This document shows, one piece after another, positions 1 to 64,000 of a stretch of 64,000 bases of DNA. The notes under the pieces are model-generated. The model saw nothing but the letters and a program-made list of their open reading frames with translations. It did not search any database and had not been told where the DNA came from. The DNA is from Candidatus Baltobacteraceae bacterium. Its GTDB lineage: Bacteria > Vulcanimicrobiota > Vulcanimicrobiia > Vulcanimicrobiales > Vulcanimicrobiaceae. The stretch is taken from NCBI GenBank assembly GCA_036488875.1, contig DASXGW010000008.1, forward strand, positions 248,001 to 312,000, read 5' to 3'. The translations under genes were made by a program, and so were the position numbers. Each line of letters opens with the position of its first letter. The stretch's first letter is position 1.

Positions 1-672
1 CAAATCGGGCGGATACCGATGAATGGCTCGCCGATATTTGAGTTCGTCGTTCCAACGGCACACAGCTTTCCTCGTGCCATCGCCGCTGGACCGGATGGAG
101 CTATGTGGTTCACGGAGCTGTTGGGAAACAAGATCGGGCGCATTCCGACGAGCGGACCAATCGTGGTCATGGAATTCTCAGTTCCAACCGCGTCGAGCCA
201 ACCGGCCGGTATTGCGCCTGGTCCGGATGGCGCGATGTGGTTTACGGAATCCTCTGGGAATAAGGTTGGCCGTATCACGACTGATGGTACGTCGGTGGCG
301 GACTACTCCGTTGGTGCTTCGGTAAAACCGTTTGACCTGGCAGCCGGCCCAGACGGAAATTTGTGGTTCACGCAATGCGGCGCACACAGTGTCGGTACCG
401 TCGCAACCGCAGGTTCACCAGTCACCGAATACTTAGTACCCGCCTTTTTAGGTTTTCCCGCCACAACCTATGGGATTACCGCCGGCCCGGACAGCGCGAT
501 GTGGTTTACGAACGAAGCATCGCAATCGATCGGTCGCGTTGCCACTGATGGTTCTTTTTCTCAGTTCCCCTTAGCGACGGCTGCCGCTCACCCAGTTAAC
601 ATCATCAAAGGTCCGGATGGGAATTTGTGGTTTACAGAGTTCCTTGGAAATAAAGTCGGTCGCATCCAATAG
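1..672 (+). CDS. Vgb-like beta-propeller protein (5' truncated by window edge)
   Basis: The frame is open from base 1, and the bases before the first ATG (position 19) already encode part of a repeat (QIGRIP), so the true start lies upstream of the window. The visible part has about five repeats of roughly 45 residues of the form GPDGxMWFTE...GNKIGRI. This is the signature of virginiamycin B lyase/streptogramin-lyase-like seven-bladed propellers. Such proteins are usually exported; the signal peptide would lie outside the window. Most family members are not proven antibiotic lyases, so a general extracytoplasmic propeller is the safest call. It ends 8 bases before the next gene on the same strand, so the two may be cotranscribed. 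Confidence 0.85.
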   Translation, partial: QIGRIPMNGSPIFEFVVPTAHSFPRAIAAGPDGAMWFTELLGNKIGRIPTSGPIVVMEFSVPTASSQPAGIAPGPDGAMWFTESSGNKVGRITTDGTSVADYSVGASVKPFDLAAGPDGNLWFTQCGAHSVGTVATAGSPVTEYLVPAFLGFPATTYGITAGPDSAMWFTNEASQSIGRVATDGSFSQFPLATAAAHPVNIIKGPDGNLWFTEFLGNKVGRIQ

Positions 673-680
673 CCGTTTGG

Positions 681-2378
681 GTGCCTCTACTGTTGGCGAA
701 CGTTATCCTTAGCAGGCGCGAGTTTTTAAGTGTGCCGCTTGCCCTGAGCGCTGCTGCCCTTGCGCCGGCGTCGCAGAGGAATGAGAATATCGTTTCCCTT
801 GGAAAGCTCGGTCGCTTCTGGCGCTTCAGCGCGGCATTGGGCCCCTATCTCGAAACGGGTAACGCACTTATCGACGTGCCGTCGTACATGCTGCAGGGTG
901 ACTTTCCTTATCTCAAACGCCCGTTTTTGAAAGAGGCCTTATTCGCGGATCAACTGACCGTCGTTCGACTGTTGGGTGGATATGTGAAGCCGGGACTATC
1001 GGGAGCCGAGCTGCAGAAACTCGACCTCGCCTATCGCGGGGACGACGGCACGATCCACTATCGTATGGAGTTACTCAGACCGAGGCTGCAGCCATACCTC
1101 GACAACGGGTACCGCGATATTACCCTCGTGCTCGACAATGTTCCTTACTGCTTCCCCTCCGAACCGAAGATTGCAACTTTTGGGCAGATCGCGCCGCCGC
1201 GCGATCCAGCCGAGTGGAAGGCGTTCGTTCGTGAAGTCGCCCGCGAGGTCTTAGGGATCGTCGGGTCCTCCGGTGCGTCCAGATTGCGATTTCGCGTTGG
1301 AAGCGAATGTAATGGGCGCGAGCGCTTCGACGGATCGCAGGCTCAATACGAGCGTCACTACCAAGATACCGCGGCCGCCATCCGCGAGATCATGCCGGAC
1401 GTGCCCGTCAGCTTCTACAACATATCACGAGTCAACGTTCGCTCGATTCCCTCGCAAAACGTCGACTCGTTCGCTTTAGCCCGAAGCTGCTTTGCACGTA
1501 CACCCCAGGTACCCGTAGATTTCATCGCATTTTCTCGTTACTACTGGCAACAAGATGATCCCGAGCAAGTCGGGCAGCAATGCCGCGCCGTATGGGACGA
1601 GTTTGGGAGCCTCGTTCCGGAGCTTCGCGGTGCATCTCGGGAGGTTCAGGAGTTTGGAATTGCGACGTGGCAGATGACCGCGCATGGGCAAATCGCACGA
1701 TCGGAGCCGGGTGCATTGGGTGCGGCCCAGCTCTTGCAGATGCTGTTCTGTCTTCGCGAAGCGCGAGTCAACCGCGTGTGGCATTGGAGCGTTCTAGATA
1801 CGCAGATCCGGGACCATGCCGGCGTGCGACGATCGCTGCCAACCGGCCAAGCCTGGGTCTATTCTGTTCTCGAGCACATGGCTGACGGTGACGCGTTCCT
1901 TCTGCGCGGTGTCGATAGTGAAGGCGGCATTAAGCGGATGGCAGTTGGTTCGTGGAAGGTGGATTCTGTAATCCTTGCCATTTCGGCCTATCATCCCGAT
2001 GGCACGGCACGCCCTTCCGAAACCGTCGAGTTCCAACTTCCGCCGTCGGGCTTCGGCTTCAAGACGCGCACGACCCGGATCGCGAGGCTCAACGGGTCGA
2101 ACTGTGTCCACTCTATGGCCCGCGACGATCTTGCGACGCATGGGATGCTTGCCGGTGTTTTCACGAGCCATCCGGAGTTTCTCGGAACCGTGCGGGAGAT
2201 GGCAGCCTCGCGTGAGGGGGAGGTTCTCATTGCCCAAAATGAATCAAAATATCTCGACGCGTGGGTACGATCGTTGACACTGCAACCCTTCACAAGTCAG
2301 GATGGCGCGATCGGCGAAAGCCGCATCCGGGTTCGAATTGCGTCGCCGGAGGTCGTCGTCCTCGCCGTCAACCGCTAA
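681..2378 (+). CDS. Secreted glycoside-hydrolase-like TIM-barrel protein
   Basis: 565 residues from a GTG start. Residues about 11-30 (SRREFLSVPLALSAAALAPA) look like a Tat signal: twin arginine, hydrophobic stretch, Ala-rich cleavage region. The mature part resembles clan GH-A barrels such as GH39: a segment RFRVGSECNGRERF could hold the acid/base Glu, and VQEFGIATWQ could hold the nucleophile Glu late in the barrel. These assignments are inferred from motif shape and spacing. The substrate is unknown. The stop codon overlaps that of the convergent lipoprotein gene by four bases. A second glycosidase-like barrel lies at 10691-11701. Confidence 0.6.
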   Translation: MPLLLANVILSRREFLSVPLALSAAALAPASQRNENIVSLGKLGRFWRFSAALGPYLETGNALIDVPSYMLQGDFPYLKRPFLKEALFADQLTVVRLLGGYVKPGLSGAELQKLDLAYRGDDGTIHYRMELLRPRLQPYLDNGYRDITLVLDNVPYCFPSEPKIATFGQIAPPRDPAEWKAFVREVAREVLGIVGSSGASRLRFRVGSECNGRERFDGSQAQYERHYQDTAAAIREIMPDVPVSFYNISRVNVRSIPSQNVDSFALARSCFARTPQVPVDFIAFSRYYWQQDDPEQVGQQCRAVWDEFGSLVPELRGASREVQEFGIATWQMTAHGQIARSEPGALGAAQLLQMLFCLREARVNRVWHWSVLDTQIRDHAGVRRSLPTGQAWVYSVLEHMADGDAFLLRGVDSEGGIKRMAVGSWKVDSVILAISAYHPDGTARPSETVEFQLPPSGFGFKTRTTRIARLNGSNCVHSMARDDLATHGMLAGVFTSHPEFLGTVREMAASREGEVLIAQNESKYLDAWVRSLTLQPFTSQDGAIGESRIRVRIASPEVVVLAVNR

Positions 2379-4522
2379 GGCTTCGACGTCTTGATCGCGC
2401 TTGAGGCTTGCGGCAAGCTGTACGCATACACGAAGCCGCGGTGGTCCGCAAAATACAGTCCGCTGGGTACGACGACGGGCCCGGCATTGAAGTTCGCCGC
2501 CCCCGGAAACTGCTTGAGAATTGTTCCGGACTGAAGGGAGATGGCATCGACAGCATCGTCCATGCCCTCGTAGACGACGCCGTTGTCGATCGCCGCGTAG
2601 GCATCGACCGCGGCGGTCATGGGAATCGACCAGAGCACCGTGCCGTTCACAGTTATCGCCTTTAGATAGGAGATGAACCCGCTCTTCGTGTTGCCCGGCC
2701 GATTGAGTACCTCACGTGATACACGCTTGATGGCAGAGCTTGACGCCGGAAAGAAGCCGGCGCCGATAACGTACGTTGATCCGTTGGTCGTTGGTGTCGC
2801 ATGCCCCCCATTGACACCGCCGAGGGGCGTCGAAATGATCTGGTGCCCAGACGTCCCGTCGACGGTGTAAAGTGTTCCATTTTTGTTGATGAACGTGTCC
2901 GTGCCATTGGCGATAGATATGCCGCCGCCGGTATCGTTATCGTCGGTGTACGTCGGGTCGGCTTGAAAATGCCAGTCCATGGAACCGTCGGTGTTTAGCG
3001 CGACGGCACCCTGGTCCCATGCCCCTCCCTGGCACGTGTTCCCGGTGCCGAACACGACGTGCGATCCATCCCAGGCAATCGCTCCCCAGACGCCGCCACC
3101 GCCGCCGGGATTATTTACGGGATTCGTGAGCCAAGTCCACTTCACGGTGCCCGTCTTTGCGTCGAATGCACTAACGCCGCCGTTGATACAGGCCACGTCA
3201 CCTCCCGACCAGCCTTCGTACACTATGCCATTTGCGTAGACCGGTGCATCGTGGATCATTCCGGGCACGACCGTCTTCCATGCAACGCTCCCGTCGGCTA
3301 GGCGCAGCGCGAAGAAGTGCGACGGCTGAGGCTGGAACTCGATTCCGTTGATGGCGTACCAGGTGCCCATGAAGACGAGTCCATCAGCCGTATCGATCAT
3401 TGGCGAGGATCGTGTATTCTCGGACGCGTTGGATGAAATTGTCGTCTTCCAGATTACAGAGCCGTCCAAGGCGGAAAGGTCGTAAACGATGCCGCCGTAG
3501 GTCGCGACGATGACGTTCCCGTTATAGACGACCGGGCTCGAATAAATGTTGTCGAGGACATTCGTACTCCAACGCTGCGTCAGGCTGGACACGGTCGACG
3601 CAGTGATCCCCGTCGATCGGGTTTCGGAACCCGTGCGCTGGAAGTCGTGCGCAAAAGCAATCCAGTCGTCCGCCGCAAATGGTGCGTACGTAAGTTTTAG
3701 GATCTGAATGCAATGGGCGCCCTGTTGGCTGCAGATGCTCTTGTCCGCGTAGGACGCCGACAATGTGAGTTGCGTCGCACCGTTGACGGCGTGAGGCGGG
3801 GTTATCGTAAACGTCTGTTGAGGCGCGACGGGCTGAACCACCGTGAAGCTCGAGTCCGAGGATGCGACCGAGAGATGCGGCGAGCCGGCGCCGACGATGG
3901 CATCGCCGTCGGCATCGAGCGGGGTCATCAGAAAAGTTTGTGTGCCTCCCCACACACCGCCGCTCCCGATCGTAAAGCCGGTCAGCGCGGATCCGGTAAC
4001 CGCACCGGATGCGGGTACCACGCGAAACGAAGTCGGCACTCCGTCCATCGTGAAGGCGATCTTCCGCGGTGCTCCGGCTTTTAGCGTAAATGGAATGCCG
4101 TGGGCCTGAGAAAGAATCTGTCCCTCCTCTTTCGTCCGGCTATAGGCGGTGATCTCTGCCGAATACGAGCCTGTCGCCAGTGAAATTCCGCTGACCGTGC
4201 AACGCGTACCGCCAGAAATGCCCGTGCAGCCGGGCGATGTCGGCGTGACGTTTGCCTTCTTCGTAAAGATCGTCTTGCCGGAGAGCGTTAATACGGTCAT
4301 CGAGACTGATTGGGTCGCCGGCGAGACGAAATGCGGCCGATTGGCCGATGATGTTCTGTGGGGGATTGTGATGACGAAATATGCCGAGCCCGATTTCCGA
4401 TCCGGACCAAACTTCGTCGCGGGCACGATCGCGACGTTCCCAGGCGGGCTGCTACAGGCAATGAGTAACGACGCCAGCACACAAAAAGCGGCGGCGACTC
4501 TAACGGTCCGTGCCCACGACAT
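2375..4522 (-). CDS. Lipoprotein with N-terminal FxSP module and PQQ-type beta-propeller
   Basis: 715 residues. The N-terminus has a lipoprotein signal with lipobox LIAC. Residues about 45-270 form an all-beta module (VITIP, then FVSPATQSV, GSYSAEI, LMTPLDADGDAIVGAG). The rest is a PQQ-like propeller with blades of the kind SSPVVYNGNVIVATYGG...LSALDGSVIWKT, known from BamB and PQQ dehydrogenases. No dehydrogenase active-site residues were recognised, so a structural or binding role is more likely. The start ATG has GGAGG upstream. The N-terminal module recurs in the NHL-type lipoprotein at 33491-35173. The gene is divergent from the membrane protein at 4653 and convergent with the gene at 681. 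Confidence 0.75.
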   Translation of the reverse strand: MSWARTVRVAAAFCVLASLLIACSSPPGNVAIVPATKFGPDRKSGSAYFVITIPHRTSSANRPHFVSPATQSVSMTVLTLSGKTIFTKKANVTPTSPGCTGISGGTRCTVSGISLATGSYSAEITAYSRTKEEGQILSQAHGIPFTLKAGAPRKIAFTMDGVPTSFRVVPASGAVTGSALTGFTIGSGGVWGGTQTFLMTPLDADGDAIVGAGSPHLSVASSDSSFTVVQPVAPQQTFTITPPHAVNGATQLTLSASYADKSICSQQGAHCIQILKLTYAPFAADDWIAFAHDFQRTGSETRSTGITASTVSSLTQRWSTNVLDNIYSSPVVYNGNVIVATYGGIVYDLSALDGSVIWKTTISSNASENTRSSPMIDTADGLVFMGTWYAINGIEFQPQPSHFFALRLADGSVAWKTVVPGMIHDAPVYANGIVYEGWSGGDVACINGGVSAFDAKTGTVKWTWLTNPVNNPGGGGGVWGAIAWDGSHVVFGTGNTCQGGAWDQGAVALNTDGSMDWHFQADPTYTDDNDTGGGISIANGTDTFINKNGTLYTVDGTSGHQIISTPLGGVNGGHATPTTNGSTYVIGAGFFPASSSAIKRVSREVLNRPGNTKSGFISYLKAITVNGTVLWSIPMTAAVDAYAAIDNGVVYEGMDDAVDAISLQSGTILKQFPGAANFNAGPVVVPSGLYFADHRGFVYAYSLPQASSAIKTSKP

Positions 4523-4652
4523 ACGACCGAGCCCTCCAAGGTCTAAGCTCCTGGCAATTACTCCGCTAGTTTAGCTACCTTTGCAAAATGACCCTGGTCC
4601 TTTTGCCTTCCCGAGTTTAGCCCTGCGCATCGGCGGAAGCAAGTTGCCAAGC

Positions 4653-6659
4653 ATGGCCCGGGCTATCCTCTACTCTTTTATCGGCATCTACGCGTTTGGG
4701 GTGGCGCTTGTGCTCCCGTGGACGGCAACCCCGGGGAACGAGCCCTCGTGGCAAGCTGCTCTCGGGCAGGCGGTGCACCAACATTTAATTTTTGGCCGCG
4801 ACGTCGTCTTCACGTATGGACCACTCGGATATCTAGCGGTGAATGCCGCGCTGCCGGCTAGCTATGCGGCGAAAATTATCGCGGCAATCATAATTGCGGC
4901 AATCGTATCGTCATTGGTAGTGTTCCGCAGCGTCGCCGAGGGAAAGCCGTGGCAGCGAGTTGTGTTCGCTGTAGGGTCGGTACTTATCGTGGCGATAGTC
5001 GTGCAGGTCACGACGATCGATATCTTACTATTCTTCGCATTGGTCCTCGCGCTAACGCCGCCGTCGCTCGCGCAAAAGCGGCCGAATCGATATCTCGTGC
5101 TTGCGCTCGGACTCTTTGCGGGAGCGGCCGGGCTTGTCAAATTCTCGTACTGTGTGGGATCGCTTCTTGCCGGTATCGCGGCCTTTGCCGCGCTTGCCGA
5201 TACCGACGCAGTGGCGATCTACATCATCGGCTTTTGTCTCGGTTCGGCGGGAGTTTATGCGTGCGTAACGTTCGGTTTTTGGCCGTGGATCGTTCCATTA
5301 GTGGTCGGCATTGCTGCGGGCACGCTGCGGCGTCGACTCGGATCGCTGGCGCTTGTTGTGGCGGCAACCAGTGCTGCCGTTCCGGCGGTATTCACGCCGT
5401 ACGCGCGGTTCTTCATCGAGTCATGGAGAGAGGCTTCGGAGTACTCTGCCGGTATGGCCGCCGACGGCTCCGCCCGTGATCTGATTGCCGGACTCTTCAT
5501 CGTCGCGGTCGTGATCGGACTTGCGATTTGGGAGCGCGCTGCTCTTGGTCTGGCGCGCATTCTCGTCATCGTTCTCATGTTGGGTCTTGCGTTCAAAGAG
5601 GGCTTCGTGCGACAAGACACCGGTCACCTCGTCGTCTTCCTTCTCGCGGCAGGTCTGCTCGCGGCGGTCGTCTTGCTTGCTGCGCGGTTGCGCTATACCG
5701 CGGCGATCGCGTTGTTGGTCGTCGCGTTTACGATCTTCGCTTCAGTTCGCTTACTCGAAGGCGTCGCGCAAAGCAATGTACTTGCACGAACGTTTCCTTC
5801 ATCGGTTGCACAGAATATCGGCGGCGCTCTTTCGACCGTTCTTAATTGGCACAGTCGAGAACTCGCCTTCGACAACGGGTACCGCGCCGCGTTGGCGCCC
5901 GACAGCCTTCCACCCAGCGTGGTTGCACAGCTTCGCCCCTATCCCATCGATCTCGTGGGCTCCGAGACTAACGTCATCTTTGCCAACGGGCTACAGTGGA
6001 AACCAGAGCCCGTCTTTCAGCCGCGCAACGCATACGCTCCGGCGTTAGATCTAATCGATCGTGCGAGCCTACAAACGCCGGCGGCGCGGCGCGAGCTCGT
6101 CGCCTACACCAGCGTCGACAACCGCTATCCACTCAGCGATCAGCCCTTCACGTACGATGAGCTCCTGTGCCGTCGCGTCCTCGTGCCCGGCATCACGCAG
6201 CCGGTAACGACCTCGAGCGGAAACGACGCGTTCGTCGCGCTGCAGCCATCGGCGCAACGGTGCAGCAACGAGCGAATCGCCGATGCCGGATCCGTGGCAT
6301 TCGGCGAGCCCATCACGGTGGCCGCGCCGCACGGCAACATAACGTTTTTAATAGCCGACTTCCATTACACGCTGCTCGGTCTACTCTTCAAGACGTTCTA
6401 TCACGTGCCGCCAATCAATATGAACGTCGACTATGGCGATGGCGACAACGCATCGCTGCGAATCATTCCCGCCGTCGCGCGCGACGGGATGTTGATCGAT
6501 CCAGTGCCAAAGGACGTGCGGAGTCTGCGTTCCCTGCTTGCGGGGAATCCGGTCGATCGCGTCAGGGCGGTGACCTTTTCCGCCGAAGTGCCGGCGTGTT
6601 TCATCGACGACATCGGATACCGGGTTACCACAGTCAAGTACGCGAAGCCGCCCGGCTAA
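4653..6659 (+). CDS. Polytopic membrane protein with C-terminal extracytoplasmic region
   Basis: 668 residues from the ATG at 4653, which follows GGCGGAAG at a usable distance and begins just before the first membrane helix (ARAILYSFIGIYAFGVALVLPW). A TTG at 4581 would add 24 residues that look unlike a leader. The first two thirds contain many hydrophobic helices, with a loop NEPSWQAALGQAVHQHLIFGRDVVFTYGPLGYL that recalls lipid-linked-sugar glycosyltransferases of the GT-C class. The last 230 or so residues are soluble and probably extracytoplasmic. I recognise no named family. The stop overlaps that of the convergent methyltransferase gene by four bases. Confidence 0.65.
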   Translation: MARAILYSFIGIYAFGVALVLPWTATPGNEPSWQAALGQAVHQHLIFGRDVVFTYGPLGYLAVNAALPASYAAKIIAAIIIAAIVSSLVVFRSVAEGKPWQRVVFAVGSVLIVAIVVQVTTIDILLFFALVLALTPPSLAQKRPNRYLVLALGLFAGAAGLVKFSYCVGSLLAGIAAFAALADTDAVAIYIIGFCLGSAGVYACVTFGFWPWIVPLVVGIAAGTLRRRLGSLALVVAATSAAVPAVFTPYARFFIESWREASEYSAGMAADGSARDLIAGLFIVAVVIGLAIWERAALGLARILVIVLMLGLAFKEGFVRQDTGHLVVFLLAAGLLAAVVLLAARLRYTAAIALLVVAFTIFASVRLLEGVAQSNVLARTFPSSVAQNIGGALSTVLNWHSRELAFDNGYRAALAPDSLPPSVVAQLRPYPIDLVGSETNVIFANGLQWKPEPVFQPRNAYAPALDLIDRASLQTPAARRELVAYTSVDNRYPLSDQPFTYDELLCRRVLVPGITQPVTTSSGNDAFVALQPSAQRCSNERIADAGSVAFGEPITVAAPHGNITFLIADFHYTLLGLLFKTFYHVPPINMNVDYGDGDNASLRIIPAVARDGMLIDPVPKDVRSLRSLLAGNPVDRVRAVTFSAEVPACFIDDIGYRVTTVKYAKPPG

Positions 6660-7348
6660 TTCGGCCAACCTTCGGGAATCTCCGCACATCCTCGCCGGAT
6701 CCACGCCATACAGGGCCCAAACCCGATGTCGCGGATGACGTCGCGGCCGAAACCAAGCTCTACGACCAATTCACAGATGAAGTCGACGAGCGCAGGTCGA
6801 GATGCCAGATCGCCCCAATGTTCCCAATCCTCAATCACGTAGAGACCGTTATGCCGCAGCTTCGGAAATGCGACATTGAAAGTCGCCTTTGTCGGTTGGT
6901 ACAGGTGCGACGCGTCGTCGACGACGATGTCGATAGCATCCGAAAACTCCGACTCTATGATTTGTTGCATCCGCTTAGTGTCGCTTTGATCGATGCCCAG
7001 GTGTGGTTTTATCACATCGGGCGCATACCGGTTCTTATAGCCCTCCAGCACAGGTTTAGGTCCGAATAAATCGACGCAGACCAGCCGTGATGGTTGAAAC
7101 AACTGATGGAAGAAGGCCGAACTCGCTCCGTGCAGGACTCCTACCTCGAGCATGTTCCGGACGTTGCCGGCGATCGAAGCAAGGCGCCCATAGGCCTCGA
7201 CCATGGAGCGCCCTTTTTGCATAAACAGTACATCGCGACGCTCTGCGAAGTCGAAGAAGTTGTCATGTCCCCCTTCCACGCGCCACAGCCGAATCTCCAG
7301 CTCTCCGAATCCTACAAGGTCGTCCGTGAGAGACGTAAATGACTTCAT
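6656..7348 (-). CDS. Class I SAM-dependent methyltransferase (Methyltransf_24/CmcI-like)
   Basis: 230 residues. Motif I appears as MLEVGVLHGAS. It is followed by RLVCVDLFGPKP, an acidic segment IVVDDASHLY and a later strand GLYVIEDWEHW. This order matches small class I methyltransferases related to CmcI and to rhamnosyl or macrocin O-methyltransferases, which often act on sugars or secondary metabolites. The substrate cannot be read from sequence. The gene is convergent with the membrane protein at 4653, sharing a four-base overlap at the stops, and is divergent from the metallophosphoesterase operon. Confidence 0.75.
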   Translation of the reverse strand: MKSFTSLTDDLVGFGELEIRLWRVEGGHDNFFDFAERRDVLFMQKGRSMVEAYGRLASIAGNVRNMLEVGVLHGASSAFFHQLFQPSRLVCVDLFGPKPVLEGYKNRYAPDVIKPHLGIDQSDTKRMQQIIESEFSDAIDIVVDDASHLYQPTKATFNVAFPKLRHNGLYVIEDWEHWGDLASRPALVDFICELVVELGFGRDVIRDIGFGPCMAWIRRGCAEIPEGWPN

Positions 7349-7437
7349 CCGAATAGTATAGCAGTTGCTTTGTGTCCTTGGAACCGAAACATGTCGCCGA
7401 GGCGCGTCGCCTTCCTCTCGCGAACCGCGATCAGCGT

Positions 7438-8814
7438 ATGCTTTGTCGCACCCTCGCCTTAGCGCTTGTCCTGCTCGCTTCAGGCGCTTCGGCTCGTGCC
7501 GCAGCGCCCGCTTCCTCGGGCGGCCAGACGTGGCTCGTCCTGAGCGACATTCACCTCAATCCATTCGATCGCGATGAGTATCCGGCGCGGGTCGGCAGCG
7601 ATACGAATCTCGCGCTCTTCGATCAGACGGTCGAGCAGATGAAGCACTTCGTTCCAAATCCGTCGGTGGTGCTGTTGCCCGGCGATTTCTTGGCGCACGG
7701 TTTCCCCGGCAAAGTTCACGCGAACGCACCGGCGTCGACGACTGCCGAATCGGCTTTGCGGACCATGCAGCGCATCGCGACCTCGCTCGGCAAGCTGTAT
7801 CCTCACGCCCAGTTCGCGATCGCGCTCGGCAATAACGATGCTTCGTGTGGCGACTATCGGACCGACGCCGGCGACAAGTATCTCCGCGACCTCGCCCGCA
7901 TCTGGGAGCCACTGATCGATCGCAACGGCAGCGCTCCCGATTTCGTGCGCGCCTTTTCGGCCGGCGCTTATTACACCGAAGCGTTACCGATGCACGGGCT
8001 ACGGCTCATCGTCTTAAACACCGTAGCGATGTCGAGCGAATATGCCGGCAACTGCGATGGCCCGGCAAGGACGCTCGGACGCGATGAGATTTCGTGGCTG
8101 CAGGGCGAGCTGTTGGCCGCGCCGCCCGGGACGCGCAATGTCGTGATGATGCACATTCCACCCGGATACGATCCCGTCTCGACGCAGTACGCGCGCGGCT
8201 TCCTGGCTTGGAGCTTCATGAAGAGCAGCTATACGACGGCGTTGCTCGGGCTTCTGGCAAACCCGAGTTCACACGTACCCTACGCGATCGCCGGACATCT
8301 ACACCACTTCGACTTCCGATTGTACGGCGGCATACCCATCCTCGTCTTCGGCTCGCTCTCGCCCGTTTACCAAAACAATCCGGCGTTTTACGCGATGCGC
8401 TTTGGCAGTGACGGTAGCATTTCCAACATCGATACGTACGCGTACGACGAATGGTCCGGCGATTGGGCCGACGGAGCACACAGCTTCGACAAGGAATGGA
8501 TGCTGCCGCGTATCGACGCGAAATCGTTGGCGGCACTCCACACGCGGCTTGGAAATGACGAGTCGACACGCACGCAGTGGGCGTTAGGATCGGTGGCATG
8601 GCCCAGCAACCCCGCGTTTCGCTGGACTCAGTGGACGGGACGCTGGCGCATCCCATGGTGTGCGCAGGTCATCTTCGGTAACGGTTACGCGCAGTGCGCG
8701 AATATTCAGCGTCGCGTCACCGCGCTGCGCGTCATCCTTGCGGCCCTCGCGGTGGCGATCGTGGCGGCAATCGTCCTGATCGTTTCGTCGCTACGACGCC
8801 GGCAGGCACGATGA
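7438..8814 (+). CDS. Exported, membrane-anchored metallophosphoesterase (sphingomyelinase-like)
   Basis: 458 residues from the ATG at 7438, chosen because it directly begins a signal peptide (MLCRTLALALVLLASGASARA). A GTG at 7372 is an alternative that would bury the signal. The calcineurin-like metal-binding motifs are complete: LSDIHLNP, LPGDFLAHG, GNND, VMMHIPPG and AGHLHHFD. Layout and length resemble acid sphingomyelinase-type phosphodiesterases. The C-terminus carries a transmembrane helix (VILAALAVAIVAAIVLIVSS) followed by Arg/Lys, so the enzyme probably faces outward and is anchored in the inner membrane. Its stop overlaps the next start in an ATGA arrangement, indicating an operon with the following two genes. 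Confidence 0.8.
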   Translation: MLCRTLALALVLLASGASARAAAPASSGGQTWLVLSDIHLNPFDRDEYPARVGSDTNLALFDQTVEQMKHFVPNPSVVLLPGDFLAHGFPGKVHANAPASTTAESALRTMQRIATSLGKLYPHAQFAIALGNNDASCGDYRTDAGDKYLRDLARIWEPLIDRNGSAPDFVRAFSAGAYYTEALPMHGLRLIVLNTVAMSSEYAGNCDGPARTLGRDEISWLQGELLAAPPGTRNVVMMHIPPGYDPVSTQYARGFLAWSFMKSSYTTALLGLLANPSSHVPYAIAGHLHHFDFRLYGGIPILVFGSLSPVYQNNPAFYAMRFGSDGSISNIDTYAYDEWSGDWADGAHSFDKEWMLPRIDAKSLAALHTRLGNDESTRTQWALGSVAWPSNPAFRWTQWTGRWRIPWCAQVIFGNGYAQCANIQRRVTALRVILAALAVAIVAAIVLIVSSLRRRQAR

Positions 8815-10691
8815 CCTCACGTCTGCGCCCACCGGCCGTCTCGTTTGCGATCTTTCTGGCGATCGCGGCCATCGCGTACGCCGCGACTCTGCAGTTCGTC
8901 TATCCGCGGTTCTTTGCGCCGTTTTCGGCGTTTCACTCCGACATGTACATGCCGGTGGATTTTGCAGCGCGCGGCGTGACGTTCAGCGAGCTGCTGCATT
9001 GGCCGCGGCCCGTCTATTGGATCACGTTGCTCGCCGGCGGACATCTCGGCTTTAAAGGATCGCTGATCTTCTTTACGGTGCTGTTGCTGGCGGCGCTAGC
9101 GCTCGCCATGCTCGTCGTCGAGCGCTTTGCGGTGCGGGCACCGATTCCGTGGTGGATTGCGTTCGCCGCCTTCGTGCTGGCGTTTGCGGGACCGGCGATG
9201 TACTTCGAGCCGGGCCTCGATATCGGCTATACCTTGGCCCTGCTCTTCGGGATGCTCGGCATCTACGCGTGGGAAGGACGCGTGCCGCAAAAGCCGTGGG
9301 GCGCGCTCGTGCTCGCCGCCGTCGCCTTTGCCTTGAGTGCCTTATCCAAGGAGAGCTTCTTGCCCGCGCTGGTCGTCTATGGGATCGCCTCGGCGATTCA
9401 CGATCGCGCAACGCCGGCGCCCGCCGTGGCGATCGCGCTGTTACCATTTGCCGCGGCGGCGATCGGCTTTGCGGATAGTCATCTCGTGCACTCCCCGTTC
9501 GTCAATCCGAGCGCGCGCGCGACGGACCCCTACTACGCGAGTTTCGCGCCGGCGTCGATGTGGGCGCTGATGACATATTACACCGCGCCGCTGCGCACGT
9601 GGTTTGTGGTCCTCGTCGGCCTCTGTCTGGTGGGCACGGCAATCCGCCAGCGCCTATGGATCGGTGTCACGATCCTCATCGCCGCCATCGCGATGTACTT
9701 GCCGTATCTCGTGCTGCCCAATCACCGTATCTACTTTTATGAGTGCGTTCCGATGCCACTGCTCGCGCTGCTCGTGCCGCTAGCCCTCGTCGGCAGCGAG
9801 ATCGCGATCGGCGCCGTCACCGTCTTGGTGGTGTTCCTCGCCGTCGCGTACCTGAGCGTGCAGAACCGTAATGATCCCGAACAAAACTGGGGGCTCATCC
9901 AGCAGAGCATTAACCGCAATTCGTATAGGGCCGTGATCGCGGACGCGCCGCAGATCGCTGCCGCGCATAACGTGCTCGTGACGGGCCTGGCCTATCCGTA
10001 TCATCCGTGGATCTATCCCGCATTTCTCGGCCCGCTGCTGCACTTCAACGGCGACTGGACCGTCGTGCACGATCCGCCGTACGCGCCGATCGTGGTGCAG
10101 CCGCACGCGCGACCGATTGAAGCGCGCGACGTACGCCCGCGCGATTACGATTTGATTCTCGCGTTCAACGACAAAGGCGAGCTGGCGAGAGCGTACGATC
10201 CGCAGACGACCGGGAGAGCTGTGCAACTTCCCGCACAGGCAACGCCGTTGCCGTCGCCCACGCCCGTGCCGGCCTTTAGCTATCCAGGCGGGCTGGTGCT
10301 GCCGCAAGACGAGACCGTCGCGCAACGGCGCGGCGTCTATCCGGCTGCCGGCGGCGAAACGTGCTGCTTTCTTGCCAAGTCCGCAGCGATCGTGCTCGCC
10401 AAGCCGGCCGGCGCGACGACGGCGATCTTCACGTTCTTCGTTCCGGATTTTGCGCCGTTTGCCACTGTGCCCGAACGCATCGCGCTGACGTTCAACGGCA
10501 TTGCCATGCGGCCGATCGACGTGCCCAAAGGCCTCCACGACGTTGCCGTCACCTTGCCGCGATCGCTGGTGAAGAAGGCCAACGTCAACGCGTTTCTCGA
10601 CATGGGCGTTTCGTACGTGCCCGCGGACGTCGGGATCAACAGCGACACGCGCACGCTGAGCATCGTGCTCACGCAGGTCCGCTACCGGTGA
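8811..10691 (+). CDS. Polytopic membrane protein, possible GT-C-type glycosyltransferase
   Basis: 626 residues from the ATG at 8811, coupled by ATGA overlap to the metallophosphoesterase. The N-terminal 400 residues hold many hydrophobic helices separated by short loops. An early periplasmic loop with HSDMYMPVDFAARGV and a later LPNHRIYFYECVPMPL segment are reminiscent of GT-C enzymes such as oligosaccharyl or mannosyl transferases, but no diagnostic family motif is clear. The C-terminal 200 residues are soluble and Pro-rich at the junction. A glycan-related role fits the neighbouring hydrolase-like genes but is inference. Confidence 0.65.
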   Translation: MTSRLRPPAVSFAIFLAIAAIAYAATLQFVYPRFFAPFSAFHSDMYMPVDFAARGVTFSELLHWPRPVYWITLLAGGHLGFKGSLIFFTVLLLAALALAMLVVERFAVRAPIPWWIAFAAFVLAFAGPAMYFEPGLDIGYTLALLFGMLGIYAWEGRVPQKPWGALVLAAVAFALSALSKESFLPALVVYGIASAIHDRATPAPAVAIALLPFAAAAIGFADSHLVHSPFVNPSARATDPYYASFAPASMWALMTYYTAPLRTWFVVLVGLCLVGTAIRQRLWIGVTILIAAIAMYLPYLVLPNHRIYFYECVPMPLLALLVPLALVGSEIAIGAVTVLVVFLAVAYLSVQNRNDPEQNWGLIQQSINRNSYRAVIADAPQIAAAHNVLVTGLAYPYHPWIYPAFLGPLLHFNGDWTVVHDPPYAPIVVQPHARPIEARDVRPRDYDLILAFNDKGELARAYDPQTTGRAVQLPAQATPLPSPTPVPAFSYPGGLVLPQDETVAQRRGVYPAAGGETCCFLAKSAAIVLAKPAGATTAIFTFFVPDFAPFATVPERIALTFNGIAMRPIDVPKGLHDVAVTLPRSLVKKANVNAFLDMGVSYVPADVGINSDTRTLSIVLTQVRYR

Positions 10692-11701
10692 TGCACGTCG
10701 TCCTTGCAGTGCTGATTGGGATCGGCGTCAACTATAACTGGTACGCGCTTCATCTAGAATCGCTGCACGATTGCCGCACCAACGCAGAGTCACGTTCGGT
10801 CGGTGTGTGGATCTTACCGCATTACGGCGATCCCGCCGTGCGCAATAAGGTGCGGCGCCAGCTCGCGGCGATGCACGCCGCGGGATTCACCACCTTGCGG
10901 ACACTCGTCTTTCACGACCATTCTACCGATGTCGAAGACGACTCGTTCACGTCGCTCGACGGCAGCCTCACGCCGGCCGACGCGCGTAAGCTGCACGATT
11001 TCGTGAGCGACGTCGCGCATGCGGGTTTCCATTCGCTCGAGCTCGGCCCGACGTTCCTCGAGGAGAACTCGCTCTATTGCAAGCGCAGCGCCTGGGGCGA
11101 CTGTTTCGAGGCCAAACGCACCGATGAAAACTGGCATTTCATATCGAGCATCGCGACGACGGCGATCGGTGGCGCCGGCCCGATGACGTTACGCTTCGAT
11201 CTCGGCAACGAACAGGCGCCCGATCCGCGCATGCCGGCGGCAACCTTGCAAAACGCCAAGACGTACCTCGGCGCGATTGCGTCACGCTTTCAAAGCGCGT
11301 TCGGATCGAAGTGGCTGATTTCGGCGGCGCGTTCGGATGCGTCGAACGCCACTGAAACCGCGGACCGGCTCAACTTGCTTGTCGCCGATCTCAATGCGGC
11401 CGGCGTGAAGCCGCCGTACCTCGAGCTGCACACGTATTCGGCCGACGGCAACGATCTCAAGCAATCCCTCGACGACGCGCAGCGCATCGCCGAACCAATT
11501 GACGCCAAGATCATCCTGGGCGAACTGCCCTACCATAGCGACGTGCAAGCCAAGACCGTCTCGGCTTGGATCCCGCGCCACTCGGACTCACGGCTCGTTG
11601 ACGTGCTGCAGTGGCCCGAGGACCCGGCGCAAATCTGCGCGATCGATCCGACCCCGCCATATACGCCCGGACCGTACGCCGCGTTGGGCAATCCCCGCTA
11701 G
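10691..11701 (+). CDS. Exported glycosidase-like TIM-barrel protein
   Basis: 336 residues, beginning with ATG at 10691, whose A is the last base of the preceding stop (TGATG). The N-terminus is hydrophobic (HVVLAVLIGIGV). The body follows a TIM-barrel pattern, with FDLGNEQAPDP offering the Asn-Glu acid/base pair and IILGELPYHSD offering the nucleophile Glu, as in clan GH-A glycosidases. Both assignments are inferred. It forms a three-gene operon with the phosphoesterase and membrane protein and may process a surface glycan. The stop TAG overlaps the convergent small gene by four bases. Confidence 0.6.
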   Translation: MHVVLAVLIGIGVNYNWYALHLESLHDCRTNAESRSVGVWILPHYGDPAVRNKVRRQLAAMHAAGFTTLRTLVFHDHSTDVEDDSFTSLDGSLTPADARKLHDFVSDVAHAGFHSLELGPTFLEENSLYCKRSAWGDCFEAKRTDENWHFISSIATTAIGGAGPMTLRFDLGNEQAPDPRMPAATLQNAKTYLGAIASRFQSAFGSKWLISAARSDASNATETADRLNLLVADLNAAGVKPPYLELHTYSADGNDLKQSLDDAQRIAEPIDAKIILGELPYHSDVQAKTVSAWIPRHSDSRLVDVLQWPEDPAQICAIDPTPPYTPGPYAALGNPR

Positions 11702-11949
11702 CGCGGCGGTTTGGGTGCCTGAACCGGGTGCTTGCCCGGTGGCATGCGGGGCGGCCAGACGGGGCGGTGCGGCGGCCGGCAGTGGACCGTCGCCGGGATC
11801 GTGCAGACCGGCCAGTACTCGGGGTAGTAGAGCGTGCCGTACCAGTTGGCCGGCCAGGCGCTGGGCGTGGGCCAGGGCGAGGGTGCCGGGCCGCTCGACA
11901 GCGTCCAGAAGGTCTGGCTGGCAAGCAGGAGGGCGACCAAGAGTTTCAC
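11698..11949 (-). CDS. Small secreted Pro/Trp-rich protein
   Basis: 83 residues from the GTG at 11949, which directly begins a signal-peptide-like stretch (VKLLVALLLASQTFW). A start 12 codons further upstream is possible. The mature part is rich in Pro, Trp and Tyr and has two Cys (PVCTIPATVHCRP) that could form a disulfide. No family is recognised. It is convergent with the glycosidase-like gene, with a four-base CTAG overlap. It could be a chance open frame in GC-rich DNA, but the clean signal sequence supports a real gene. Confidence 0.45.
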   Translation of the reverse strand: MKLLVALLLASQTFWTLSSGPAPSPWPTPSAWPANWYGTLYYPEYWPVCTIPATVHCRPPHRPVWPPRMPPGKHPVQAPKPPR

Positions 11950-12013
11950 GCTCTCAGCATACGGCCTGAGTTCGAGAGGGTCCATTGGTAGGCCGTGGTA
12001 ACTTGGTGAAGTT

Positions 12014-13282
12014 TTGACCGCTTCGAGTACTCAGGCGCCTTCCCGGCGGCGCGTCGTCGTCACCGGGCTAGGAGCCGTCACCCCGACCGGAAATACGCGC
12101 GACGAGTTCTGGCGACGCACCCTCGCCGGCGAGTCGGGCATTGCCCCGATCACCGCTTTCGACGCGGCCCTGTTCACCACGCGCATTGCCGCCGAGGTCA
12201 AAGACTTCAGGCCCGAAGAGCTGATCGGCCGCAAAGAGGCGCGCCGCCTCGACCGCTTCTCGCAGTTTGCGATCGTGGCCGGGCGCGAAGCGATCGAAGA
12301 CGCCAACGTGCCCGACGACCCCGAGTTCAAGGAGCGCATCGGCGCCGTCGTCGGTACCGGTATCGGCGGCATCATCACGTTCTGGCTCAACTCCGAGAAG
12401 GCCAACGACAACGGCACGTGGTCGAAGGTGACGCCGTTCTTCATTCCGATGCTCATGAGCAACGCCGCGCCCGCGCACATCTCCATGACGTACGGTTTAA
12501 AGGGCCCCGTGTTCGCGACGGGCAGCGCGTGCGCGAGCGCCAACGACGCGATTTGCGTCGCCTACAATTATATTGCGTACGGCGACGCCGACGCGATGAT
12601 CACCGGCGGCAGCGAAGCGACCGTTTCGCCGCTGGCCGTCGGCGGCTTCTGCTCGATGAAAGCCATGTCGACGCGCAACGACGATCCGGCGCGCGCGAGC
12701 CGCCCGTTCGACAAGGAGCGCGACGGCTTCGTGCTCGCCGAAGGCGCCGGCATCTTGTTTCTCGAGGAGTTCGAGCACGCTAAGGCGCGCGGCGCCAAGA
12801 TCTACTGCGAAATTCTCGGCTACGGTCAATCCGCCGACGCGTTCGACCTCGTCGCGCCCGACCCCGAAGGCAACGGCGTGCGCCTGGCGTTCGAGCGCGC
12901 CTTCAAAAGCGCCGGCATCACACCCGCCGACGTCGACTACATCAACGCGCACGGCACCTCGACGCCGATCGGCGATCCGGCCGAATCGCGGGCGATCGAA
13001 AAAGCCTTCGGCGAGCACGTGAGTAAGCTCGCCGTCAGCTCCACGAAGTCGATGCACGGGCACGCACTCGGTGCGGCGGGCGGTATCGAAGGCGTGCTCA
13101 CGGCGCTGGCCGTGCAGCACGATATCATGCCGCCGACCATCAACTATGAGTTTCCCGATCCCGAGTGCACGCTCGATTACGTTCCCAACATCGCGCGCAA
13201 GGCGCCGGTTCGCATCGCGTTTTCGAACTCGTTCGGATTCGGCGGCCACAACAGCGTGATCGTTTTCAGTAAGGTCCGCTAG
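12014..13282 (+). CDS. fabF: 3-oxoacyl-ACP synthase II (FabF)
   Basis: 422 residues. It condenses malonyl-ACP with acyl-ACP in fatty acid elongation in the cytoplasm. The start is TTG with GGTGA upstream, followed by the typical RRVVVTGLGAVTPTGN. The catalytic triad is visible: Cys173 in GSACASAND, His313 in NAHGTSTPIGD and His350 in MHGHALGAAGG. Length is normal for FabF. It is first of the fabF-rnc-smc-purH run; in many bacteria acpP precedes fabF in this cluster, but here no acpP is seen upstream. Confidence 0.96.
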   Translation: MTASSTQAPSRRRVVVTGLGAVTPTGNTRDEFWRRTLAGESGIAPITAFDAALFTTRIAAEVKDFRPEELIGRKEARRLDRFSQFAIVAGREAIEDANVPDDPEFKERIGAVVGTGIGGIITFWLNSEKANDNGTWSKVTPFFIPMLMSNAAPAHISMTYGLKGPVFATGSACASANDAICVAYNYIAYGDADAMITGGSEATVSPLAVGGFCSMKAMSTRNDDPARASRPFDKERDGFVLAEGAGILFLEEFEHAKARGAKIYCEILGYGQSADAFDLVAPDPEGNGVRLAFERAFKSAGITPADVDYINAHGTSTPIGDPAESRAIEKAFGEHVSKLAVSSTKSMHGHALGAAGGIEGVLTALAVQHDIMPPTINYEFPDPECTLDYVPNIARKAPVRIAFSNSFGFGGHNSVIVFSKVR

Positions 13283-13293
13283 CGCGCCCAGCC

Positions 13294-13992
13294 ATGAGCG
13301 GCGAACAGCATCGGCGGCGCTTACGCGCCCTGCTTCGGCTTGCCGGAGTGCGTTCCGCGGGCGATCTTGAGTTGATCGATAGCGCTTTCACGCACGAAAG
13401 CTACGCCAAGGAACGCGGCGGCACGTCCAACGAGCGGCTGGAGTTTTACGGCGATTCGGTGCTCGGCCATATCGTGGCCGGCTGGCTCTTCGAATGCTTT
13501 CCCGACGAACCCGAAGGCCGGCTCACCGTGCGCAAGGCCTCGATCGTCAACGACGCGCGGCTTGCCGAATCCGCGCGGCGCTTGGGTTTTCCCGAAATCG
13601 TCCGGCTGGGCGCGGGGATGCGCACGGCCGGCGGCACCGACAACACGTCGATTCTCGCCGACGCGTTCGAGGCGTTTGTGGCGGCACTGTGCATAAGTTA
13701 CGGCCTCGAGCGGGCGCGCAAATTCGTGATCGCCGAGCACGTGGAGCAGCACGACCACGACGCGTCCACGGTGCTCGACGCCAAGACCCGGCTGCAACAT
13801 TATGCACAGGCGCACTTGTCGGCGACGCCGGTCTATCGCGAGACCAGCCGCGGCACGCCGCAGCGCCCGGCCTTCAACTCGCGCGTCACGGTGAAGGGCA
13901 AGACGTTGGGAACGGGGAGCGGTCCCTCGAAGAAAGCCGCACAGCAAGCAGCCGCCGAGGCGGCACTTTCTAAACTACAGGCGGCAATGTGA
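13294..13992 (+). CDS. rnc: Ribonuclease III
   Basis: 232 residues. A double-strand-specific endoribonuclease that processes rRNA and mRNA. The signature NERLEFYGDSVL spans residues 46-57 with Glu50 and Asp54, and the second metal-binding pair Asp123/Glu126 lies in LADAFEAFVAAL. The C-terminal 70 residues form a double-stranded-RNA-binding domain (KTRLQHYAQ...GSGPSKKAAQQAAAEAAL). Length is typical. It starts 11 bases after fabF and its stop overlaps the smc start by four bases, so translation is probably coupled. Confidence 0.96.
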   Translation: MSGEQHRRRLRALLRLAGVRSAGDLELIDSAFTHESYAKERGGTSNERLEFYGDSVLGHIVAGWLFECFPDEPEGRLTVRKASIVNDARLAESARRLGFPEIVRLGAGMRTAGGTDNTSILADAFEAFVAALCISYGLERARKFVIAEHVEQHDHDASTVLDAKTRLQHYAQAHLSATPVYRETSRGTPQRPAFNSRVTVKGKTLGTGSGPSKKAAQQAAAEAALSKLQAAM

Positions 13993-16900
13993 AACTACGG
14001 CGTATAAAGTCTTTCGGATTTAAGACGTTCGCGGAACCGACCGCGCTCGAGTTCGGCGGCGGCATTACCGCCGTCGTCGGTCCCAACGGTTCGGGCAAAT
14101 CCAATCTCGTCGACGCGTTTCGCTGGGTGCTGGGCGAAACGTCGAGCAAGAGCTTACGCGGCGGAAAGCTCGAAGACGTCATCTTCGCGGGCAACGACAG
14201 CCGCAAGCCGCTGGGCCTGGCCGAAGTGTCGATCATGTTCGACAATACCGACGGACGGCTGCCGCTCGACTTCAGCGAAGTCGAGATCACGCGGCGCGCG
14301 TATCGCGCGGGCGAAAGCGAGTACTTCATCAACCGCAGCCAAGTGCGGCTGCGCGACATTTTGGATCTGCTGATGGGCACGGGCTTAGGGCCGGGTTCGT
14401 ACGCCATCGTCTCGCAGGGGCAGATCGACGCCATTCTCACGAGCAAGCCGACCGATCGGCGCGCGCTTTTCGAAGAGACCGCCGGCATCAACAAATTTCT
14501 CGCGCGCAAGCACGAGTCGCTGCGCCGCCTCGAACAAACCGAACAGAACGCGATTCGCATCAGCGATCTGATCGCCGAGATGGAGCGGCGCATTCCCGAA
14601 CTCGAAACCCAAGTGCGCCGCGCCAAGCGCTACCGCAAGGTCAGCGCGCGCGTGCGCGATCTCGAAATTCTCGGCTACATGCGCGCGAGCGCGTCGCGCC
14701 GCGCCGAACGCGAGACGCTGCGCAGCGAGCTCGAACGTAATGAAGAGCAGCGCAGCCTCGCCGCCGCCAAGGCCGCGTCGCTGGGCGCGTCGCTGGCGGA
14801 AATGCGCACGCGCGCCTACCAGCAGGAGCTGCAGCTCGAAGAGTTGCGTTCGCAAGCGCAGTCGCGCCGGGCCGAACTCGCGCGTATCGAGGCTGATTAC
14901 GCCGCCGCCCTCGCGCGGCGCGAAGCCCTCGAACGCCAATCGACGCAAACGTCCGAAGACGTCGCGCGCGTGGCTCAGGAGCGCGAATCGCTGACCGTGA
15001 CGATCGCCGGGCTCGAAGAGCGGCTCGCACCGCTGCTGGGCGACGTCGACGGCGCACGCGAGCGCGAGCTCGAAGCGCAGACGGCACTCGCGCAGACGCG
15101 CGCGCAGCTCGATGCGATCTTCACCGAGCTTCGCGAGGTCGAAGCCGGCGCGGCGCAAGTGGCCGCAAAGAAAGCCGAGCGCCGCGTCGTCGCCGAGAAC
15201 CTGCGCAGCGAAGCCGAACGGCTCGACGCCGAAGCGCAAGGCGCGCGCGAACGCGCGTCGGCTGCGGAGATCGCCGCCGGCGGCGCCGCGCACCGTTACG
15301 GTGAGCGCGAGCGCCAACTTGCGATGTTTGAGGAACGGCTGCTCGACGCGCGCGGGCGTTTCGAAGACAGCGAACGCGAAGCGGCGCTCGCGCAAGAAGG
15401 TCTCACCGGCGCCGTCACGTCGCATCGCGACAACGCGGCGGAAGTCAAAGCCGCGGAGTCGCGGCTGCACACGATCGAGGAGCTGGAGAACTCGCTGGAA
15501 GGCCACGTTCCCGGCACCCGCGCGATCGTCGAAGCGTGGCAGCGCGGCGAGCTGCACGGGATCGAAGGCATCATTTCCAACTTGATCGAGACCGACGAGC
15601 GCTACGCGCGCGCGATGGACGTGGCGTTCGGCGCCCGGCTCTCCAACGTCGTCACGAAGACGTCGGAAGACGCCGAGCGCGCGATCGAGTTTCTCAACCG
15701 GCGCGAAGCCGGTCGCGCGACGTTCCTGCCGCTCGACACGCTGTGCAACCGCGAAGGGCGCCACGTGACGCCCGATCTCACCAACGTTGCGGGGATCATC
15801 GGCTACGCGCACACGCTCGTGCGCACGCCGGCGCAGTATCGCAGCGTCGTCAACTTCTTAATCGGCAACGTACTCATCGTCGATACGCTGCAGACCGGCA
15901 TCGATCTAGTGCGCACGCGCGGTTTCCGCGATACGGTCGTGACGCTTGGCGGCGAACAGATTACCGGCGGCGGCGCGATCACCGGCGGCCGCTTCCACCG
16001 CGAGCGCTCGATTCTGTCGCGGCGCATGCAGGCACAGAGCTTGCGCGAAGCGCTCAGCTCGATGCGTTCGAAGCTCGACGATGCCGAGCGCGCGCAAATG
16101 ACGGCGCAGCAGCGCGCCGAAGCCGCCGTCGTCGGGCGCGACGCGGCGCGCGAAACGCTGGCGCGGCTCGAGCTATCGATGGCGCAGACGCGTACCGAAA
16201 TGACGGCGATCGGCGCCGAAGTGCAGCGCATGCGCGCCGAGCTCGAGAATGCACGCGCTGCGGTGACCGAGCTCGCGGAACGCGCGCGCAAGTCGCGCGC
16301 CCTCGAGCACGAATACGAAGGCGCCGAGCCGGGCGCGCTGGAAAGCGACGCCGCCCGGACGCGCTTAGAGGCGCAACTCGCCAAAGCGCGCGAACAGATC
16401 GCCGCGGCCGAAGCGGCGCAGGTGCAGACCAGCGCGCACGCGGCCGATTTGCGCGAACGCGCCGCGGCGCTCGCGGCCGAACGCGACGCTGCCAAAGCGC
16501 GCTTGGGCATGCTCGATCAGGACGGCGAACGCGCGCGTTTAGCGCGCGAAGAGATGCTCGCCGAGATTGCGGCGCTGGCCGAGCAGACGCGCTCGGCGCA
16601 CGCGCACGTCGAGGGACTCAAGCACGGCGTATCCGATCTCGACGCGCAGCTCGACGTCGCGCGGCGCGGGCGCGAAACGCTAAGCGAAAACCAGATGCGG
16701 CTCGAATCCGATCTTCGCCTGGCCGAAAACGAAGAGCGCGAAGCGGCGGCGGGCGGCGAACGCGTGCGCACGCGCGTGGCCGAAATCGAGGCCGAGCTCG
16801 GCATGCTCGTTTCGCAGTTCGCGCAGAATCCGGCGACCGACGACGAGTGTCGCGACGTCGAGGGCCGTTATAAAGAAGAACCCGATACCGTCGTCGACGA

Positions 16901-17555
16901 TCTGCCTCGGCTGCGCGAAGAGCTCGCGCGGCTCTCCGCCAACGTCAACCTCAACGCCGAGGCCGAGCGCGACGAGCTCGCCGAGCGCGAGGGTTTCCTC
17001 AAAGCGCAGCTCGACGATTTAGCGAAAGCGCGCGAAACGCTGCTCGAATCGATTCGCGAGATCGAACTGCAGACGCAGGCGCAGTTCAACGAAACGTTCG
17101 AAAAGGTCGCGCGGGCATTCACCGACATGTACGGCCGGCTGTTCGCGGGCGGCCAGGCGAAGATGTGGCAGACCAATCCCGAGAATCTGTCGGAAACCGG
17201 CATCGAAATCTCCGTGCAGCCGCCGGGCAAGAAGCAGATGCCGCTGGCCGCGCTCTCGGGCGGCGAACGCGCGATGACGGCTGCGGCGCTGATCTTTGCC
17301 CTCATCGCCACAAAGCCGTCGCCGTTCTATCTGCTCGACGAAGTCGACGCCGCACTCGACGACGCCAACGTCGAGCGCTTCTCCGACATGGTCAAAGAGT
17401 TTGCGGCCGACTCGCAGATGATCATCGTCACGCACAACAAGAAGACGATGGAAATGGCCGACCGCATGTACGGCGTCACGATGTCGGAGGCCGGCGTCAG
17501 TTCGATCGTTTCGGCCGAGCTCGCGCGCGCCGAACCGGAGCTCGCGCTTGCCTAA
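13989..17555 (+). CDS. smc: Chromosome segregation protein SMC
   Basis: 1188 residues from a GTG that overlaps the rnc stop. It forms the condensin core that organises the chromosome. The N-terminal ATPase half has Walker A GPNGSGKS at residues 31-38. Long coiled coils rich in Ala, Arg and Glu flank a hinge near residues 510-660 (GRATFLPLDTL). The C-terminal half has the ABC signature LSGGE at 1089-1093 and Walker B FYLLDEVDAALDD with Asp1117/Glu1118. Length matches the family. ScpA/ScpB are not in the window. The coiled-coil base composition creates long antisense open frames that are not genes. Confidence 0.97.
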   Translation: MKLRRIKSFGFKTFAEPTALEFGGGITAVVGPNGSGKSNLVDAFRWVLGETSSKSLRGGKLEDVIFAGNDSRKPLGLAEVSIMFDNTDGRLPLDFSEVEITRRAYRAGESEYFINRSQVRLRDILDLLMGTGLGPGSYAIVSQGQIDAILTSKPTDRRALFEETAGINKFLARKHESLRRLEQTEQNAIRISDLIAEMERRIPELETQVRRAKRYRKVSARVRDLEILGYMRASASRRAERETLRSELERNEEQRSLAAAKAASLGASLAEMRTRAYQQELQLEELRSQAQSRRAELARIEADYAAALARREALERQSTQTSEDVARVAQERESLTVTIAGLEERLAPLLGDVDGARERELEAQTALAQTRAQLDAIFTELREVEAGAAQVAAKKAERRVVAENLRSEAERLDAEAQGARERASAAEIAAGGAAHRYGERERQLAMFEERLLDARGRFEDSEREAALAQEGLTGAVTSHRDNAAEVKAAESRLHTIEELENSLEGHVPGTRAIVEAWQRGELHGIEGIISNLIETDERYARAMDVAFGARLSNVVTKTSEDAERAIEFLNRREAGRATFLPLDTLCNREGRHVTPDLTNVAGIIGYAHTLVRTPAQYRSVVNFLIGNVLIVDTLQTGIDLVRTRGFRDTVVTLGGEQITGGGAITGGRFHRERSILSRRMQAQSLREALSSMRSKLDDAERAQMTAQQRAEAAVVGRDAARETLARLELSMAQTRTEMTAIGAEVQRMRAELENARAAVTELAERARKSRALEHEYEGAEPGALESDAARTRLEAQLAKAREQIAAAEAAQVQTSAHAADLRERAAALAAERDAAKARLGMLDQDGERARLAREEMLAEIAALAEQTRSAHAHVEGLKHGVSDLDAQLDVARRGRETLSENQMRLESDLRLAENEEREAAAGGERVRTRVAEIEAELGMLVSQFAQNPATDDECRDVEGRYKEEPDTVVDDLPRLREELARLSANVNLNAEAERDELAEREGFLKAQLDDLAKARETLLESIREIELQTQAQFNETFEKVARAFTDMYGRLFAGGQAKMWQTNPENLSETGIEISVQPPGKKQMPLAALSGGERAMTAAALIFALIATKPSPFYLLDEVDAALDDANVERFSDMVKEFAADSQMIIVTHNKKTMEMADRMYGVTMSEAGVSSIVSAELARAEPELALA

Positions 17556-19116
17556 CCGCACGGCGGCGCTCTTTTCGCTGTGGGATAAAACGGGAGCGGC
17601 GGAACTGGCCCGAGTGCTGCACGAGCGAGGAACGATCATCTTCGCAACCGGCGGAACCAAGACGTTTCTCGAGGAGCACGGCATCCCGGCGCGCGACGTG
17701 GAGGATCTCACGGGTTTTCCTGCACTCTTTTCCGGCCGCGTGAAGACCTTGCATCCCAAGGTGTTCGGATCGATTCTCTACGACCGCGACGACGGCGAAC
17801 ATCGCGCGCAAGCCGAGAAGTACGCGATTGCCGACATCTCGATCGTTGCCGTTAATCTCTATCCGTTCGAGGCGACGGTCGCACGCGAGGGCACGACCTT
17901 GGACGAGGCGATCGAGCAGATCGACATCGGCGGCGTCTCGCTGCTGCGCGCCGCTGCAAAGAACTTCGTGCACGTTGCGGTGCTCACGCATCCCTCGCAG
18001 TACGCCGAGTATATCGCGGCAGTGGAAGCGGGCGACATGCCGCTGCCCTTGCGGCGAAAGTTAGCGATCCACGCATTCGAGCGCACCGCCGAATACGACG
18101 TGGCGATTTCGCACTATCTTGCTGCGGCAGGCGAAGTACTGCCGAGCGAGCTCCCCGGCGCGCTGGCGGTAACGTTACCGCTGGCCAAGCGGCTACGCTA
18201 CGGCACCAATCCGCAGGAGCGCGCCGCGTTCTATCTCGATCGGGCCGACCGGCTGCCGCAGCAACTGCACGGCAAGGCGCTCAGCTACAACAACTTGCTC
18301 GATCTCGACGCGACGTTACGGCTGCTGTCGCGCGCGCCGCTGGGCGCCGAGTTCGGCAGTCAGCACGAGCGCTTCGTGCGCGCGGCCGTCATCAAACATA
18401 CGGTTCCGTGCGGCGTCGCGCAGCGCTCCAGCGTCGCCGTCGCCGTGCGCGACGCACTCGATGCCGATACGGTGTCGGCGTTCGGCGGAATCGTCGCGAC
18501 CGACGGCATGATCGATCTCGAGGCCGCCGAGTATCTCGCGAAGTTCTTTCTCGAAATCGTCGCCGCACCGGCCTTCGACGACGAAGCGCTCGAGCTGCTC
18601 AAAAAGAAAAAGAATCTGCGCGTGATGCAGTTCGTTCCGTCGCTGCCCGACGAGCTCGCCCGCGAGCTGCGCTTGCGCAGCGCGCTAGGCGGTGTTCTGG
18701 CCGAGGACAACGATCCGGAAGCTCCGCCCGAAGAGTGGAAGACCGTGAGCAAACGCGTGCCGAGCGCGCAAGAATGGCACGACCTGGCGTTTGCGTGGGA
18801 CGTCGTGCGCCACGTCAAGAGCAACGGCATCGTCATCGTCAAAGGCGGCACGACGCGCGGAATCTGCGCGGGCCAAACCAATCGCGTGAGCGCGGTCGAT
18901 ATTGCAGCCGCGCGCGCCGGCACCGAAGCGATCGGCGCGGCGTGCGCGAGTGACGGATTCTTTCCGTTTGCCGACGGACTCGAAGCGGCCGCCGCACGCG
19001 GCTGTACGGCGATCATCGCGCCCGGCGGCTCGGTGCGCGACGACGAAGTGATTGCCGCCGCCGACAAGCTCGGCGTCGCGCTCGTCTTCTCGACGTACCG
19101 CTACTTCTTACACTAA
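17548..19116 (+). CDS. purH: Bifunctional AICAR transformylase/IMP cyclohydrolase
   Basis: 522 residues, the usual length. It performs the last two steps of de novo IMP synthesis using 10-formyl-THF. The TTG start overlaps the smc stop by eight bases. The N-terminal MGS-like cyclohydrolase domain has ATGGTKTFLEEHGI and GRVKTLHPKVFG. The transformylase domain carries RYGTNPQERAAFY and KHTVPCGVA; family members more often have KHxNPCG, so Val stands where Asn is common. The C-terminal FPFADGLEAAAARG and APGGSVRDDEVI are typical. The stop codon lies inside a tandem repeat next to a MITE-like element. Confidence 0.95.
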   Translation: MPNRTAALFSLWDKTGAAELARVLHERGTIIFATGGTKTFLEEHGIPARDVEDLTGFPALFSGRVKTLHPKVFGSILYDRDDGEHRAQAEKYAIADISIVAVNLYPFEATVAREGTTLDEAIEQIDIGGVSLLRAAAKNFVHVAVLTHPSQYAEYIAAVEAGDMPLPLRRKLAIHAFERTAEYDVAISHYLAAAGEVLPSELPGALAVTLPLAKRLRYGTNPQERAAFYLDRADRLPQQLHGKALSYNNLLDLDATLRLLSRAPLGAEFGSQHERFVRAAVIKHTVPCGVAQRSSVAVAVRDALDADTVSAFGGIVATDGMIDLEAAEYLAKFFLEIVAAPAFDDEALELLKKKKNLRVMQFVPSLPDELARELRLRSALGGVLAEDNDPEAPPEEWKTVSKRVPSAQEWHDLAFAWDVVRHVKSNGIVIVKGGTTRGICAGQTNRVSAVDIAAARAGTEAIGAACASDGFFPFADGLEAAAARGCTAIIAPGGSVRDDEVIAAADKLGVALVFSTYRYFLH

Positions 19117-19142
19117 CTCCGTCATCTTACACTAACCCTGTC
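19105..19142. repeat. 19-bp tandem duplication overlapping the purH stop
   Basis: Two adjacent copies of TCTTACACTAACYCYGTCA (19105-19123 and 19124-19142) differ at two bases. The first copy contains the last codons and stop of purH. The second copy runs into the left end of a MITE-like element, so the GTCAT at the element end is present twice with its flank. A similar arrangement exists at 57823-57867. Confidence 0.85.
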
Positions 19143-19274
19143 ATCCTGAGCGTAGCGCCCGAAGGGCGCGAAGTCGAAGGGCGGGCGAATGGATCGTTAT
19201 AGACTCCAAAGCTCGCTATTTGCAAGTTCTTCTATTAAGGCGAGGCCTATCAGATCTTCAATATCAGGATGACA
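19139..19274. mobile_element. MITE-like element with 11-bp terminal inverted repeats
   Basis: The left end TGTCATCCTGA (19139-19149) and the right end TCAGGATGACA (19264-19274) are exact inverted complements, enclosing 136 bases without a gene. The left part contains a perfect hairpin GCGCCC-GAA-GGGCGC and the GAAGTCGAAGGGC block that recurs at 19698, 57205 and 57780. Non-autonomous insertion-element origin is inferred; no transposase is in the window. The element sits between the convergent purH and coiled-coil genes and its hairpin may also act as a terminator. Confidence 0.65.
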
Positions 19275-19308
19275 TTGCGGAGCGCAGCCTGCAGCCGTCC
19301 CGAAAACA

Positions 19309-19653
19309 TCAGTGTCGTAAAAACGCTACCGCTGCGATGGCGGCGAGAACTATGCCCGTGTTGCCGATCATCCACGTTACCAGCATTCGTACGCTGGCGT
19401 CCACCTTCGAATCGAGTTTGTCGTACTTAGTCTCGAGCCTCGTATCAATAGCGTCGAGCCGGCCCTCAACGGCCTCGAACCGGAGGTCGGAGCGTCGTTC
19501 CATCGCATCAAAGCGCTGATCGACTCGCACGAAGCCGGCGACCGTGTCGGAGCGCAAGTCGCCGAGGCGCTTGTCGATTTGCTCGTACGCGCCGTTGAGA
19601 TGTTCCACGCTCGCTTCCAGCTGAGCGATGCGGTGCTCGAGAGGTTGGTTCAC
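19309..19653 (-). CDS. Small coiled-coil protein with C-terminal membrane anchor
   Basis: 114 residues from the GTG at 19653. The open frame extends upstream, but that part is the translation of the repeat element at 19698-19746 and is not credible coding sequence; GGGGAAAG lies upstream of the chosen start. Residues about 5-85 form heptad-like repeats (LEHRIAQLEASVEHLNGAYEQ, then repeated R-FDAMERR/RFEAVEGR units). The C-terminus is one transmembrane helix (MLVTWMIGNTGIVLAAIAAVAFL). The layout resembles DUF1640-like or XhlA-like tail-anchored coiled coils, which are common small proteins of unclear function. It is bracketed by inverted repeat copies. Confidence 0.7.
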   Translation of the reverse strand: MNQPLEHRIAQLEASVEHLNGAYEQIDKRLGDLRSDTVAGFVRVDQRFDAMERRSDLRFEAVEGRLDAIDTRLETKYDKLDSKVDASVRMLVTWMIGNTGIVLAAIAAVAFLRH

Positions 19654-19697
19654 GGGTAGTTCTTTCCCCGTGAGTTTACCATGCGGGGCATTTGAGG

Positions 19698-19746
19698 CGC
19701 CTGCCCTTCGACTTCGCGCCCTTCGGGCGCTACGCTCAGGATGACA
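19698..19746. repeat. Dispersed palindromic repeat, inverted copy
   Basis: This is the reverse-orientation counterpart of the left part of the element at 19139: CGCCTGCCCTTCGACTTCGC, then GCCC-TTC-GGGC hairpin and the end TCAGGATGACA (19736-19746). Together the two copies form inverted ends of a 608-base unit around the coiled-coil gene. It lies between divergent genes, upstream of the lipoprotein at 19814. Confidence 0.8.
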
Positions 19747-19813
19747 GCTTAAGAGGTAGCTAGGGCGACCTCGCCAACTTCTTTTGAGACCGAGGCCACC
19801 GAACGGAGCAGCT

Positions 19814-21463
19814 ATGAAGAGACTTGGTTTGCTCGTTGTCGCATTGCTGTTTTTGACAGCCTGCGCGCATGCGCCGGTGACGCCGGCCGTGCCCAACTCC
19901 CCGGCGGCCACGATGCGGGCGCTCCAGAGCGCGGTTGCGGGCACGAAGATCAAGCACATCGTCTTCATCATTCAGGAAAACCGCACGTTCGATAGTATCT
20001 TTGGGGGGAAAGATCCCTTCTCCGGCGCCGACGCCGTGTCGTATGGGTATTCTCACGACGGAAATAAAATCAAGTTGACGGAGGTCCCGCTCGAAAAGCC
20101 GTCGTGTCCGATTGGTTGGTTTTCGTGCGCGGACCCGAATAACTATCACCCGCAGTGGCTGCTCGCGTGCAACGCGCCGAACCCACCGCCGTTTCCCGTA
20201 GGCCAACCGGCTCCGTGCCGAATGAACGGCTTCGATCTCAACGCAAAACCGCAGAAAGGATTCCCCGTTCCGGTCGGCGTTGACGACAGCGTTATCTACT
20301 CATACGTGAACCGCACCGAAGTGCAGCCATACTGGGACCTCGCTAATTACTACGCACTGGGCGATCACTTTTTCATGGGCCACAACAGCGAGTCGTATAC
20401 GGCCCATCAGTACCTGTTCATGGGACAGTCACATAACACCGTCGACGCGCCTCAATTCGACCTCCCGAATCTAGGTGGTGGCTACTGCGACGCCTATTAC
20501 GTTTACTGCGCGTACACGCCGTGGGGCTGCGACTCGCCAAGCGGAACCAAGATGTACACGATCGACGCAAACGGGGCCGAGGTTCCAACGCCGCCGAAAT
20601 TTCCGAAGAGCGGGCCGGCACCGTGCTTCGGGGGATCCGGATACACGTCGCTCGCCGAGGCAGCCCAATCGAAAGGGCTGAGTTGGCGCGTCTATCTGTG
20701 GTCGATGTGCTCGGGCATCGACGCGCTCGACGCCAATAGCAACATAAGGCACAACGCGGACCTGTGGCCGCAAAACATTTCGATGCAGAACTGCCACCTT
20801 CGCTACGGGCCGGCATCGACCGGAGATGTCAACACGAAACATTTCCGAACGCCGAGCAACGAGTTTTTCGACGACGAGCTGCCGTACGCCGGGCATCCAG
20901 GGCGATCGCTCGCTTCCATTACGTGGATTATGCCGGGTCCGTACAACTCCGATCATCCCGGCATCTCGGGCGGTTATTGCGGGCCGACGTGGGTCGCAAG
21001 CATCGTCGACGCGATCGGGTCGAAACCCGATTGGGACTCGACCGTCATCTTCATCTTGTGGGACGACTGGGGCGGATTCTACGATCACGTACCGCCATAC
21101 GTCGTTCGCGACCAACAGGGTCCGGGATTTCGCGTACCGCTGATTGTCGTCTCGCCGTACATCAAGCGGGCGGGGATCATCGTGAAGACGCCGACCGAGT
21201 TCGCGACCTTGCTGAAGTTCGCCGAGACGACGTTCAACTTGCCATCGCTCAATGCGACCGACACGACACCTTACCTCAACGATCTCGACGCGTACTTCGA
21301 TTTCACTCATCCACCGTATAAATTCACGAATATCACGGCGCCCTATACCACTCGTTGTTACTGGAGCGCGCACGGAAACATCGCTGGCCGGAAGGAACGC
21401 GCTCCCGGGCCCGGCTCCGACCAGTCGCGCTGGCTGCGCATCATCAACGACGTTGCGGACTAA
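19814..21463 (+). CDS. Phospholipase C/acid-phosphatase family lipoprotein (phosphoesterase)
   Basis: 549 residues from the ATG at 19814, with GGAG upstream, beginning a lipoprotein signal (LGLLVVALLFLTACAH). The mature part belongs to the phosphoesterase family that includes bacterial non-hemolytic phospholipases C and AcpA: HIVFIIQENRTFDSIFG near the N-terminus, ALGDHFFMGHNSES, TWIMPGPYNSDHPG and WDDWGGFYDHVPP carry the conserved Glu, Asp and His set. It probably hydrolyses phosphate esters or phospholipids at the cell surface to scavenge phosphate. No pho box was identified. Confidence 0.88.
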   Translation: MKRLGLLVVALLFLTACAHAPVTPAVPNSPAATMRALQSAVAGTKIKHIVFIIQENRTFDSIFGGKDPFSGADAVSYGYSHDGNKIKLTEVPLEKPSCPIGWFSCADPNNYHPQWLLACNAPNPPPFPVGQPAPCRMNGFDLNAKPQKGFPVPVGVDDSVIYSYVNRTEVQPYWDLANYYALGDHFFMGHNSESYTAHQYLFMGQSHNTVDAPQFDLPNLGGGYCDAYYVYCAYTPWGCDSPSGTKMYTIDANGAEVPTPPKFPKSGPAPCFGGSGYTSLAEAAQSKGLSWRVYLWSMCSGIDALDANSNIRHNADLWPQNISMQNCHLRYGPASTGDVNTKHFRTPSNEFFDDELPYAGHPGRSLASITWIMPGPYNSDHPGISGGYCGPTWVASIVDAIGSKPDWDSTVIFILWDDWGGFYDHVPPYVVRDQQGPGFRVPLIVVSPYIKRAGIIVKTPTEFATLLKFAETTFNLPSLNATDTTPYLNDLDAYFDFTHPPYKFTNITAPYTTRCYWSAHGNIAGRKERAPGPGSDQSRWLRIINDVAD

Positions 21464-21526
21464 CCAACAGCGAGGCAAACATGATTGCTGTCGGTCGAGC
21501 CCGATTTGCCGCGGCGATTTTCGCGC

Positions 21527-22225
21527 TTACGGTCTGGGGGTACGTAGCACTTTGTAGCCGACGGATCCGCCTTGTACGTCGATGAGTGCGTGTAGAATCA
21601 TTGGCCACACCAGCGAGCCGGTACCGATATAAATGGCACCGAGAACGAGTCCAACGATCGCCGTCTTGATCACGCCTTTCCATCCTTGATACGCGTGGCC
21701 TAAACCGAAGACGATCGCGCTGACGATGGCCGCGCCCGCAAGCGTCAGCCAATGCGACGTCATGGCGAAGAAGTAACCGCGATAGAGGAGCTCTTCGCAG
21801 ATACCGGCCGTGATCGAGACCGCGAGGAACAGACGGTATTCGATTGGTGTCCGCGGCAGCACGACGGCCGTGCGCCCGAACGAATCGCGAACGCGCTCGA
21901 GCTTCTCCGGCGTCATCTGCTGCAATAGGCGCCGCTGTGCGACGGCGTACGCGAGCGCGAGCACGCAGAGCGCGACGCCGGCCCACGACCGCGCGTCGCC
22001 GGGGATCGTCAGGCCGAGCGCGGTGGCGGGACGCTCCATGCGCACCCAGATGAGTCCCATCGCGAAGCTGATGAGCCACCACGAGAGCATCGTGCGCGCG
22101 TAAGCGAGCGTGCGGGCGGGCATCGCGCCCGCCGCGATCCGCCGGCCGGCATAGTACGAGTAAGCGGGGGCGACGATCGCGATCGCGACGAGGAGGATCG
22201 CGTCGGCGCGGGTTACGGGAAACAT
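21527..22225 (-). CDS. CPBP-family intramembrane metalloprotease
   Basis: 232 residues from the ATG at 22225; a longer frame would run into the divergent asparaginase region. Several hydrophobic helices carry the family motifs: EELLYRGYF (Glu-Glu plus Arg), FGLGHAYQGW (His) and HALIDVQGG (His/Asp). This is the ABI/CAAX-like protease family (Rce1-related), which acts inside the membrane and is often linked to peptide maturation or immunity. No peptide substrate gene was recognised nearby. Confidence 0.85.
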   Translation of the reverse strand: MFPVTRADAILLVAIAIVAPAYSYYAGRRIAAGAMPARTLAYARTMLSWWLISFAMGLIWVRMERPATALGLTIPGDARSWAGVALCVLALAYAVAQRRLLQQMTPEKLERVRDSFGRTAVVLPRTPIEYRLFLAVSITAGICEELLYRGYFFAMTSHWLTLAGAAIVSAIVFGLGHAYQGWKGVIKTAIVGLVLGAIYIGTGSLVWPMILHALIDVQGGSVGYKVLRTPRP

Positions 22226-22301
22226 CGAGCGTCTCTTGCCCCCACTATTACGGAAATCCGCCATAGGAGCGGGGCGCGTCCCAAGCTACGATTATGGCCG
22301 G

Positions 22302-23270
22302 ATGCAGCTCCTCGAAGGGGAACCATACGTCGCGGTTATCCGCGGCGGTGTGGTCGAGTCGGTTCACAACGTCGCCGGATATGCCGTCGACGCGCGTGGC
22401 ATGCCCATCTTTTCGTTCGGCGCGGTCGACGTGCCGATCTACCTGCGCTCGGCGGCAAAGCCGTTCATCGCCGCGGCGGCCGTCGCCGCCGGCGTCGTCG
22501 AACGCTTTGGCCTGGAGGCGCGCGAGATCGCCGTCATGGCGGCATCGCACTCGGCCGAGTCGTTTCATCTGGAGACCGTGCGCTCCATCCTACGAAAAAT
22601 CGGCTTGGACGAAAGCGCGCTGCGTTGCGGTCCGGAGCCGCCTTTCATCGAGTCGATCACGAACAACTGCTCGGGCAAGCACGCGGGCATCCTGGCGCTG
22701 TGCATCGCCGTCGGGGCCGATCCCGCGACCTATCTCGATCCCTCCAACCCCGCGCAGCAGCGCATCCTCTCGTTTTGCGCGCGCGCGTCGGACGAAAAGC
22801 TCGAAACTTTGACGATCGCGGTCGACGGCTGCGGCATCCCGGTGTACGCGACGACCTTGCAAAAGGCGGCGCTGTCGTACCGGCGCCTGGCCACGCTCGA
22901 CGATCTCGATCCGAGCGACGCGCGGGCGCTGCGCATCGTGCGCGACGCGATGATCCTCAATCCGGAATACATGTCGGGAACCGGCGAGTTCGACGCGGCG
23001 ATGATTCGCGCGTATGAGGGGTCGCTGGTCTGTAAGGGCGGTGCCGAGGGCATCTTCGCCGGGGCCCTGATCGACGAACGCATCGGCTTCGTGATCAAGG
23101 TCATCGACGGCAACGAGCGGGCTCGGCCGCCGGCCGCGTGCGAAGCCCTTCGCCTGGCCGGACTGATGACGGAAACGCAGCTCCAGCGCGTGCGGACCTT
23201 CGCGCGTCCCGTCGTCAAGAACAAGAGCGGAAGGGTCGTGGGGGAGATACGGGCGATTCTCGATCGATGA
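22302..23270 (+). CDS. Zn-dependent L-asparaginase II (Rhizobium AnsA/ReAV type)
   Basis: 322 residues from the ATG at 22302. It hydrolyses asparagine to aspartate and ammonia. Residues described for the Rhizobium etli inducible enzyme are present with identical local spacing: Ser50 and Lys53 in RSAAKP, Cys123 and Lys126 in NNCSGKHAG, Asp175 and Cys177 in VDGCG, that is the Ser-Lys pair and the Cys/Lys/Cys zinc site. The first gene of a three-gene operon; its stop overlaps the start of the binding-protein/peptidase fusion (ATGA). Context suggests release and use of nitrogen from Asp/Asn-containing peptides. Confidence 0.92.
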   Translation: MQLLEGEPYVAVIRGGVVESVHNVAGYAVDARGMPIFSFGAVDVPIYLRSAAKPFIAAAAVAAGVVERFGLEAREIAVMAASHSAESFHLETVRSILRKIGLDESALRCGPEPPFIESITNNCSGKHAGILALCIAVGADPATYLDPSNPAQQRILSFCARASDEKLETLTIAVDGCGIPVYATTLQKAALSYRRLATLDDLDPSDARALRIVRDAMILNPEYMSGTGEFDAAMIRAYEGSLVCKGGAEGIFAGALIDERIGFVIKVIDGNERARPPAACEALRLAGLMTETQLQRVRTFARPVVKNKSGRVVGEIRAILDR

Positions 23271-25855
23271 TGCGCCGACTCGTCTTGGCGATGGTCGCGG
23301 CGGCTCTCCTCGCCGCTTGCGGGCGCCACGCCCCCGCTCCCGGCACCCTGGCGATCGCGCAGCAGTGGGAGCCGCGGTCGCTCAACCCCGCGCTGGAAAA
23401 CGGGACGTCGTCGACGCAATGGTCGATGCTGGTCTTCTCGTATCTCGTCAAATACGACGATAGCGGGAACCTCATCCCCGACATCGTGACCGAAGTGCCG
23501 ACCTTGCAAAACGGCGGCATTAGTGCCGACGGCAAGACGATTACGTATCACATTCGCAAAGGCATCCGCTTCGCCGACGGCACGCCGTTGACGGCGGCCG
23601 ACGCCGCGTGGTCGATCATGGCGATCAATAATCCAAAGAACAACGTGCAAACGCGCTTCGCGTACGATCAAGTGATTTCTGCCGACGCGCCCAATCCCAC
23701 CACGCTGGTTCTCCATCTCAAGAAGACGTTTCCGCCGCTGATCGTTACGGTGGGCGCGCCGCAGGGATTCCCGATCCTCCCTAAGCACGAACTCGCATCG
23801 CTGCCCGACATCAACTCGGCGCCGTTCAATCGTGCACCGTTCGGATCGGGCCCGTACATGGTTACTAACTGGGCTCCGGGCGATCGCGTCGAGCTCAAGG
23901 CCAATCCGTACTACTGGCAAGGTAAGCCGGGCATCTCGCACATTACCATTCGATTCATCGCCAACGCGCAGACGGCACTCAACATGCTGCGCACGCACGA
24001 AGTCGACGGTTACTTCGACTCACAGGATTACGGTATCTATCCGATCCTGCAGAGCATTCCCGGATACGTCGTTACGAGCACGCCGCAAAATGCGGTCGGT
24101 GCGATCATTTTCAACACGCAGGATCCGGTTACGAAAGATCCGCGCGTTCGTCACGCGTTAGCCGAAGCGATCGACATTCGGAGCACCGTTTCGAAAGCCT
24201 ATTTAAAGACCCTCGACAGCCGGCACGCGGGCGCGGGACTCTTCTTGTGGGCGTTCGACCCGAGCGCATACCCGGACGTTCCCTACGATCCGGCCGATGC
24301 ACGAAAACTGTTCGACGCGGCCGGTTGGCACGTGGGTGCCGACGGCATCCGTCAGAAGAACGGCGTTCCGCTGCACGTGCTGCTCATTTTGCAAGCCGAG
24401 ACGCCGGCCGACGGCGTCGCAGCGAACGACATCGCGCAGTACGAGCGCGCCGTCGGTGTGGGCGTGACGCTCAAGCAGTATCAAGTGACGCAGTTCGTCG
24501 CGCCGCCCGACCAAGGCGGCCCGGTCTACGGCGGCAAGTTCCAAATGGCGCTCTACTCGTTCGAAAACGGCGACGATCCCGACACGACCGACCAGTTTGC
24601 GTGCGCCAACGTTCCGCCCAACGGCTACAATAAGTCGCGCGTCTGCGATCCGCGTATCGACGCGCTGCTGCACCAAGGGCTGTCAACCTACGATCCGGCG
24701 GCGCGCAAGGCTACCTACGTGCAGCTGCAAAAGCTGCTCTACGACGAGTTGCCCATCGCGCTCATCTACCGCCGCACGCAAGTCAACGCATTCTCCGACG
24801 ACATCGTGAATCAAACGACGTCGCCCGCGGCGGGCGCGTGGTGGGACGTCGCGCATTGGACGTTCTGCCAGCCGCGCGTCTATCCGCCGGTGGGCAGCTA
24901 TAAACGCACGCCGACGCCGTTGCGGGGTCCCGGGTTGATTCTCGAGGGCGGCGGCACCGACATCGACGCGGAGTGGCATTGGGCGCACGCGACGATTTCG
25001 GGCGGATCCAAGGCGCGCTTCGGCAACGTGGTCGTGCTGCGCGCCGACGGCACCGACGACTACGATCCGTACATCTTGCCGCTGGGGCCGTTCCAGTCGG
25101 TGCGAACCATCATCATTCCGCACTGCCTGTCGCGCGAACAAGTCGACGCGTTGGCGCCGTACGTCGACGGTGCCGACGTGCTGTTCTTCTCGGGCGGCGA
25201 TCAAGCGAACTACGCACCGTGGAAAGGCAGCAAGCTGATCGACGCGGTGCGCAACGTGTGGAAGCGCGGCGGCGTTGAGGGAGGCACGAGCGCAGGCTTG
25301 GCGATTCAAGGTGCGGTCGGATACGATTCCGTCGCCGCCGACCGGCTGCATCCCAACGACGACGGGTTCGAGGTGCGCACGCCCGACGCGCTGCGCAATC
25401 CGTTCGAGCCCGAGATCAGCTTTACGAGCGACCTGCTCGTGTGGCCGCCGCTGCGCAACGTGATTACCGACACGCACTTCGCGCGGCGCGATCGTTTCGG
25501 GCGCTTGGTCACGTTCCTGGCGCGCATCGAACACGACCGCCGGTTGCCGACCGGCACGTTCTACGGATTGGCCGTCGACGAGCGCAGCGTGCTGCTCACC
25601 GATCGCAACGGCATCGCGACCTTGGCCGAATATCCCGGCAGCGGTTATGCCACGCGCGGAGCGTACCTGATCCATCTCGTCAACGTGCAGCAGCTGACCC
25701 CCGGCAAGCCGCTGAAGGCGACCGTCGAGGTGCTCCATCTCGACCATCCGGGCGCAAAACTCGACCTGAAGACCAAGGCAGGAGACGGCCCGATCTACCG
25801 CGTGACCGTGGACGGCAGCAAAACCTCACCTTATAGCCGAAACCCGTTCGAGTGA
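23267..25855 (+). CDS. Oligopeptide-binding lipoprotein fused to cyanophycinase-like S51 peptidase
   Basis: 862 residues in one uninterrupted frame from the ATG at 23267. Residues 1-19 are a lipoprotein signal with lipobox LLAAC. Residues about 25-545 are a family-5 extracellular solute-binding protein (ITYHIRKGIRFADGTPLTAAD, GSGPYMV, DPRVRHALAEAID). After a Pro-rich linker (VYPPVGSYKRTPTPLRG), residues about 553-862 match cyanophycinase/peptidase S51: ILEGGGTDID, a nucleophile elbow GGTSAG with Ser675, and TDTHFARRDRFGR with His737. S51 enzymes cleave beta-Asp-Arg or Asp-X bonds. The domain pair suggests capture and cleavage of Asp-rich peptides at the cell surface. No permease genes are adjacent. 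Confidence 0.85.
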   Translation: MMRRLVLAMVAAALLAACGRHAPAPGTLAIAQQWEPRSLNPALENGTSSTQWSMLVFSYLVKYDDSGNLIPDIVTEVPTLQNGGISADGKTITYHIRKGIRFADGTPLTAADAAWSIMAINNPKNNVQTRFAYDQVISADAPNPTTLVLHLKKTFPPLIVTVGAPQGFPILPKHELASLPDINSAPFNRAPFGSGPYMVTNWAPGDRVELKANPYYWQGKPGISHITIRFIANAQTALNMLRTHEVDGYFDSQDYGIYPILQSIPGYVVTSTPQNAVGAIIFNTQDPVTKDPRVRHALAEAIDIRSTVSKAYLKTLDSRHAGAGLFLWAFDPSAYPDVPYDPADARKLFDAAGWHVGADGIRQKNGVPLHVLLILQAETPADGVAANDIAQYERAVGVGVTLKQYQVTQFVAPPDQGGPVYGGKFQMALYSFENGDDPDTTDQFACANVPPNGYNKSRVCDPRIDALLHQGLSTYDPAARKATYVQLQKLLYDELPIALIYRRTQVNAFSDDIVNQTTSPAAGAWWDVAHWTFCQPRVYPPVGSYKRTPTPLRGPGLILEGGGTDIDAEWHWAHATISGGSKARFGNVVVLRADGTDDYDPYILPLGPFQSVRTIIIPHCLSREQVDALAPYVDGADVLFFSGGDQANYAPWKGSKLIDAVRNVWKRGGVEGGTSAGLAIQGAVGYDSVAADRLHPNDDGFEVRTPDALRNPFEPEISFTSDLLVWPPLRNVITDTHFARRDRFGRLVTFLARIEHDRRLPTGTFYGLAVDERSVLLTDRNGIATLAEYPGSGYATRGAYLIHLVNVQQLTPGKPLKATVEVLHLDHPGAKLDLKTKAGDGPIYRVTVDGSKTSPYSRNPFE

Positions 25856-28533
25856 TCTCTCCCGCTGCTTTCTCCGACGCATTCGTCGGGCGGCAAGAAG
25901 AACTGGAGCTGCTCGCCGACGCGTTTCGCAGCGCGTGCGACGGACGATCGCGCTTCGTGCGAATCGAAGGCGAAGCGGGCATCGGCAAATCGCGCCTCGT
26001 GCGCGAATTCTCCGGGCGGCTCGGCGATTCGGCAGTCATTGCGGCCGGCGGCTGCGTCGAACAGATTCGCCGGCCGTATCTGCCCATCGAACAAGTGCTC
26101 GAGCGGCTCGGGCGCCGTCCCCGTCTTCCGGCGCCGTACGACGGACGCACGCACGCCGAAGAGCGCGCGGCGTACTTTCAAGGCGTCGCCGAAGCGCTCG
26201 AGCGCGAATCCGCGCGCAAACCGCTGGCGATCGTGATCGAAGACGTGCAATGGGCCGACGACGCGACGATCGATCTGCTGCGCTACCTCACCACCGCGAT
26301 CGAAGAAGCGCGCGTGCTAGTGATTATTACGGTGCGCACGGCGACGATGCTGTCCAATCCGGCACTCGCAGCGCTGCGCTTGAGCCTGCTGCGCGTGCGC
26401 GGTCCCTCGATCGTGCTGCGCGGACTGCGCCGGTTCGACATCCGCAACCTCATCGGCAACGTCGTGCGCGATCACGAAACCGAGATTCCGCTGCAAACGA
26501 TTGCCAAGATCGAGTCGCTCTGCGACGGAAATCCGTTGTTTGCCGAAGAGTTGACGCGCATCGCGATCGATTCGGGCGAGATCGTGCTGGGCACGTCGTC
26601 GCCGCTCTCGGCGCACGCAATGCTCAGCGAACGTCTCGCGACCTTTTCCGAAGACGAGCGCAGCGTGCTGGTTCGCGCGGCGATCGTCGGCCAGCACTTC
26701 GACTCGGGCTTCGTGGCCGAGATCGCCGGCACGACCACCGACCGCGTGCTCGCGACCATGCAGCGCGCGCTCGATCACGAGCTGGTCATCACCGACCGCG
26801 TGCATCCGCACCGGTTTGCGTTTCGCCATTCGCTGATCCGGCAGGTATTGGCCGACCGGCTCGTGCTGGGATTGGCGGCCCCGCTGCACTTGCGCATCGC
26901 GCGCGGCATCGAAAACGGACAGCACGCGTCGAAGCGTGCAGCCGAGTTGGCGTTTCACTATTCGGAGGCGCGCGTCGCCGATAAAGCGCGCTATTATAAC
27001 GAGCTCGCGGCGCAGGCGGCGTGGGACGTCTACGCCTACCGCGACGCGATTCACTTTTATAGCGCGGCGCTGCAGTGGGACTATCCGCCGGGGCTCGCGC
27101 GCGCCGCGATTTACGAACGGCTCGGCACGCTGCTCTATATCGAAGGCGTCGGCGAAGAACCCGCGCGCTGGTTCGAGCGCGCGCGCGCCGAGTACGAGCA
27201 AATCGAAGACGAGATCGGCTACTGCCAAGCACTGTTGATGATCGCCGATCAGCGCTGGGTCGACGCGCGCACGTCGGAAGGCGCGCAAGCCGCGTCCGAA
27301 GCGGCGGTGCGTCTCGAGCGTTTGGGTGAGACGCGTCCGTGGCTCTCCGCAACGCTGTCGGTGGCGCGCTACGCGGTGACGCTCGGCGATCCGCAGCGCG
27401 CGGCGGCCCTCCTCGACGACATCGGCCGCCGGCACGCGCATTTCGACGCGCCGCTCAACGTCGCGTTTTACGAAGTGCGCGCCGAGACGCGCGCGGCGTT
27501 GGGTCAAGCGGCCGGTGCGCTCGCCGACGGCGCGCACGCGGTGCGGCTCGCGCGCGAAACCGGTTCGAGCGAGCTGGTCGCGCAGGTCGAAAATAACGTC
27601 GCGCTCGTCGCGGCCGATTTGGGCGAGCTCGACCTCGCGGGCGAGCACCATCGAAGCGCGCTGGCCGAAGCGCACCGCACCGGATTGCTCTGGCGCGTGG
27701 CGTATTGCGCGCTCAACTACGCGCAGACGCTGGCGTGGAGCGGCGAGTTAACGCGCGCGCGTGCGATGGTACTGGAAGCGCTCGATTGCGGCGTTACGAC
27801 GGCGACGTTCAAAACGAAAGCCGCGGCGGTGGGCGTTCCGATCGCGCTCGCGCTCAACGATCGCGCGCTGTTGCTCGCGTGTGCGGACGACCGGGCGCTC
27901 GAGTACGCGCGTCAGTCGGGTGAGATTCAGCGCGTCGCCGCCGGCGGCGCCGCATTTGCCGAACTGCTTCGCGCGCAAGGTGATGCCGCGCGGGCGCGCA
28001 CGACGCTCAGCGAAACCGTCGCATCGGTCGAGACGAGCCATCGCGCTTGGAATCTGTGGTCCTACGTCGCGTTATGCGGGCGTCCGGCCGACCTGGAACG
28101 AGCGCGGGACGTCTTGGCCCGGTCGACGGGCAGGCCGCGGATGATGCGCGCGCACCGGCTCCTGCTCGCCGGGCACTACGCGGCTGCCGAACGCGTCTTT
28201 GCGCGGCTGGGATTCCGCTGGCACGCTGCGTTGAGCGCCGAGCTGGCCGGCGATCGCGAACGCGCCCGGCAGTCCTACGAAGCTATGGGCGCCGTGCGTG
28301 ACGCAGCCCGCCTGGCCGAACCGCACGTTGACGGCAAGCCCGGCAGCGGCCTGACGGCGCGCCAAACGCAGATTGCCGAACTCGTGGCACAGGGCGAGAT
28401 CAATCGCACGATCGCGGCCCGCCTCCATATCAGCGAGCACACCGTCGAGCACCATTTGACCGGAATTTTCGCACGGCTGGGCGTCAAATCGCGCGCGCAG
28501 CTGATCGCGCGCTGGATCGGCTCGCGCTCATAG
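25852..28533 (+). CDS. LuxR-family ATPase transcriptional regulator (LAL/MalT-like)
   Basis: 893 residues from a GTG overlapping the previous stop by four bases. The N-terminal AAA_16-type NTPase has FVGRQEELELL and Walker A GEAGIGKS at residues 40-47, with a Walker-B-like IVIEDVQWADD. The middle is a long Ala-rich helical region resembling TPR repeats. The C-terminal 60 residues are a LuxR helix-turn-helix (LTARQTQIAELVAQGEINRT, then HISEHTVEHHL). Translational coupling suggests that it senses a ligand, perhaps a peptide or amino acid, and controls the asparaginase/peptidase operon. That ligand is inference. Confidence 0.88.
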   Translation: MISPAAFSDAFVGRQEELELLADAFRSACDGRSRFVRIEGEAGIGKSRLVREFSGRLGDSAVIAAGGCVEQIRRPYLPIEQVLERLGRRPRLPAPYDGRTHAEERAAYFQGVAEALERESARKPLAIVIEDVQWADDATIDLLRYLTTAIEEARVLVIITVRTATMLSNPALAALRLSLLRVRGPSIVLRGLRRFDIRNLIGNVVRDHETEIPLQTIAKIESLCDGNPLFAEELTRIAIDSGEIVLGTSSPLSAHAMLSERLATFSEDERSVLVRAAIVGQHFDSGFVAEIAGTTTDRVLATMQRALDHELVITDRVHPHRFAFRHSLIRQVLADRLVLGLAAPLHLRIARGIENGQHASKRAAELAFHYSEARVADKARYYNELAAQAAWDVYAYRDAIHFYSAALQWDYPPGLARAAIYERLGTLLYIEGVGEEPARWFERARAEYEQIEDEIGYCQALLMIADQRWVDARTSEGAQAASEAAVRLERLGETRPWLSATLSVARYAVTLGDPQRAAALLDDIGRRHAHFDAPLNVAFYEVRAETRAALGQAAGALADGAHAVRLARETGSSELVAQVENNVALVAADLGELDLAGEHHRSALAEAHRTGLLWRVAYCALNYAQTLAWSGELTRARAMVLEALDCGVTTATFKTKAAAVGVPIALALNDRALLLACADDRALEYARQSGEIQRVAAGGAAFAELLRAQGDAARARTTLSETVASVETSHRAWNLWSYVALCGRPADLERARDVLARSTGRPRMMRAHRLLLAGHYAAAERVFARLGFRWHAALSAELAGDRERARQSYEAMGAVRDAARLAEPHVDGKPGSGLTARQTQIAELVAQGEINRTIAARLHISEHTVEHHLTGIFARLGVKSRAQLIARWIGSRS

Positions 28534-28568
28534 CGGAAATCCCCGATATCCCGAACGCGAATCGCCTT

Positions 28569-28574
28569 TATAAT
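28569..28574 (+). promoter_or_regulatory. Putative -10 box upstream of TonB-dependent receptor
   Basis: A perfect TATAAT stands 31 bases before the receptor start in a 71-base intergenic region. No convincing TTGACA lies 16-18 bases upstream, so a sigma-70-type promoter with a weak -35 is inferred. The region after it holds GGAGTTGGAGGGAG as a strong ribosome-binding site. Confidence 0.5.
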
Positions 28575-28604
28575 GGAAGAGGCTGCGAAGGAGTTGGAGG
28601 GAGC

Positions 28605-31600
28605 ATGAACGTTTCGCTTATTCACCGCACCGCGGGCGCTTTTCTGGCGCTGGCGCTCGTGCTTTCACCCGTCTCGAGCGTCGTTGCCGGGACCACCGGA
28701 TCGATCACCGGTACGGTCGTGGATGCGACGGCTCACGCGCCGATCGCTGGAGCGGCCGTCACGGTCGTCAGCCCGTCGCAGATCGCAACCGTCACTACCG
28801 ACGCGTCCGGGCGGTTCACGTTCATCTCCCTCGCTCCGGACACGTACACGGTCTCCGCGCGTAAGGCCGGCTATGACGAACAGTCCGTGGCCGGCATCTC
28901 GGTGTTCGCCGATCAGAGCCAATCGGTCCCCGTCGCGCTTCAAAAGAGTCTCAAGCAGATCGCGCACGTTACCTCGCGCTCCTCGCTCAGCCCGGTTCGT
29001 CCCGGCACCGGAACCGACGTCTACTCGGTGAATCCGGCAGTCGCGACCGCCTCCGCCACGCTGGGCGGCGGCGGCGGAATGAACACCGCCTATTCGGCCA
29101 TCGCGGCGATGCCCGGCGCGTACGTGCCGCCCAACCAGGTCGGCGTCAATCAGACCGTCTATATTCGCGGCGGTTACTACGATCAAATCGGATTTGAGTA
29201 CGACGGCGTTCCGGTTAACCGGTCGTTCGATAACTATCCCAGCAGTGGTTTGACGACGCTGGGCCAACAAGAGCTGCAGATTTATACCGGCGGCGGCGAG
29301 GCCGACGCCAACGCCACCGGCCTGGGCGGCTTCATCAACCAGGTTATTAAGACGGGCACGTTTCCGGGTTACGCGGTCGGCGGCTTGGCCATGGGGACGC
29401 CCACGTTCTATCACGACGCACGCGTTGAAGTCGGCGGTGCGACGCCCGACCGGCTCTTCTCGTACTACGTGGGCGTGAGCGGGACGAATCAGGCGTTCCG
29501 TTACTTCGACCAATACAACGGCGCCAGTCTGAGCGATACGGTTCCCTACGGAACGTATCCGTCGGACGAGACGACCAATCTGGCGTTCTTCCCCGCGGTG
29601 TATCCCACGTGCAACGCCAACACGACCTACACGAACCCGGCGGCAAACGGTGCTCACGCGTTCCTTTATAAGGATCCCGGTTGTTTCGGCTATTTCCCCG
29701 CAAACTACGGACAGCCGTCCGACGTCGATGACCGGCAGGTCGTCGCCAACATGCACTTCGGCGTACCGCACAAGAACGACAGCGGCCGCGACGACATCCA
29801 GTTGCTGTACATGTCGTCGGCGACGTTCACGCAGTACTACTCCAGCGTCAACGACGCGGGCCCGCTGGGCTTGGGCATCGTCAATAGCGGCACTCTCAAC
29901 TATCACGACTTCTACGCGGGCCTTACCAATCAGTGGGGTGATTTCTACACCTTCCCCGGCGGAACGAAGTGGCTTGCACCGGCCTCGACGCCGCCGATCG
30001 CGTATCTGTACCCCGGCTCGCCGACCGGCCGCTGCGCCAATGTCGTTGGCGTTCCCGGCGCCTGTCCGGAAGATGCGCGGGGCAATCAGGAAACCGTACA
30101 GATTCCCAATGATTATCGCGACGGACGCTGGGACACGGCAGGCATCGTCAAGCTGCAGTATCAGAAAAACATGGGCTCCAACGCCTACCTGCGTCTATTC
30201 GGCTACACCTTTTATTCCAACACCAACCGCGCGACCGCCAACGGCTGGGGCAACGCGTACGCGTTCGGCGTAACCAACTATCAGTACGAAGTCGACTCGC
30301 ACACGCGCGGACTCGAGTTGCAGTTTGCGGATCAAATCTCGAGCTCCAACTTGGTGAGCGGCATGCTGTCGTACTTGGACTCCGGTACGCTGCGGTATTA
30401 CAGTCACCAGTACGACAACACCGGTTCGGCACAGGTCAGTAACTTCACCGACGGCAACATCTGTTACAGCACGAAGGACACGAAGCACTATCCGATCGGC
30501 CATCCCGCGCCGTGCAACAAGGCCATATCGCAGGGATTCTTCAGTGCGCCCTACGGCTACAACGTCGATACCCAGGATCCGTGCGCGGCCGGGGAAGTCC
30601 CGGCGAACTCGCCGGCGTGCCGCAACGGCGCCGCGATGAATCTCACGTACCTCGGCAACAACGCCGACTACAACTCGGTTATGCCGAAGGTCAGCAGCGG
30701 TTCGATACAGGACCAATGGCGCCCGACGGATCGCTGGAATCTCAACGCGGCGCTCCGCTACGAAAACGATACCTTCGATTTGGCAAACACGGATAACCCC
30801 GGCACGAACTTCTGGTTCAATGCGGCGCAGCGCGAGTTCTGCGTCAATCCGGTCACCCGGCAGCCGATCTTCGTTCCGCAGCCGCCGCAGTACATCTACT
30901 ACTATCAGCCGCTCGTGACGTTCCACTGCCCGATCGATCGTTCCACCGGAACTGCGATTCAAACGGTGCATCCCAACGGTACCGACGGCATTCTGCTGAC
31001 GAACAACTATCCGTCGCAGTACAGCCAGACGTATTTCCTGCCGCGCCTCTCGCTGACGTACGCGGCCAGCCCCGATACCGTGTTCCGCGCTTCGGCCGGA
31101 CGTTACGCGCAAGCGCCGCAAAACTACGAGATTCAGTATGCGACCGCACAGCCGAATCTCGCGTCGACCTTGCTCGGGTTCATTCCCTTCGGGTTCAACT
31201 CGCCGCTGCATCCGTCGCAAGCGCAGTTCTCAAATAACTACGACGTTTCGTGGGAGCAGCATTTGCGGGGAACGGACATCGCGTTCAAGGTAACGCCGTA
31301 TTTCCGCTGGGGAACCAATCAGCTCTATGAATCGGTCGATCTCCCGAGCCTCGGCGTCTCGCCGTCGTTCAACGCAGGAACGCTTCGCGTGGACGGTGTG
31401 GAGTTCGAACTCACCAAGGGCGATTTCGACAAGAACGGCTTGTCGGGTATTTTCTCGTACACGTACACGAACTCGTCCGAGAAGTGGGGAGACTATCCCA
31501 ACAGCACCATCGGTCCGGTCGATCAGTACATTCAAGATATCCAAGAGTTCAACGCCCTGACCAAGAAGGGCGGCGGCGCACCCTGCTACACGCCGGATCG

Positions 31601-32363
31601 TACCGGAACGGCGGCACCCGGCTGTCCGTCAACGTCGATTCGCAATCCGTACTATGCGATGGCGCCGCAGCCGCTGCTCGACCCGCACGCGTGGTATACC
31701 ACGGGACTGGATTACCCGTACCTATCGCCCAACACGTTCTCGCTCGTCTTGAACTATCGTCATGGAAAGTTCGCGTTCACTCCGGCGATGTCGCTGCAAG
31801 AGGGAACGACCTACGGAAATCCGTCCGACGTCCAGGGCATGGATCCGCGTTCCTGTTACTCCAACCAGCGCACCTCCGGCGTTCCCTCGAGCACGCCGCT
31901 CAATGCCGATTACACGTCGTGCAGCCACGCGCTCACGAGTGACGGAACCACGCCCGGCAAGCTGTACATCCCCAATCCGCAGACCGGCACGTTCGACCAG
32001 TTCGGTCAGTTCCAGCAGCCTTGGCAGTTCAATCTCGGCGCGCAGTTGTCGTATGACGTATCGCCGCGCATTACCACGAAGTTCATCGTCACGAACATCC
32101 TCAACACGTGCTTCGGCGGCTCGAGTACGCCATGGACGAAAGCCTATCCGCCGGGCGGCTTCACGTGCGCCTATACGTACAACAAGTTCTACAACAACGG
32201 GAACAACTTCAACGAGGGAACCTCAGCGTACGATCTCAGGGCGAACGGCGTCGCGGAGAATCCATACTTTGCGAACTCGTTCGTACCGTCGTACGGCGAT
32301 CCGTTCTCAGGGAACTATCCGCTCGCACTGAACATGTACTTCTCGGTGAACGTCAAGCTCTAA
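28605..32363 (+). CDS. TonB-dependent receptor with N-terminal carboxypeptidase-regulatory-like domain
   Basis: 1252 residues, ATG with strong GGAGG upstream. A Sec signal (AGAFLALALVLSPVSSVVAG) is followed by a CarboxypepD_reg-like domain at about 30-115 (GSITGTVVDATAHAPIAGA...SGRFTFISLAPDTYTV). The plug domain comes next (VYIRGGYYDQIGFEYDGVPV, GGFINQVIKTG), then a long beta-barrel rich in Tyr, Asn and Pro ending in FSVNVKL, as expected for outer-membrane insertion. The layout is that of Oar/SusC-like receptors of Acidobacteria and related groups. The substrate is unknown. Downstream are two NHL-type lipoproteins that could be surface partners. Confidence 0.9.
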   Translation: MNVSLIHRTAGAFLALALVLSPVSSVVAGTTGSITGTVVDATAHAPIAGAAVTVVSPSQIATVTTDASGRFTFISLAPDTYTVSARKAGYDEQSVAGISVFADQSQSVPVALQKSLKQIAHVTSRSSLSPVRPGTGTDVYSVNPAVATASATLGGGGGMNTAYSAIAAMPGAYVPPNQVGVNQTVYIRGGYYDQIGFEYDGVPVNRSFDNYPSSGLTTLGQQELQIYTGGGEADANATGLGGFINQVIKTGTFPGYAVGGLAMGTPTFYHDARVEVGGATPDRLFSYYVGVSGTNQAFRYFDQYNGASLSDTVPYGTYPSDETTNLAFFPAVYPTCNANTTYTNPAANGAHAFLYKDPGCFGYFPANYGQPSDVDDRQVVANMHFGVPHKNDSGRDDIQLLYMSSATFTQYYSSVNDAGPLGLGIVNSGTLNYHDFYAGLTNQWGDFYTFPGGTKWLAPASTPPIAYLYPGSPTGRCANVVGVPGACPEDARGNQETVQIPNDYRDGRWDTAGIVKLQYQKNMGSNAYLRLFGYTFYSNTNRATANGWGNAYAFGVTNYQYEVDSHTRGLELQFADQISSSNLVSGMLSYLDSGTLRYYSHQYDNTGSAQVSNFTDGNICYSTKDTKHYPIGHPAPCNKAISQGFFSAPYGYNVDTQDPCAAGEVPANSPACRNGAAMNLTYLGNNADYNSVMPKVSSGSIQDQWRPTDRWNLNAALRYENDTFDLANTDNPGTNFWFNAAQREFCVNPVTRQPIFVPQPPQYIYYYQPLVTFHCPIDRSTGTAIQTVHPNGTDGILLTNNYPSQYSQTYFLPRLSLTYAASPDTVFRASAGRYAQAPQNYEIQYATAQPNLASTLLGFIPFGFNSPLHPSQAQFSNNYDVSWEQHLRGTDIAFKVTPYFRWGTNQLYESVDLPSLGVSPSFNAGTLRVDGVEFELTKGDFDKNGLSGIFSYTYTNSSEKWGDYPNSTIGPVDQYIQDIQEFNALTKKGGGAPCYTPDRTGTAAPGCPSTSIRNPYYAMAPQPLLDPHAWYTTGLDYPYLSPNTFSLVLNYRHGKFAFTPAMSLQEGTTYGNPSDVQGMDPRSCYSNQRTSGVPSSTPLNADYTSCSHALTSDGTTPGKLYIPNPQTGTFDQFGQFQQPWQFNLGAQLSYDVSPRITTKFIVTNILNTCFGGSSTPWTKAYPPGGFTCAYTYNKFYNNGNNFNEGTSAYDLRANGVAENPYFANSFVPSYGDPFSGNYPLALNMYFSVNVKL

Positions 32364-32411
32364 TCTTCGGGTCCTGGGAACCGGCGGCGCTGCGCAGAAC
32401 GTTTCTAACGT

Positions 32412-33491
32412 ATGCGTAGCGCCGTCGCGCTTGCTTTGTTTGCCGTTCTCGCCGGATGTTCTTCCGCCGGCGATCGTAGTTCTTTTGGGCCATACGCGGC
32501 CTCGCCGCGTTTGCGGTCGGTTTCGGCTAGTCCAGCGCCGTATCTGTACGTCGCGAGTCCGGCATCGTCGCCGTACCCCTCGGGGTCCGTCGAAGAATAT
32601 CCACTCGGCAGTGCGGTCCCCATCCGTACGATCGTTGCAGGCATCGACTCGCCCAGTGGTCTCGCGCTCGATCGCGCGAGTAATCTTTACGTCGCCAACT
32701 ACGCCGCCAATACGGTAACGGTGTACGCGCCCGGCGCGACGAAGCCGTCGCGCACGATCGAAAAGGGAATCGATCGTCCGACGGCCCTTGCCTTCAGCCA
32801 TGCCGGAAATCTGTTCGTGTTGAACGAGCCCAGCATAAGCGGCGACGCGCCCGGCTCCGTAGTCGTTTTTTCGCCCACTGGAATTAACCCGCTGCACACG
32901 ATCACGCAAGGCATCAACGAACCGCACGCTCTGGCGTTCGACTCGGCGGACCGGCTATACGTTGCAAATCTCTTTTATGGGCGCCTCTCGTCGGCCAATG
33001 GCGGCATCTCCGTGTATTCGCAAGGAGGCGTCGCACCGATCCGCAGCATTACCGACGGCATCAGGGTTCCGACGCACATCGCTTTCAACTCGCGCGGACA
33101 CCTTTACGTGAGCAATTATGGAACCTCATACGAAGTAAACTATCCCTATAACAGGGGAGACGTCGCGATCTATGGAGCGGGGACGTCGAAACGCAAGCAT
33201 ACGATCAGGACCGGCGTGCAGAATCCGAGCACGCTGGCCATCGACTCTCAAGACGTGCTCTATGTCACGTGCAACTATAACTGCACGAACGGCGGAATCG
33301 TCGAGTACGAGCCCGGAGGGAAGACACCCGTCCGGACGCTCTCAGCGTACGCGTCGACGCTGCTGATCGACGCCGGCGACAATCTTTATGCCGGTAACTA
33401 TAACAGCGTGAGCGTATTCGCACCCGCCGCTACCAGCCCGACCTATACGATCGATCGCGGCGCCAACGCTCTAGCGTTCGGAAATCTGTAA
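32412..33491 (+). CDS. NHL/SMP-30-like beta-propeller lipoprotein
   Basis: 359 residues with a lipoprotein signal (VALALFAVLAGCSS). The rest is about six repeats of roughly 47 residues with the core NLYVANYAANTVTVYAPG followed by a GI..P..LAF turn, typical of NHL-type propellers. These are often annotated as hypothetical or SMP-30-like; no calcium or lactonase residues are evident. The stop overlaps the ATG of the next, related lipoprotein by one base, so they are cotranscribed and probably arose by duplication. Confidence 0.78.
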   Translation: MRSAVALALFAVLAGCSSAGDRSSFGPYAASPRLRSVSASPAPYLYVASPASSPYPSGSVEEYPLGSAVPIRTIVAGIDSPSGLALDRASNLYVANYAANTVTVYAPGATKPSRTIEKGIDRPTALAFSHAGNLFVLNEPSISGDAPGSVVVFSPTGINPLHTITQGINEPHALAFDSADRLYVANLFYGRLSSANGGISVYSQGGVAPIRSITDGIRVPTHIAFNSRGHLYVSNYGTSYEVNYPYNRGDVAIYGAGTSKRKHTIRTGVQNPSTLAIDSQDVLYVTCNYNCTNGGIVEYEPGGKTPVRTLSAYASTLLIDAGDNLYAGNYNSVSVFAPAATSPTYTIDRGANALAFGNL

Positions 33492-35173
33492 TGCGCCGAA
33501 CGCTCGCCGTGGTGCTTCTGGCCGGATGCACGGGCAACCCGGGCCCGCATGGCTTCGTCCCAAGCTCATGGCAAGACGCGGGCGCGCGGCCGGTCGCTAC
33601 GGCGGCGAGCGCAGAGATTACGTTTCGAATCGACGTTCCGCCGGCCTCAGGCAGCAAGAGATCAAAATTCATTTCGCCGTCGAGCAGATCTGCGGCAATT
33701 GCGTTATATTCGCCTTCGGGCGCGAAGCGCGCTTCGGCGTACACCAATCTCACCGCTGGGATCAACCAACGAACGCTCCGGGTGCCGGTTGGTCCGTACC
33801 GCGCCTCGATCAATCTGTTCGACGGCCCGTTGGGAGCCCAAGGCGTTCCCAGCGGTCACAAGCTCTCCACGAACGACAATTTGCCGGTCTACGTGCCGTC
33901 GTACGATGTCACAATTTTCCTTGGGATCTATCTCAACGGCATTCCCAAAGGTGTGCGTGTCTCCGCGCCAATGGCAGGCGATCAAAAATCGGGATTCAGT
34001 CTCAATCCATGCCAACGGTTCCCACAGATTTTCACGCTTACTGCGCTCGACGCCGCTGGAAACGTCATCATCGGCCCCGGAGCACCAACGTCAACGCTCC
34101 AATCGACTGCCGGACTTCTCGTCTCGCCCGCCGGTCTGACCGAGCCCAACGAGTTTATCGTTGATGCCGATCCAAACGCGCCTGCCGGACCGGCAACGCT
34201 CACGGCTGCGATGAAACAGAATGGCTCTGCGGGGAACCATGCCAGCACCGCCACGTTTAGCGTGTCGAGCGCGCCCGTTAGTCCCGACGGCTGTCTCTTG
34301 GTTGGAAACGACCAGATACTTGGCAACTTAAGAAACGTGGAGATCTATCCACCGGGGGCCGTCGATCCTGTCGGCACGATGACCGACGGCATCGAAGAGC
34401 CATATGCGTTTGCATTCGACGGAGCCAAGAATCTCTACGTCGCCAATAACGATGGAAGTGGCGTGACGGAGTATGCGCAAAACGCCGCTACGCCAATGCG
34501 CACCTTGCCGAGTAACGAGCCATTCGCCGTCGCGGTGGACTCGTCGGGGAACGCCTACACCGCCGACTTCGGCGCGAATACGGTTTCGGTATTTCCGCCG
34601 GGCACTTCAACGCCGTCCTATCAGATCGGCGTGGTGCAGCCCGCCGCACTGGCGTTTGACGGCTCCGGGAACCTGTACGTCGGCAGTCGGACTGGGCCCA
34701 TTTCGGCAAGCGGTACGGTATCGGTGTACGCGCCGGGCGCTAAGACGTCGTCGAGAACCCTGAGCGTAGGCAATGACGTGGCCGCACTGGTGTTCGACCA
34801 CGCGGGTAACTTGTACGTACTAGATTACGGCTCCAATTCGATCGTGGTATTCGCGCCAGGTGCCTCTTCGCCGAGCCACGCGATCGCTACGGGAATTAAC
34901 GAGCCGCGGGCACTTGCCGTCGACAGCTCCAACAACCTGTACGTGGCCAATTATCGGAATTCGAACGTTACCGTCTATGCGCCCGGGCAAAGCACACCGT
35001 CCAGAAGGCTGTCGACCGGTATAAACACGTGGGCGGTAACGGTGGACTCGAGCGACCGGCTTTATGTCGGAACGACGAAGCGCGTATTGGTGTACGCTGC
35101 GGGTTCCAGCACGCCGAGCCTTGTCATTAGGAACGGTATCGCCGGCGCGATAACGCTAGCCGTTACGCCGTAA
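33491..35173 (+). CDS. Lipoprotein with N-terminal FxSP module and NHL-type propeller
   Basis: 560 residues. A short lipoprotein signal (TLAVVLLAGCTG) is followed by a beta-rich module at about 40-255 with FRIDVP, KFISPSSRSAAIAL, GPYRASI and FTLTALDAAGNVIIGPGAP. This matches element by element the module of the PQQ-propeller lipoprotein at 2375-4522. The C-terminal 300 residues are NHL-like repeats (NLYVANNDGSGVTEYAQ, NLYVANYRNSNVTVYAPG) similar to those of the preceding gene. Role unknown; surface scaffold or ligand binding is plausible. The 3' end overlaps the convergent GT87-like gene by 11 bases. Confidence 0.75.
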   Translation: MRRTLAVVLLAGCTGNPGPHGFVPSSWQDAGARPVATAASAEITFRIDVPPASGSKRSKFISPSSRSAAIALYSPSGAKRASAYTNLTAGINQRTLRVPVGPYRASINLFDGPLGAQGVPSGHKLSTNDNLPVYVPSYDVTIFLGIYLNGIPKGVRVSAPMAGDQKSGFSLNPCQRFPQIFTLTALDAAGNVIIGPGAPTSTLQSTAGLLVSPAGLTEPNEFIVDADPNAPAGPATLTAAMKQNGSAGNHASTATFSVSSAPVSPDGCLLVGNDQILGNLRNVEIYPPGAVDPVGTMTDGIEEPYAFAFDGAKNLYVANNDGSGVTEYAQNAATPMRTLPSNEPFAVAVDSSGNAYTADFGANTVSVFPPGTSTPSYQIGVVQPAALAFDGSGNLYVGSRTGPISASGTVSVYAPGAKTSSRTLSVGNDVAALVFDHAGNLYVLDYGSNSIVVFAPGASSPSHAIATGINEPRALAVDSSNNLYVANYRNSNVTVYAPGQSTPSRRLSTGINTWAVTVDSSDRLYVGTTKRVLVYAAGSSTPSLVIRNGIAGAITLAVTP

Positions 35174-36569
35174 CGGTATCTCGCTTCGGGTGCCGCATTA
35201 GCCATGCGAGGCCCAATACCGTGCCGAGGCCCAGCCACGTTGGAATCTTGATCGCAAGCCACGGCGCGACCGGTGCGCTCGTACCGGCGACGATGATCTG
35301 CCACACCGTGACGGCGAGTCCGTCCGGCGGATAGTGCAACGGTCCGAGACCGGAGTGGAACGATCCCGGAATCGGGTCGAACGCGTACAGCGTTAGCGCG
35401 ACCGCCGTCACGATGACGGCCGCGGACAACAACGGAACGTGCAGCCGCCATAAGATCACGGCGCAAACAAAGATCGAGAGCAAGAACAGATGGTGGAACT
35501 GCCACGCGCCCAGCCACGGCACCGCCAAGAGACAGAGCGCCGCGCCGGCGATCGTTCGTGCGCGGCCGCGCGCCTCCGTCGCGAGCACGAGCGCCGCCGG
35601 AAGCGCAAAGCCGATATCCACCATGTGCATGTAGGAGCCGCCGAAAACCACCGCAGCGGCCGGCGTGAATACAATCATCTCCGGCCGGTTCAACGTCTTG
35701 GAGAGCTTGTAACCGACGCCGATGGCTGCGACCGCGAGCGCTGCGTACATGAGGTTTCCGGCAAGGATTGCGGGCTGCGGCGGCGTTCCAAAAAGCGTTA
35801 AGACGTACGTGAGGCTATATTGATACGGAAAGTGCGTCTCGGCGACGGCTTGAGCCGGTAGTACGCGAGTAGCGTATTCGAGGATTTGCGCAATAGGCAC
35901 CATCGCAGCAACGCCGGCAAGCACGGCGGCGCCGGCTAACAATGCAATGCGAGCGCGCAGGCCGCCGAAAAGAAAAACGGCAGCACAGATCGGCAGGGTG
36001 ATGTGCGGTTCCATCAGGCCGGCGGCCGCAAAAATTCCGGCGGCCACGGAATGCTTCTTGCTCAGGGCCCAGCCGCAGAGCACGACGGCCAGAAGCGTGA
36101 AGGCGACGACGTTTGCAGCGTAGAGGAGCAAGTACCCGACGCAGAGCAGCAGTGCCGCGAAAACGAGCGTTACGTCGATGCCGAGCGATGCCAGGAAAAC
36201 GACGCAAGCCAAGGTTGCGCCGGCGACGAGCACTGCAAAGACCGTACGGGCGGCGTCGAACTGCATGCGGCCGAGCACTGCGAGCAGCGGAAATGAATAC
36301 GGCGGAATAACCCACGGCAGAACGCGCGCGGGGTCGGAGTGAAAGTCGGTTCCTCCCACCTGCTGTTGGCAGTGGTGAAGCGGTTCGTAGCGGAACGGGT
36401 CGTTGCCGCCGGCCACGACGCGACCGCCGCAGTAGGTCACCGGAAAGTCGTACATGTGCCGCCAGGGGAGAGCCACGCCGGATCGAACCGCGTCCCACGC
36501 TACCAAGGCTCCAAAAAACACGAAGAGCGTCGCGGCGGCGACCGAAAAGCGTCTCTGCCGGGTAGACAT
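35163..36569 (-). CDS. GT87-family (DUF2029-like) membrane glycosyltransferase
   Basis: 468 residues from the ATG at 36569; a TTG one codon upstream is possible. It has about ten or more hydrophobic helices. The first periplasmic loop DFPVTYCGGRVVAGGNDPFRYE followed by PPYSFPLLAVLGRM is characteristic of polyprenyl-phosphate-mannose-dependent alpha-mannosyltransferases of family GT87, where the loop Asp is catalytic. The acceptor is unknown. It is divergent from the glyoxalase gene, with 35 bases between starts. Confidence 0.78.
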   Translation of the reverse strand: MSTRQRRFSVAAATLFVFFGALVAWDAVRSGVALPWRHMYDFPVTYCGGRVVAGGNDPFRYEPLHHCQQQVGGTDFHSDPARVLPWVIPPYSFPLLAVLGRMQFDAARTVFAVLVAGATLACVVFLASLGIDVTLVFAALLLCVGYLLLYAANVVAFTLLAVVLCGWALSKKHSVAAGIFAAAGLMEPHITLPICAAVFLFGGLRARIALLAGAAVLAGVAAMVPIAQILEYATRVLPAQAVAETHFPYQYSLTYVLTLFGTPPQPAILAGNLMYAALAVAAIGVGYKLSKTLNRPEMIVFTPAAAVVFGGSYMHMVDIGFALPAALVLATEARGRARTIAGAALCLLAVPWLGAWQFHHLFLLSIFVCAVILWRLHVPLLSAAVIVTAVALTLYAFDPIPGSFHSGLGPLHYPPDGLAVTVWQIIVAGTSAPVAPWLAIKIPTWLGLGTVLGLAWLMRHPKRDTVTA

Positions 36570-36604
36570 CAACGCAGCCCCTTCGTTTCGAGAAAGATCA
36601 AGAC

Positions 36605-36994
36605 ATGCCGCGCTTTCTGCACACGTCGATCTTCGTCAACGACATGAACGAGTCGATCGACTTTTATACGAACAAGCTCGGGCTCAAGCTGCTCGACGGA
36701 CCGTTTCACTATCCCGGCAACGCCGACATGGCGTTCGTCGGAAGCGATTGGAGCGCGTACGTCGAGCTCGTGTACGATCTCGAAGAACATCCGCCGTACA
36801 ACCTCGGCAACCGCTACGAGCACCTCGCGGTCGAGAGCGACGGCGACCTGCGCGAGTTCGTCGACCGCCTGAAGGCGGCGGGCGTGAAGATTCTTCAAGA
36901 CGTCAAGAAGTCGCCGGGCGGGACCCGAGCGATCGCCTTCGTCGAAGATCCCAACGGTATCCCCGTCGAGCTGCTCGAGCCAAGGCTCCGGTAA
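36605..36994 (+). CDS. Glyoxalase I-like VOC-family protein
   Basis: 129 residues, the usual single-unit length. Lactoylglutathione lyase converts the methylglyoxal-glutathione adduct to S-lactoylglutathione. The four metal ligands of GloA appear in place: His in FLHTSIFV, Glu in YVELVYD, His in YEHLAVE and Glu in IPVELLE. MNESIDFYTNKLGLKLL is the typical first helix. Since glutathione use in this lineage is uncertain, the physiological thiol may differ. It stands 26 bases before the SARP-type regulator. Confidence 0.88.
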   Translation: MPRFLHTSIFVNDMNESIDFYTNKLGLKLLDGPFHYPGNADMAFVGSDWSAYVELVYDLEEHPPYNLGNRYEHLAVESDGDLREFVDRLKAAGVKILQDVKKSPGGTRAIAFVEDPNGIPVELLEPRLR

Positions 36995-37020
36995 CCAGGC
37001 TCGCCGAATGAATCGGGTCC

Positions 37021-40000
37021 GTGGACGGACTCGTTCTTAAGATTCTCGGGGAGCCGGCGCTCGCGTTCGACGGTAAGCCGCTACGACTGCCGCCGGCGCG
37101 CTGCATTTCACTGCTCGCATTACTGGCCGTGCGCCGCGAGCCGCTTACGCGCGCGTCGCTGGCCGCGCAGATCTCGCCCGACGATCTCGACGTGGACGCG
37201 CGCGCCAACCTGCGGCGCCGGCTGCATCTGCTGCTGCAATCGCTTCCCGCATGCGACGCGACGCCCTGGATCGAGGCGACGAGCACGCACCTGGTGTGGA
37301 ACCCGGCAGCACCCGCGTGGATCGACTCGCGCACGTTCGAGGATACCGTTGCCGATCCGCAGCGCCGGGCCGAGGGCATCGAGCTGTACCGCGGCGATCT
37401 GCTTTCCGGCTCGTTCGACGAGTGTCTGCTCGCCGATCGCGAACGCTTGCGCGGGCTCTACGTCGACGCGTGCTTCGCCGAAGCGCTCGCGCTGCGGCGC
37501 GATTCGCGGCCGCGCGACGCCGTCGGTTACGCCGACCGTATTCTGGCCATCGACGAGTGGCGTGAAGACGCGCTGCGTCTGGCGATGACCCTGCGTTACG
37601 AGTGCGGCGACCGCTCGTCGTCGCTGTCGCAGTTCGAACGTTTCGCCAAGCGGCTCCAGGCCGAAATGGGCGTCGCGCCGATGCCGGAGACGCTCGCGCT
37701 GCGCGACGCGATCTTGGGCAACGCGGCCGTGTCGACGGCGTTCGACGAGCGCCCCAGCGACGAGGCACCGGCGCGTCCCATCGGCGGCATGCCCTTCGTG
37801 GGACGGGATGAAGAACTCGCGACGCTCGACGCAGCGTGGCGTCACGCGGCTCGCGGCCGCGGTACGCTGCTGTTCGTCAGCGGCGACGCGGGCATTGGGA
37901 AATCGCGCTTGACCGGGGAGTTCGCGGCCGGCATTGCCGCACAGCGCGGCCGCGCGCTCTTCGGCGAAACGTCGAATCCGCAAGCGTATCCGTACGAACC
38001 GATCGTCGACGCGCTGCGGCGCGGATTACCGCTCATCGCGGAGTCGTCGATCGAGCCGCTGTGGCTGGGCGTGCTGGCGGAGATTCTCCCCGAGCTGCGC
38101 GGAGCGTTTTCCGATCTGCCGGTTCCCGAACCGCTCGACACCGAAAAGGCGCGCGCGCGTCTGTTCGAAGCGATGGCGCGCACGATCGAGCGTTTGGCGA
38201 AAGCGCGTCCGTTAGTCTTGGTGCTCGAGGACGTGCATTGGGCCGATCCGGCAACCCTCGACGCGCTCGAACTGCTCACGCGGCGCTTGTATTCGGCACC
38301 GATACTCGTCGTCGCCATCTTCCGCAGCACCGAAGTGACGCCGGGACATCCGCTCACCCTGCTGCGGCGCCGCCTGCAAGCGCAGCGTTGCGCCACCACG
38401 CTCGAGCTGCACGCACTGCAGCCTGCCGATGTGGCGCATCTGCTCGAAAAGGCGGCGCGCGTCGACGAGGCGCACGCGCTTTCCGCGTCGATCTACGCGC
38501 GCAGCGAAGGCAACCCGCTGTTCGTCGGAATGCTCCTGCGCAACTATCTCGAGCACGGAACGCTGGCCGGCGCCGATGCGCCCGGAAGCCTCACCGACGC
38601 GATCCTCGCGCGGGCCGGCACGCTCGACGCACCCAGCCGCATGCTGGTGGAAACCGCGTCGGTCGCGGGGCGCACGTTCGGCACCGATCTGCTCGCCGCG
38701 GTTTTGGGCTGGCGCGAGGGCGAAGTGCTCGACGCGCTCGGGGTTCTGCTCGACCGCGGTTTGGTTCGCACGTCGGAGAGCTCGGGCTTTACGTTCGCGT
38801 TCACACACGCGCTCATCGAAAATGCGATTTACGATACGATATCGCCCGCGGAACGCACCCTGCGCCATCGCCGCGTCGCGGCCGTGCTTGATCAGATGCA
38901 CGGCGAAGGCGCGCAAGCACTGGGATCGATCGCGCGTCACTGGGAGCTTGGCGGCGAACGCGAGCGCGCCGGCCGGTCGTACCTGCTCGCCGCGCGGGCC
39001 GCGGCATCCGTCTACGCGATCGACGAGACGATCGCGCTCGCGCGGGCAGCGCTCCAGACGCCGCTGGACGACGCGCAGCGGTTCGAAGCGCTGCACCTGA
39101 TCGTTTCCACCGAGGCGCGCCGCGTCGAGACGCAGCGCTGGAAAGCCGATCTCGACGAGCTCGTTGCGGTCGCCGCGGTGCTCGACGACGAACGCCGCTT
39201 CCTCGCGGCCGAAGCCTACACGCAGTATCACTCCAACGTCGGCGATCGCACCGCCCAACGCGCGTCGATCGACGGAATGCTTGCGGCAGCCGAAGGTCTT
39301 CACACGCATCGGCGCGCCGCGGCGCTCTATCAGCAGGGTGCGCTCGAATTCCAAGAGGGCCGGCTGGCCGAATCGCTCGCGGTGCTCGAATCGGCGCTCT
39401 CGATGCTCGGCGAAAGTGACGACGCCATCGAAGCGCGCTGCCGGTTTACCATGGTGCAAGCGCTGTTTCGTTTGGGCCGTTTCGCCGAGGCCGAGGGCCA
39501 CGTCGACACGCTGCGGTCGCTGTGGCTGAAAAACCGCCTGCCGCAGCTGCGCTTTTACTACCTGCACGCGGAGCAGCAAGTCGCGAGCGAACTCATCGAT
39601 GCGATTCGGTTGAAGCAAGTCGGCAACGATATGCTGGAGCTTTCTCTGGAAATGGGCGACATGTACGGTGAGGTGCACGCCCGTTACGCGTTGGGCATCG
39701 GCGCTCTGCGTCTGGGCAGCCTGCGCGAAGTGCGCGAACACTTCGGACGCGGCAGCGAGCTGTGCGATCGACTCGGATCGGCACCGATGCGGTCGAGTTT
39801 CGAAAACTCGCTGGCGATCTGCGAAATGTACGCCGGCTTGATTCCCGAAGCTCTCGCGCGCTTCGACGCCGTCTTTCCGGCCTTGCGCGACGCAAACGCG
39901 TATCTCGCGATGTGGGTCACGCAGCACGCGCGAGCGGAGGCGTACGGCTGGCTGGGCGACGCGCCCCGCGCGCTCGAATACGGCCGCGAAGCGTTACAGA

Positions 40001-40488
40001 TCGCCGAAAAGAGCAATGCGCGGCATCATAAAACCGCCTCGCTGCTGGCCATCGGCGCCGCGACGTGCGTAGCCGGCGATGCGGACGGCGGGCTCGCACT
40101 GATGGACCAAGCGGTCGCGATGCGCCGCGAAATCGCGACGCCGCTGCGTTTGGTCGAAGCGCTAGGGTTATATCTCGACGCACTGCTCGACGCCGGAGAG
40201 AACCAACGCGCGCTCACGATTGCAAACGAGCTGGCGCCGCTCTACGAAGCGTACGTCGAAACGGCGTGGCGTCCGGCGTTTCTGTTGTCGTCGATCGCGC
40301 GCGCAAAAGCGGCGGCGGGAGACGAAGCCGGTGCGGCGGGCTATTTCGAGCGCGCGCGCGCGCAGCTCGAAGCCGACATCGTGCGCTTCGACGACGAAGC
40401 GACAGCCGTCGCGTACCGCGCGCTGCCGTACCATCGCGCCCTGCTCACCGATAGAGAAACGGATCCGCGGGCGGCCGAACCGGCGTAA
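37021..40488 (+). CDS. SARP/BTAD-type regulator with AAA ATPase and TPR-like region
   Basis: 1155 residues from a GTG. The N-terminal 100 residues resemble the OmpR-like winged helix of SARP activators (LKILGEPALAFDGKPLRL), followed by a BTAD domain to about residue 240 (ELYRGDLLSGSF, LRLAMTLRYECGDRSSSL). An AAA_16 ATPase follows, with Walker A SGDAGIGKS at 287-295 and a Walker-B-like VLEDVHWADP. The remaining 600 residues are helical TPR-like repeats. Unlike the LuxR-type regulator at 25852 there is no C-terminal helix-turn-helix, so DNA binding would be N-terminal. Its target is not evident. The 3' end overlaps the convergent permease gene by 44 bases. Confidence 0.87.
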   Translation: MDGLVLKILGEPALAFDGKPLRLPPARCISLLALLAVRREPLTRASLAAQISPDDLDVDARANLRRRLHLLLQSLPACDATPWIEATSTHLVWNPAAPAWIDSRTFEDTVADPQRRAEGIELYRGDLLSGSFDECLLADRERLRGLYVDACFAEALALRRDSRPRDAVGYADRILAIDEWREDALRLAMTLRYECGDRSSSLSQFERFAKRLQAEMGVAPMPETLALRDAILGNAAVSTAFDERPSDEAPARPIGGMPFVGRDEELATLDAAWRHAARGRGTLLFVSGDAGIGKSRLTGEFAAGIAAQRGRALFGETSNPQAYPYEPIVDALRRGLPLIAESSIEPLWLGVLAEILPELRGAFSDLPVPEPLDTEKARARLFEAMARTIERLAKARPLVLVLEDVHWADPATLDALELLTRRLYSAPILVVAIFRSTEVTPGHPLTLLRRRLQAQRCATTLELHALQPADVAHLLEKAARVDEAHALSASIYARSEGNPLFVGMLLRNYLEHGTLAGADAPGSLTDAILARAGTLDAPSRMLVETASVAGRTFGTDLLAAVLGWREGEVLDALGVLLDRGLVRTSESSGFTFAFTHALIENAIYDTISPAERTLRHRRVAAVLDQMHGEGAQALGSIARHWELGGERERAGRSYLLAARAAASVYAIDETIALARAALQTPLDDAQRFEALHLIVSTEARRVETQRWKADLDELVAVAAVLDDERRFLAAEAYTQYHSNVGDRTAQRASIDGMLAAAEGLHTHRRAAALYQQGALEFQEGRLAESLAVLESALSMLGESDDAIEARCRFTMVQALFRLGRFAEAEGHVDTLRSLWLKNRLPQLRFYYLHAEQQVASELIDAIRLKQVGNDMLELSLEMGDMYGEVHARYALGIGALRLGSLREVREHFGRGSELCDRLGSAPMRSSFENSLAICEMYAGLIPEALARFDAVFPALRDANAYLAMWVTQHARAEAYGWLGDAPRALEYGREALQIAEKSNARHHKTASLLAIGAATCVAGDADGGLALMDQAVAMRREIATPLRLVEALGLYLDALLDAGENQRALTIANELAPLYEAYVETAWRPAFLLSSIARAKAAAGDEAGAAGYFERARAQLEADIVRFDDEATAVAYRALPYHRALLTDRETDPRAAEPA

Positions 40489-41575
40489 TCCGATCGTCGG
40501 AAAGTGCGAAACCCTGCGGCGTTGCGACGATGACGCCGTCGGCGCGCGCCCACGTTCCCGGCGGTAAACTCGTCGGCCGTGCGAGACGCACGACCACCGG
40601 TGCCGCATCCGCGCGGCAGCACACGATCGCGTAACGCACGAGCGCCGCGGCGCGACGGTCGCGCGCGAGCTCTCCGGTAAACGACAGATGCTCGCCGGGA
40701 AAGACCTCGGCGAGCGTCGTCTCGGTCGCGCGATACACGGGCGGCGGAGTTGCCACGAGCGCGCCGAGCACGACGGCCGCCGGGGCGGCGTACCACCGTC
40801 GCGCGGGTTCGCTCCGGCGTGCGAACGCCAGTACGGCGGCAGCGGCGGCGCAAGCCGCCACGACCGGCGCGAACGACGGCCGAATCAACTGCGCTCCATG
40901 GCGGTACGCGACCAGTCCCGCACCAATCGCCAAGATCGCGTACGCAAACGCGTCACCTTTGTCGTGCACGGGCGCCCAATCGCGGCGAAGCGCGTGCAGA
41001 TCGACGATGCCGGCGACGCAGAGAAACGCTGCCGCCGCCGCGCCGGCGTGTGCGCGCAGCGCCGATGCGACGGCGATAGAACCGATCGCGCACGGCGACG
41101 CGACGAAACCCATCGCGGCACCCGTCGCGATTTGCAGCGCGACGTTCGCGTGCGCGAGATCGAGACGGCCGGCGATCTGCCCGCCGATTGCCGCGGCGAC
41201 GGCAAACGGCACGAGGCGCTCGAGCTCGTTGATGAGGTCGCTCGGGTGCATGCAGCACGTAGTCGCGGGAACCCGGCGTACGCGGTCGACGATCGTCGCC
41301 GCCGCGACGCGTGCGAGCGCAACAAGCGGTCCGAAGGCCAGCCACGCGAGCGCGGCTGCCGGAAGCGATCGGGCCGACGGTCCGGCAACGCATCCGCACC
41401 CGGCATACGCGACGAACGCATTCCTTCGCCCCACGACGCGTTCGGCGAGAACGCCGGCCAGCACGAAGGGCAGCGCTTCCACGACGATGGCTGCCGCCGA
41501 AACGAGCGTCAGCCGGGCTTCGCTAGGCCAAACTGCCGCCGCGAGAATCGCCGCGAACAGGAACGGACGCCGCAC
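40445..41575 (-). CDS. YcgR-like permease fused to YcgQ/DUF1980-like domain
   Basis: 376 residues from a GTG. The N-terminal 270 residues are a membrane permease of the DUF318 type, with Cys-rich segments (YAGCGCVAGPSARSL, TTCCMHPSDLINEL, FVASPCAIGSIAVAS) that suggest metal or thiol chemistry. The C-terminal 100 residues match the soluble part of YcgQ-like DUF1980 proteins: HLSFTGELARD, RYAIVCCRADAAPVVV and ARADGVIVATPQG. In many bacteria these are two neighbouring genes; here they are one chain. The transported substrate is unknown. Confidence 0.72.
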   Translation of the reverse strand: MRRPFLFAAILAAAVWPSEARLTLVSAAAIVVEALPFVLAGVLAERVVGRRNAFVAYAGCGCVAGPSARSLPAAALAWLAFGPLVALARVAAATIVDRVRRVPATTCCMHPSDLINELERLVPFAVAAAIGGQIAGRLDLAHANVALQIATGAAMGFVASPCAIGSIAVASALRAHAGAAAAAFLCVAGIVDLHALRRDWAPVHDKGDAFAYAILAIGAGLVAYRHGAQLIRPSFAPVVAACAAAAAVLAFARRSEPARRWYAAPAAVVLGALVATPPPVYRATETTLAEVFPGEHLSFTGELARDRRAAALVRYAIVCCRADAAPVVVRLARPTSLPPGTWARADGVIVATPQGFALSDDRITPVRPPADPFLYR

Positions 41576-41596
41576 GCATCTCTATCACGACCGATT

Positions 41597-43135
41597 TTAG
41601 TCTCGCCTAGGACAGAGAACGGTAACGGCGATGGTTTCATATCCGGAAAACACTCGATGCTCGCGAACGCACGAAGTCGTCAGCGCCGCGACGAGGTCGA
41701 GGGAACGCGGATAATCGTTGGCGTTCCAGGTATTCGGATGCGGGTCGTAACCGATCACGACGGTTCTCCCGCGGGCCGCGCTGCGAATGCGGGCCGCCGT
41801 CGATGCAATGAATCCGGGCGAGTCCCATTGGTCGCTATAGAGCGTGAAAAACGACGGATCTTCCCATTGCGGTACCCCTCGGATCTCGACTCGAGGGTCT
41901 TGGCGGAAGTAATACGCGATGCCCGACGCGACGTAATCGGGAATCGCAACGAACAGCACCGGTCCCGGCACGTCGTTCTGCACGAAGCGCGCCAGACTGC
42001 GCGCTCCCGAAAGCGGCGCGCGATCCTGCGCGTACGTTTGCGGCGCGCGAGCGATACAGAGAGCGAAAAAGGCGGCGGCGAACGCGCCGCACGCGGCGCG
42101 CGCGACCAGCGTGAGCCGGTCGCTCGGCCGAACGATCCAGCGCAAGAACCGCTCGCCGGCGATCGCGCAGAACGTCCAGAGAGCCGGCGCGTACGCGGTC
42201 ACGTGCCGCGTCCCGGGAACCGCGAGCATGACGTCACCGGCGATTCCGGCCGCGACGACGATCAGACAGACGGCCGCATACCGGTCGATCGGGTCGAAAC
42301 CGCGCCGCCAAGCCGCAAAAAGCCATGCCGCGATCGCAACCTGGAGAATGACGAACTGCTCGACGGCATACGGTCCGAAAATGCGAAGGTCGAAGAGTTG
42401 ACGGAAGAGCGTCACTTCGATGCCCGTCGAGCGTAAGTCGAGCGAGTTGTGCCACGTGACGCGACCGTGTTCGAACAGCACGCCGGGAACGGCGAGCAGC
42501 AGCGCGAACGCGGTTGCAGCAAACGGCAGCGCAAACCGATTGCGCCGGGCGAGCAAACCGGCGGCACAGATCGCGGCGAGCGCGGCGGTGACCATCAGCC
42601 CTGCGTAATGCGTGTATTCGAGCGCGACGCACGCCAAAGCGAAACCGGCAGCCCACCACGGGCGGCCGCGCGGTGCGCTGCGAAGCGCGTGCACGAAACA
42701 CAAGAGCGTCAAGCTTGCAAGCAGCAACGTTAGTCCGTACGCCCGAGCTTCGAGCGCGGCTTGCATCGTTAGCGGAGCAAACGCCACGATCGTCGCGGCG
42801 ACCAGCGCCGCGACGCGCATCTCCAAAGCCATGCAAACCGCATACAGCACCACGATCGTCGCAACGATACACGCCAGCGACGGCAAGCGCAGCCACAGCT
42901 CCGAGGCGCCTGCGACGTTCGTCCAAGCGTGCAGGAAGAGAAAGTAGAGCGGCGGCGTCATCTCGGAGCGGGAAATGGCGTGCAGGACGCTGCCGAACGT
43001 CGGCCCCGAAACGTCGGCGTACGTGAGTCCTTCGTCGCGCCAGAGTCCTCTTGACAACAGCGGAACTCGCAGCGCCACGGAAGCGCATGCGAGGATTGCT
43101 ACGTAGACGTAGTCCAATCGCCGGTTGCCCGTCAC
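41597..43135 (-). CDS. GT83/PMT-like membrane glycosyltransferase
   Basis: 512 residues from the GTG at 43135 (a TTG at 43117 is an alternative). The open frame continues much further upstream, but that part is antisense to hisS and is not coding. The first periplasmic loop RGLWRDEGLTYAD holds the Asp-Glu motif of ArnT/PMT-type transferases, followed by MTPPLYFLFLHAW and several helices. These enzymes move a sugar from a polyprenyl-phosphate donor to protein or lipid A. The C-terminal 150 residues are soluble. The gene is divergent from hisS and lies 21 bases downstream of... the start of the permease gene at 41575, so both are read in the same direction with this gene first. Confidence 0.8.
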   Translation of the reverse strand: MTGNRRLDYVYVAILACASVALRVPLLSRGLWRDEGLTYADVSGPTFGSVLHAISRSEMTPPLYFLFLHAWTNVAGASELWLRLPSLACIVATIVVLYAVCMALEMRVAALVAATIVAFAPLTMQAALEARAYGLTLLLASLTLLCFVHALRSAPRGRPWWAAGFALACVALEYTHYAGLMVTAALAAICAAGLLARRNRFALPFAATAFALLLAVPGVLFEHGRVTWHNSLDLRSTGIEVTLFRQLFDLRIFGPYAVEQFVILQVAIAAWLFAAWRRGFDPIDRYAAVCLIVVAAGIAGDVMLAVPGTRHVTAYAPALWTFCAIAGERFLRWIVRPSDRLTLVARAACGAFAAAFFALCIARAPQTYAQDRAPLSGARSLARFVQNDVPGPVLFVAIPDYVASGIAYYFRQDPRVEIRGVPQWEDPSFFTLYSDQWDSPGFIASTAARIRSAARGRTVVIGYDPHPNTWNANDYPRSLDLVAALTTSCVREHRVFSGYETIAVTVLCPRRD

Positions 43136-43171
43136 GGGAACCGTATTCTCGCTGTGCGAAGCAGAAGCCTC

Positions 43172-44446
43172 ATGCCCTCGTACCTCGGCGCGCCTAGAGG
43201 CACGCAAGACTTCATTCCACCCGAATCCAGCCGCTGGATCGCGCTCGAAGCGCGCATTCACGCGCTCGCGGAGCGTTTCGGTTACGGCGAGATCCGGACG
43301 CCGACGTTCGAAGCCACCGAGCTTTTCGTGCGCGGCGTCGGCGACACGACCGACATCGTCGAAAAGGAAATGTACACGTTCGTCGATCGCGGCGAACGCA
43401 GCATGACCTTGCGTCCGGAATGGACGGCGCCCGTCGTTCGCGCCGCGCTCGAACACAATCTCTTCGGGCAAGGGCCGCTGCGGCTGTATTACGTCGGACC
43501 GATCTTTCGCTACGAGCGCCCTCAGAAAGGGCGCTACCGGCAATCGCACCAGTTCGGCGTCGAGTGTTTTGGATTTGCCGGTGCCGAAGCCGATCTCGAA
43601 GTGATCTCGCTCGCATGGGAGCTGATCCGCGGGTACGGCATCACCGATGCGACGCTCAACGTGAACTCCATCGGCGACGACGAGTGCCGGCCGCAGTATC
43701 GCGCGGCACTGCTCGAGCACTTCCGTCCGAATCTCGAAGGCTTGAGCGAAGACTCGCGGCGCCGGTTGGAACGCAATCCCTTGCGTCTGCTCGACAGCAA
43801 AGATCCCGGCGACGAAGTCTACGTGAAAACGGCACCGACGTTCGAATCGATGCTGTGCGGCGCGTGCCGCGAACATTTCGAGACGCTCAAGTCGTATCTC
43901 GATCTCGCGGGTATTCCGTTTACCATCAATCCGCGCATCGTTCGCGGTCTGGATTATTACAATCGAACCGTTTTCGAGATCACGTCGTCGGTTCTGGGTT
44001 CGCAGAGCACGGTCTGCGGCGGCGGCCGCTACGACGGTTTGGTCAAGTCGCTCGGCGGTCCCGACGTTCCCGGAGTCGGATTCGCGCTGGGCATGGAGCG
44101 GTTTCTGATGATGCTCGAAGCGCTCGGCAGTGCCGCCGAACGTCCGCGGCGCGGCATTCAAGCCGTGGCGCTCGGTGCGCAGGCCCGAGCGGCGCTCGTA
44201 CCGATCGTGGCCGAGCTGCGGCGCGTTCTCGACGTGCCGACCTTTGCGGATTATCAAGATCGCAAACTGCTAGCGCACTTGAAGCTCGCCGACCGCAACC
44301 GGGCGCGCTACGCGCTCATCGCCGGCAGCGACGAACTCGCCTCCGGCGACCTGCTGCTGCGGGACCTGGAGAATCGCACCGACAGCCGCTTGCCGCTGGG
44401 CAGCGGAAAAGACGTTGCCGCGGCCATTGTAGAAGCGATGCGGTGA
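43172..44446 (+). CDS. hisS: Histidyl-tRNA synthetase
   Basis: 424 residues, the typical length. The ATG at 43172 is preferred to a GTG at 43154 because HisRS normally opens with a short leader and APRGTQDF. Class II motifs are present: motif 2 with RYERPQKGRYRQSHQFGVE, the HisRS-specific GLDYYNRTVFE, and motif 3 GVGFALGMERF. A C-terminal anticodon-binding domain ends the protein. It heads a long run of overlapping genes that continues into lipopolysaccharide heptose synthesis. Confidence 0.96.
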   Translation: MPSYLGAPRGTQDFIPPESSRWIALEARIHALAERFGYGEIRTPTFEATELFVRGVGDTTDIVEKEMYTFVDRGERSMTLRPEWTAPVVRAALEHNLFGQGPLRLYYVGPIFRYERPQKGRYRQSHQFGVECFGFAGAEADLEVISLAWELIRGYGITDATLNVNSIGDDECRPQYRAALLEHFRPNLEGLSEDSRRRLERNPLRLLDSKDPGDEVYVKTAPTFESMLCGACREHFETLKSYLDLAGIPFTINPRIVRGLDYYNRTVFEITSSVLGSQSTVCGGGRYDGLVKSLGGPDVPGVGFALGMERFLMMLEALGSAAERPRRGIQAVALGAQARAALVPIVAELRRVLDVPTFADYQDRKLLAHLKLADRNRARYALIAGSDELASGDLLLRDLENRTDSRLPLGSGKDVAAAIVEAMR

Positions 44447-44892
44447 TGGAAACGCCCGACCAAGACACTGCGACGCTCAAAGAGCTGCTCGCGCTCATGC
44501 ACGAGCACGATCTCGACCGCTTGAAAGTCAAAGTCGGCGATGCCGTCTACGAAATCGTGCGTCGCGAACCCGCTGCGGCGGCCGTACCGGCGCCGGTTTC
44601 GAACGCGCCGGCAGCGCCGCCGGCAAACGAACCCTCGCCGGCGGCACCGGCGAACGTCAAGAAGATCGTCGCGCCCCTGACCGGCGTGTTCTACCGGTCG
44701 GCGTCGCCCGACGCGGAATCGTACGTCCAGATCGGCGATCGCGTCGAGAATGGCGACGTCGTCTGCATCCTCGAAGCGATGAAACTTTTCAACGAGATCC
44801 AAAGCGACTATAGCGGTACGATCGCGCGTATCGTTCCGGGCAACGGCGAACTCGTTTCGCAAGGTGAAGATCTGTTTTGGATAGAGCCGTAG
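44446..44892 (+). CDS. accB: Biotin carboxyl carrier protein of acetyl-CoA carboxylase
   Basis: 148 residues. The N-terminal helix (LKELLALMHEHDLDRLKVKVGD) is followed by an Ala/Pro linker. The C-terminal biotinyl domain has APLTGVFYRSASP and the biotinylation site EAMKL with its Lys. The start ATG shares one base with the hisS stop (TGATG). Normally accB is paired with accC; here accC is absent and the gene stands between hisS and gmhA, so the carboxylase subunit must be encoded elsewhere. Confidence 0.93.
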   Translation: METPDQDTATLKELLALMHEHDLDRLKVKVGDAVYEIVRREPAAAAVPAPVSNAPAAPPANEPSPAAPANVKKIVAPLTGVFYRSASPDAESYVQIGDRVENGDVVCILEAMKLFNEIQSDYSGTIARIVPGNGELVSQGEDLFWIEP

Positions 44893-45479
44893 ATTATAAA
44901 GGCCCGCGGGGCTTCGACGAGCTGCTCGCCGATCGTCAAGGGATGCTCGATCCTCCGCACTATCGCGAACAAGTCGCCGCTATCGCCGACGCGCTCGTGA
45001 CCGCTTTTCGCGCGGGGAAGAAGGTGTTGTGGTGCGGCAACGGCGGCAGTGCCGCCGAGGCGCAGCACATGTCGGCCGAACTTTCGGGCCGCTATTTGCG
45101 CGAGCGGCCGGGGCTCAATAGCGAAGCGCTCTCGGTCAACACGTCGACGTTGACGTGCATCGGCAACGATTATGGTTACGAACGCATCTTCGAGCGTCAA
45201 GTCGAAGCGTTTGCGCAGCCCGGCGACGTGGTGATCGGCTTGACGACCAGCGGCGAGTCGCGCAACATCGTGCTCGCGCTGGAAGCCGCGCGCCGGCGGG
45301 GCGCCGTCGCGATCGCATTTACCGGCAACGGCGGGGGCACCGTCGCTACGGTCGCGGATCTGTCGCTCGTCGGTCCCAACGGCTACGCGGCAATCGTGCA
45401 AGAGGTGCATCAGGTTATGGCGCACATCGTCTGCGATCTCGTCGAGCAAAAGCTGATCTTTGAGGATGGATTGGCGTGA
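44877..45479 (+). CDS. gmhA: Sedoheptulose-7-phosphate isomerase
   Basis: 200 residues from a TTG that overlaps accB by 16 bases; an ATG at 44943 would give 178 residues. It makes D-glycero-D-manno-heptose 7-phosphate, the first step to ADP-heptose. The SIS-domain phosphate loop CGNGGSAAEAQH is present. Zinc ligands known from the E. coli enzyme fit: His and Glu in AQHMSAELSGR, then Gln and His in QEVHQVMAHIVC. TTSGESRN is the second sugar-phosphate loop. The stop overlaps the hldA start. Confidence 0.92.
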   Translation: MDRAVDYKGPRGFDELLADRQGMLDPPHYREQVAAIADALVTAFRAGKKVLWCGNGGSAAEAQHMSAELSGRYLRERPGLNSEALSVNTSTLTCIGNDYGYERIFERQVEAFAQPGDVVIGLTTSGESRNIVLALEAARRRGAVAIAFTGNGGGTVATVADLSLVGPNGYAAIVQEVHQVMAHIVCDLVEQKLIFEDGLA

Positions 45480-46453
45480 GCGGGTTTCTCGCCCAAGCGC
45501 AGGCCGTCTTCCGGAGGGCGCGCGGGCGGAAGGTGCTGGTCGTCGGCGATCTCATGATCGACGAGTGGATTTGGGGAACGGTGACGCGCATCTCGCCCGA
45601 AGCGCCGGTACCCGTCGTCGCCGTAAGCGATCATTCGTTCACCCTGGGCGGCGCCGGCAACGTTGCCAACAACCTGCGCGCGCTCAACGTCCGCGTCGCG
45701 TTCGCGGGTACGGTAGGCGACGACGATTACGGCCGGCACGTGCGCGGGCTCCTTCGCGATCAGGACGTCGACGAAAGCGGTGTCTTCACCCTGCAAGGCC
45801 GTCCGACGACGCGCAAAACGCGGGTCGTCGCGCACAATCAGCAAGTGGTGCGGGCGGATTGGGAGAGCATCGTGCCGCTCAACGGCGTCAAACGCAAAGA
45901 TTTCGCCGCGTACGTCCGCGAGCGCGCGGCGCATAGCGATGCGGTGATCTTGAGCGATTACGCCAAGGGACTGCTGTCGCGCGAGGTCGTGGAAGCCGCG
46001 CTCGAAGCGCCGCTCGTGCTCGCCGATCCGAAACCTCAGAATCTCGAGATGTTCGCCGGCGTCACGTGCGTCGCGCCCAACGTTCACGAGGCGGAGATCG
46101 CCAGCGGCGTCAACATCGTCGACGACAAATCGCTCGAGTCCGCGGGCGTCCGGCTGCTGCGCCGGCTGAAGTGCCGGTACGTCGTGATCACGCGCGGCGA
46201 ACACGGCATGGCGTTGTTCGGAAGAAACGGCGAACGCCTTTCGGTTCCGTCGGTCGCGCACACGGTCTACGACGTAAGCGGCGCCGGCGACACGGTGATC
46301 GCGACGCTCGGCGTCGCGCTGTCGACCGGAGCGACGATCAAGGCCTCGATGATGCTTGCCAACTATGCGGCGGGCGCGGTCGTCGAAAAACTCGGAACCG
46401 CTACCGCTTCGCCGCGCGAAATCCTTGCGCTGGTGCGTCATGCTCGACCGTAA
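45476..46453 (+). CDS. hldA: D-glycero-beta-D-manno-heptose-7-phosphate kinase
   Basis: 325 residues from a GTG overlapping the gmhA stop (GTGA). PfkB/ribokinase family: VVGDLMIDEWIWG near the start, GGAGNVANNLRAL for sugar binding, and VSGAGDTVIATLGVAL with the catalytic Asp and anion hole. It corresponds to the N-terminal half of E. coli HldE; here kinase and adenylyltransferase are separate genes. The 3' end overlaps hldC by 14 bases. Confidence 0.92.
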   Translation: MSGFLAQAQAVFRRARGRKVLVVGDLMIDEWIWGTVTRISPEAPVPVVAVSDHSFTLGGAGNVANNLRALNVRVAFAGTVGDDDYGRHVRGLLRDQDVDESGVFTLQGRPTTRKTRVVAHNQQVVRADWESIVPLNGVKRKDFAAYVRERAAHSDAVILSDYAKGLLSREVVEAALEAPLVLADPKPQNLEMFAGVTCVAPNVHEAEIASGVNIVDDKSLESAGVRLLRRLKCRYVVITRGEHGMALFGRNGERLSVPSVAHTVYDVSGAGDTVIATLGVALSTGATIKASMMLANYAAGAVVEKLGTATASPREILALVRHARP

Positions 46454-46943
46454 TTTCTTCGGGCAGCTGCTGTCGTGGGACGAAGCCGCGGCGTTTCGCA
46501 AAGAGCTGGGCGCCGAAGGCAAGCAAGTCGTTTTTACGAACGGCTGCTTCGACGTACTGCACGCCGGCCACGTCGAGTATCTGGCGTGGGCGCGCGCTCA
46601 AGGCGACGCGCTGGTCGTGGGGCTGAACGAAGACGAGTCGGTGCGACGCCTCAAAGGCGAACGGCGTCCGATCGTACCGTTCGCGGATCGCGCGAAGACG
46701 CTATTGGCGCTGCGCAGCGTCGACGCCGTCGTCGGCTTCGGCGAGTCGACGCCGGAAGCGCTGCTCGATCGCATTCGCCCCGACGTTCACGTCAAGAGCG
46801 ACCAATATAGCCCCGACGAGCTCCCCGAACGAACCGTCGTGCTCGCGCACGGCGGGCGCATCGCGCTCGCGCCGCACGTCGCAGGACGAAGCACGACCGA
46901 CGTTATCGCTTCGATCATCGATGCGTATAGCCGTCACAGCTAA
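46440..46943 (+). CDS. hldC: D-glycero-beta-D-manno-heptose 1-phosphate adenylyltransferase
   Basis: 167 residues from the ATG at 46440. It is a nucleotidyltransferase with TNGCFDVLHAGHVEYL carrying the HxGH motif and a C-terminal GRSTTDVIASI that recalls the ISSTxxI loop of the superfamily. It activates heptose 1-phosphate with ATP. The phosphatase GmhB, needed between kinase and this enzyme, is not in the window. It overlaps the next gene by 23 bases. Confidence 0.92.
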   Translation: MLDRNFFGQLLSWDEAAAFRKELGAEGKQVVFTNGCFDVLHAGHVEYLAWARAQGDALVVGLNEDESVRRLKGERRPIVPFADRAKTLLALRSVDAVVGFGESTPEALLDRIRPDVHVKSDQYSPDELPERTVVLAHGGRIALAPHVAGRSTTDVIASIIDAYSRHS

Positions 46944-48135
46944 CGGGCCGGGCGAAGTCGCCGGCTGGCTGCGTCCGCTGCTGCGTTCGCTCTACGGACG
47001 CGCGCCGGAGACCGACGCACACGTTTTTCTGGTTCCCGACGAGTACGCGACCGGCTTCGAGGCGCAGACCGTCAAGTCGCTGTTTCCACAGGCGCACGTC
47101 TACGATCCGAAATCCTACGTGCGCTTTGCGCTCGGCCGCCACGTCGAAGGCGTTCCGAACGACGTCGACGTCGTGCTGTATATCGGCGGCGATCTGCTGC
47201 ACGCCGCCCGCGTGCACTCGCGACTCAAAGGAAAGGCCGCGACCTACAAGTTCTCGCGGCCGCGCTATCGCAATCTCTTCGAGCGCGCGTTTGCCGTCGA
47301 CGAACGCAACGTCGAGCAGCTTACCGGCTGGGGAACGCCCAGCGACCGCATCGTGCGCGTCGGGAACTTGGCGATCGACGGTGCGCTGCTCGAGGCCAGC
47401 GCCCCGGTCGAACCGGGAACGCCCGACGACGGCATCTTGATCATGCCGGGATCGCGCCCGTACGAGGTCGCCAATCTCGTGCCGTTTTACTTCACCGCCG
47501 CGCTGCGCATCTTGCGCGAGCGCCCCGGTTTGCCGATCGCGTTCGGCATCTCGCCGTTTACGCCACGCGACAAGCTGCGTGCCGCGATCGAGCGCGGCGG
47601 CGATCCGCGCGTGTTCTCACGGCGCGGCCGGTTGACCGCCGCGCACGGACAGACGTTCGTCGAATCACTCGAAGGCGACGTTCGCATCCCGGTGGTCAGT
47701 AACGCTCTCGCCGCCGCAACGCGCGCGCGCTTGGTGCTCACGATTCCCGGAACCAAGACGATCGAACTCGCGGTACTCGGCAAGCCGGCGATCACGATCA
47801 CGCCGCTCAACGCGCCGGAAATCGTCACGTTTAACGGTCCGCTGACGTATCTCGATCGCATTCCGCTGGTCGGCGTTCCGCTCAAACGTGCGGTCGCCGT
47901 GGCCCTGTCGAAGCGCTTCGAATACCACACCCAGCCCAACATCGACGCGGGCGACATGCTCGTTCGCGAAGTGCACGGCACCATCACGCCCGGCCGTATC
48001 GCGCGCATCGCGCTGGAACGCTACGACGACGCGGCGTGGATCGCGTCGATCGGAAGCCGGCTATCAGAACTGTACCGTCAACACGCCGGTGCCGCCGACC
48101 GCATGGCGGGCGAGCTGCTCGCACTAGCCGCATGA
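46921..48135 (+). CDS. Lipid-A-disaccharide-synthase-like glycosyltransferase (LpxB-related)
   Basis: 404 residues. GT-B fold without a signal peptide. The opening VTANGPGEVAGWLRPLL resembles the N-terminal glycine loop of LpxB-type proteins. ILIMPGSRPYEV and VSNALAAATRARLVLTIPGTKTIELAVLGKPAI match the LpxB-like C-terminal half, where family GT19 binds the UDP-sugar. Length is slightly above E. coli LpxB. The similarity is to the LpxB-related group, not certainly to LpxB itself, so the product could be another glycolipid. It overlaps hldC and is coupled to the following GT2 gene. Confidence 0.7.
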   Translation: MRIAVTANGPGEVAGWLRPLLRSLYGRAPETDAHVFLVPDEYATGFEAQTVKSLFPQAHVYDPKSYVRFALGRHVEGVPNDVDVVLYIGGDLLHAARVHSRLKGKAATYKFSRPRYRNLFERAFAVDERNVEQLTGWGTPSDRIVRVGNLAIDGALLEASAPVEPGTPDDGILIMPGSRPYEVANLVPFYFTAALRILRERPGLPIAFGISPFTPRDKLRAAIERGGDPRVFSRRGRLTAAHGQTFVESLEGDVRIPVVSNALAAATRARLVLTIPGTKTIELAVLGKPAITITPLNAPEIVTFNGPLTYLDRIPLVGVPLKRAVAVALSKRFEYHTQPNIDAGDMLVREVHGTITPGRIARIALERYDDAAWIASIGSRLSELYRQHAGAADRMAGELLALAA

Positions 48136-49025
48136 CGCCCCAAGTCTCCGTCGTCATTGCGACGAAGGATCGCGCCCGCTATCTCGAGCGCGCGCTCGGT
48201 TCGCTCGCGCGGCAGAAAGAGGCGCCGCCGTTCGACGTCATCGTCGTCGACAACGGGTCGAGCGACGATACGCCGCAGGTCGTCGCCCGCGCGAACGAAA
48301 CGTCAGGCGTCGCCGTGCGCTACGAGCGCGAACCCGAACCCAATCGCGGCAAGGCGCGCAATCGCGCCATCGCGGTTGCGACCGGCGACGTCGTCGTCTT
48401 TTGCGACGACGACGTGCAAGCGCCCCCGACCTGGGTGGCGGCACACGCGCGCGCGCACGCGCCCGGCGAACCGGCGGTCGTCGACGGCCCGATTCTCAAC
48501 GTCGCGTCGTACGACGATCGTCCCAAACCGCGGTTCACGAACTACTCGCGCGCGTTTCTGTGCACGTGCAACGCGTCGGTGCCGCGCCGTGCGCTCGCGG
48601 CAACGGGCGCGTTCGACGAAAGCTTCAACCTGTACGGCTGGGAAGACACCGAGCTGGGCGTACGCCTGCGCGAAGCCGGCCTTGTGTGGAGATTCGCGTG
48701 GGATGCGTATATTTGGCACATCAAGCCGCCGAACGAAAACACCATCGAGGTCGAGGCGCGCAAGGCTTTCGAGAAGGCGCGCATGGCCGGGCGCTTTCTG
48801 ATGAAGCACCCTTCGCGGCGCGCGCGCTTGGCGACCGGCGCGCACCCCGCGAACGTTTTGCGCGGCCGTTTTCTAACGCCCGAAGCGCTTCTCACCTTGT
48901 ACGCCGGCGTTGCGACGGCCGAGCGCATTCCCGGCTGGCTTCGTGCGTTCGCTCGAACGCAGTTTCTCGACGGCGTCTACACGCGCGAGCTGGTGCGCTC
49001 GATCCGCGGAAACGATGAGCCCTAA
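48132..49025 (+). CDS. Family 2 glycosyltransferase
   Basis: 297 residues from the ATG at 48132 (ATGA overlap with the previous gene). GT-A fold: VSVVIATKDRARYLERAL, VVDNGSSDDTP, NRGKARNRAIAVATGDVVVFCDDD with the metal-binding DDD, and a late FNLYGWEDTELGVRLREAG acceptor-side motif. One of three related GT2 enzymes in the cluster, each next to a GT9 gene. It probably adds a sugar to a surface polysaccharide or lipopolysaccharide core. Confidence 0.88.
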   Translation: MTPQVSVVIATKDRARYLERALGSLARQKEAPPFDVIVVDNGSSDDTPQVVARANETSGVAVRYEREPEPNRGKARNRAIAVATGDVVVFCDDDVQAPPTWVAAHARAHAPGEPAVVDGPILNVASYDDRPKPRFTNYSRAFLCTCNASVPRRALAATGAFDESFNLYGWEDTELGVRLREAGLVWRFAWDAYIWHIKPPNENTIEVEARKAFEKARMAGRFLMKHPSRRARLATGAHPANVLRGRFLTPEALLTLYAGVATAERIPGWLRAFARTQFLDGVYTRELVRSIRGNDEP

Positions 49026-49028
49026 TCC

Positions 49029-50012
49029 GTGCGAGCGCTTTTGTATTGTGCCGGCGGCGGGATCGGCGACTCGCTGGTGGCCTCGGTGGTCGCCCGCGCG
49101 CTGCATCAAAAATACGAGGTGGTCGACGCGCTCACGCTGCCGGGACACCGCGCGACGCTCGAGCGCGTGCCCGACGTCGACGGCGTTCTGGCAGACGACG
49201 GTGAACCCGAGCGTGCGCTGGCGGACGCGCTCTCGCTGCGTTCCTACGATCTCTGCGTCGTCACTTGGGCGACGTCGCGCACCGCGCGAGTTCCGCAGCT
49301 CGCGCGCATTCCCGTGCGCGTCGGTCAAGCGCGGCGTATCTACTCGTTTCGGTTTACCCAAGCCGTACCGATTCGCAGCGAGACCGGGGACGTGACCTCG
49401 CACTGGAGCGACATTCTGCTCGACTACGCACGCGCGGCCGGCTGCGATACGCCCGATCGCGCCTATCGCTTCGCGCCGACCGCTCAGGATGAGGAAGAAG
49501 CTCGCGCCATTGCAGACGAAAACTTCGTCATCCTCAATCCGTGTAATGCGGTTGCGAGCAAACGCGGCATTTGGCCCGTCGAAGGCTGGGTAAAGTTGGC
49601 GTTGCAGCTGCAAGATCGGTTTGGGGGGCGCGTGCTGGTCAGCGGGTCTCCCGCCGACGCACCGATCGCCGATGCCGTCGAGAGCGCGGCGCATCGCGAC
49701 ACCATCGTCTCCATTGCTGGGGAGCTCGGTATCGGCGCGTTCGGCGCGCTGGCCAAACGCGCGCGCGGATTCGTCGGCATCACGACGGGATCGATGCACG
49801 TCGCCGCGGCGGTGGGATGTCCGACCGTTGGAATCTTTCCGTTTCAAACCGACTATCCCGATCGATGGGCGCCGCTGGGAGCGCGAACCGCGGTCGTGCG
49901 GCCGTCGTATCCATGTCATAAAGGCGACACGAAGGAAAACTGCCGCGACTACGCCTGCGTCGCGAGCCTCGAGGTCACGCGCATCGTCGCCGCCGCGGAA
50001 AGCATCCTGTGA
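49029..50012 (+). CDS. Family 9 glycosyltransferase (heptosyltransferase-like)
   Basis: 327 residues from a GTG. GT-B fold of the ADP-heptose:LPS heptosyltransferase family: LLYCAGGGIGDSLVASVVARAL at the start, ILNPCNAVASKRGIWPVEGW in the middle, and GFVGITTGSMHVAAAVGCPTVGIF in the nucleotide-binding half, where Asp is replaced by Thr-Gly in the usual VxxDTGxxH. A Cys-rich tail (YPCHKGDTKENCRDYACV) is typical of the family. The ADP-heptose genes just upstream support heptose as donor. Confidence 0.87.
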   Translation: MRALLYCAGGGIGDSLVASVVARALHQKYEVVDALTLPGHRATLERVPDVDGVLADDGEPERALADALSLRSYDLCVVTWATSRTARVPQLARIPVRVGQARRIYSFRFTQAVPIRSETGDVTSHWSDILLDYARAAGCDTPDRAYRFAPTAQDEEEARAIADENFVILNPCNAVASKRGIWPVEGWVKLALQLQDRFGGRVLVSGSPADAPIADAVESAAHRDTIVSIAGELGIGAFGALAKRARGFVGITTGSMHVAAAVGCPTVGIFPFQTDYPDRWAPLGARTAVVRPSYPCHKGDTKENCRDYACVASLEVTRIVAAAESIL

Positions 50013-50905
50013 TGCGCGCGACGATTCAGCTCTGTACCTATAACCGCGCGGCGCTGCTCGAGCGCGTGCTCGACGCGTGCTTCGAGCAGACGATCCCCGA
50101 GCGATCGTACGAAGTCGTGCTGGTCAACGACGGATCGACCGACGATACGCCGGCCGTCATCGAGCGGGCGCGCGACCGCGCGAACTGCCGGTTCGTCGTC
50201 GTCGATCAGGCCAACGCGGGGTTGGCAAAAGGACGCAACGCCGGCATCGCGCGCGCGAGCGGCGAGCGGATCGTCTTCATCGACGACGACGTCCTGCCGC
50301 TGCCGACGTTCTTGGAAGAACATCTGCGCTCGCACGCGTCCCATCCGCAGGCCATCGTGCGCGGCGGGGCGATCAACGTCGAGAGCTTCGACGACTTACC
50401 GCCGCCCCTGTGGACGATCAAGAACTATAGCGGCAACTACTTTTGGACGACCAACGTGTCGGTGCCGTTAGCGACGATGCGCGGCATCGGCGGATTCAAC
50501 GAAACCTTTTCCGAGTACGGATGGGAAGACATCGACGTCGGGCTGCGCTTGCGCGCGCGCGGCGTGAAGGCGGTGTTCAATCCCAAAGCGCTGGCGTATC
50601 ATTTCAAGCCGCGTCTGCGCGCGCGCGACGTCGAGAAGATGATTCGCCAAGCGCGAGCGCAGGCGCGCACCGCCGTGGTGCTCGTGGGTTTGCATCCGCA
50701 CTGGCGCGCCTACCTCACGACGGGAATCAATCCGGCGCAACGGGGCGCGCACGCGCTGTTCGGCCGTCTGAGCAGCGAACGCCGATTGCGGGCGCGCCTG
50801 GGAGATCTTTCGTCGGATCGCGTTCTGACCCCGCGCGAGGAACGCGCCGCGCGCGCCCTCGCCGCGCAAGCGTATTTCGACGAAATCGAACGCGCCTTGA
50901 AGTGA
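50012..50905 (+). CDS. Family 2 glycosyltransferase
   Basis: 297 residues from the ATG at 50012; a GTG one codon earlier is possible. Motifs: IQLCTYNRAALLERVL, VLVNDGSTDDTP, NAGLAKGRNAGIARASGERIVFIDDDVLP with the DDD triad, and FNETFSEYGWEDIDVGLRLR. It is similar in layout to the genes at 48132 and 51875. It follows a GT9 gene by a one-base overlap and precedes another GT9, giving an alternating arrangement. Confidence 0.88.
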   Translation: MRATIQLCTYNRAALLERVLDACFEQTIPERSYEVVLVNDGSTDDTPAVIERARDRANCRFVVVDQANAGLAKGRNAGIARASGERIVFIDDDVLPLPTFLEEHLRSHASHPQAIVRGGAINVESFDDLPPPLWTIKNYSGNYFWTTNVSVPLATMRGIGGFNETFSEYGWEDIDVGLRLRARGVKAVFNPKALAYHFKPRLRARDVEKMIRQARAQARTAVVLVGLHPHWRAYLTTGINPAQRGAHALFGRLSSERRLRARLGDLSSDRVLTPREERAARALAAQAYFDEIERALK

Positions 50906-51882
50906 AAATTCTTCTGTCGCGCACCGATCGCATCGGCGACTTGATTCTGTCGACGCCGGCGATTGCAACGGTTCGCGCCTCGTTCCCCGACGCTCACGTC
51001 ACGATGGTGACGAGTCCGTATAACGGCATCGTGATGGAGCGCAACGACGACGTCGACGAACTCGCCGTGCTCCCGCGTGAGGTACGTCCCGCGACGTTCG
51101 GTGAAGCCCGCAAAGGATACGACATCGCGATCGCGCTGGCGCCGCGTGCGGTCGACCTGCAGCTGGTCGGCGCGACGCGCGCGCCGCTGCGGGTCGGCTA
51201 CACGTACGAGCGTCGATGGGTCGCGCGCCTCACCGCGCCGCTTTACGTCAATCGTCTGATGGTGTCGGAGGCCGATCCCGACCTCAGCGATCGCTTTCCG
51301 CAACGCGTCGTCCGTCACGAAGTCGTGCAGCTGCTCGATCTGGTCGGATTGGCCGGCGCGCACGACCGCGTCGAAGCGCTGCGGCTGGACTTGATCGAGG
51401 ACGATCGTGCCGTCGCCCGCGAGCTGCCGCGCGATCCGATCGTCCTCCATCTCGGCATGCGATGGTTCAGCGGTGGAAGCACCCTGGAAAGCACGCTGGC
51501 GCTGGTGGAGCGGCTTGCGGCGCTGCGGCCGCTGGTCATCACCTGTGCGGCCGAGTGCGAGGAGTTCGCCGCGTACTTCGAGGGCAGCCCGCACGTCGCG
51601 GCCTTCCTGCGGGGACTCCCGTTTCATCAGTGGGCCGCGGTCTTCGAGCGTGCCGGTGCCGTCGTCACCGTCGATACCGGTGCGACTCATGTCGCAAGCG
51701 CCGTGCAGAGGCCCTTGGTCGTGGCTTTCGAACATCGGTTCTTCCGCCTGAACTCGCAAGAGTGGGCGCCGTACGGCGTGCCGCACGTCCTCGTTCGCAA
51801 ACCCGTCACTGCGGAGGACGAGTCCCTCGCGCGATTTCGGGACGAAATCGTCACCGGCGTTGTGCAATTATTAGATGCTTGA
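50902..51882 (+). CDS. Family 9 glycosyltransferase (heptosyltransferase-like)
   Basis: 326 residues from the GTG at 50902, which overlaps the preceding stop (GTGA). The N-terminus KILLSRTDRIGDLILSTPAI is the classical heptosyltransferase opening. The C-terminal domain has GAVVTVDTGATHVASAVQRPLVVAF, with the conserved DTG and His missing from the GT9 paralogue at 49029. It is therefore the better candidate for an active ADP-heptose transferase. It overlaps the next GT2 gene by eight bases. Confidence 0.88.
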   Translation: MKILLSRTDRIGDLILSTPAIATVRASFPDAHVTMVTSPYNGIVMERNDDVDELAVLPREVRPATFGEARKGYDIAIALAPRAVDLQLVGATRAPLRVGYTYERRWVARLTAPLYVNRLMVSEADPDLSDRFPQRVVRHEVVQLLDLVGLAGAHDRVEALRLDLIEDDRAVARELPRDPIVLHLGMRWFSGGSTLESTLALVERLAALRPLVITCAAECEEFAAYFEGSPHVAAFLRGLPFHQWAAVFERAGAVVTVDTGATHVASAVQRPLVVAFEHRFFRLNSQEWAPYGVPHVLVRKPVTAEDESLARFRDEIVTGVVQLLDA

Positions 51883-52780
51883 TCTCTCGGTCGTCATTCC
51901 GACCTACAACCGCCTCGATACCTTGCAGCACGTCGTTCCGACGCTGCTCGCGCAAGACGTCGCGCGCGACCGTTACGAAATCCTCGTCTGCGACTCCAAC
52001 TCGACCGACGGGACCGCCGAGTATCTGGCACGCGTTTCGTCGGGAGCGAGCAACGTGCGCCACTTGCCGGCTGCCTACGGCGGACGCGCGGCGGCACGCA
52101 ACGCCGGCGTCGCGGCCGCGCGGGGACGCATCGTGCTGTTCAACGACGCCGACATCCTCGCGTCGCCCGATCTGTTGGCGCGTCACTTAGGCCGCCACGC
52201 CGAGCGCTCGCACGTCGCGGTCGTCGGCTTGGAAGTGCAAGTCAAGAATCTCGAGGACTATGCGTATAAGCGCGATCATCCCGAAGCGCGGGGCAGCCTG
52301 CATCCGGAAACGCGCAAACGGCTGTCGTGGCTCTACTTCCTCACGGGCAACGCGTCGGTGGAGCGCGACGATCTGCTGCGCGTCGGCAGCTTCGACGAAA
52401 GCTTCACCGGCTACGGTCACGAGGATCTCGAGCTCGGCTATCGGCTCGAGCGCGCCGGCGTCGAGATCGTCTACGAACCGCTGGCCGTCAACTACCACTG
52501 CCAAGACGTCTCGGTGGGCGATCAAAAGGAAAAGATGAAACTCGCCGGTCGCTCGACGGTGCGTTTCTATCGCAAGCATCCGGATTTTCGCGTCAAGCTC
52601 AACCTCGGAATGACGCCCGTTTCGCTCGGGCTGCATTCGCTGCTAACCTCCGTCCCGTCGGTGCTGGGCTACTTCGACGACCGGGCCGATCGCTCGAAAT
52701 TCGCGCGCGATCTCATTTGGCAGTACTATTACGTTTCCGGTATTAAGGAAGCACTTGGAAGTCATGAAAACCATGCATAG
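51875..52780 (+). CDS. Family 2 glycosyltransferase
   Basis: 301 residues. Motifs: LSVVIPTYNRLDTLQHVV, VCDSNSTDGTAEYL, GGRAAARNAGVAAARGRIVLFNDADIL (DAD-type metal site, not DDD), and FDESFTGYGHEDLELGYRLERAG. The C-terminal third is helical and Arg/Lys-rich. It closes the glycan cluster and overlaps the start of aspS by 17 bases. Confidence 0.88.
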   Translation: MLDLSVVIPTYNRLDTLQHVVPTLLAQDVARDRYEILVCDSNSTDGTAEYLARVSSGASNVRHLPAAYGGRAAARNAGVAAARGRIVLFNDADILASPDLLARHLGRHAERSHVAVVGLEVQVKNLEDYAYKRDHPEARGSLHPETRKRLSWLYFLTGNASVERDDLLRVGSFDESFTGYGHEDLELGYRLERAGVEIVYEPLAVNYHCQDVSVGDQKEKMKLAGRSTVRFYRKHPDFRVKLNLGMTPVSLGLHSLLTSVPSVLGYFDDRADRSKFARDLIWQYYYVSGIKEALGSHENHA

Positions 52781-54545
52781 AGGGAAACTCGCGTGCGGCA
52801 CGCTGCGGGCGGCCGACGAAGGAACGACGGCCGAGCTTTTCGGTTGGGTAAATCGCCGCCGCGATCACGGCGGTTTGATTTTCGTCGACCTGCGCGATAC
52901 CGCGGGCGTCACGCAGATCGTCTTCGATCCCCAGCACCCCAGCTTTCGCGACGCCGAGCATCTGCGCCACGAAGACGTGCTGCGCGTGCGCGGCACGGTG
53001 CGCCGGCGTCCGGCGGGTACGGAAAACCCGAAGCTGCCGACGGGCGAGATCGAAGTCGGTGTCGAGGAGCTCGAGATTCTCAACCGTTCGCAAGTGCCGC
53101 CGTTCTCGGTGAACTCCGACGATCCGGTCGACGAAAACCTGCGCATGGAATACCGCTATCTGGACTTGCGGCGCGCACGCATGCAGCGCAACTTGCGCGT
53201 TCGCCACCGCATCGTCAAAGCGGTTCGCGATTTCTTCGACTCGCGCGATTTCGTGGAGATCGAAACGCCGATGCTCATGAAGTCGACGCCGGAGGGGGCG
53301 CGCGACTATTTAGTTCCCAGCCGCCTGCATCCCGGTTCGTTCTACGCGCTGCCGCAGTCGCCGCAGATGCTCAAGCAGATTCTCATGATCGCCGGCTTCG
53401 GGCGCTACATGCAAATCGCGCGCTGCATGCGCGACGAGGACCTGCGCGCCGACCGTCAGCCCGAGTTCACGCAAGTCGACGTCGAGATGTCGTTTTGCAC
53501 GCAAGACGAGGTGCTCGAAACGATGGAATCGTGCGTCCGCTACGTCTGGAAAACCGTGTTGGAGATCGATTTGCCGCCGTTTCCGCGCTTGACCTACGAC
53601 GAGGCGATGTCGCGTTACGGCGTCGACAAGCCCGATCTGCGGTTCGGTCTCGAGCTCGCCGACGTGAGCGACGCGTTCCGCGCGACCGAGTTCGTCGTGT
53701 TTTCATCGGCGCTGAGCGCCGGCGGATCGATCGTCGCGTTGCGCTATCCCGGGGGCGCGTCGCTGTCGCGGCGCGATTTCGACGCGCTTACCGAGACCGC
53801 CAAGCAGTTCGGCGCCAAAGGCATGGTATGGATCGCCTACGGTCCCGACGGCGTTAAGTCGTCGGCAGCCAAGTTCCTGAGCGATGCCGACTTGGCCGCC
53901 GTTCGCACGGCCGCCAAATCCGAATCTGGTGACGCCGTGCTGCTCTTTGCCGACACCCGCGCGCTCGCGTACGGCGTCGCCGGAAGGATGCGCAACGAAG
54001 TCGGCACGCGCTGTGGTCTGCGCGACGAAGCCACGTTCGCGTTTTGCTGGGTGACCGGATTCCCGTACCTCGAAATGGACGAGGAGACCGGAAAGCCCGT
54101 TCCGTCGCACCATCCGTTCACGGCTCCCGGCGAGGGTCAGTGGGAGCTCATCGAAACCGATCCCATGCAAATGCGCGCCCAGCATTACGACATGGTGCTC
54201 AACGGCTACGAGCTGGGGTCGGGATCGATCCGCATTCACAAGCCCGAGCAGCAGCGGAAGATCTTCGAGATGCTCGGCCTGAGCCCGCACGACGTCGAGG
54301 AGCGCTTCGGCTTCTTCGTCCGGGCCCTCGACTACGGGGCGCCCCCGCACGGCGGCATGGCACTGGGGGTCGATCGGATCGTCATGCTCGCCTGTGGCGA
54401 GGAGAACATCCGCGAGGTCATTGCCTTCCCGAAGAACCAGGTCGGCCGCGATCTGATGATGGACGCGCCCGCCGAAGTTCCGGAGCAAAACTTGCGAGAT
54501 CTTTACCTTCGGAGCACGGTCCCCGGACAAAGTGGCGGCCGATAA
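52764..54545 (+). CDS. aspS: Aspartyl-tRNA synthetase, probably non-discriminating
   Basis: 593 residues from the ATG at 52764; ATG 52773 and TTG 52755 are alternatives. The opening matches the usual THxxG start of bacterial AspRS. The N-terminal OB-fold has WVNRRRDHGGLIF, and class II motifs appear as FTQVDVEMSF (motif 2 region) and GGMALGVDRIVML (motif 3); the GAD insertion lies between. His35 in RRRDHGG corresponds to the residue that is His in the non-discriminating Pseudomonas enzyme and Leu in E. coli, suggesting that it also charges tRNA-Asn, with Asn made by GatCAB. That last step is inference. Confidence 0.95.
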   Translation: MKTMHRGKLACGTLRAADEGTTAELFGWVNRRRDHGGLIFVDLRDTAGVTQIVFDPQHPSFRDAEHLRHEDVLRVRGTVRRRPAGTENPKLPTGEIEVGVEELEILNRSQVPPFSVNSDDPVDENLRMEYRYLDLRRARMQRNLRVRHRIVKAVRDFFDSRDFVEIETPMLMKSTPEGARDYLVPSRLHPGSFYALPQSPQMLKQILMIAGFGRYMQIARCMRDEDLRADRQPEFTQVDVEMSFCTQDEVLETMESCVRYVWKTVLEIDLPPFPRLTYDEAMSRYGVDKPDLRFGLELADVSDAFRATEFVVFSSALSAGGSIVALRYPGGASLSRRDFDALTETAKQFGAKGMVWIAYGPDGVKSSAAKFLSDADLAAVRTAAKSESGDAVLLFADTRALAYGVAGRMRNEVGTRCGLRDEATFAFCWVTGFPYLEMDEETGKPVPSHHPFTAPGEGQWELIETDPMQMRAQHYDMVLNGYELGSGSIRIHKPEQQRKIFEMLGLSPHDVEERFGFFVRALDYGAPPHGGMALGVDRIVMLACGEENIREVIAFPKNQVGRDLMMDAPAEVPEQNLRDLYLRSTVPGQSGGR

Positions 54546-54552
54546 TCGAACC

Positions 54553-54912
54553 GTGGGAGTGTGCGCTCGCTTCGCGGCCTTGGCGGTCGCGTTGGCGTTA
54601 TCGTGCGCGAGTACGGCCTCGGCCTTCTCGCCCGGCCCGTCGTGCGGCGAGAAGTCGTTCATGTCGCCGGCCGGGGTCGGCTTTCGCATCCTGTTCGCCA
54701 ACAACGGCGCGGTTCAACAATACGTCGTTACGGCGAAGGCCGATAATCCCGAGGCCGTCAACGACGCCCGCTTGTCGCTGGAGAACACGTACGGTCCCGC
54801 CGCCATTAACGCCCCGCCGCTCAAGGTCATTTCCTTCCGTCCGGGCGAAAACGGCATGATGGTTCCGGACAAAGCCGTCGACTCGTGCGGCCGAACCCTC
54901 TCGTTTAATTGA
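54553..54912 (+). CDS. Small secreted protein with two conserved-looking cysteines
   Basis: 119 residues from the GTG at 54553, which begins directly with a signal peptide (CARFAALAVALALSCASTASA). A GTG at 54532 would overlap aspS and add an acidic leader. The mature part has a Cys near its N-terminus (GPSCGEKSF) and one near the end (DSCGRTLSF), probably forming a disulfide. No family is recognised. The downstream lipoprotein has the same Cys layout, so the two may be distant duplicates. Confidence 0.6.
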   Translation: MGVCARFAALAVALALSCASTASAFSPGPSCGEKSFMSPAGVGFRILFANNGAVQQYVVTAKADNPEAVNDARLSLENTYGPAAINAPPLKVISFRPGENGMMVPDKAVDSCGRTLSFN

Positions 54913-55262
54913 ACAAGCTTTGCGCGATCGCGCTGCTCGCTGCAATGACCGGTTGTTCGCCGGCACATCGCGGTGCCGAGTCGAGCGGGTCGCCTGCGCC
55001 GCTGGGGTCGTGCGAATCCCGCATCATGGAGTTCGACGGCGCCGAAGTGGTCGTCACGAGTAACGTCGACAGCAGTCTGGCTTCGGTGGAGATCGTCAAA
55101 GCGCCCAATGCCGAGGCTCGCTCGCGTGCGGTCGACGATGCGATTCACTCGTTCGGCGCGGTGCGGCGCGACACGCGCGTCGTGACGCGCCAATCGAAAT
55201 GGGGGTTGTCGACGTTGACCGATCCGTGCGGCCGTCCCGTCGCGCCGCGGTCACCGCACTAG
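54909..55262 (+). CDS. Small lipoprotein related in layout to preceding protein
   Basis: 117 residues from a TTG overlapping the preceding stop (TTGA). Lipoprotein signal with lipobox AMTGCS. The mature part has SCESRIMEFDGAEVVV near the start and TDPCGRPVAP at the end, mirroring SC...DSCGR of the preceding secreted protein. Function unknown. The stop TAG is part of a four-base CTAG overlap with the convergent UDG gene. Confidence 0.6.
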   Translation: MNKLCAIALLAAMTGCSPAHRGAESSGSPAPLGSCESRIMEFDGAEVVVTSNVDSSLASVEIVKAPNAEARSRAVDDAIHSFGAVRRDTRVVTRQSKWGLSTLTDPCGRPVAPRSPH

Positions 55263-55951
55263 CGAACGTTCAAGAGTTCGTTGGCGCGAGTGAAGATCGC
55301 GTCGAACATCGGAACGGTAAGCACACCCGTATTCGTGTTTTGCCTACTCGGATGGTACGACGCAATCGCAACGACGGAACGCTTGCCTTTGGTCGCAACA
55401 ACTTCGGCACCGTGCGCGAATTTGGGTTTGGCCGGATCGAGCGAGAAGCCGCGTTCCCGCAGCACGCGCAGGACGGCGTCGAACCCGATCGACCCTAAAC
55501 CGACGGCGACGCGCAGCTTGCGCAGCGCATCGAACTCTTCCAACAAATAGGGAAAACAGTTGCGCAGCTCGCCGGGCGTCGGCTTATTGCCGGGCGGAGC
55601 GCAGCGCGCCGCCGCCGTGATCAGACAATCGCGCAAGGTCAGACCGTCGTCGCGATCGGTCGCCTTCGGCTGCGACGCGAACCCGGCGCGGTAGAGCGCG
55701 GGATAGAGAAAGTCGCCCGACGCATCGCCGGTGAACGGGCGTCCGGTCCGGTTGCTGCCGTGGGCGCCCGGCGCGAGCCCCACGAGCACGAGCCGCGCGT
55801 TTGCCGGTCCAAAAGCCGGGACGGGCTTCCCCCAATAGTCGCAATCGCGGTGCGCGCGTTTCTTCTCGCGCGCCACCGCCGCGGTGTAGGCGCGCAGCTC
55901 GGGACAGCGCGTGCACCGGACGACGGCGCGTTCGATCTCCGCAAGGGTCAC
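55259..55951 (-). CDS. Family 5 uracil-DNA glycosylase (UdgB)
   Basis: 230 residues from the GTG at 55951, which avoids overlap with the divergent MFS gene. It removes uracil and other deaminated bases from DNA. Four Cys in the expected places (CTRCPELRAY and RCAPPGNKPTPGELRNC) suggest a [4Fe-4S] cluster. The active-site segment VGLAPGAHGSNRTGRPFTG is characteristic of family 5, which has Ala where Asp is found in other families, and ASYHPSRQNTNTG forms the C-terminal motif. Confidence 0.93.
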   Translation of the reverse strand: MTLAEIERAVVRCTRCPELRAYTAAVAREKKRAHRDCDYWGKPVPAFGPANARLVLVGLAPGAHGSNRTGRPFTGDASGDFLYPALYRAGFASQPKATDRDDGLTLRDCLITAAARCAPPGNKPTPGELRNCFPYLLEEFDALRKLRVAVGLGSIGFDAVLRVLRERGFSLDPAKPKFAHGAEVVATKGKRSVVAIASYHPSRQNTNTGVLTVPMFDAIFTRANELLNVR

Positions 55952-55980
55952 GCGAGCATGCTTCGCCAAGGTACGTCTCG

Positions 55981-57195
55981 ATGCCCATGGCCACTGCCGC
56001 GACGGTTGCGTCGCCCGACGTTCAAACATTAGATCGCAGAGGAATCACGCTGTTATCGGTGGCGCACGTCTTTAACGATGCGAACCAGAGTGCGTTGCCG
56101 GCGATCATTCCGTGGCTCATCGCGCATCGCGGGTTGTCGCTCACGGCGGCCGCGACGCTCGTCTTGGCGATGAATCTGTCGTCGTCGGTCGTGCAGCCGC
56201 TTTTCGGTCATCTTTCCGATCGCCGTTCGCTGGCTCCGGTCATTCCCGCGTCGCTGTTTCTGGCCACGTTGGGAACGGCGATGATCGGTTTCGCTCCGTC
56301 GATGACGATGATGCTTGTAGGGGCGCTGATTTCGGGGATCGGCGTGGCCGGCTTCCACCCCGAAGCGTCGCGTTTTGCCAACTATTTCGCAGGTTCGCAG
56401 CGCGCGACGGGGATGAGCTGGTTTACGACCGGCGGCTATCTCGGATTTGCGATCGGCCCGATCGTCATCACGCCGCTGCTGCTCGTCTTCGGTCTGCACG
56501 GCACCGCGTTTCTCTTGGTGCCGGGAACGATTCTCGCAATACTCGTGACTCGCGACTTACCGCGCTTTGCACAAGCACGCGCGCGCGTGCACCACGCGCA
56601 TCGGCAGCGCGCCGGCACCGACGACTGGCGCGGATTTTCGATCATGTCGGTCGTGGTGGCTCTGCGCTCGACCGTCTTTTTTGCGGCCGTGACGTTTACG
56701 CCGATTTTCGCGATCACCGTGACGCACGTCGATAAAGCGGTCGCCGCCATCGCGCTCGCGGCGATGCTGCTGGCCGGAGCGCTCGGAACGCTGTACGGCG
56801 GCCGGCTCGCCGATCGAGTCGATCGGCGCCGCGTCGTCTTCATCTCGCTGATCTTCACGACGCTGTTCGGCGCGGCAATCGTCGCGCTCGGCCGCTTCTT
56901 TCCGGAGTTTGCGCTGCTGGTGCCGCTGGCGATGGCGTTCGGATTCGCGATCGGTTTGTCGGCGGGCGTGATCGTCGTCATGGGACAAGAGTATTTGCCG
57001 CAGCGCATCGGCATCGCGGCCGGCATGACGCTGGGATTATCGGTCACGATCGGCGGATTGGCGGCGCCGCTCTTCGGCGCGATCGGCGATCGCTTCGGAC
57101 TCGTACCGGTGTTCGGCGCGGCGACGCTCTTCGCGGTTGCCGCGTTGGCAATGTCGACCTTCATGCCGCTTCCGCCGCACCTCAAACGCGCGTAA
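55981..57195 (+). CDS. Major facilitator superfamily transporter (Fsr-like)
   Basis: 404 residues from the ATG at 55981; the frame extends upstream over the UDG gene but not credibly. Twelve or so hydrophobic helices are present. The helix 1 region ITLLSVAHVFNDANQSALPAIIPWL and loop 2-3 GHLSDRRSLAP are typical of the fosmidomycin-resistance (Fsr) type of MFS exporters; GRLADRVDRRRVVF repeats the loop in the second half. The substrate is unknown; drug or metabolite export is likely. A repeat element begins nine bases after the stop. Confidence 0.85.
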   Translation: MPMATAATVASPDVQTLDRRGITLLSVAHVFNDANQSALPAIIPWLIAHRGLSLTAAATLVLAMNLSSSVVQPLFGHLSDRRSLAPVIPASLFLATLGTAMIGFAPSMTMMLVGALISGIGVAGFHPEASRFANYFAGSQRATGMSWFTTGGYLGFAIGPIVITPLLLVFGLHGTAFLLVPGTILAILVTRDLPRFAQARARVHHAHRQRAGTDDWRGFSIMSVVVALRSTVFFAAVTFTPIFAITVTHVDKAVAAIALAAMLLAGALGTLYGGRLADRVDRRRVVFISLIFTTLFGAAIVALGRFFPEFALLVPLAMAFGFAIGLSAGVIVVMGQEYLPQRIGIAAGMTLGLSVTIGGLAAPLFGAIGDRFGLVPVFGAATLFAVAALAMSTFMPLPPHLKRA

Positions 57196-57204
57196 AGCGC
57201 AAAC

Positions 57205-57257
57205 TGTCATCCTGAGCGTAGCGAGCGAAGCGAGCGAAGTCGAAGGGCAGGCGAATG
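57205..57257. repeat. Dispersed palindromic repeat copy
   Basis: The copy begins TGTCATCCTGAGCGTAGCG, contains the variant GAGCGAAGCGAGCGAAGTCG in place of the GC-rich hairpin, and ends GGGCAGGCGAATG. It has no right-hand terminal repeat of its own but is mirrored by the copy at 57780-57829. It lies between the convergent MFS and trmL genes. Confidence 0.8.
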
Positions 57258-57770
57258 CTACGCCAAGCCGGGAAATCCGAGTTTCGCGAGCGCGGCATAC
57301 GTTGCGATGCCTACCGCAGTCGAAAGATTAATGCTGCGCACGCTGTCTTCACGCATCGGAATACGGAGCGCACGTTCGGGGTTGCCGGCGATCAACTCGC
57401 GCGGCAATCCCTTCGTTTCCTTGCCGAAGACGAGCACGTCGCCTCGTGCAAAGGCGGCTTCGTCGTAGCGGCGCGTCGCGCGCGTTGAGAAGAACCAGCG
57501 GTTGAGTGATGCGGTCGCTTCTAAGAATGCGTCGAGCGACGGATGCACGACGAGGACGACCGCGTGCCAATAATCGAGCCCGGCACGCTTGAGCTCCCTG
57601 TCGTCGATTCGAAATCCGAGCGGCTCGACGAGATGCAGCGCGCATCCCGTTGCGGCACAGAGGCGAGAGACGTTGCCGGTATTCGGCGGAATCTCCGGTT
57701 CGACGAGTGCAATATGCAGCGGAACGCCGCGCAGCGATTCGGCTGGAACTATTCTTTCCGTTGGCTGCAT
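57258..57770 (-). CDS. trmL: tRNA (cytidine(34)-2'-O)-methyltransferase
   Basis: 170 residues. SPOUT (knotted) methyltransferase that modifies the wobble base of leucine tRNAs. The signatures are HIALVEPEIPPNTGNVSRLC, VFGKETKGLPREL and IPMREDSVRSINLSTAVGIATYA. The first 14 residues before VPLHIALV are longer than in most homologues, so a shorter start is possible. The gene is enclosed by inverted copies of the dispersed repeat. Confidence 0.94.
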   Translation of the reverse strand: MQPTERIVPAESLRGVPLHIALVEPEIPPNTGNVSRLCAATGCALHLVEPLGFRIDDRELKRAGLDYWHAVVLVVHPSLDAFLEATASLNRWFFSTRATRRYDEAAFARGDVLVFGKETKGLPRELIAGNPERALRIPMREDSVRSINLSTAVGIATYAALAKLGFPGLA

Positions 57771-57779
57771 TACGTTATG

Positions 57780-57829
57780 ATTCGCCTGCCCTTCGACTTC
57801 GCGCCTTCGGCGCTACGCTCAGGATGACA
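57780..57829. repeat. Dispersed palindromic repeat, inverted copy
   Basis: It reads ATTCGCCTGCCCTTCGACTT, then a hairpin GCGCC-TTC-GGCGC, and ends TCAGGATGACA (57819-57829). It is the inverted mate of the copy at 57205, so that trmL sits inside a 625-base unit with inverted ends of about 50 bases. It is followed directly by a tandem duplication that includes its terminal GATGACA. Confidence 0.8.
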
Positions 57830-57867
57830 AGGGGAGCTACGATGACAAGGGGAGCTACGATGACAAG
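57823..57867. repeat. 18-bp tandem repeat at the end of a dispersed repeat
   Basis: The unit GATGACAAGGGGAGCTAC occurs at 57823-57840 and 57841-57858, followed by a partial third copy GATGACAAG to 57867. The second unit and partial third contain the last codons and the stop of the C39-like gene. The GATGACA part is the terminus of the dispersed repeat. Confidence 0.9.
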
Positions 57868-58745
57868 ACGTCGGCGTAGTCGATGCCGGCCGGCGCGATC
57901 ACGAAGGCGACGCCGTTGTTGCGTTGCCAGATCCGCTCGATCGCGGCGCGCGGGTAGACGGCGCGCACGTGCGGCGCCGCCGGATCGTTCACCGCGCAGT
58001 CGCCCGTGCTCGTAAAGCCGGTCAGCACCACGAGATGTCCGTCGCTGCGTTCGATCGGCGCACCCGGCAGCTCGCCAGGCGCCCACGAGTACGACAGCAC
58101 CAGCGGAAGATTGCGTTCGATGAGGCGCTGCGCGTGATCGAGATTACGGAAGTGCCCGACGACGGCCCGCAAGCCGAGGCTGCCGGAAAACGCCGCGTTG
58201 AACGACCAGTTGCCCGTTCCGTTGTACGCGCGGTCGAAGATGGCGCGCGCGGTATCTTCGACCGAAACGTCGACACCGTGATACGCATTGACCATCGAAA
58301 GACTCGCGGCGCTGCACCAGCCGCGTTCGCCCTCCTTGACGTATTGCGAGCGCGTGGGAACGTCGAGGATGTGCGCGCCGCGCGCGTACGGCAGCGACGG
58401 CACGGGGCGCCCCGGCGCGGAGAACGCGACGAGGTTGAACTCGACCTCGCGCGCGCGCACCTCGATCCCGTCGAAGAGGCGGTCGCAGCTCAGCACGTCG
58501 ACGTCGACGTGTACGCCTCCGCCGTCGGGACTGAACGACTTCGAGCCGGTCGGATGCCACTCGGCGAAGTTCATCCAGGACGTCGCCGGCGCGTGCGCCT
58601 GGAGCAGACGAAACTCGATGCGTCCGGCCGGCGCGAAGGTGTTCCAACTCAAGACGCCGCCGCGCGACGGCGTTAGCAGCAGCCGTGCGCTTTCGCGCGC
58701 GCCGGTCACTTGCGCGAATCCGGAAAGCTCCTCTAGATGCTCCAT
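57855..58745 (-). CDS. C39-like cysteine protease family protein
   Basis: 296 residues from the ATG at 58745 (GGAA upstream), overlapping the binding-protein gene by 13 bases. The N-terminal 130 residues are beta-rich. The C-terminal half is a papain-like C39_2 domain: GERGWCSAASLSMVNAYHG with the candidate nucleophile Cys, SDGHLVVLTGF with the His and VNDPAAP with an Asp. No signal peptide is evident. Last gene of the dgc-like operon; a role in trimming peptides delivered by the neighbouring binding protein is inference. Its last residues are encoded by a tandem repeat. Confidence 0.72.
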   Translation of the reverse strand: MEHLEELSGFAQVTGARESARLLLTPSRGGVLSWNTFAPAGRIEFRLLQAHAPATSWMNFAEWHPTGSKSFSPDGGGVHVDVDVLSCDRLFDGIEVRAREVEFNLVAFSAPGRPVPSLPYARGAHILDVPTRSQYVKEGERGWCSAASLSMVNAYHGVDVSVEDTARAIFDRAYNGTGNWSFNAAFSGSLGLRAVVGHFRNLDHAQRLIERNLPLVLSYSWAPGELPGAPIERSDGHLVVLTGFTSTGDCAVNDPAAPHVRAVYPRAAIERIWQRNNGVAFVIAPAGIDYADVLSS

Positions 58746-60355
58746 TGCCAGGCGTTCCACGTGTCGGCTAAAAATGCGGCCGGCTCGTAGTTCTTGACGT
58801 CCGTATTGACCGCCGTGTAGTTCATTTGCCAGCTGAAGAACACGCTGGGCACCAGTTCGCGTATGCGCTCCTCTTCGCGCTGATAGAGCGCTTTGCGTTT
58901 AGCCGGATCGAAGGTGCTCGCGGCCGCTTCGCTGGTGGCGTTGACGATCGGATCGTTGAGCCACGTCGTATTGGCGCCGTTGGGCGGAATGTACGCCGCG
59001 CTCCAGTTGCCGGTGTTGTCGGGATCGGGGCCGTTCGTGTCGACCGACCATTCCAGATCGTACTTGCCGGTGTAGAGCGGGCCGTTCTGCGCGAACAGAT
59101 AGCTGCCGGGGAAGTTGCGCACCATCAAGTCGATGCCCAGCGGGTGCAGAAACGACTGCATCATGACTTGAGATTGCGTGTTCTCTTCGTGGCCGGTGGT
59201 CGCATAGATCGTCAAGTGCATCGCGAGGGGCCCTTTGTGCAGCACGCCGTCGCCGCCCATCTTCCAGCCCGCGTCAGCCAGCAGCTTGCGTGCGTCGTTG
59301 GGGTCGTAGCGGTACGGCGGCAGGGCCGGTGCGGCCCACAGCAGCGGATAGACGTCGGAAACGGCGAGCCGATCGTAGCCGCGATAAATCGTGTCGTTGA
59401 TGCGCTTCCAATCGACGGCTTCGGAGATGGCGCGGCGGACGCGCACGTCGGCGAGCAGCGGATGGCTCAAGTTCATGTCGAGATGCCGCCAGTTTCCGAT
59501 GAGCCGCCTGTCGACCGCGATGCCTTGGATCGTAGCGAGCCGCGCGATCGCGCTCGGCGGCGTGACCGCCGGATACACGTCGACTTCGTGCGTCGCGAGC
59601 TGATTGAAGAGCGTGTTCGTGTCCGGAACGACCTTCCAGATGAGTTCCTTGAGTTTCGGCGCGCCGCGGAAGTAGCGCGGATTGGGAACGAACTCCAGCG
59701 ACGAACCGTGGTTCCAGGCTTTGAGCAGATACGGTCCGCTGGAAATCGGCTTGCTGTTGAACTCCGACGAGTTGATGTTCGGTGACTTTGCGAGAAGATG
59801 TGCGGGCATCGGCGGATACGCGGCGCCGCTCATGGTCAGAATACCCAGCACCTCGACGCTGGGGCGTTTGAGGTGCAGCACGATCGTATAGGGATTCGGC
59901 GCGCTCGCCGATGCGATCAGATCCCAGCCGTAGCGCGTCTTGACGTTGTTCTGTGGGTTCATCACCGCGCGATACGTGAAGAGCCAGTCGGCCGCGGTCA
60001 ACGGCGCACCGTCGGACCACACGACGCCTTTGCGCAGATGCACGACGATCGTCCTGCCGTCGCGCGAGATGCCCCCGTTGGCCGGCGTCGGAACCGCGGT
60101 TGCCAAATCGGGAATGTAGTTGCCGTTCGCATCGACCCGCATGAGAAACGAGAAGAGCAGCGGCGCAATATTATCGGTGGCCCACGTGTGACCGTACATC
60201 AAGTTGAGACTGTCGGGTTCCTCGGGAGCGCCGATCCGCAAGACGCCGGGGATCGTCCACGGATTCCGATTGCCCGTGCCGGTGCTCTGGGGTTTCGAGC
60301 AGGCCGCGCACGCGGCCGCCAACGCGATCGCGAGGAGGCGGCGCGCCAGACTCAC
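58733..60355 (-). CDS. Oligopeptide-binding lipoprotein (SBP family 5)
   Basis: 540 residues from a GTG overlapping the previous stop (GTGA). Lipoprotein signal with lipobox CAACS. The family-5 fold is shown by VLRIGAPEEPDSLNLMYG, IVVHLRKGVVWSDGAPLTAAD and DVRVRRAISEAVDWKRIN. It is clearly homologous to the N-terminal half of the fusion at 23267 but ends without the S51 domain. No permease or ATPase genes follow. In this operon it probably supplies peptides or muropeptides to the epimerase and DUF1611 enzymes. Confidence 0.9.
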   Translation of the reverse strand: MSLARRLLAIALAAACAACSKPQSTGTGNRNPWTIPGVLRIGAPEEPDSLNLMYGHTWATDNIAPLLFSFLMRVDANGNYIPDLATAVPTPANGGISRDGRTIVVHLRKGVVWSDGAPLTAADWLFTYRAVMNPQNNVKTRYGWDLIASASAPNPYTIVLHLKRPSVEVLGILTMSGAAYPPMPAHLLAKSPNINSSEFNSKPISSGPYLLKAWNHGSSLEFVPNPRYFRGAPKLKELIWKVVPDTNTLFNQLATHEVDVYPAVTPPSAIARLATIQGIAVDRRLIGNWRHLDMNLSHPLLADVRVRRAISEAVDWKRINDTIYRGYDRLAVSDVYPLLWAAPALPPYRYDPNDARKLLADAGWKMGGDGVLHKGPLAMHLTIYATTGHEENTQSQVMMQSFLHPLGIDLMVRNFPGSYLFAQNGPLYTGKYDLEWSVDTNGPDPDNTGNWSAAYIPPNGANTTWLNDPIVNATSEAAASTFDPAKRKALYQREEERIRELVPSVFFSWQMNYTAVNTDVKNYEPAAFLADTWNAWQWSI

Positions 60356-61416
60356 GCCGGCGCGATCCGCAGCAGCGACCGCTTCTCGATGTGCGGCGCG
60401 ATCTCGTCGTAAAAACGATAGGGTAGGTGCCGCACGACGTCATCGACGGGGAGGCCCGTTTCGCGCCGCGCGCGGCCGATCTCTTCGCCGGCGCGCTCGT
60501 CGGAGAGTCCGCGCGTATTGAGCGCGATGCCGATCACTTTTGCGGGCTTGATCGTAGCAAGCAGTCTTTCGTGGATATCGATGAGGTCGCGATAGCTCAA
60601 GGTCGGCGTTTCGAACGATTCGATGTGCGTGCGCGTCGGATCGCAAACGAGCACCAACCCGTCGGGCGCCGATCCGGTCATCAGCGCCAGCGTTACCGGG
60701 GCGTACGCGGGATGGTTGATCGAGCCCTGACCCTCGACGACGATGAGATCGGCGCCTTCGTGCGCGGCGTAGAGCACGAGTTGCTCCGTTGCGCCGGGAG
60801 CAAAATCCGAGATCACGCGATCCACCGAGATACCCCAGCCCGCGATCATGATGCCGGTCTGTCCCGTCGGCACGAAGCGCGCTTTGGTTCCCTTTTCCGT
60901 TGCGGCGCGAACGAGCTCGAGTGCGACCGTCATTTTGCCGACGGCGCAATCGTTGCCCACCATCAAGAGAATCGGCGCGACTACGTCGTAGACGGCGCCG
61001 CTGAAGATCGGCGTGTCCGGCGGTTTGCGTACGTCCCAAATCTCCACGCCGGCGCTCTCGGCTGCCGCTCGAAACTCGTCGTCGTCGCCGAGCATGTCGT
61101 GCAGGCCGCTCACAATTTCCAGTTTTGCCGCGATCGCGTCGAGCACGGCCTGACGCCAATCGTCCGGCAGTGCGCCACCCTTGGGCGCGGTGCCTATGAG
61201 CAATGAGGTCGGTTTAAACTCGAGTGCCCGATCGACCGTCGCGACGATCGGCGCGGTGCTGCGCAGATGCGGCAGTACGTCGGCGACGGTTTTGCCGGCG
61301 TATTCGGCATCGATGACCGCGACGACGTCGTCCGCACCGTAGGCAATGACGCCGTGCGCGGTTTTCGCGTCCCCGGCGAAACGTCCGGGCGCGAGAATGG
61401 CGTACCGGCGCTTCAC
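60352..61416 (-). CDS. DUF1611 protein, DgcN-like (D-glutamate N-acyltransferase candidate)
   Basis: 354 residues from the GTG at 61416, overlapping the epimerase stop (GTGA). An N-terminal Rossmann-like domain (RYAILAPGRFAGDAKTAHGV, LLIGTAPKGGALPDDW) precedes a P-loop domain with MVGNDCAVGKMTVALEL and VVEGQGSINHPAYAPV, the DUF1611 layout. Family members named DgcN were reported to N-acetylate D-glutamate together with a DgcA racemase; the adjacent epimerase fits that pair. DUF1611 proteins of other function exist, so the assignment rests on family plus context. Confidence 0.82.
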   Translation of the reverse strand: MKRRYAILAPGRFAGDAKTAHGVIAYGADDVVAVIDAEYAGKTVADVLPHLRSTAPIVATVDRALEFKPTSLLIGTAPKGGALPDDWRQAVLDAIAAKLEIVSGLHDMLGDDDEFRAAAESAGVEIWDVRKPPDTPIFSGAVYDVVAPILLMVGNDCAVGKMTVALELVRAATEKGTKARFVPTGQTGIMIAGWGISVDRVISDFAPGATEQLVLYAAHEGADLIVVEGQGSINHPAYAPVTLALMTGSAPDGLVLVCDPTRTHIESFETPTLSYRDLIDIHERLLATIKPAKVIGIALNTRGLSDERAGEEIGRARRETGLPVDDVVRHLPYRFYDEIAPHIEKRSLLRIAPA

Positions 61417-62432
61417 GTCAGCGCCGTTTCTTTCACACCTAAACCGGGAGCATCGGGAAGTACGATCTTTCCGCGATCGTACGTGATGCCGGCAAACGGA
61501 TCGCGTGCGGTCAAAAACGGGCCGTCGATGTCGGCCCAATCGACCAGCGGCGAGAGGTGAGCGGCCGCGGTTGCGGCGATCGCGCTCTCGACCATGCAGC
61601 CGAGCATGACCTTCATGCCCATCGCACGCGCCGTGTGAATCATCGCAAGTGCGCCGCGGATACCGCCGGTCTTGGCGAGCTTGACGTTGACGCCGTCGAC
61701 GCAACCGTAGAGCTGCGGCAGATCGCTTGCGACCATCGAATCTTCATCGGTAACGATAGGGATCGATACGCGCTCGCGAACGGCGCGCAGGCCTTGCGGA
61801 TTTCCGGCCGGAATCGGCTGCTCGCAGAACTCAATGTCGAAGCGCTCGAGCTCGCGCAAAACCTCCACCGCCGTTTCGACGTCCCAACCTTCGTTGGCGT
61901 CGATGCGAACGATACCGCGATACCGCTGCCGAATCAGCGTCATCGTTTCGACTTGCTCGGCAACCGAGCCGAGTCCGAGCTTCACCTTGAGAATCGGATG
62001 ATCGCCCACTTCGGCAACCTTGCGGATCGTCGTTTCGGGATCCGCGATGCCGATCGTGAACGACGTGACCGGGGTCAACGACGGATCGAGCCCGAGCAGC
62101 GCGTACAGCGGCTTACCGAGGTCTTTTCCGATCAGGTCGTGCAGCGCCAGGTCCAGACCGCCGCGCGCGGCGGGCGGAATGCCGTCGTGCAGCAGCGCTT
62201 CGAGGTTATACGGATCGTCCGACGCGAGTGCGTGCGTCGCAAAGTAGTCGATGACGCTTTCAACCGACTCGTCGTAGCGCTCGACCGGCGCGGCTTCGCC
62301 CAATCCCTCGAGCTCGCCGTATCTGACGCGCACCAGCGCCGTGCGGGAGACCGTCTCTTCGCCGCGCGCGATCTTAAACGGATGGACGAGCGGCAGCTCC
62401 AGCGATGAAACCGAAACCGAAAGCGCTGACAT
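61413..62432 (-). CDS. Enolase-superfamily dipeptide/N-acyl-amino-acid epimerase (DgcA-like)
   Basis: 339 residues. TIM-barrel acid-base epimerase with Lys149/Lys151 in LKVKLG, metal ligands Asp178 (DANEGW), Glu204 (FCEQP) and Asp229 (TDED), Lys254 in KLAKTGG, and Asp301-x-Asp303 in WADIDGP. The DxD is the element that holds the dipeptide N-terminus in L-Ala-D/L-Glu epimerases. With the following DUF1611 gene it resembles the DgcA-DgcN pair, in which DgcA racemises N-acetyl-D-glutamate. Either role leads from D-Glu to L-Glu. First gene of the four-gene operon; the candidate RNA lies just upstream. Confidence 0.88.
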   Translation of the reverse strand: MSALSVSVSSLELPLVHPFKIARGEETVSRTALVRVRYGELEGLGEAAPVERYDESVESVIDYFATHALASDDPYNLEALLHDGIPPAARGGLDLALHDLIGKDLGKPLYALLGLDPSLTPVTSFTIGIADPETTIRKVAEVGDHPILKVKLGLGSVAEQVETMTLIRQRYRGIVRIDANEGWDVETAVEVLRELERFDIEFCEQPIPAGNPQGLRAVRERVSIPIVTDEDSMVASDLPQLYGCVDGVNVKLAKTGGIRGALAMIHTARAMGMKVMLGCMVESAIAATAAAHLSPLVDWADIDGPFLTARDPFAGITYDRGKIVLPDAPGLGVKETALT

Positions 62433-62486
62433 ACGGTGCGCATTTCCATTTCTTAGTCCGCTATCCTCGAAGGACTTGACGGCCGG

Positions 62487-62495
62487 TGGTAAGGT
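62487..62495 (+). promoter_or_regulatory. Extended -10-like motif before candidate RNA
   Basis: TGG-TAAGGT fits an extended -10 (TGn plus TAnnnT) and places a start about seven bases downstream, at 62502, exactly where the closing helix of the candidate RNA begins. No good -35 stands at the usual distance; a TTGACG at 62476 is too close. Confidence 0.4.
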
Positions 62496-62501
62496 AGAGG
62501 G

Positions 62502-62730
62502 GCTCGACTGCGCATGGCGCGCAACGTGCTTTGGTGCCGAACCGACTAGTTGACTAAGGGAGCATCAGCTCCGGATACGACGGCCGGGTGAGCTACACGC
62601 TTGCCCAACCTGCGCCCGGGCCGCACCCACCTGCGAGAACGCAGGTTCGCATACCGGGTACGGCAGACGTTACGTGCGGTTGAGCGCGATTGAAGCAAGT
62701 GCGATGCGCCACGAGCGCATCGCACTTTGC
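62502..62730 (+). ncRNA. Candidate structured noncoding RNA of unknown family
   Basis: A gene-free stretch folds on the plus strand into a closed multi-branch structure. 62502-62513 pairs with 62674-62685 (12 continuous pairs, three G-U). 62535-62543 pairs with 62657-62665 (one mismatch). Inside are hairpins GGAGC-AUCA-GCUCC (62559-62572), 62581-62585/62619-62623 enclosing GGGUGAGC-UACAC-GCUUGCCC, and ACCUGCG-AGAA-CGCAGGU (62629-62646). G-U pairs make the plus strand the better folding one. A terminator-like hairpin follows. No match to tmRNA, RNase P, SRP, 6S or cobalamin riboswitch motifs was seen by eye. Confidence 0.45.
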
Positions 62731-63398
62731 ATTTCGGCGATGCTCGCGTCGCCCGACGGCTCGTCGAGGGCCAAGTATCCGCGAAACTGCGCGAAGCCGC
62801 GAATCACGTCGCCGACGGATCGTTCGGTTTCGTCACCTACGTTGCTCCACAACAGCACGCTGTTCGCGGCGAGCGCTGAAGGATCGCTTGCCGCGTCGAG
62901 CGCGCGCGGCTCCGGACCGAAGCGCAGCCACGCAGAATCGGTTTCCTTGGCGACGCGTTTGCAATCGTGCGTCGTTGCGGCGAACGTTCCCGGCGCGTTG
63001 CGCACGGCCAATGTGACGTTATGCGTTTTGGCAAGCGACGTCGCGGTGGATAAAGCGGCGAGCTGTTCGCTCCACGACCAGGTCGTTTCGGCGGCCAGCG
63101 GCGCCGCGACCAGGGGCGCGCCGACGGCGACTGCAATCCGCAAGGTCGCCGGCATGCGATCGTTCGACGCTCCGAAGAACCCCGCGTCGGATATTGCGGC
63201 GATCGTGAGGCCGCGGTCGGCTGCCATCTTCTTGACCTGCGCGAGATACTCGTCGTCGCTGCGGGGAAAGTGCCGGACGTCGAGCGCGATACCGTCGGCC
63301 GCAAGCTCTTGCGCGCACAGATCCACCCACTCCAACTGGGTGAGGTCCCCGCGCTCGATGACGCGATTGAGCGCGCTGCTGGCGGCGGCTAATTTCAC
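62670..63398 (-). CDS. Putative sugar-phosphate isomerase/AP-endonuclease-2-like TIM barrel
   Basis: 242 residues from the GTG at 63398, which has GGAGG about a dozen bases upstream; longer starts would overlap glyA. The order [43 protein letters not shown] and [18 protein letters not shown] is that of the xylose-isomerase-like TIM barrels. Metal ligands typical of the family are only partly evident, and the substrate is unknown. Its 3' end overlaps the terminator-like hairpin and closing helix of the candidate RNA on the other strand. Confidence 0.65.
62697..62735 (+). terminator. Perfect 13-bp hairpin, probable intrinsic terminator
   Basis: AAGTGCGATGCGC (62697-62709) and its exact complement (62715-62727) enclose the loop CACGA and are followed by TTTGCATTTC on the plus strand, a broken U-tract. 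The minus-strand side has no such tract, so it most likely ends the candidate RNA. It lies inside the last codons of the isomerase-like gene. Confidence 0.5.
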
Positions 63399-63401
63399 GG
63401 G

Positions 63402-63418
63402 GGAGGCTGTTCGCCTCC
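63402..63418 (-). promoter_or_regulatory. Hairpin covering the ribosome-binding site of the isomerase-like gene
   Basis: GGAGGC and GCCTCC pair around the loop TGTTC on the plus strand. On the minus strand the GGAGGC arm is the likely Shine-Dalgarno of the gene starting at 63398, so the hairpin would hide it. The 61-base region also separates this gene from the divergent glyA and must contain both promoters. Confidence 0.35.
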
Positions 63419-63459
63419 GCCCGGAATGTCCCCGTAGCGCGTCGAGCGAAGGGTCTGCC

Positions 63460-64000
<541 letters not shown>

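Follow-up and report, generated by a model that had tools for sequence, protein, structure and literature searches.

The window, a 64,000-nucleotide stretch from the genome of a soil bacterium from Eremiobacterota, an uncultured phylum (source genome, G000), contains a gene that encodes a family-5 solute-binding protein (SBP) and a cyanophycinase-like S51 peptidase in a single chain. Its frame is open throughout its 862 codons. The fusion gene lies between an Asparaginase_II gene, which overlaps the fusion start by 4 nt (ATGA), and the gene of a LAL-type regulator, and a TonB-dependent receptor-like gene follows (Table 1).

Table 1 Features of the fusion locus. Coordinates refer to the window and residue numbers to the fusion protein.
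Feature	Coordinates	Strand	Basis
Asparaginase_II (PF06089) gene, probable start ATG 22302, no export signal	22302..23270	+	Pfam; PDB relatives; position in G047 and G049
SBP_bac_5 / cyanophycinase-like S51 fusion gene, 862 aa	23267..25855	+	Translation; same fusion in G047 and G049
Lipoprotein signal peptide, lipobox LAAC, Cys18	23267..23320	+	Sequence; the fusions of G047 and G049 and the separate SBPs have a similar lipobox
Family-5 solute-binding domain, residues 27-531	23345..24859	+	PF00496; PDB family-5 SBPs; ends of separate homologues
Cyanophycinase-fold S51 domain, residues 534-862, from the mature N-terminus of stand-alone homologues	24866..25852	+	Model, Foldseek, alignments
GGDQ motif; Gln646 (CphB Gln101)	25193..25204	+	Profile alignment to 3EN0; roles from PMC3235067
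GGTSAG nucleophile motif; Ser675 (CphB Ser132)	25280..25297	+	Alignments
DTHFARRDRFGR; Asp735, Thr736, His737, Arg741, Arg743, Arg746	25469..25504	+	Alignments; PMC3235067
Glu772 (CphB catalytic Glu201)	25580..25582	+	Alignments
LAL-type regulator (AAA_16 ATPase, LuxR/GerE DNA-binding domain)	25852..28533	+	Pfam; overlaps the fusion stop
TonB-dependent receptor-like outer-membrane protein, CarboxypepD_reg domain	28605..32363	+	Pfam; conserved neighbour of stand-alone S51 genes

The N-terminal half possesses the lipobox that a sequence-only reading of the locus had described, as inspection confirms, and the same reading was right to call this half a complete family-5 binding protein. The Pfam family SBP_bac_5 (PF00496) matches residues 84–440 with 235.2 bits (gathering score of 32.4) and over most of the model (positions 11–352 of 368), and searches of this half against the PDB return family-5 SBPs with E-values down to 2.8e-34. 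In alignment with separate SBPs, which stop near the equivalent of Trp531, the binding domain ends at approximately that residue, and the conserved part of the stand-alone S51 proteins, which directly follows their signal peptides, begins at the equivalent of Cys534. The SBP is therefore joined to the mature N-terminus of the S51 protein, and the stretch that had been taken for a Pro-rich linker is no linker but a conserved S51 segment (YPPVGSY...GPGL) common to the stand-alone homologues. These homologues carry N-terminal export signals of their own, so export is the norm for the S51 domain, and the lipobox of the SBP is predicted to take it over in the fusion. The full-length structure model has a pLDDT of 67.6, too poor for use on the domain arrangement or on channelling.

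The C-terminal half is predicted to adopt the cyanophycinase fold. Its model, built with 67 aligned sequences, has a mean pLDDT of 96.6 and a pTM of 0.94, and the best PDB matches found with Foldseek are the cyanophycinases 3EN0, 7UQW and 7UQV (E of ~1e-15 and TM-scores of 0.73–0.78 by target length). A cyanophycinase-like nature had been proposed from the sequence and is upheld by the fold, the pocket, the neighbouring genes and the S51–IaaA fusions described below; dipeptidase E was rejected as the closest relative because peptidase E entries rank under all cyanophycinase chains. The sequence identity with solved cyanophycinases is just 15–21%. The cyanophycinase equivalog of NCBIfam, TIGR02069, matches residues 631–782 with 46.3 bits, below its cut-off of 126.6. 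Peptidase_S51 (PF03575) does not appear among the Pfam matches of the full-length protein of the window, and the G049 fusion scores 20.2 bits against it, under the gathering score of 23.9. With the single S51 half as the query, phmmer found no match in the PDB, whereas a profile matched 3EN0.

At nine of the nine active-site and pocket positions, the S51 domain has a residue found in cyanophycinases. Asp735, Thr736, His737, Arg741, Arg743 and Arg746 align in the 3EN0 profile alignment with CphB Asp172, Gln173, His174, Arg178, Arg180 and Arg183, the catalytic and pocket residues of CphB having been assigned their roles previously (PMC3235067). Thr736, the single departure from CphB among the nine, matches Thr223 of the extracellular CphE, for which the change from Gln to Thr at the CphB 173 position has been reported (PMC3235067). 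Ser675 of the GGTSAG motif and His737, both picked out in the sequence-only reading, are found at those positions, align with CphB Ser132 and His174, and are invariant in all 30 close relatives aligned and in all 67 sequences of the wider alignment. The three fusions all have Glu at position 772, where some stand-alone paralogues have Gln or Ala instead. By alignment and model, the catalytic site of the fusion S51 domain is predicted to be intact, and the suspicion that this domain might lack a folded active site was dispelled by the model. The PDB entry 7UQV, which is among the nearest relatives, was deposited under the name 'pseudo-CphB', and cyanophycin cleavage therefore does not necessarily follow from a cyanophycinase-like site; a limited literature search found nothing useful on 'pseudo-CphB' or on SBP–peptidase fusions.

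The fusion is genuine, and a small number of Eremiobacterota conserve it. When 149 genomes of the phylum were searched at the protein level, the same chain was detected in G047 and G049, with an identity of 71–72% over the full length; both genomes belong to a genus other than that of the window. The two halves are separate genes in several relatives, which might suggest that an assembly or sequencing error joined two neighbouring genes in the window. Such an artefact is extremely improbable, because the junction is identical in G047 and G049, which were assembled separately. Moreover, the separate genes run from S51 to SBP, the reverse of the order in the fusion, so stop-codon loss, read-through or an assembly slip cannot yield it. 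The single-frame architecture noted from the sequence is thereby corroborated, and the idea that homologues are always two genes, misassembled here, fails. Nei–Gojobori dN/dS values of ~0.1–0.3 on each half indicate purifying selection on both. The three fused SBPs form one clade in the SBP tree (SH-aLRT of 97), and the three fused S51 domains group with the stand-alone S51 protein of G073 in a tree that gives no order among them. Among the best 80 contig loci, outside which lie 276 weaker matches, only the G047 and G049 fusions hold both halves in one frame, with no further case in the other 78. Across 396 genomes from the phylum to which L111 (a Pyrinomonadaceae record) belongs, S51-matching open frames reach at most 663 aa, which is too short for this fusion.

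In other genera, the genes for the regulator, TonB receptor, S9 peptidase, S51, SBP and Asparaginase_II recur as a cluster of varying order and completeness. The separate S51 and SBP genes adjoin in G060, G108, G093 and G017 and are near-adjacent in G058, and the LAL-type regulator adjoins the TonB gene of the cluster in G058, G107, G108 and G093. G073, from the genus of the window, has an S51 gene with a plausible export signal between purH and a TonB gene; a protein search of this genome found no close SBP homologue. The S9 peptidase lies within the cluster of G060, G107 and G108. Its assignment as a lasso-peptide isopeptidase was set aside: the isopeptidase-like and Dpp5-like scores are approximately equal, and both fall under cut-off. 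A second, stand-alone S51 paralogue of the source genome (G000:C7:181880-182833, L072) is ~40% identical and has its own lipobox.

The Asparaginase_II protein scores 329.7 bits with PF06089 on the longer frame 22236–23270, has L-asparaginase II proteins as its nearest PDB relatives and lacks a signal peptide. Its gene adjoins the fusion at the same place in G047 and G049, and it adjoins or lies near the S51 gene in seven genomes, each with no more than two PF06089 copies. In the source genome, the cluster copy has a lower PF06089 score than the other copy, at G000:C7:73079-74044.

Cyanophycin is a storage polymer of aspartate and arginine. Cyanophycin synthetase (CphA) was not found in the source genome and is above cut-off in 5 of the 149 genomes of the phylum (0 in the family of the window); a cyanophycin-type substrate would therefore come from outside, and recycling of the cell's own cyanophycin was rejected as an explanation. 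The source genome contains a single IaaA-like gene and lacks IadA. Among ten tested genomes with an S51 gene, IaaA is missing in seven and IadA is above cut-off in none. Within the best 80 S51 relatives, L144 (Brevundimonas; L144:7815-9797) and L163 (Proteobacteria; L163:7668-9845) encode S51 and the isoaspartyl peptidase IaaA (PF01112) in a single chain with the same DTHF..R.R..R motif; in L167 (Stenotrophomonas), IaaA lies 115 bp from the S51 gene. The S51–IaaA chains may be two-step cyanophycin degraders in one protein. Cyanophycinase genes also cluster with isoaspartyl dipeptidases, and often with transporters, in genomes without cphA1, and these clusters have been read as scavenging loci (PMC10206079). 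The S51–IaaA fusions and these loci are independent pointers to beta-aspartyl substrates for S51, and the fusions provide such a hint for a large family of secreted cyanophycinase-like proteins that have no assigned role. A different arrangement is present in Peribacillus and Bacillus (L142:8881-11442, L148, L152 and L157), where the genes of proteins of ~840–854 aa with S51-matching stretches follow immediately downstream of another, shorter S51 gene; L142 and L157, both of which were scanned, each have two such stretches in this protein.

No permease gene was recognised in the clusters examined. The source genome encodes 19 family-5 SBPs (PF00496 loci) and one Opp/Dpp-type permease pair (~C13:73073-74996, L185), which adjoins none of the 19 SBP genes. 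Among the neighbours of the SBP genes are genes for unrelated enzymes, for example an M16 peptidase, EF-G and isocitrate dehydrogenase.

We consider it probable that the fusion protein is a tethered capture-and-cut lipoprotein that cleaves cyanophycin-like or isoaspartyl peptides outside the cytoplasm, either at the periplasmic face or at the cell surface, its product being caught for import. The TonB receptor would pass the substrate across the outer membrane, and the S51 domain, to judge from its active site, fold and gene partners a cyanophycinase-type serine exopeptidase, would cleave fragments of cyanophycin or comparable peptides with beta-linked aspartyl residues. The tethered family-5 domain may hold the substrate or catch the dipeptides set free, such as beta-Asp-Arg, and could deliver dipeptides to the shared Opp/Dpp permease; either the cytoplasmic Asparaginase_II of the cluster or the separate IaaA of the genome would complete the hydrolysis. 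The interpretation in the sequence-only reading is borne out in part: the single chain, a catalytic site that is intact and a cyanophycinase-like enzyme are supported, and the description of the linker was wrong. That direct hand-over of the product to a tethered SBP, together with a PF06089 'asparaginase' replacing the isoaspartyl-dipeptidase step of IaaA or IadA, constitutes a new type of scavenging system for isoaspartyl peptides or cyanophycin is a more speculative proposal, and we regard it as unlikely.

The S51 domain might instead be a general extracytoplasmic aspartyl or isoaspartyl peptidase that scavenges aged proteins (isoAsp) or Asp-rich soil peptides rather than cyanophycin. The S9 peptidase that shares the cluster in three genomes would suit such a role, as would the 'pseudo-CphB' label of the closest PDB match by sequence. 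However, the whole CphB/CphE pocket is retained, including the three arginines, and the fold matches dipeptidase E structures clearly less well; we judge this alternative not very likely. It is also conceivable that the binding domain has lost its transport role and serves to hold the substrate, or to sense it, while tethering the peptidase to the membrane, as the clusters devoid of a recognised permease, the excess of SBPs over permeases in the genome and the LuxR-type regulator gene adjoining the fusion gene might suggest. Several SBPs per permease are, however, known: DppA1–A5 of Pseudomonas aeruginosa share one DppBCDF permease (PMC4206461). By dN/dS, the binding domain is moreover under selection no weaker than that on the enzyme domain. 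A binding domain without a function in transport is quite improbable.

The S51 domain resembles CphB (3EN0, 7UQW) and the extracellular CphE of Pseudomonas in its fold, its Ser-His-Glu residues, its GGDQ motif and its DxHFxxRxRxxR pocket, and shares with CphE the Thr in place of CphB Gln173 and the export. Unlike these enzymes, it is under the TIGR02069 cut-off, distant in sequence from CphB-type structures, fused to an SBP and encoded in a genome without cphA. The binding half has the entire domain and the lipobox of family-5 SBPs such as NikA, GsiB, AppA and DppA; unlike them, it bears a C-terminal peptidase and has no permease genes beside it. The SBP fold is reused as a module of a larger chain in MltF and SgrR, as in the present fusion, but MltF combines a family-3 SBP with a lytic transglycosylase and SgrR is cytoplasmic. 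As in the described cyanophycin-scavenging loci (PMC10206079), the S51 gene is clustered with a gene for an asparaginase-type amide hydrolase and with uptake proteins in a genome without cphA; those loci combine cyanophycinase with IadA or IaaA and a transporter, whereas here the hydrolase is PF06089 Asparaginase_II, a TonB receptor is present, the SBP is fused and the cluster has no permease.

The fusion offers a natural single-chain capture-and-cut protein, and an uncultured soil phylum gains a plausible and testable route of nitrogen scavenging. The gene neighbourhood also ties PF06089 asparaginases to cyanophycinase-like enzymes, a link that a limited literature search did not find. Elsewhere in the window, on the minus strand, the genes of a C39_2 peptidase and of a second SBP_bac_5 protein overlap, close to an MR_MLE (dipeptide-epimerase-like) gene (57855–60355 and 61413–62432), and these genes possibly form a locus for the scavenging of murein peptides.

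Follow-up and report, generated by a model that had tools for sequence, protein, structure and literature searches.

A 64,000-nucleotide stretch from a Candidatus Baltobacteraceae bacterium (contig DASXGW010000008.1, positions 248,001 to 312,000), here called the window, contains three consecutive genes for an asparaginase, a binding protein fused to a peptidase, and a LuxR-type ATPase. What would these genes do together, and where does the set end? An earlier note proposed a self-controlled pathway for nitrogen from Asp/Asn peptides. Our analysis suggests that the locus serves the self-regulated scavenging of beta-aspartyl (cyanophycin-type) peptides, a reading to which we would give a probability of roughly 55%.

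Layout and conservation of the locus

The three genes are all present at the coordinates first given for them (Table 1) and are coupled by four-base overlaps as originally described: ATGA between the asparaginase and fusion genes and GTGA between the fusion and regulator genes. The right-hand limit of 28533 was drawn too tightly, since the same conserved cluster continues, 71 bp past the regulator gene, with the gene for a TonB-type receptor. The earlier note had missed both this receptor and a second S51 gene; the receptor and this second secreted peptidase, which is encoded elsewhere in the genome, belong to the system. The reading of the coupled genes as one functional unit is supported, and control of this unit by the regulator is very probable. 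The first NHL beta-propeller gene is possibly carried on the TonB-gene transcript, and the second is a possible end of the operon. An Rfam search over 19-36 kb gave no match, and a generic scan for promoters and terminators gave counts like those of shuffled sequence and was not informative.

Table 1. Coordinates in the window of the genes, the peptidase domain and the predicted regulatory sites
Feature	Coordinates	Strand	Basis or remark
Predicted LuxR-type regulator operator, asparaginase promoter, near-palindromic CGGAAATCCG core	22248..22266	+	matrix match
Candidate -10 box TACGAT, 20 bp past the operator	22287..22292	+	putative -10 function
Class-3 (PF06089) asparaginase, cluster paralogue	22302..23270	+	SxxK, CSGK and DGC motifs intact
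Lipoprotein: SBP_bac_5 solute-binding protein fused to S51 cyanophycinase-like peptidase	23267..25855	+	
Fused S51 domain, including the conserved N-terminal segment (CQPRVYPPVGSY...)	24866..25852	+	alignment, model, Foldseek
AAA_16 to GerE regulator (LuxR-type, MalT/LAL-like)	25852..28533	+	domain search
Predicted operator, TonB-receptor promoter, beginning on the regulator's stop codon	28531..28549	+	best match, 19.2 bits
-10 box TATAAT, 19 bp past the operator	28569..28574	+	putative -10 function
TonB-dependent receptor with CarboxypepD_reg N-domain	28605..32363	+	conserved S51 neighbour
NHL beta-propeller protein	32412..33491	+	48-bp gap after the TonB gene
NHL beta-propeller protein	33491..35173	+	1-bp overlap with the preceding NHL gene

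Synteny of the exact trio, on which the earlier proposal depended, was not found: the asparaginase and the fusion occur in three genomes, and the regulator is directly attached in the window only. The conserved core consists of LuxR, the TonB receptor, S51, and the solute-binding protein and/or the asparaginase. The wider set (LuxR, TonB receptor, S9 and S51 peptidases, binding protein and asparaginase) recurs only in Eremiobacterota; in a scan of genome contigs (78 loci) the cluster was not found outside this group, and the neighbours occurred in Eremiobacterota loci only. A TonB homologue with at least 49% identity lies within 3 kb of S51 in 12 of the 35 S51 loci, compared with none of 58 control loci, and LuxR is near S51 in 5/35 compared with 0/58. 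The absence of a TonB neighbour at 23 of the 35 loci, and of a nearby asparaginase at 28, counts against the main reading.

A cyanophycinase-like peptidase fused to a binding protein

The fusion protein is a lipoprotein (lipobox LLAAC, Cys18) with an SBP_bac_5 domain at residues 84-440 (235 bits). Its fold extends over residues 26-531 (4oet, TM(target) 0.90) and is that of the Opp/Dpp/Nik solute-binding proteins (NikZ, AppA, DppA); the protein differs from them in its lipid anchor, its C-terminal peptidase domain and the lack of a permease in the operon. The fusion is present in three genomes (the window's, G047 and G049). We rejected the idea that this genome has many enzyme-fused binding proteins: only one of its 19 SBP_bac_5 genes carries a C-terminal enzyme, the other long frames being 5' extensions in the gene-caller listing. 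The fusion is a rare, naturally occurring hybrid of solute-binding protein and exopeptidase, and could serve as a model for product capture at the cleavage site. Members of the binding-protein subfamily are also encoded apart from S51 in about 30 genomes; a cyanophycin dipeptide is therefore not necessarily the ligand, which counts against the main reading.

The model of the S51 domain (pLDDT 92.4) has a cyanophycinase fold. Its top Foldseek matches are the cyanophycinases 7uqw, 7uqv and 3en0 (E 4e-15 to 6e-14), including a cyanophycin-bound structure (7uqw, E 4e-15, TM 0.63/0.75). The C-terminal part of the protein matches TIGR02069 at E 3.6e-12, and the profile scores of the domain are lower than the curated limits, a point against the main reading: 49.5 bits against TIGR02069, with a cut-off of 126.6, and 18.9 bits against Pfam S51 (PF03575), with a gathering cut-off of 23.9. 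Alignment places the catalytic residues at Ser675 and His737 and the pocket at Gln646, Asp735, Thr736, Arg741, Arg743 and Arg746. The catalytic Ser and His and the equivalents of the CphB pocket residues Gln101, Asp172, Arg178, Arg180 and Arg183 are conserved, and a Thr occupies the position of CphB Gln173, as has been reported for secreted CphE (PMC3235067, also for the pocket residues). The third triad residue (Glu) is replaced by Gln or Ala in several relatives, which counts against the main reading.

The locus might instead scavenge ordinary alpha-aspartyl or asparaginyl peptides from protein by means of a PepE-like S51 enzyme, the S9 peptidase and the asparaginase, with no beta-aspartyl polymer involved. 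PepE, an S51 family member, hydrolyses Asp-X dipeptides (PMC9239234), although the closest PepE match of our model (E 5e-7) comes behind the cyanophycinases (4e-15), and pocket and fold are both cyanophycinase-like and not PepE-like. The presence of an S9 prolyl-oligopeptidase-family gene in the cluster at 4 of the 35 S51 loci, and the fact that the asparaginase would use free Asn, speak for this explanation; we nevertheless consider it unlikely.

The cyanophycinase-like domain is probably extracytoplasmic. Free-standing S51 relatives carry N-terminal leader sequences; the fusion has no leader at the junction, the end of the binding protein running straight into the conserved N-terminal segment of S51. 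In addition, a Cys pair is all-or-none in all 30 scored S51 proteins (both in 25, neither in 5; three of the 33 were left unscored). The description of the protein as a surface Asp-peptidase therefore gains support from leaders, direct fusion and Cys pairs as regards its place, and its Asp substrate remains presumptive. Leaders in free-standing relatives and the pocket, including Thr for Gln173, are shared with CphE (secreted, Pseudomonas alcaligenes/anguilliseptica); the domain differs from CphE in scoring under the TIGR02069 equivalog cut-off and in being fused behind a solute-binding lipoprotein.

The asparaginase paralogue

The asparaginase scores 330.1 bits against PF06089 (cut-off 25), and the motifs RSAAK, ASH, NNCSGK, DGC and CKGGAEG can be aligned. 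The key residues of class 3 L-asparaginases are two Ser-Lys tandems and the zinc ligands Cys, Lys and Cys (PMC8602277). Both the Ser-Lys and the zinc motifs are present, and the identification as a Zn-type enzyme stands at sequence level. The protein shares full-length PF06089, SxxK, the zinc-ligand CxxK and the Cys motifs with the class 3 enzymes ReAIV and ReAV of Rhizobium etli. It differs from them as a distinct paralogue that is linked to the S51 cluster, and in a 14-residue deletion before the zinc motif (window, G047 and G049); its substrate is presumptive. Cluster and housekeeping copies separate in a tree, and the positions that distinguish them include no active-site change.

A beta-aspartyl dipeptide is an N4-substituted asparagine. 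We tentatively suggest, as a rather doubtful extension, that the cluster asparaginase completes the pathway as a zinc-type beta-aspartyl dipeptidase in the slot of iaaA/iadA, that the lipoprotein is a cut-and-capture device, and that together they would make up a regulon for cyanophycin-type scavenging, under a LuxR-type regulator and an operator of its own. Should the presumed substrate be correct, class-3 asparaginases could have a natural role outside free asparagine. IadA does not exceed the cut-off in any of the 99 genomes; a PF01112 copy lies at G000:C13:395922. The expectation that IaaA would be missing more often from genomes with a cluster asparaginase than from the remaining S51 genomes was rejected (2/7 versus 9/17, not significant, p 0.39). 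Overall, S51 and IaaA co-occur (11/24 versus 12/75, p 0.005).

The locus resembles the Cyanophycin utilization locus (Ben Hania et al. 2017, as described in PMC10206079) in grouping a cyanophycinase-like enzyme with uptake functions in genomes without CphA1. It has instead a TonB receptor, an orphan binding protein fused to the peptidase, a class-3 asparaginase and a dedicated LuxR-type regulator. Canonical loci carry iaaA or iadA, whereas neither clusters with S51 among the window genes scanned, which counts against the main reading. The transporter genes here are those for the TonB receptor and the binding protein, with no inner-membrane permease; the earlier note was correct that no ABC permease lies within the locus.

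Regulator, predicted regulon and proposed scheme

The regulator has the AAA_16 ATPase at the N-terminus and the GerE HTH at the C-terminus, as in MalT/LAL-type LuxR regulators, and likewise a predicted activator site near -42, which we take to be comparable to the position of the lux box. It differs from these regulators in that its orthologues are restricted to the S51 cluster: they occur in 5 of 99 family genomes, every one inside such a cluster. The operator was predicted from co-occurrence. A conserved 19-bp site, presumably bound by this regulator, lies 19-20 bp ahead of a -10 box upstream of the TonB gene in all five LuxR genomes and in none of four without LuxR (one-sided Fisher p 0.008).

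A matrix trained on the TonB promoters of four other genomes was used to scan 1.56 Mb (42%) of this genome. Only three matches have a correctly spaced -10 box, and these precede the asparaginase operon, the TonB receptor and the second S51 gene, whose promoter lies at about 181668 of G000:C7; the reversed-sequence control gave one weaker match. Five further matches, all within called coding frames, were discounted: four high-scoring ones without a -10 box (two at L271, one each at L246 and L245) and one at L274. The suggestion that the regulator acts on region 22226-22301 agrees with the operator-like site at 22248-22266 within it, and the claim of self-control is strengthened because the only three promoters with the site in the scanned 1.56 Mb all belong to this gene set. 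A transcript from the TACGAT box would be nearly leaderless. G047 and G049 have a like site upstream of the asparaginase gene (in G049 without a -10 box), and no LuxR orthologue was detected in these incomplete assemblies (85% and 63%). The phylum is poorly characterised and for the most part uncultured, and the locus provides for it a regulator with a candidate operator and a small regulon.

If the genes were chance or loosely linked neighbours, and the 19-bp site that of a general regulator, site and LuxR would hardly co-occur as they do (5/5 versus 0/4), nor would every correctly spaced site in the scanned part fall on a pathway gene; this is improbable, even considering that the exact order of the trio occurs in the window alone, that many S51 loci stand alone and that the scan covered 42% of the genome. 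It is more improbable still that the TonB-type protein acts outward, helping peptidase export for digestion outside the cell, as is reported for Oar and PopC in Myxococcus (PMC6434023), a precedent likened by architecture. The receptor has CarboxypepD_reg and a barrel (PF00593, 62 bits, cut-off 27) with only a weak plug match (none reported for the window protein, sub-threshold in two orthologues), and S51/S9 peptidases are directly adjacent, but the lipid anchor that the window peptidase has through the binding protein speaks for action at a membrane. A defensive role, in which S51 inactivates microcin C-type aspartyl-nucleotide antibiotics, is scarcely credible: some S51 enzymes do confer such resistance (PMC9239234), but they work inside the cell, and this domain is probably extracytoplasmic and co-regulated with uptake genes.

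For the scavenging of beta-aspartyl peptides, we build on the observed gene order, domains, fold, pocket residues, leader sequences, phylogenetic linkage and shared site with its spacing, and presume the substrate, the direction of transport, the dipeptide hand-over and the regulator ligand; we also infer the nitrogen role and an Asn/Asp ligand. We rejected the production of cyanophycin by the host or by its family: CphA1 is over the cut-off in only 5 of 149 phylum genomes and in none of its own family. An external substrate is therefore expected. Soluble oligomers would cross the outer membrane via the TonB-type receptor. The membrane-anchored lipoprotein would present the S51 peptidase on the C-terminus of the peptide-binding protein and so capture the dipeptide at its point of release. 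The loaded binding domain may then dock on the cell's Opp/Dpp-type permease, encoded elsewhere; a permease pair with Opp/Dpp-type N-terminal domains lies at G000:C13:73412-74996, away from the locus. Inside the cell, the co-encoded class-3 asparaginase and/or a general IaaA-type enzyme would convert the dipeptide to Asp and Arg (or another residue), and Asn would be deamidated. Finally, the ATPase-LuxR regulator, activated by an intracellular product, would bind the 19-bp site centred near -42 at the two local promoters and the second secreted S51 gene and, as the third gene of the asparaginase operon, would activate itself too. Provided that the presumed substrate is correct, a nitrogen polymer left by cyanobacteria and other producers is food for these soil bacteria.

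Gene order and conservation of the cluster

The three genes described in the earlier note, in a 3.7 Mb genome of 15 contigs, lie exactly where they were claimed to be and each overlaps the next by four bases (see table). The extent given for the locus was too small, however, and the actual locus is larger. Judged by sequence, the close relatives are Candidatus Eremiobacterota assembled from metagenomes, and homologues of the S51 peptidase (cyanophycinase-like) occur in 44 of 149 genomes of the phylum. Among 35 Eremiobacterota loci with an S51 gene (the seven from distant families, L046-L052, and matches not fetched are outside this count), 12 have a homologue of the TonB-type receptor (at least 49% identity) and 7 an asparaginase no more than 3 kb away, 9 have a binding protein no more than 1.1 kb away, 5 have a LuxR orthologue (at least 44%) and 4 an S9 peptidase (at least 42%). 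None of 58 control loci from the same lineages had a TonB or LuxR homologue; these controls were chosen for their asparaginase or binding-protein genes, or are other stretches of the window's own genome, and differ in length. LuxR orthologues (46-53% identity) are present in 5 of 99 family genomes, every one inside the cluster. The fullest cluster, in G108, includes LuxR, TonB, S9, S51, binding-protein and asparaginase genes, while four other genomes (G107, G058, G060 and G093) each carry it without one or two parts. In G073, a congener, the S51 gene is on its own, with purH on one side and the TonB gene on the other.

Features of the locus and predicted operators in the window's own genome (window positions unless a locus is named)
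Feature	Position	Score	Remark
Asparaginase (gene 1)	22302-23270	330 bits (Pfam)	Asparaginase_II
Binding protein::S51 fusion (gene 2)	23267-25855	235 bits (Pfam)	SBP_bac_5; shares ATGA with gene 1
LuxR-type ATPase regulator (gene 3)	25852-28533		AAA_16 + GerE (Pfam); shares GTGA with gene 2
Predicted operator, asparaginase operon	22248	14.9 bits (matrix)
Predicted operator, TonB gene	28531	19.2 bits (matrix)
Predicted operator, second secreted S51 lipoprotein gene	L054:9669	14.7 bits (matrix)

Two NHL beta-propeller proteins are encoded immediately behind the TonB gene (32412-35173) and are possibly co-transcribed with it. Genes for PC-PLC/acid-phosphatase-like phosphoesterases, a multicopy family here, are often found near S51 loci; they occur at several of these and in the window (19784-21463).

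Predicted regulation and transport

A 19-bp site, with the consensus TAGCGGAAATCCGCGATAG, is present upstream of the TonB gene in all five genomes with a LuxR orthologue, and is followed 19-20 bp later by a -10 box. If this box is indeed the -10 element, the site would be centred near -42. LuxR-type activators commonly bind near this position. At four TonB genes with no LuxR neighbour no site was found in the intact upstream sequence (best score 1.6 versus 23.8-27.8; one-sided Fisher p 0.008 for the association of site and LuxR at TonB genes).

A matrix trained only on the other four genomes was used to scan 83 stretches covering about 42% of the window's genome (1.56 Mb, overlaps included), calling sites of at least 9 bits with a correctly spaced TAnnnT box. 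Three sites were called, compared with one in the reversed-sequence control (12.4 bits; none reached 13). The matrix is unspecific without the -10 condition (29 real versus 16 control matches at 13 bits). We regard the locus as real and regulated, and the predicted operator supports the proposal that it controls itself. A wider matrix applied to 77 other loci (1.14 Mb) gave two extra matches with a -10 box (L052, 15.0 bits; L045, 12.3 bits), neither of which we could tie to the pathway.

The second S51 lipoprotein gene (L054:9669-10876; contig C7, about 181668-182875) has a TACAAT box 21 bp downstream of its predicted operator. G047 and G049, both incomplete genomes, yielded no LuxR orthologue, yet they have the site in front of the asparaginase gene. 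The G049 promoter (L057:506-533) keeps the operator but has lost the -10 box of G047, through promoter decay or an assembly error.

The window's genome has 19 SBP_bac_5 proteins and nine BPD_transp_1 matches. Three of the permease matches were scanned: two, paired at C13:73412-74996, carry N-terminal domains of the Opp/Dpp type, which the third (C1:346349) lacks. With 19 binding proteins to one identified Opp/Dpp-type pair (three of nine matches scanned), a single permease may serve many of the orphans. TonB_C proteins are also present (seven matches). The subfamily of the fused binding protein adjoins tsaD, not peptidases, in eight genomes (L202, L203, L204, L206, L209, L210, L211 and L220), tsaD being assigned by Pfam for L206 and by clustering for the other seven.

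The fusion protein and its S51 domain

Free-standing S51 relatives carry, as judged by eye, hydrophobic N-terminal leaders. In the fusion no leader intervenes: the end of the binding protein (WWDVAHWTF) is joined directly to CQPRVYPPVGSY, the N-terminal segment conserved among the free enzymes. The cysteine of this segment occurs together with a second one (IPPC): 25 of 30 scored proteins have both, five neither and none a single one (three of 33 were omitted as the N-terminal motif is missing). Because the two co-occur in this way, the S51 domain is probably extracytoplasmic, with a disulfide. The complete 862-residue fusion was modelled with pLDDT 89 and pTM 0.78, and its nearest binding-protein structures are NikZ, AapF and AppA. 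The fusion is rare, with three cases seen: the window, G047 and G049 (L056 and L057; the named collection has them as L103 and L104). Among open-licence papers, some judged by title, we found no report of an S51 peptidase or cyanophycinase fused to a solute-binding protein, nor of cyanophycin in Eremiobacterota.

An AlphaFold2 model of the S51 domain, built on an alignment of 20 relatives (pLDDT 92.4), matches best the cyanophycinase 7uqw with bound cyanophycin dimer (E 4e-15, TM 0.63/0.75), then cyanophycinases 7uqv and 3en0; Salmonella PepE ranks behind these (E 5e-7). Compared with the CphB residues reported as critical in PMC3235067 (Gln101, Ser132, Asp172, Gln173, Arg178, Arg180 and Arg183), only Gln173 is changed, to Thr. 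The same paper reports an identical replacement in the secreted CphE of Pseudomonas alcaligenes, which the domain resembles in this respect. Full cyanophycinase membership is doubtful because the scores fall below the cut-offs of both TIGR02069 (E 3.6e-12; 49.5 bits, curated cut-off 126.6) and Pfam S51 (18.9 bits, cut-off 23.9), and because several relatives have another residue in place of the triad Glu. The modelled domain is cyanophycinase-like by structure and pocket, though the family models do not class it there, and a cyanophycin-type substrate is the weakest link in our reading of the locus.

Asparaginase lineage and the proposed final step

PF06089 asparaginases occur in 94 of 99 family genomes. 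In the loci opened, the widespread copy usually has a PALP-family gene beside it, and in many of them metH as well. In the tree all seven cluster copies fall outside this housekeeping clade, which has strong support (98/92), indicating that they are a separate lineage. Their catalytic and zinc motifs are intact in alignment with the ReAV residues named in PMC8602277; those from the window, G047 and G049 have a deletion of 14 residues ahead of the zinc motif.

One IaaA-type gene lies away from the locus in the window's genome, none was detected in five cluster genomes (G047, G058, G060, G107 and G108), and IadA exceeded its cut-off in none of 99. This leaves room for the cluster asparaginase to act as the final dipeptidase. 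The contrast in IaaA between genomes with a cluster asparaginase and other S51 genomes is not significant, and no open-licence paper was found joining cyanophycin with class 3 asparaginases such as ReAV.

Other arrangements were also seen. In G060 (L034) the S51-binding protein cluster continues straight into the PALP-asparaginase-metH housekeeping locus. In G114 (L200) a binding-protein gene is grouped with genes for an asparaginase and a LuxR homologue, without S51. A sixth LuxR (37%) adjoins an asparaginase in G076, a single genome with three separate LuxR-ATPase/asparaginase gene pairs (L191 and L192).

Follow-up and report, generated by a model that had tools for sequence, protein, structure and literature searches.

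The analysed stretch of DNA (64,000 nucleotides, hereafter the window) contains, between positions 62487 and 62735, a region in which the initial annotation had placed a structured RNA gene on the plus strand. Our analysis confirms this placement: the region encodes a structured plus-strand RNA some 186 nt long that is kept in relatives and shows covariation among them (Table 1). Upstream lies a divergent gene for an enzyme of the enolase superfamily, and downstream a converging gene for a TIM barrel protein, the stop codon of which overlaps the 3' arm of the RNA (62670-62686). Neither tRNA nor tmRNA genes were found at 60000-64000. As argued below, the RNA is best read as 6S RNA, a well-known small RNA that resembles an open promoter, ties up RNA polymerase in resting cells and acts as a global brake on transcription. 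A serine hydroxymethyltransferase gene (PF00464, 63460-64000) starts one gene away from it; in E. coli, 6S adjoins fau, another one-carbon gene, and the presence of a one-carbon gene near 6S in both places is possibly a coincidence.

Table 1. Features of the putative 6S RNA locus and of its neighbours (window coordinates)
Feature	Positions	Strand	Basis or remark
Mandelate racemase / muconate lactonizing (enolase superfamily) enzyme, divergent neighbour	61413-62432	-	ORF, PF13378 and PF02746
Promoter block: CTTGAC (62475-62480) and extended -10 TGGTAAGGT (62487-62495)	62475-62495	+	conserved in relatives
Putative 6S RNA (ssrS), about 186 nt	62501-62686	+	full-length RF00013 match; model R1 62501-62686
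Closing stem, 5' arm	62502-62513	+	12 bp with 62674-62685; two-sided changes in 6 of 12 pairs
P2 (downstream helix), 5' arm	62533-62543	+	de novo from 44 sequences; covaries
Predicted pRNA template	62533-62546	+	pRNA GUCGGUUCGGCACC, start opposite C62546; placed by equivalence in the RF00013 alignment
Central bubble, 5' strand	62544-62557	+	unpaired in consensus structure
Apical stem (arms 62558-62583 / 62609-62628)	62558-62628	+	consensus structure, covariation
Variable apical hairpin	62586-62606	+	sequence varies among relatives
Central bubble, 3' strand	62629-62643	+	unpaired in consensus structure
3' central-bubble hairpin ACCUGCG-AGAA-CGCAGGU	62629-62646	+	alternative to inner P2 pairs
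P2 (downstream helix), 3' arm	62644-62655	+	de novo from 44 sequences; covaries
Xylose isomerase-like TIM barrel protein, converging neighbour	62670-63479	-	ORF, PF01261
Closing stem, 3' arm	62674-62685	+	pairs with 62502-62513
Perfect 13-bp hairpin, plausible 6S terminator	62697-62727	+	covaries in syntenic relatives

Family assignment and distribution among relatives

In a permissive-threshold search, the Rfam model of 6S RNA (RF00013) spans 62502-62686 end to end (model positions 1-187 of 187) at 33.6 bits (E = 2.7e-5 in a search of 401 bases), and this full-length match identifies the RNA, which the initial annotation had left as an unassigned candidate, as a member of a known family. The region had looked unassigned because Rfam at gathering scores gave no match in the window, and it gave none in 17 relatives. 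The gathering score for RF00013 is 46.4 bits, a curation threshold and no biological feature; the match in the window falls below it, which counts against the 6S assignment. A genome-wide RF00013 search returned the same place as the sole 6S-like one in the 3.7-Mb genome (E = 5.9e-5). A length of 186 nt and a single place agree with the size of 6S RNA (about 180-200 nt) and with its usual number of one gene per genome.

Because of this homology, the single copy, the conserved and covarying rod, and the conserved promoter with a terminator-like hairpin, we regard 62501-62686 of the plus strand as the single, divergent 6S RNA (ssrS) gene of this Candidatus Eremiobacterota (Vulcanimicrobiota/WPS-2) bacterium, with a probability of about 0.96 as judged from sequence comparison. 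The gene does not represent a new RNA class; its novelty is confined to being a divergent copy of a known RNA that had escaped annotation.

Of 99 genomes in this family, 88 contain similar DNA; among the 55 good-quality ones it is present in 54. The relatives share a core specific to the family, GGGAGCAUCAGCUCCGG ... GCGCCCGGGCCGCACCCACCUGC, with hardly any variation, and a 22-base core pattern matches 69 public records, whose phylum, where named, is Candidatus Eremiobacterota, Vulcanimicrobiota, WPS-2 or UBP12. RF00013 matches 21 of the 99 genomes searched in the same family, every one under the cut-off, and four genomes of the sister family, three above the gathering score, at the homologous place.

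A separate model (R1) was built from 26 family sequences only, with the sister family held out. Sequences of that sister family score 98-106 bits with R1, while no other place in the window exceeds 15 bits. Of 149 genomes across the phylum, 112 contain a match to R1, as a single copy in each; over the same 149 genomes RF00013 matches 62, 38 of these above the cut-off. Outside the order, 21 genomes are hit by both models at identical bases, with ends that agree to within three; RF00013 scores 41-98 bits in these genomes, and this coincidence connects the window with RNAs that are 6S beyond dispute. R1 gives no match to E. coli ssrS, a result that weighs against the 6S assignment. In one genome (G025), R1 finds no whole 6S copy; the halves of the region are matched on separate contigs (C44:24111-24217 and C25:10026-10125), which probably reflects an assembly break within the 6S gene.

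These data also bear on the suggestion that the likeness to 6S is accidental and that the locus encodes some other structured RNA, such as one acting in cis on the overlapping neighbour gene or antisense to it. The RF00013 score under the gathering threshold and the overlap of the 3' end of the RNA with the neighbour's stop codon would fit such an RNA, but it is opposed by the agreement of two separately built models outside the order, by the single copy per genome, by the conservation that in many relatives stops at the 6S end without extended similarity to the neighbour, and by the search of the window's genome, which revealed no second, better-scoring 6S locus. We consider this explanation extremely improbable.

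Rod structure and covariation

RNAalifold, run on 44 sequences and not given the 6S structure, returned a closing stem, P2, a central bubble that stays open, and an apical stem. The rod with the full closing stem is paired in 94.9% of cells and shows two-sided changes in 14 of its 36 pairs (44 sequences). None of 500 shuffles, which ignore relatedness, reaches the observed covariation value on any of five measures, and slid versions of the rod drop to 34-42% paired, a control that is favoured by the structure being derived from the same sequences. The closing helix described in the initial annotation is present and has exactly 12 bp (62502-62513 with 62674-62685). It contains three G-U pairs (62506-62681, 62509-62678 and 62512-62675), which had been taken as an argument for the plus strand; the argument holds, since the U-G pair 62509-62678, invariant in 44 of 44 sequences, would turn into an A-C mismatch on the other strand and therefore supports the plus strand.

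The minimum-energy fold contains a hairpin, GGAGC-AUCA-GCUCC (62559-62572), in competition with the conserved apical stem. This hairpin is rejected as lacking covariation support: in the sister family a change of GCUCC to UCUCC breaks it, and a change of the apical-stem partner from C to A keeps the pair of the apical stem, whose covariation includes G-C to U-A. The predicted minimum-energy fold of the window RNA differs from the rod, which at -85.0 versus -89.4 is 4.4 kcal/mol higher, and this too speaks against the 6S assignment.

Folding energy was compared with shuffles on both strands. For 62500-62688, the plus strand gives z -3.31 (0 of 200 shuffles as good) and the minus strand z -1.80 (9 of 200); when the range is widened to 62475-62740, the order is reversed (minus z -3.66, plus z -2.91), and therefore folding energy alone cannot settle the strand. 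This ambiguity would suit an intergenic spacer that contains no RNA gene at all and owes its folding to chance, being merely conserved or rich in GC, but the covariation exceeding all shuffles and lying far above the slid controls, the conserved promoter block and the full-length 6S match all contradict it, leaving such a spacer a probability next to nil.

Promoter, palindrome and terminator-like hairpin

The extended -10 noticed initially is present and belongs to a promoter block that, with few exceptions, the aligned relatives also have in front of 6S. In the relatives CTTGAC is followed after 8-9 bases by the -10, which TG usually precedes; most members of the family have TACGGT as the -10, the sister family has TATAGT, and others have GATAAT. 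The block pattern has one occurrence in the window's genome. A generic sigma-70 scan found no promoter upstream of 6S, and TTGACG at 62476 was rejected as a normal -35, being just 8 nt from the -10, which is too close.

Many relatives have a palindrome, GTCAAG-W-CTTGAC, that overlaps the -35 region and of which CTTGAC forms the right half. It is present in 19 of 61 family genomes and in 18 of those 19 is found at the 6S promoter (L140, L146, L150, L157 and others have it in full upstream of 6S); the window's genome has the right half-site only, at 62475-62480. Three GTCAAGWCTTGAC sites away from 6S lie inside coding sequence and look like chance occurrences. Since the palindrome is nearly exclusive to the 6S promoter in the genomes that carry it, a dedicated regulator would control 6S RNA if the palindrome were the operator of such a transcription factor in this family, an idea that we put forward tentatively and hold to be rather doubtful. 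In G078 (L045, just upstream of 1500) an inverted-repeat insert of about 40 bases, CTTCTAGGAGCC...GGCTCCTAGAAG, is located between the promoter and the closing stem, and the 6S transcript there would therefore carry an extra 5' hairpin.

The perfect 13-bp hairpin with terminator-like character was also correctly recognised at the outset. It is followed by TGCATTTC, a weak U-tract, and shows two-sided changes in 9 of 13 pairs among 10 relatives, to which shared codon constraints may contribute. A scan for U-rich terminators at the 6S 3' end found none; different strong hairpins with U-runs lie downstream of 6S in other relatives, for example L025, L026 and L042. The hairpin is placed inside the last codons of the TIM-barrel gene, so that one stretch of DNA would serve as both protein end and RNA terminator.

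Proposed action and comparison with known 6S-type RNAs

The predicted pRNA begins with GUCGGUUC, and its duplex with the template has a predicted energy of -28.4 kcal/mol. Its start at 62546 is presumably the equivalent of the E. coli 6S pRNA start site, with which we equate it via the RF00013 alignment; almost every relative has a pyrimidine there.

ACCTGCG is found at 62608 and 62629 and CGCAGGT at 62640, from which the initial annotation had derived two alternative folds. One of them withstands comparison: the 62629/62640 pairing corresponds to the known 3' bubble hairpin, is paired in 97.8% of cells and scarcely varies, so that the alignment shows its conservation but gives no proof by covariation. 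L048 and L050 have CCUGA...UCAGG there and, by eye, keep the pairing. The other fold, 62608/62640, was discarded as not conserved, with 73.7% of cells paired, zero two-sided changes and one pair that 34 of 44 sequences cannot form. Folding prediction for the rod yields the full 7-bp 3' bubble hairpin once the presumed pRNA template is made unavailable for pairing.

From 6S homology we infer the cell role of the RNA, namely its expression, polymerase binding, pRNA synthesis and release. An RNA of about 186 nt would be transcribed from the promoter with the extended -10 TGGTAAGGT just upstream and would fold to a rod whose open central bubble mimics a melted promoter. In resting cells it would occupy the RNA polymerase holoenzyme with the housekeeping sigma factor. 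As nucleotides return, the polymerase would copy the 5' side of the bubble into the short pRNA, predicted to be GUCGGUUCGGCACC, which would open helix P2; the freed 3' strand may then form the hairpin ACCUGCG-AGAA-CGCAGGU, and 6S RNA would be released.

With RF00013 and E. coli 6S RNA, the window RNA shares the length of about 186 nt, the closing stem, P2, the central bubble and the apical stem (187 positions aligned), but it is GC-rich, has the almost invariant family core, and scores under the RF00013 gathering cut-off across the whole family; the family promoter also differs from that of E. coli 6S in having CTTGAC close to the -10. In both RNAs an extended hairpin is possible in the 3' strand of the bubble (predicted for the window RNA); it forms likewise upon release in 6S RNA of the E. 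coli type, where it has 9 bp (PMC8876501) as against 7 bp in the window. The architecture is also that of Bacillus subtilis 6S-1 RNA, and the predicted pRNA of the window starts with G, as GTP initiates in B. subtilis (PMC8876501). B. subtilis has two 6S paralogs, whereas the window's genome has one copy. In B. subtilis 6S-1 the 3' bubble hairpin is smaller, and a central bubble collapse helix is used (PMC8876501).

The RNA of this lineage could also be 6S-shaped and work like Ms1 of Actinobacteria, which binds the core polymerase without sigma and does not serve as a template for pRNA. Ms1 has a 6S-like shape, is structurally related to 6S and binds RNA polymerase (PMC9130861), and the form of polymerase that is bound cannot be proven from sequence alone. 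However, the match in the window is to RF00013, with no Ms1 family among the cmscan matches up to E 10, distant relatives in the phylum have scores that mark this lineage clearly as 6S, and the pyrimidine at the pRNA start position is kept in nearly all relatives. Action in the manner of Ms1 is thus very unlikely, and we retain the 6S reading.

A literature search that reached only a minority of subscription papers returned no paper naming 6S RNA alongside Eremiobacter-, Vulcanimicrob- or WPS-2. The Rfam cut-off misses 6S in 99 of the 99 family genomes searched, which represents an annotation gap: annotation by this cut-off would wrongly present these species as lacking 6S RNA, and the present alignment could broaden the RF00013 model.
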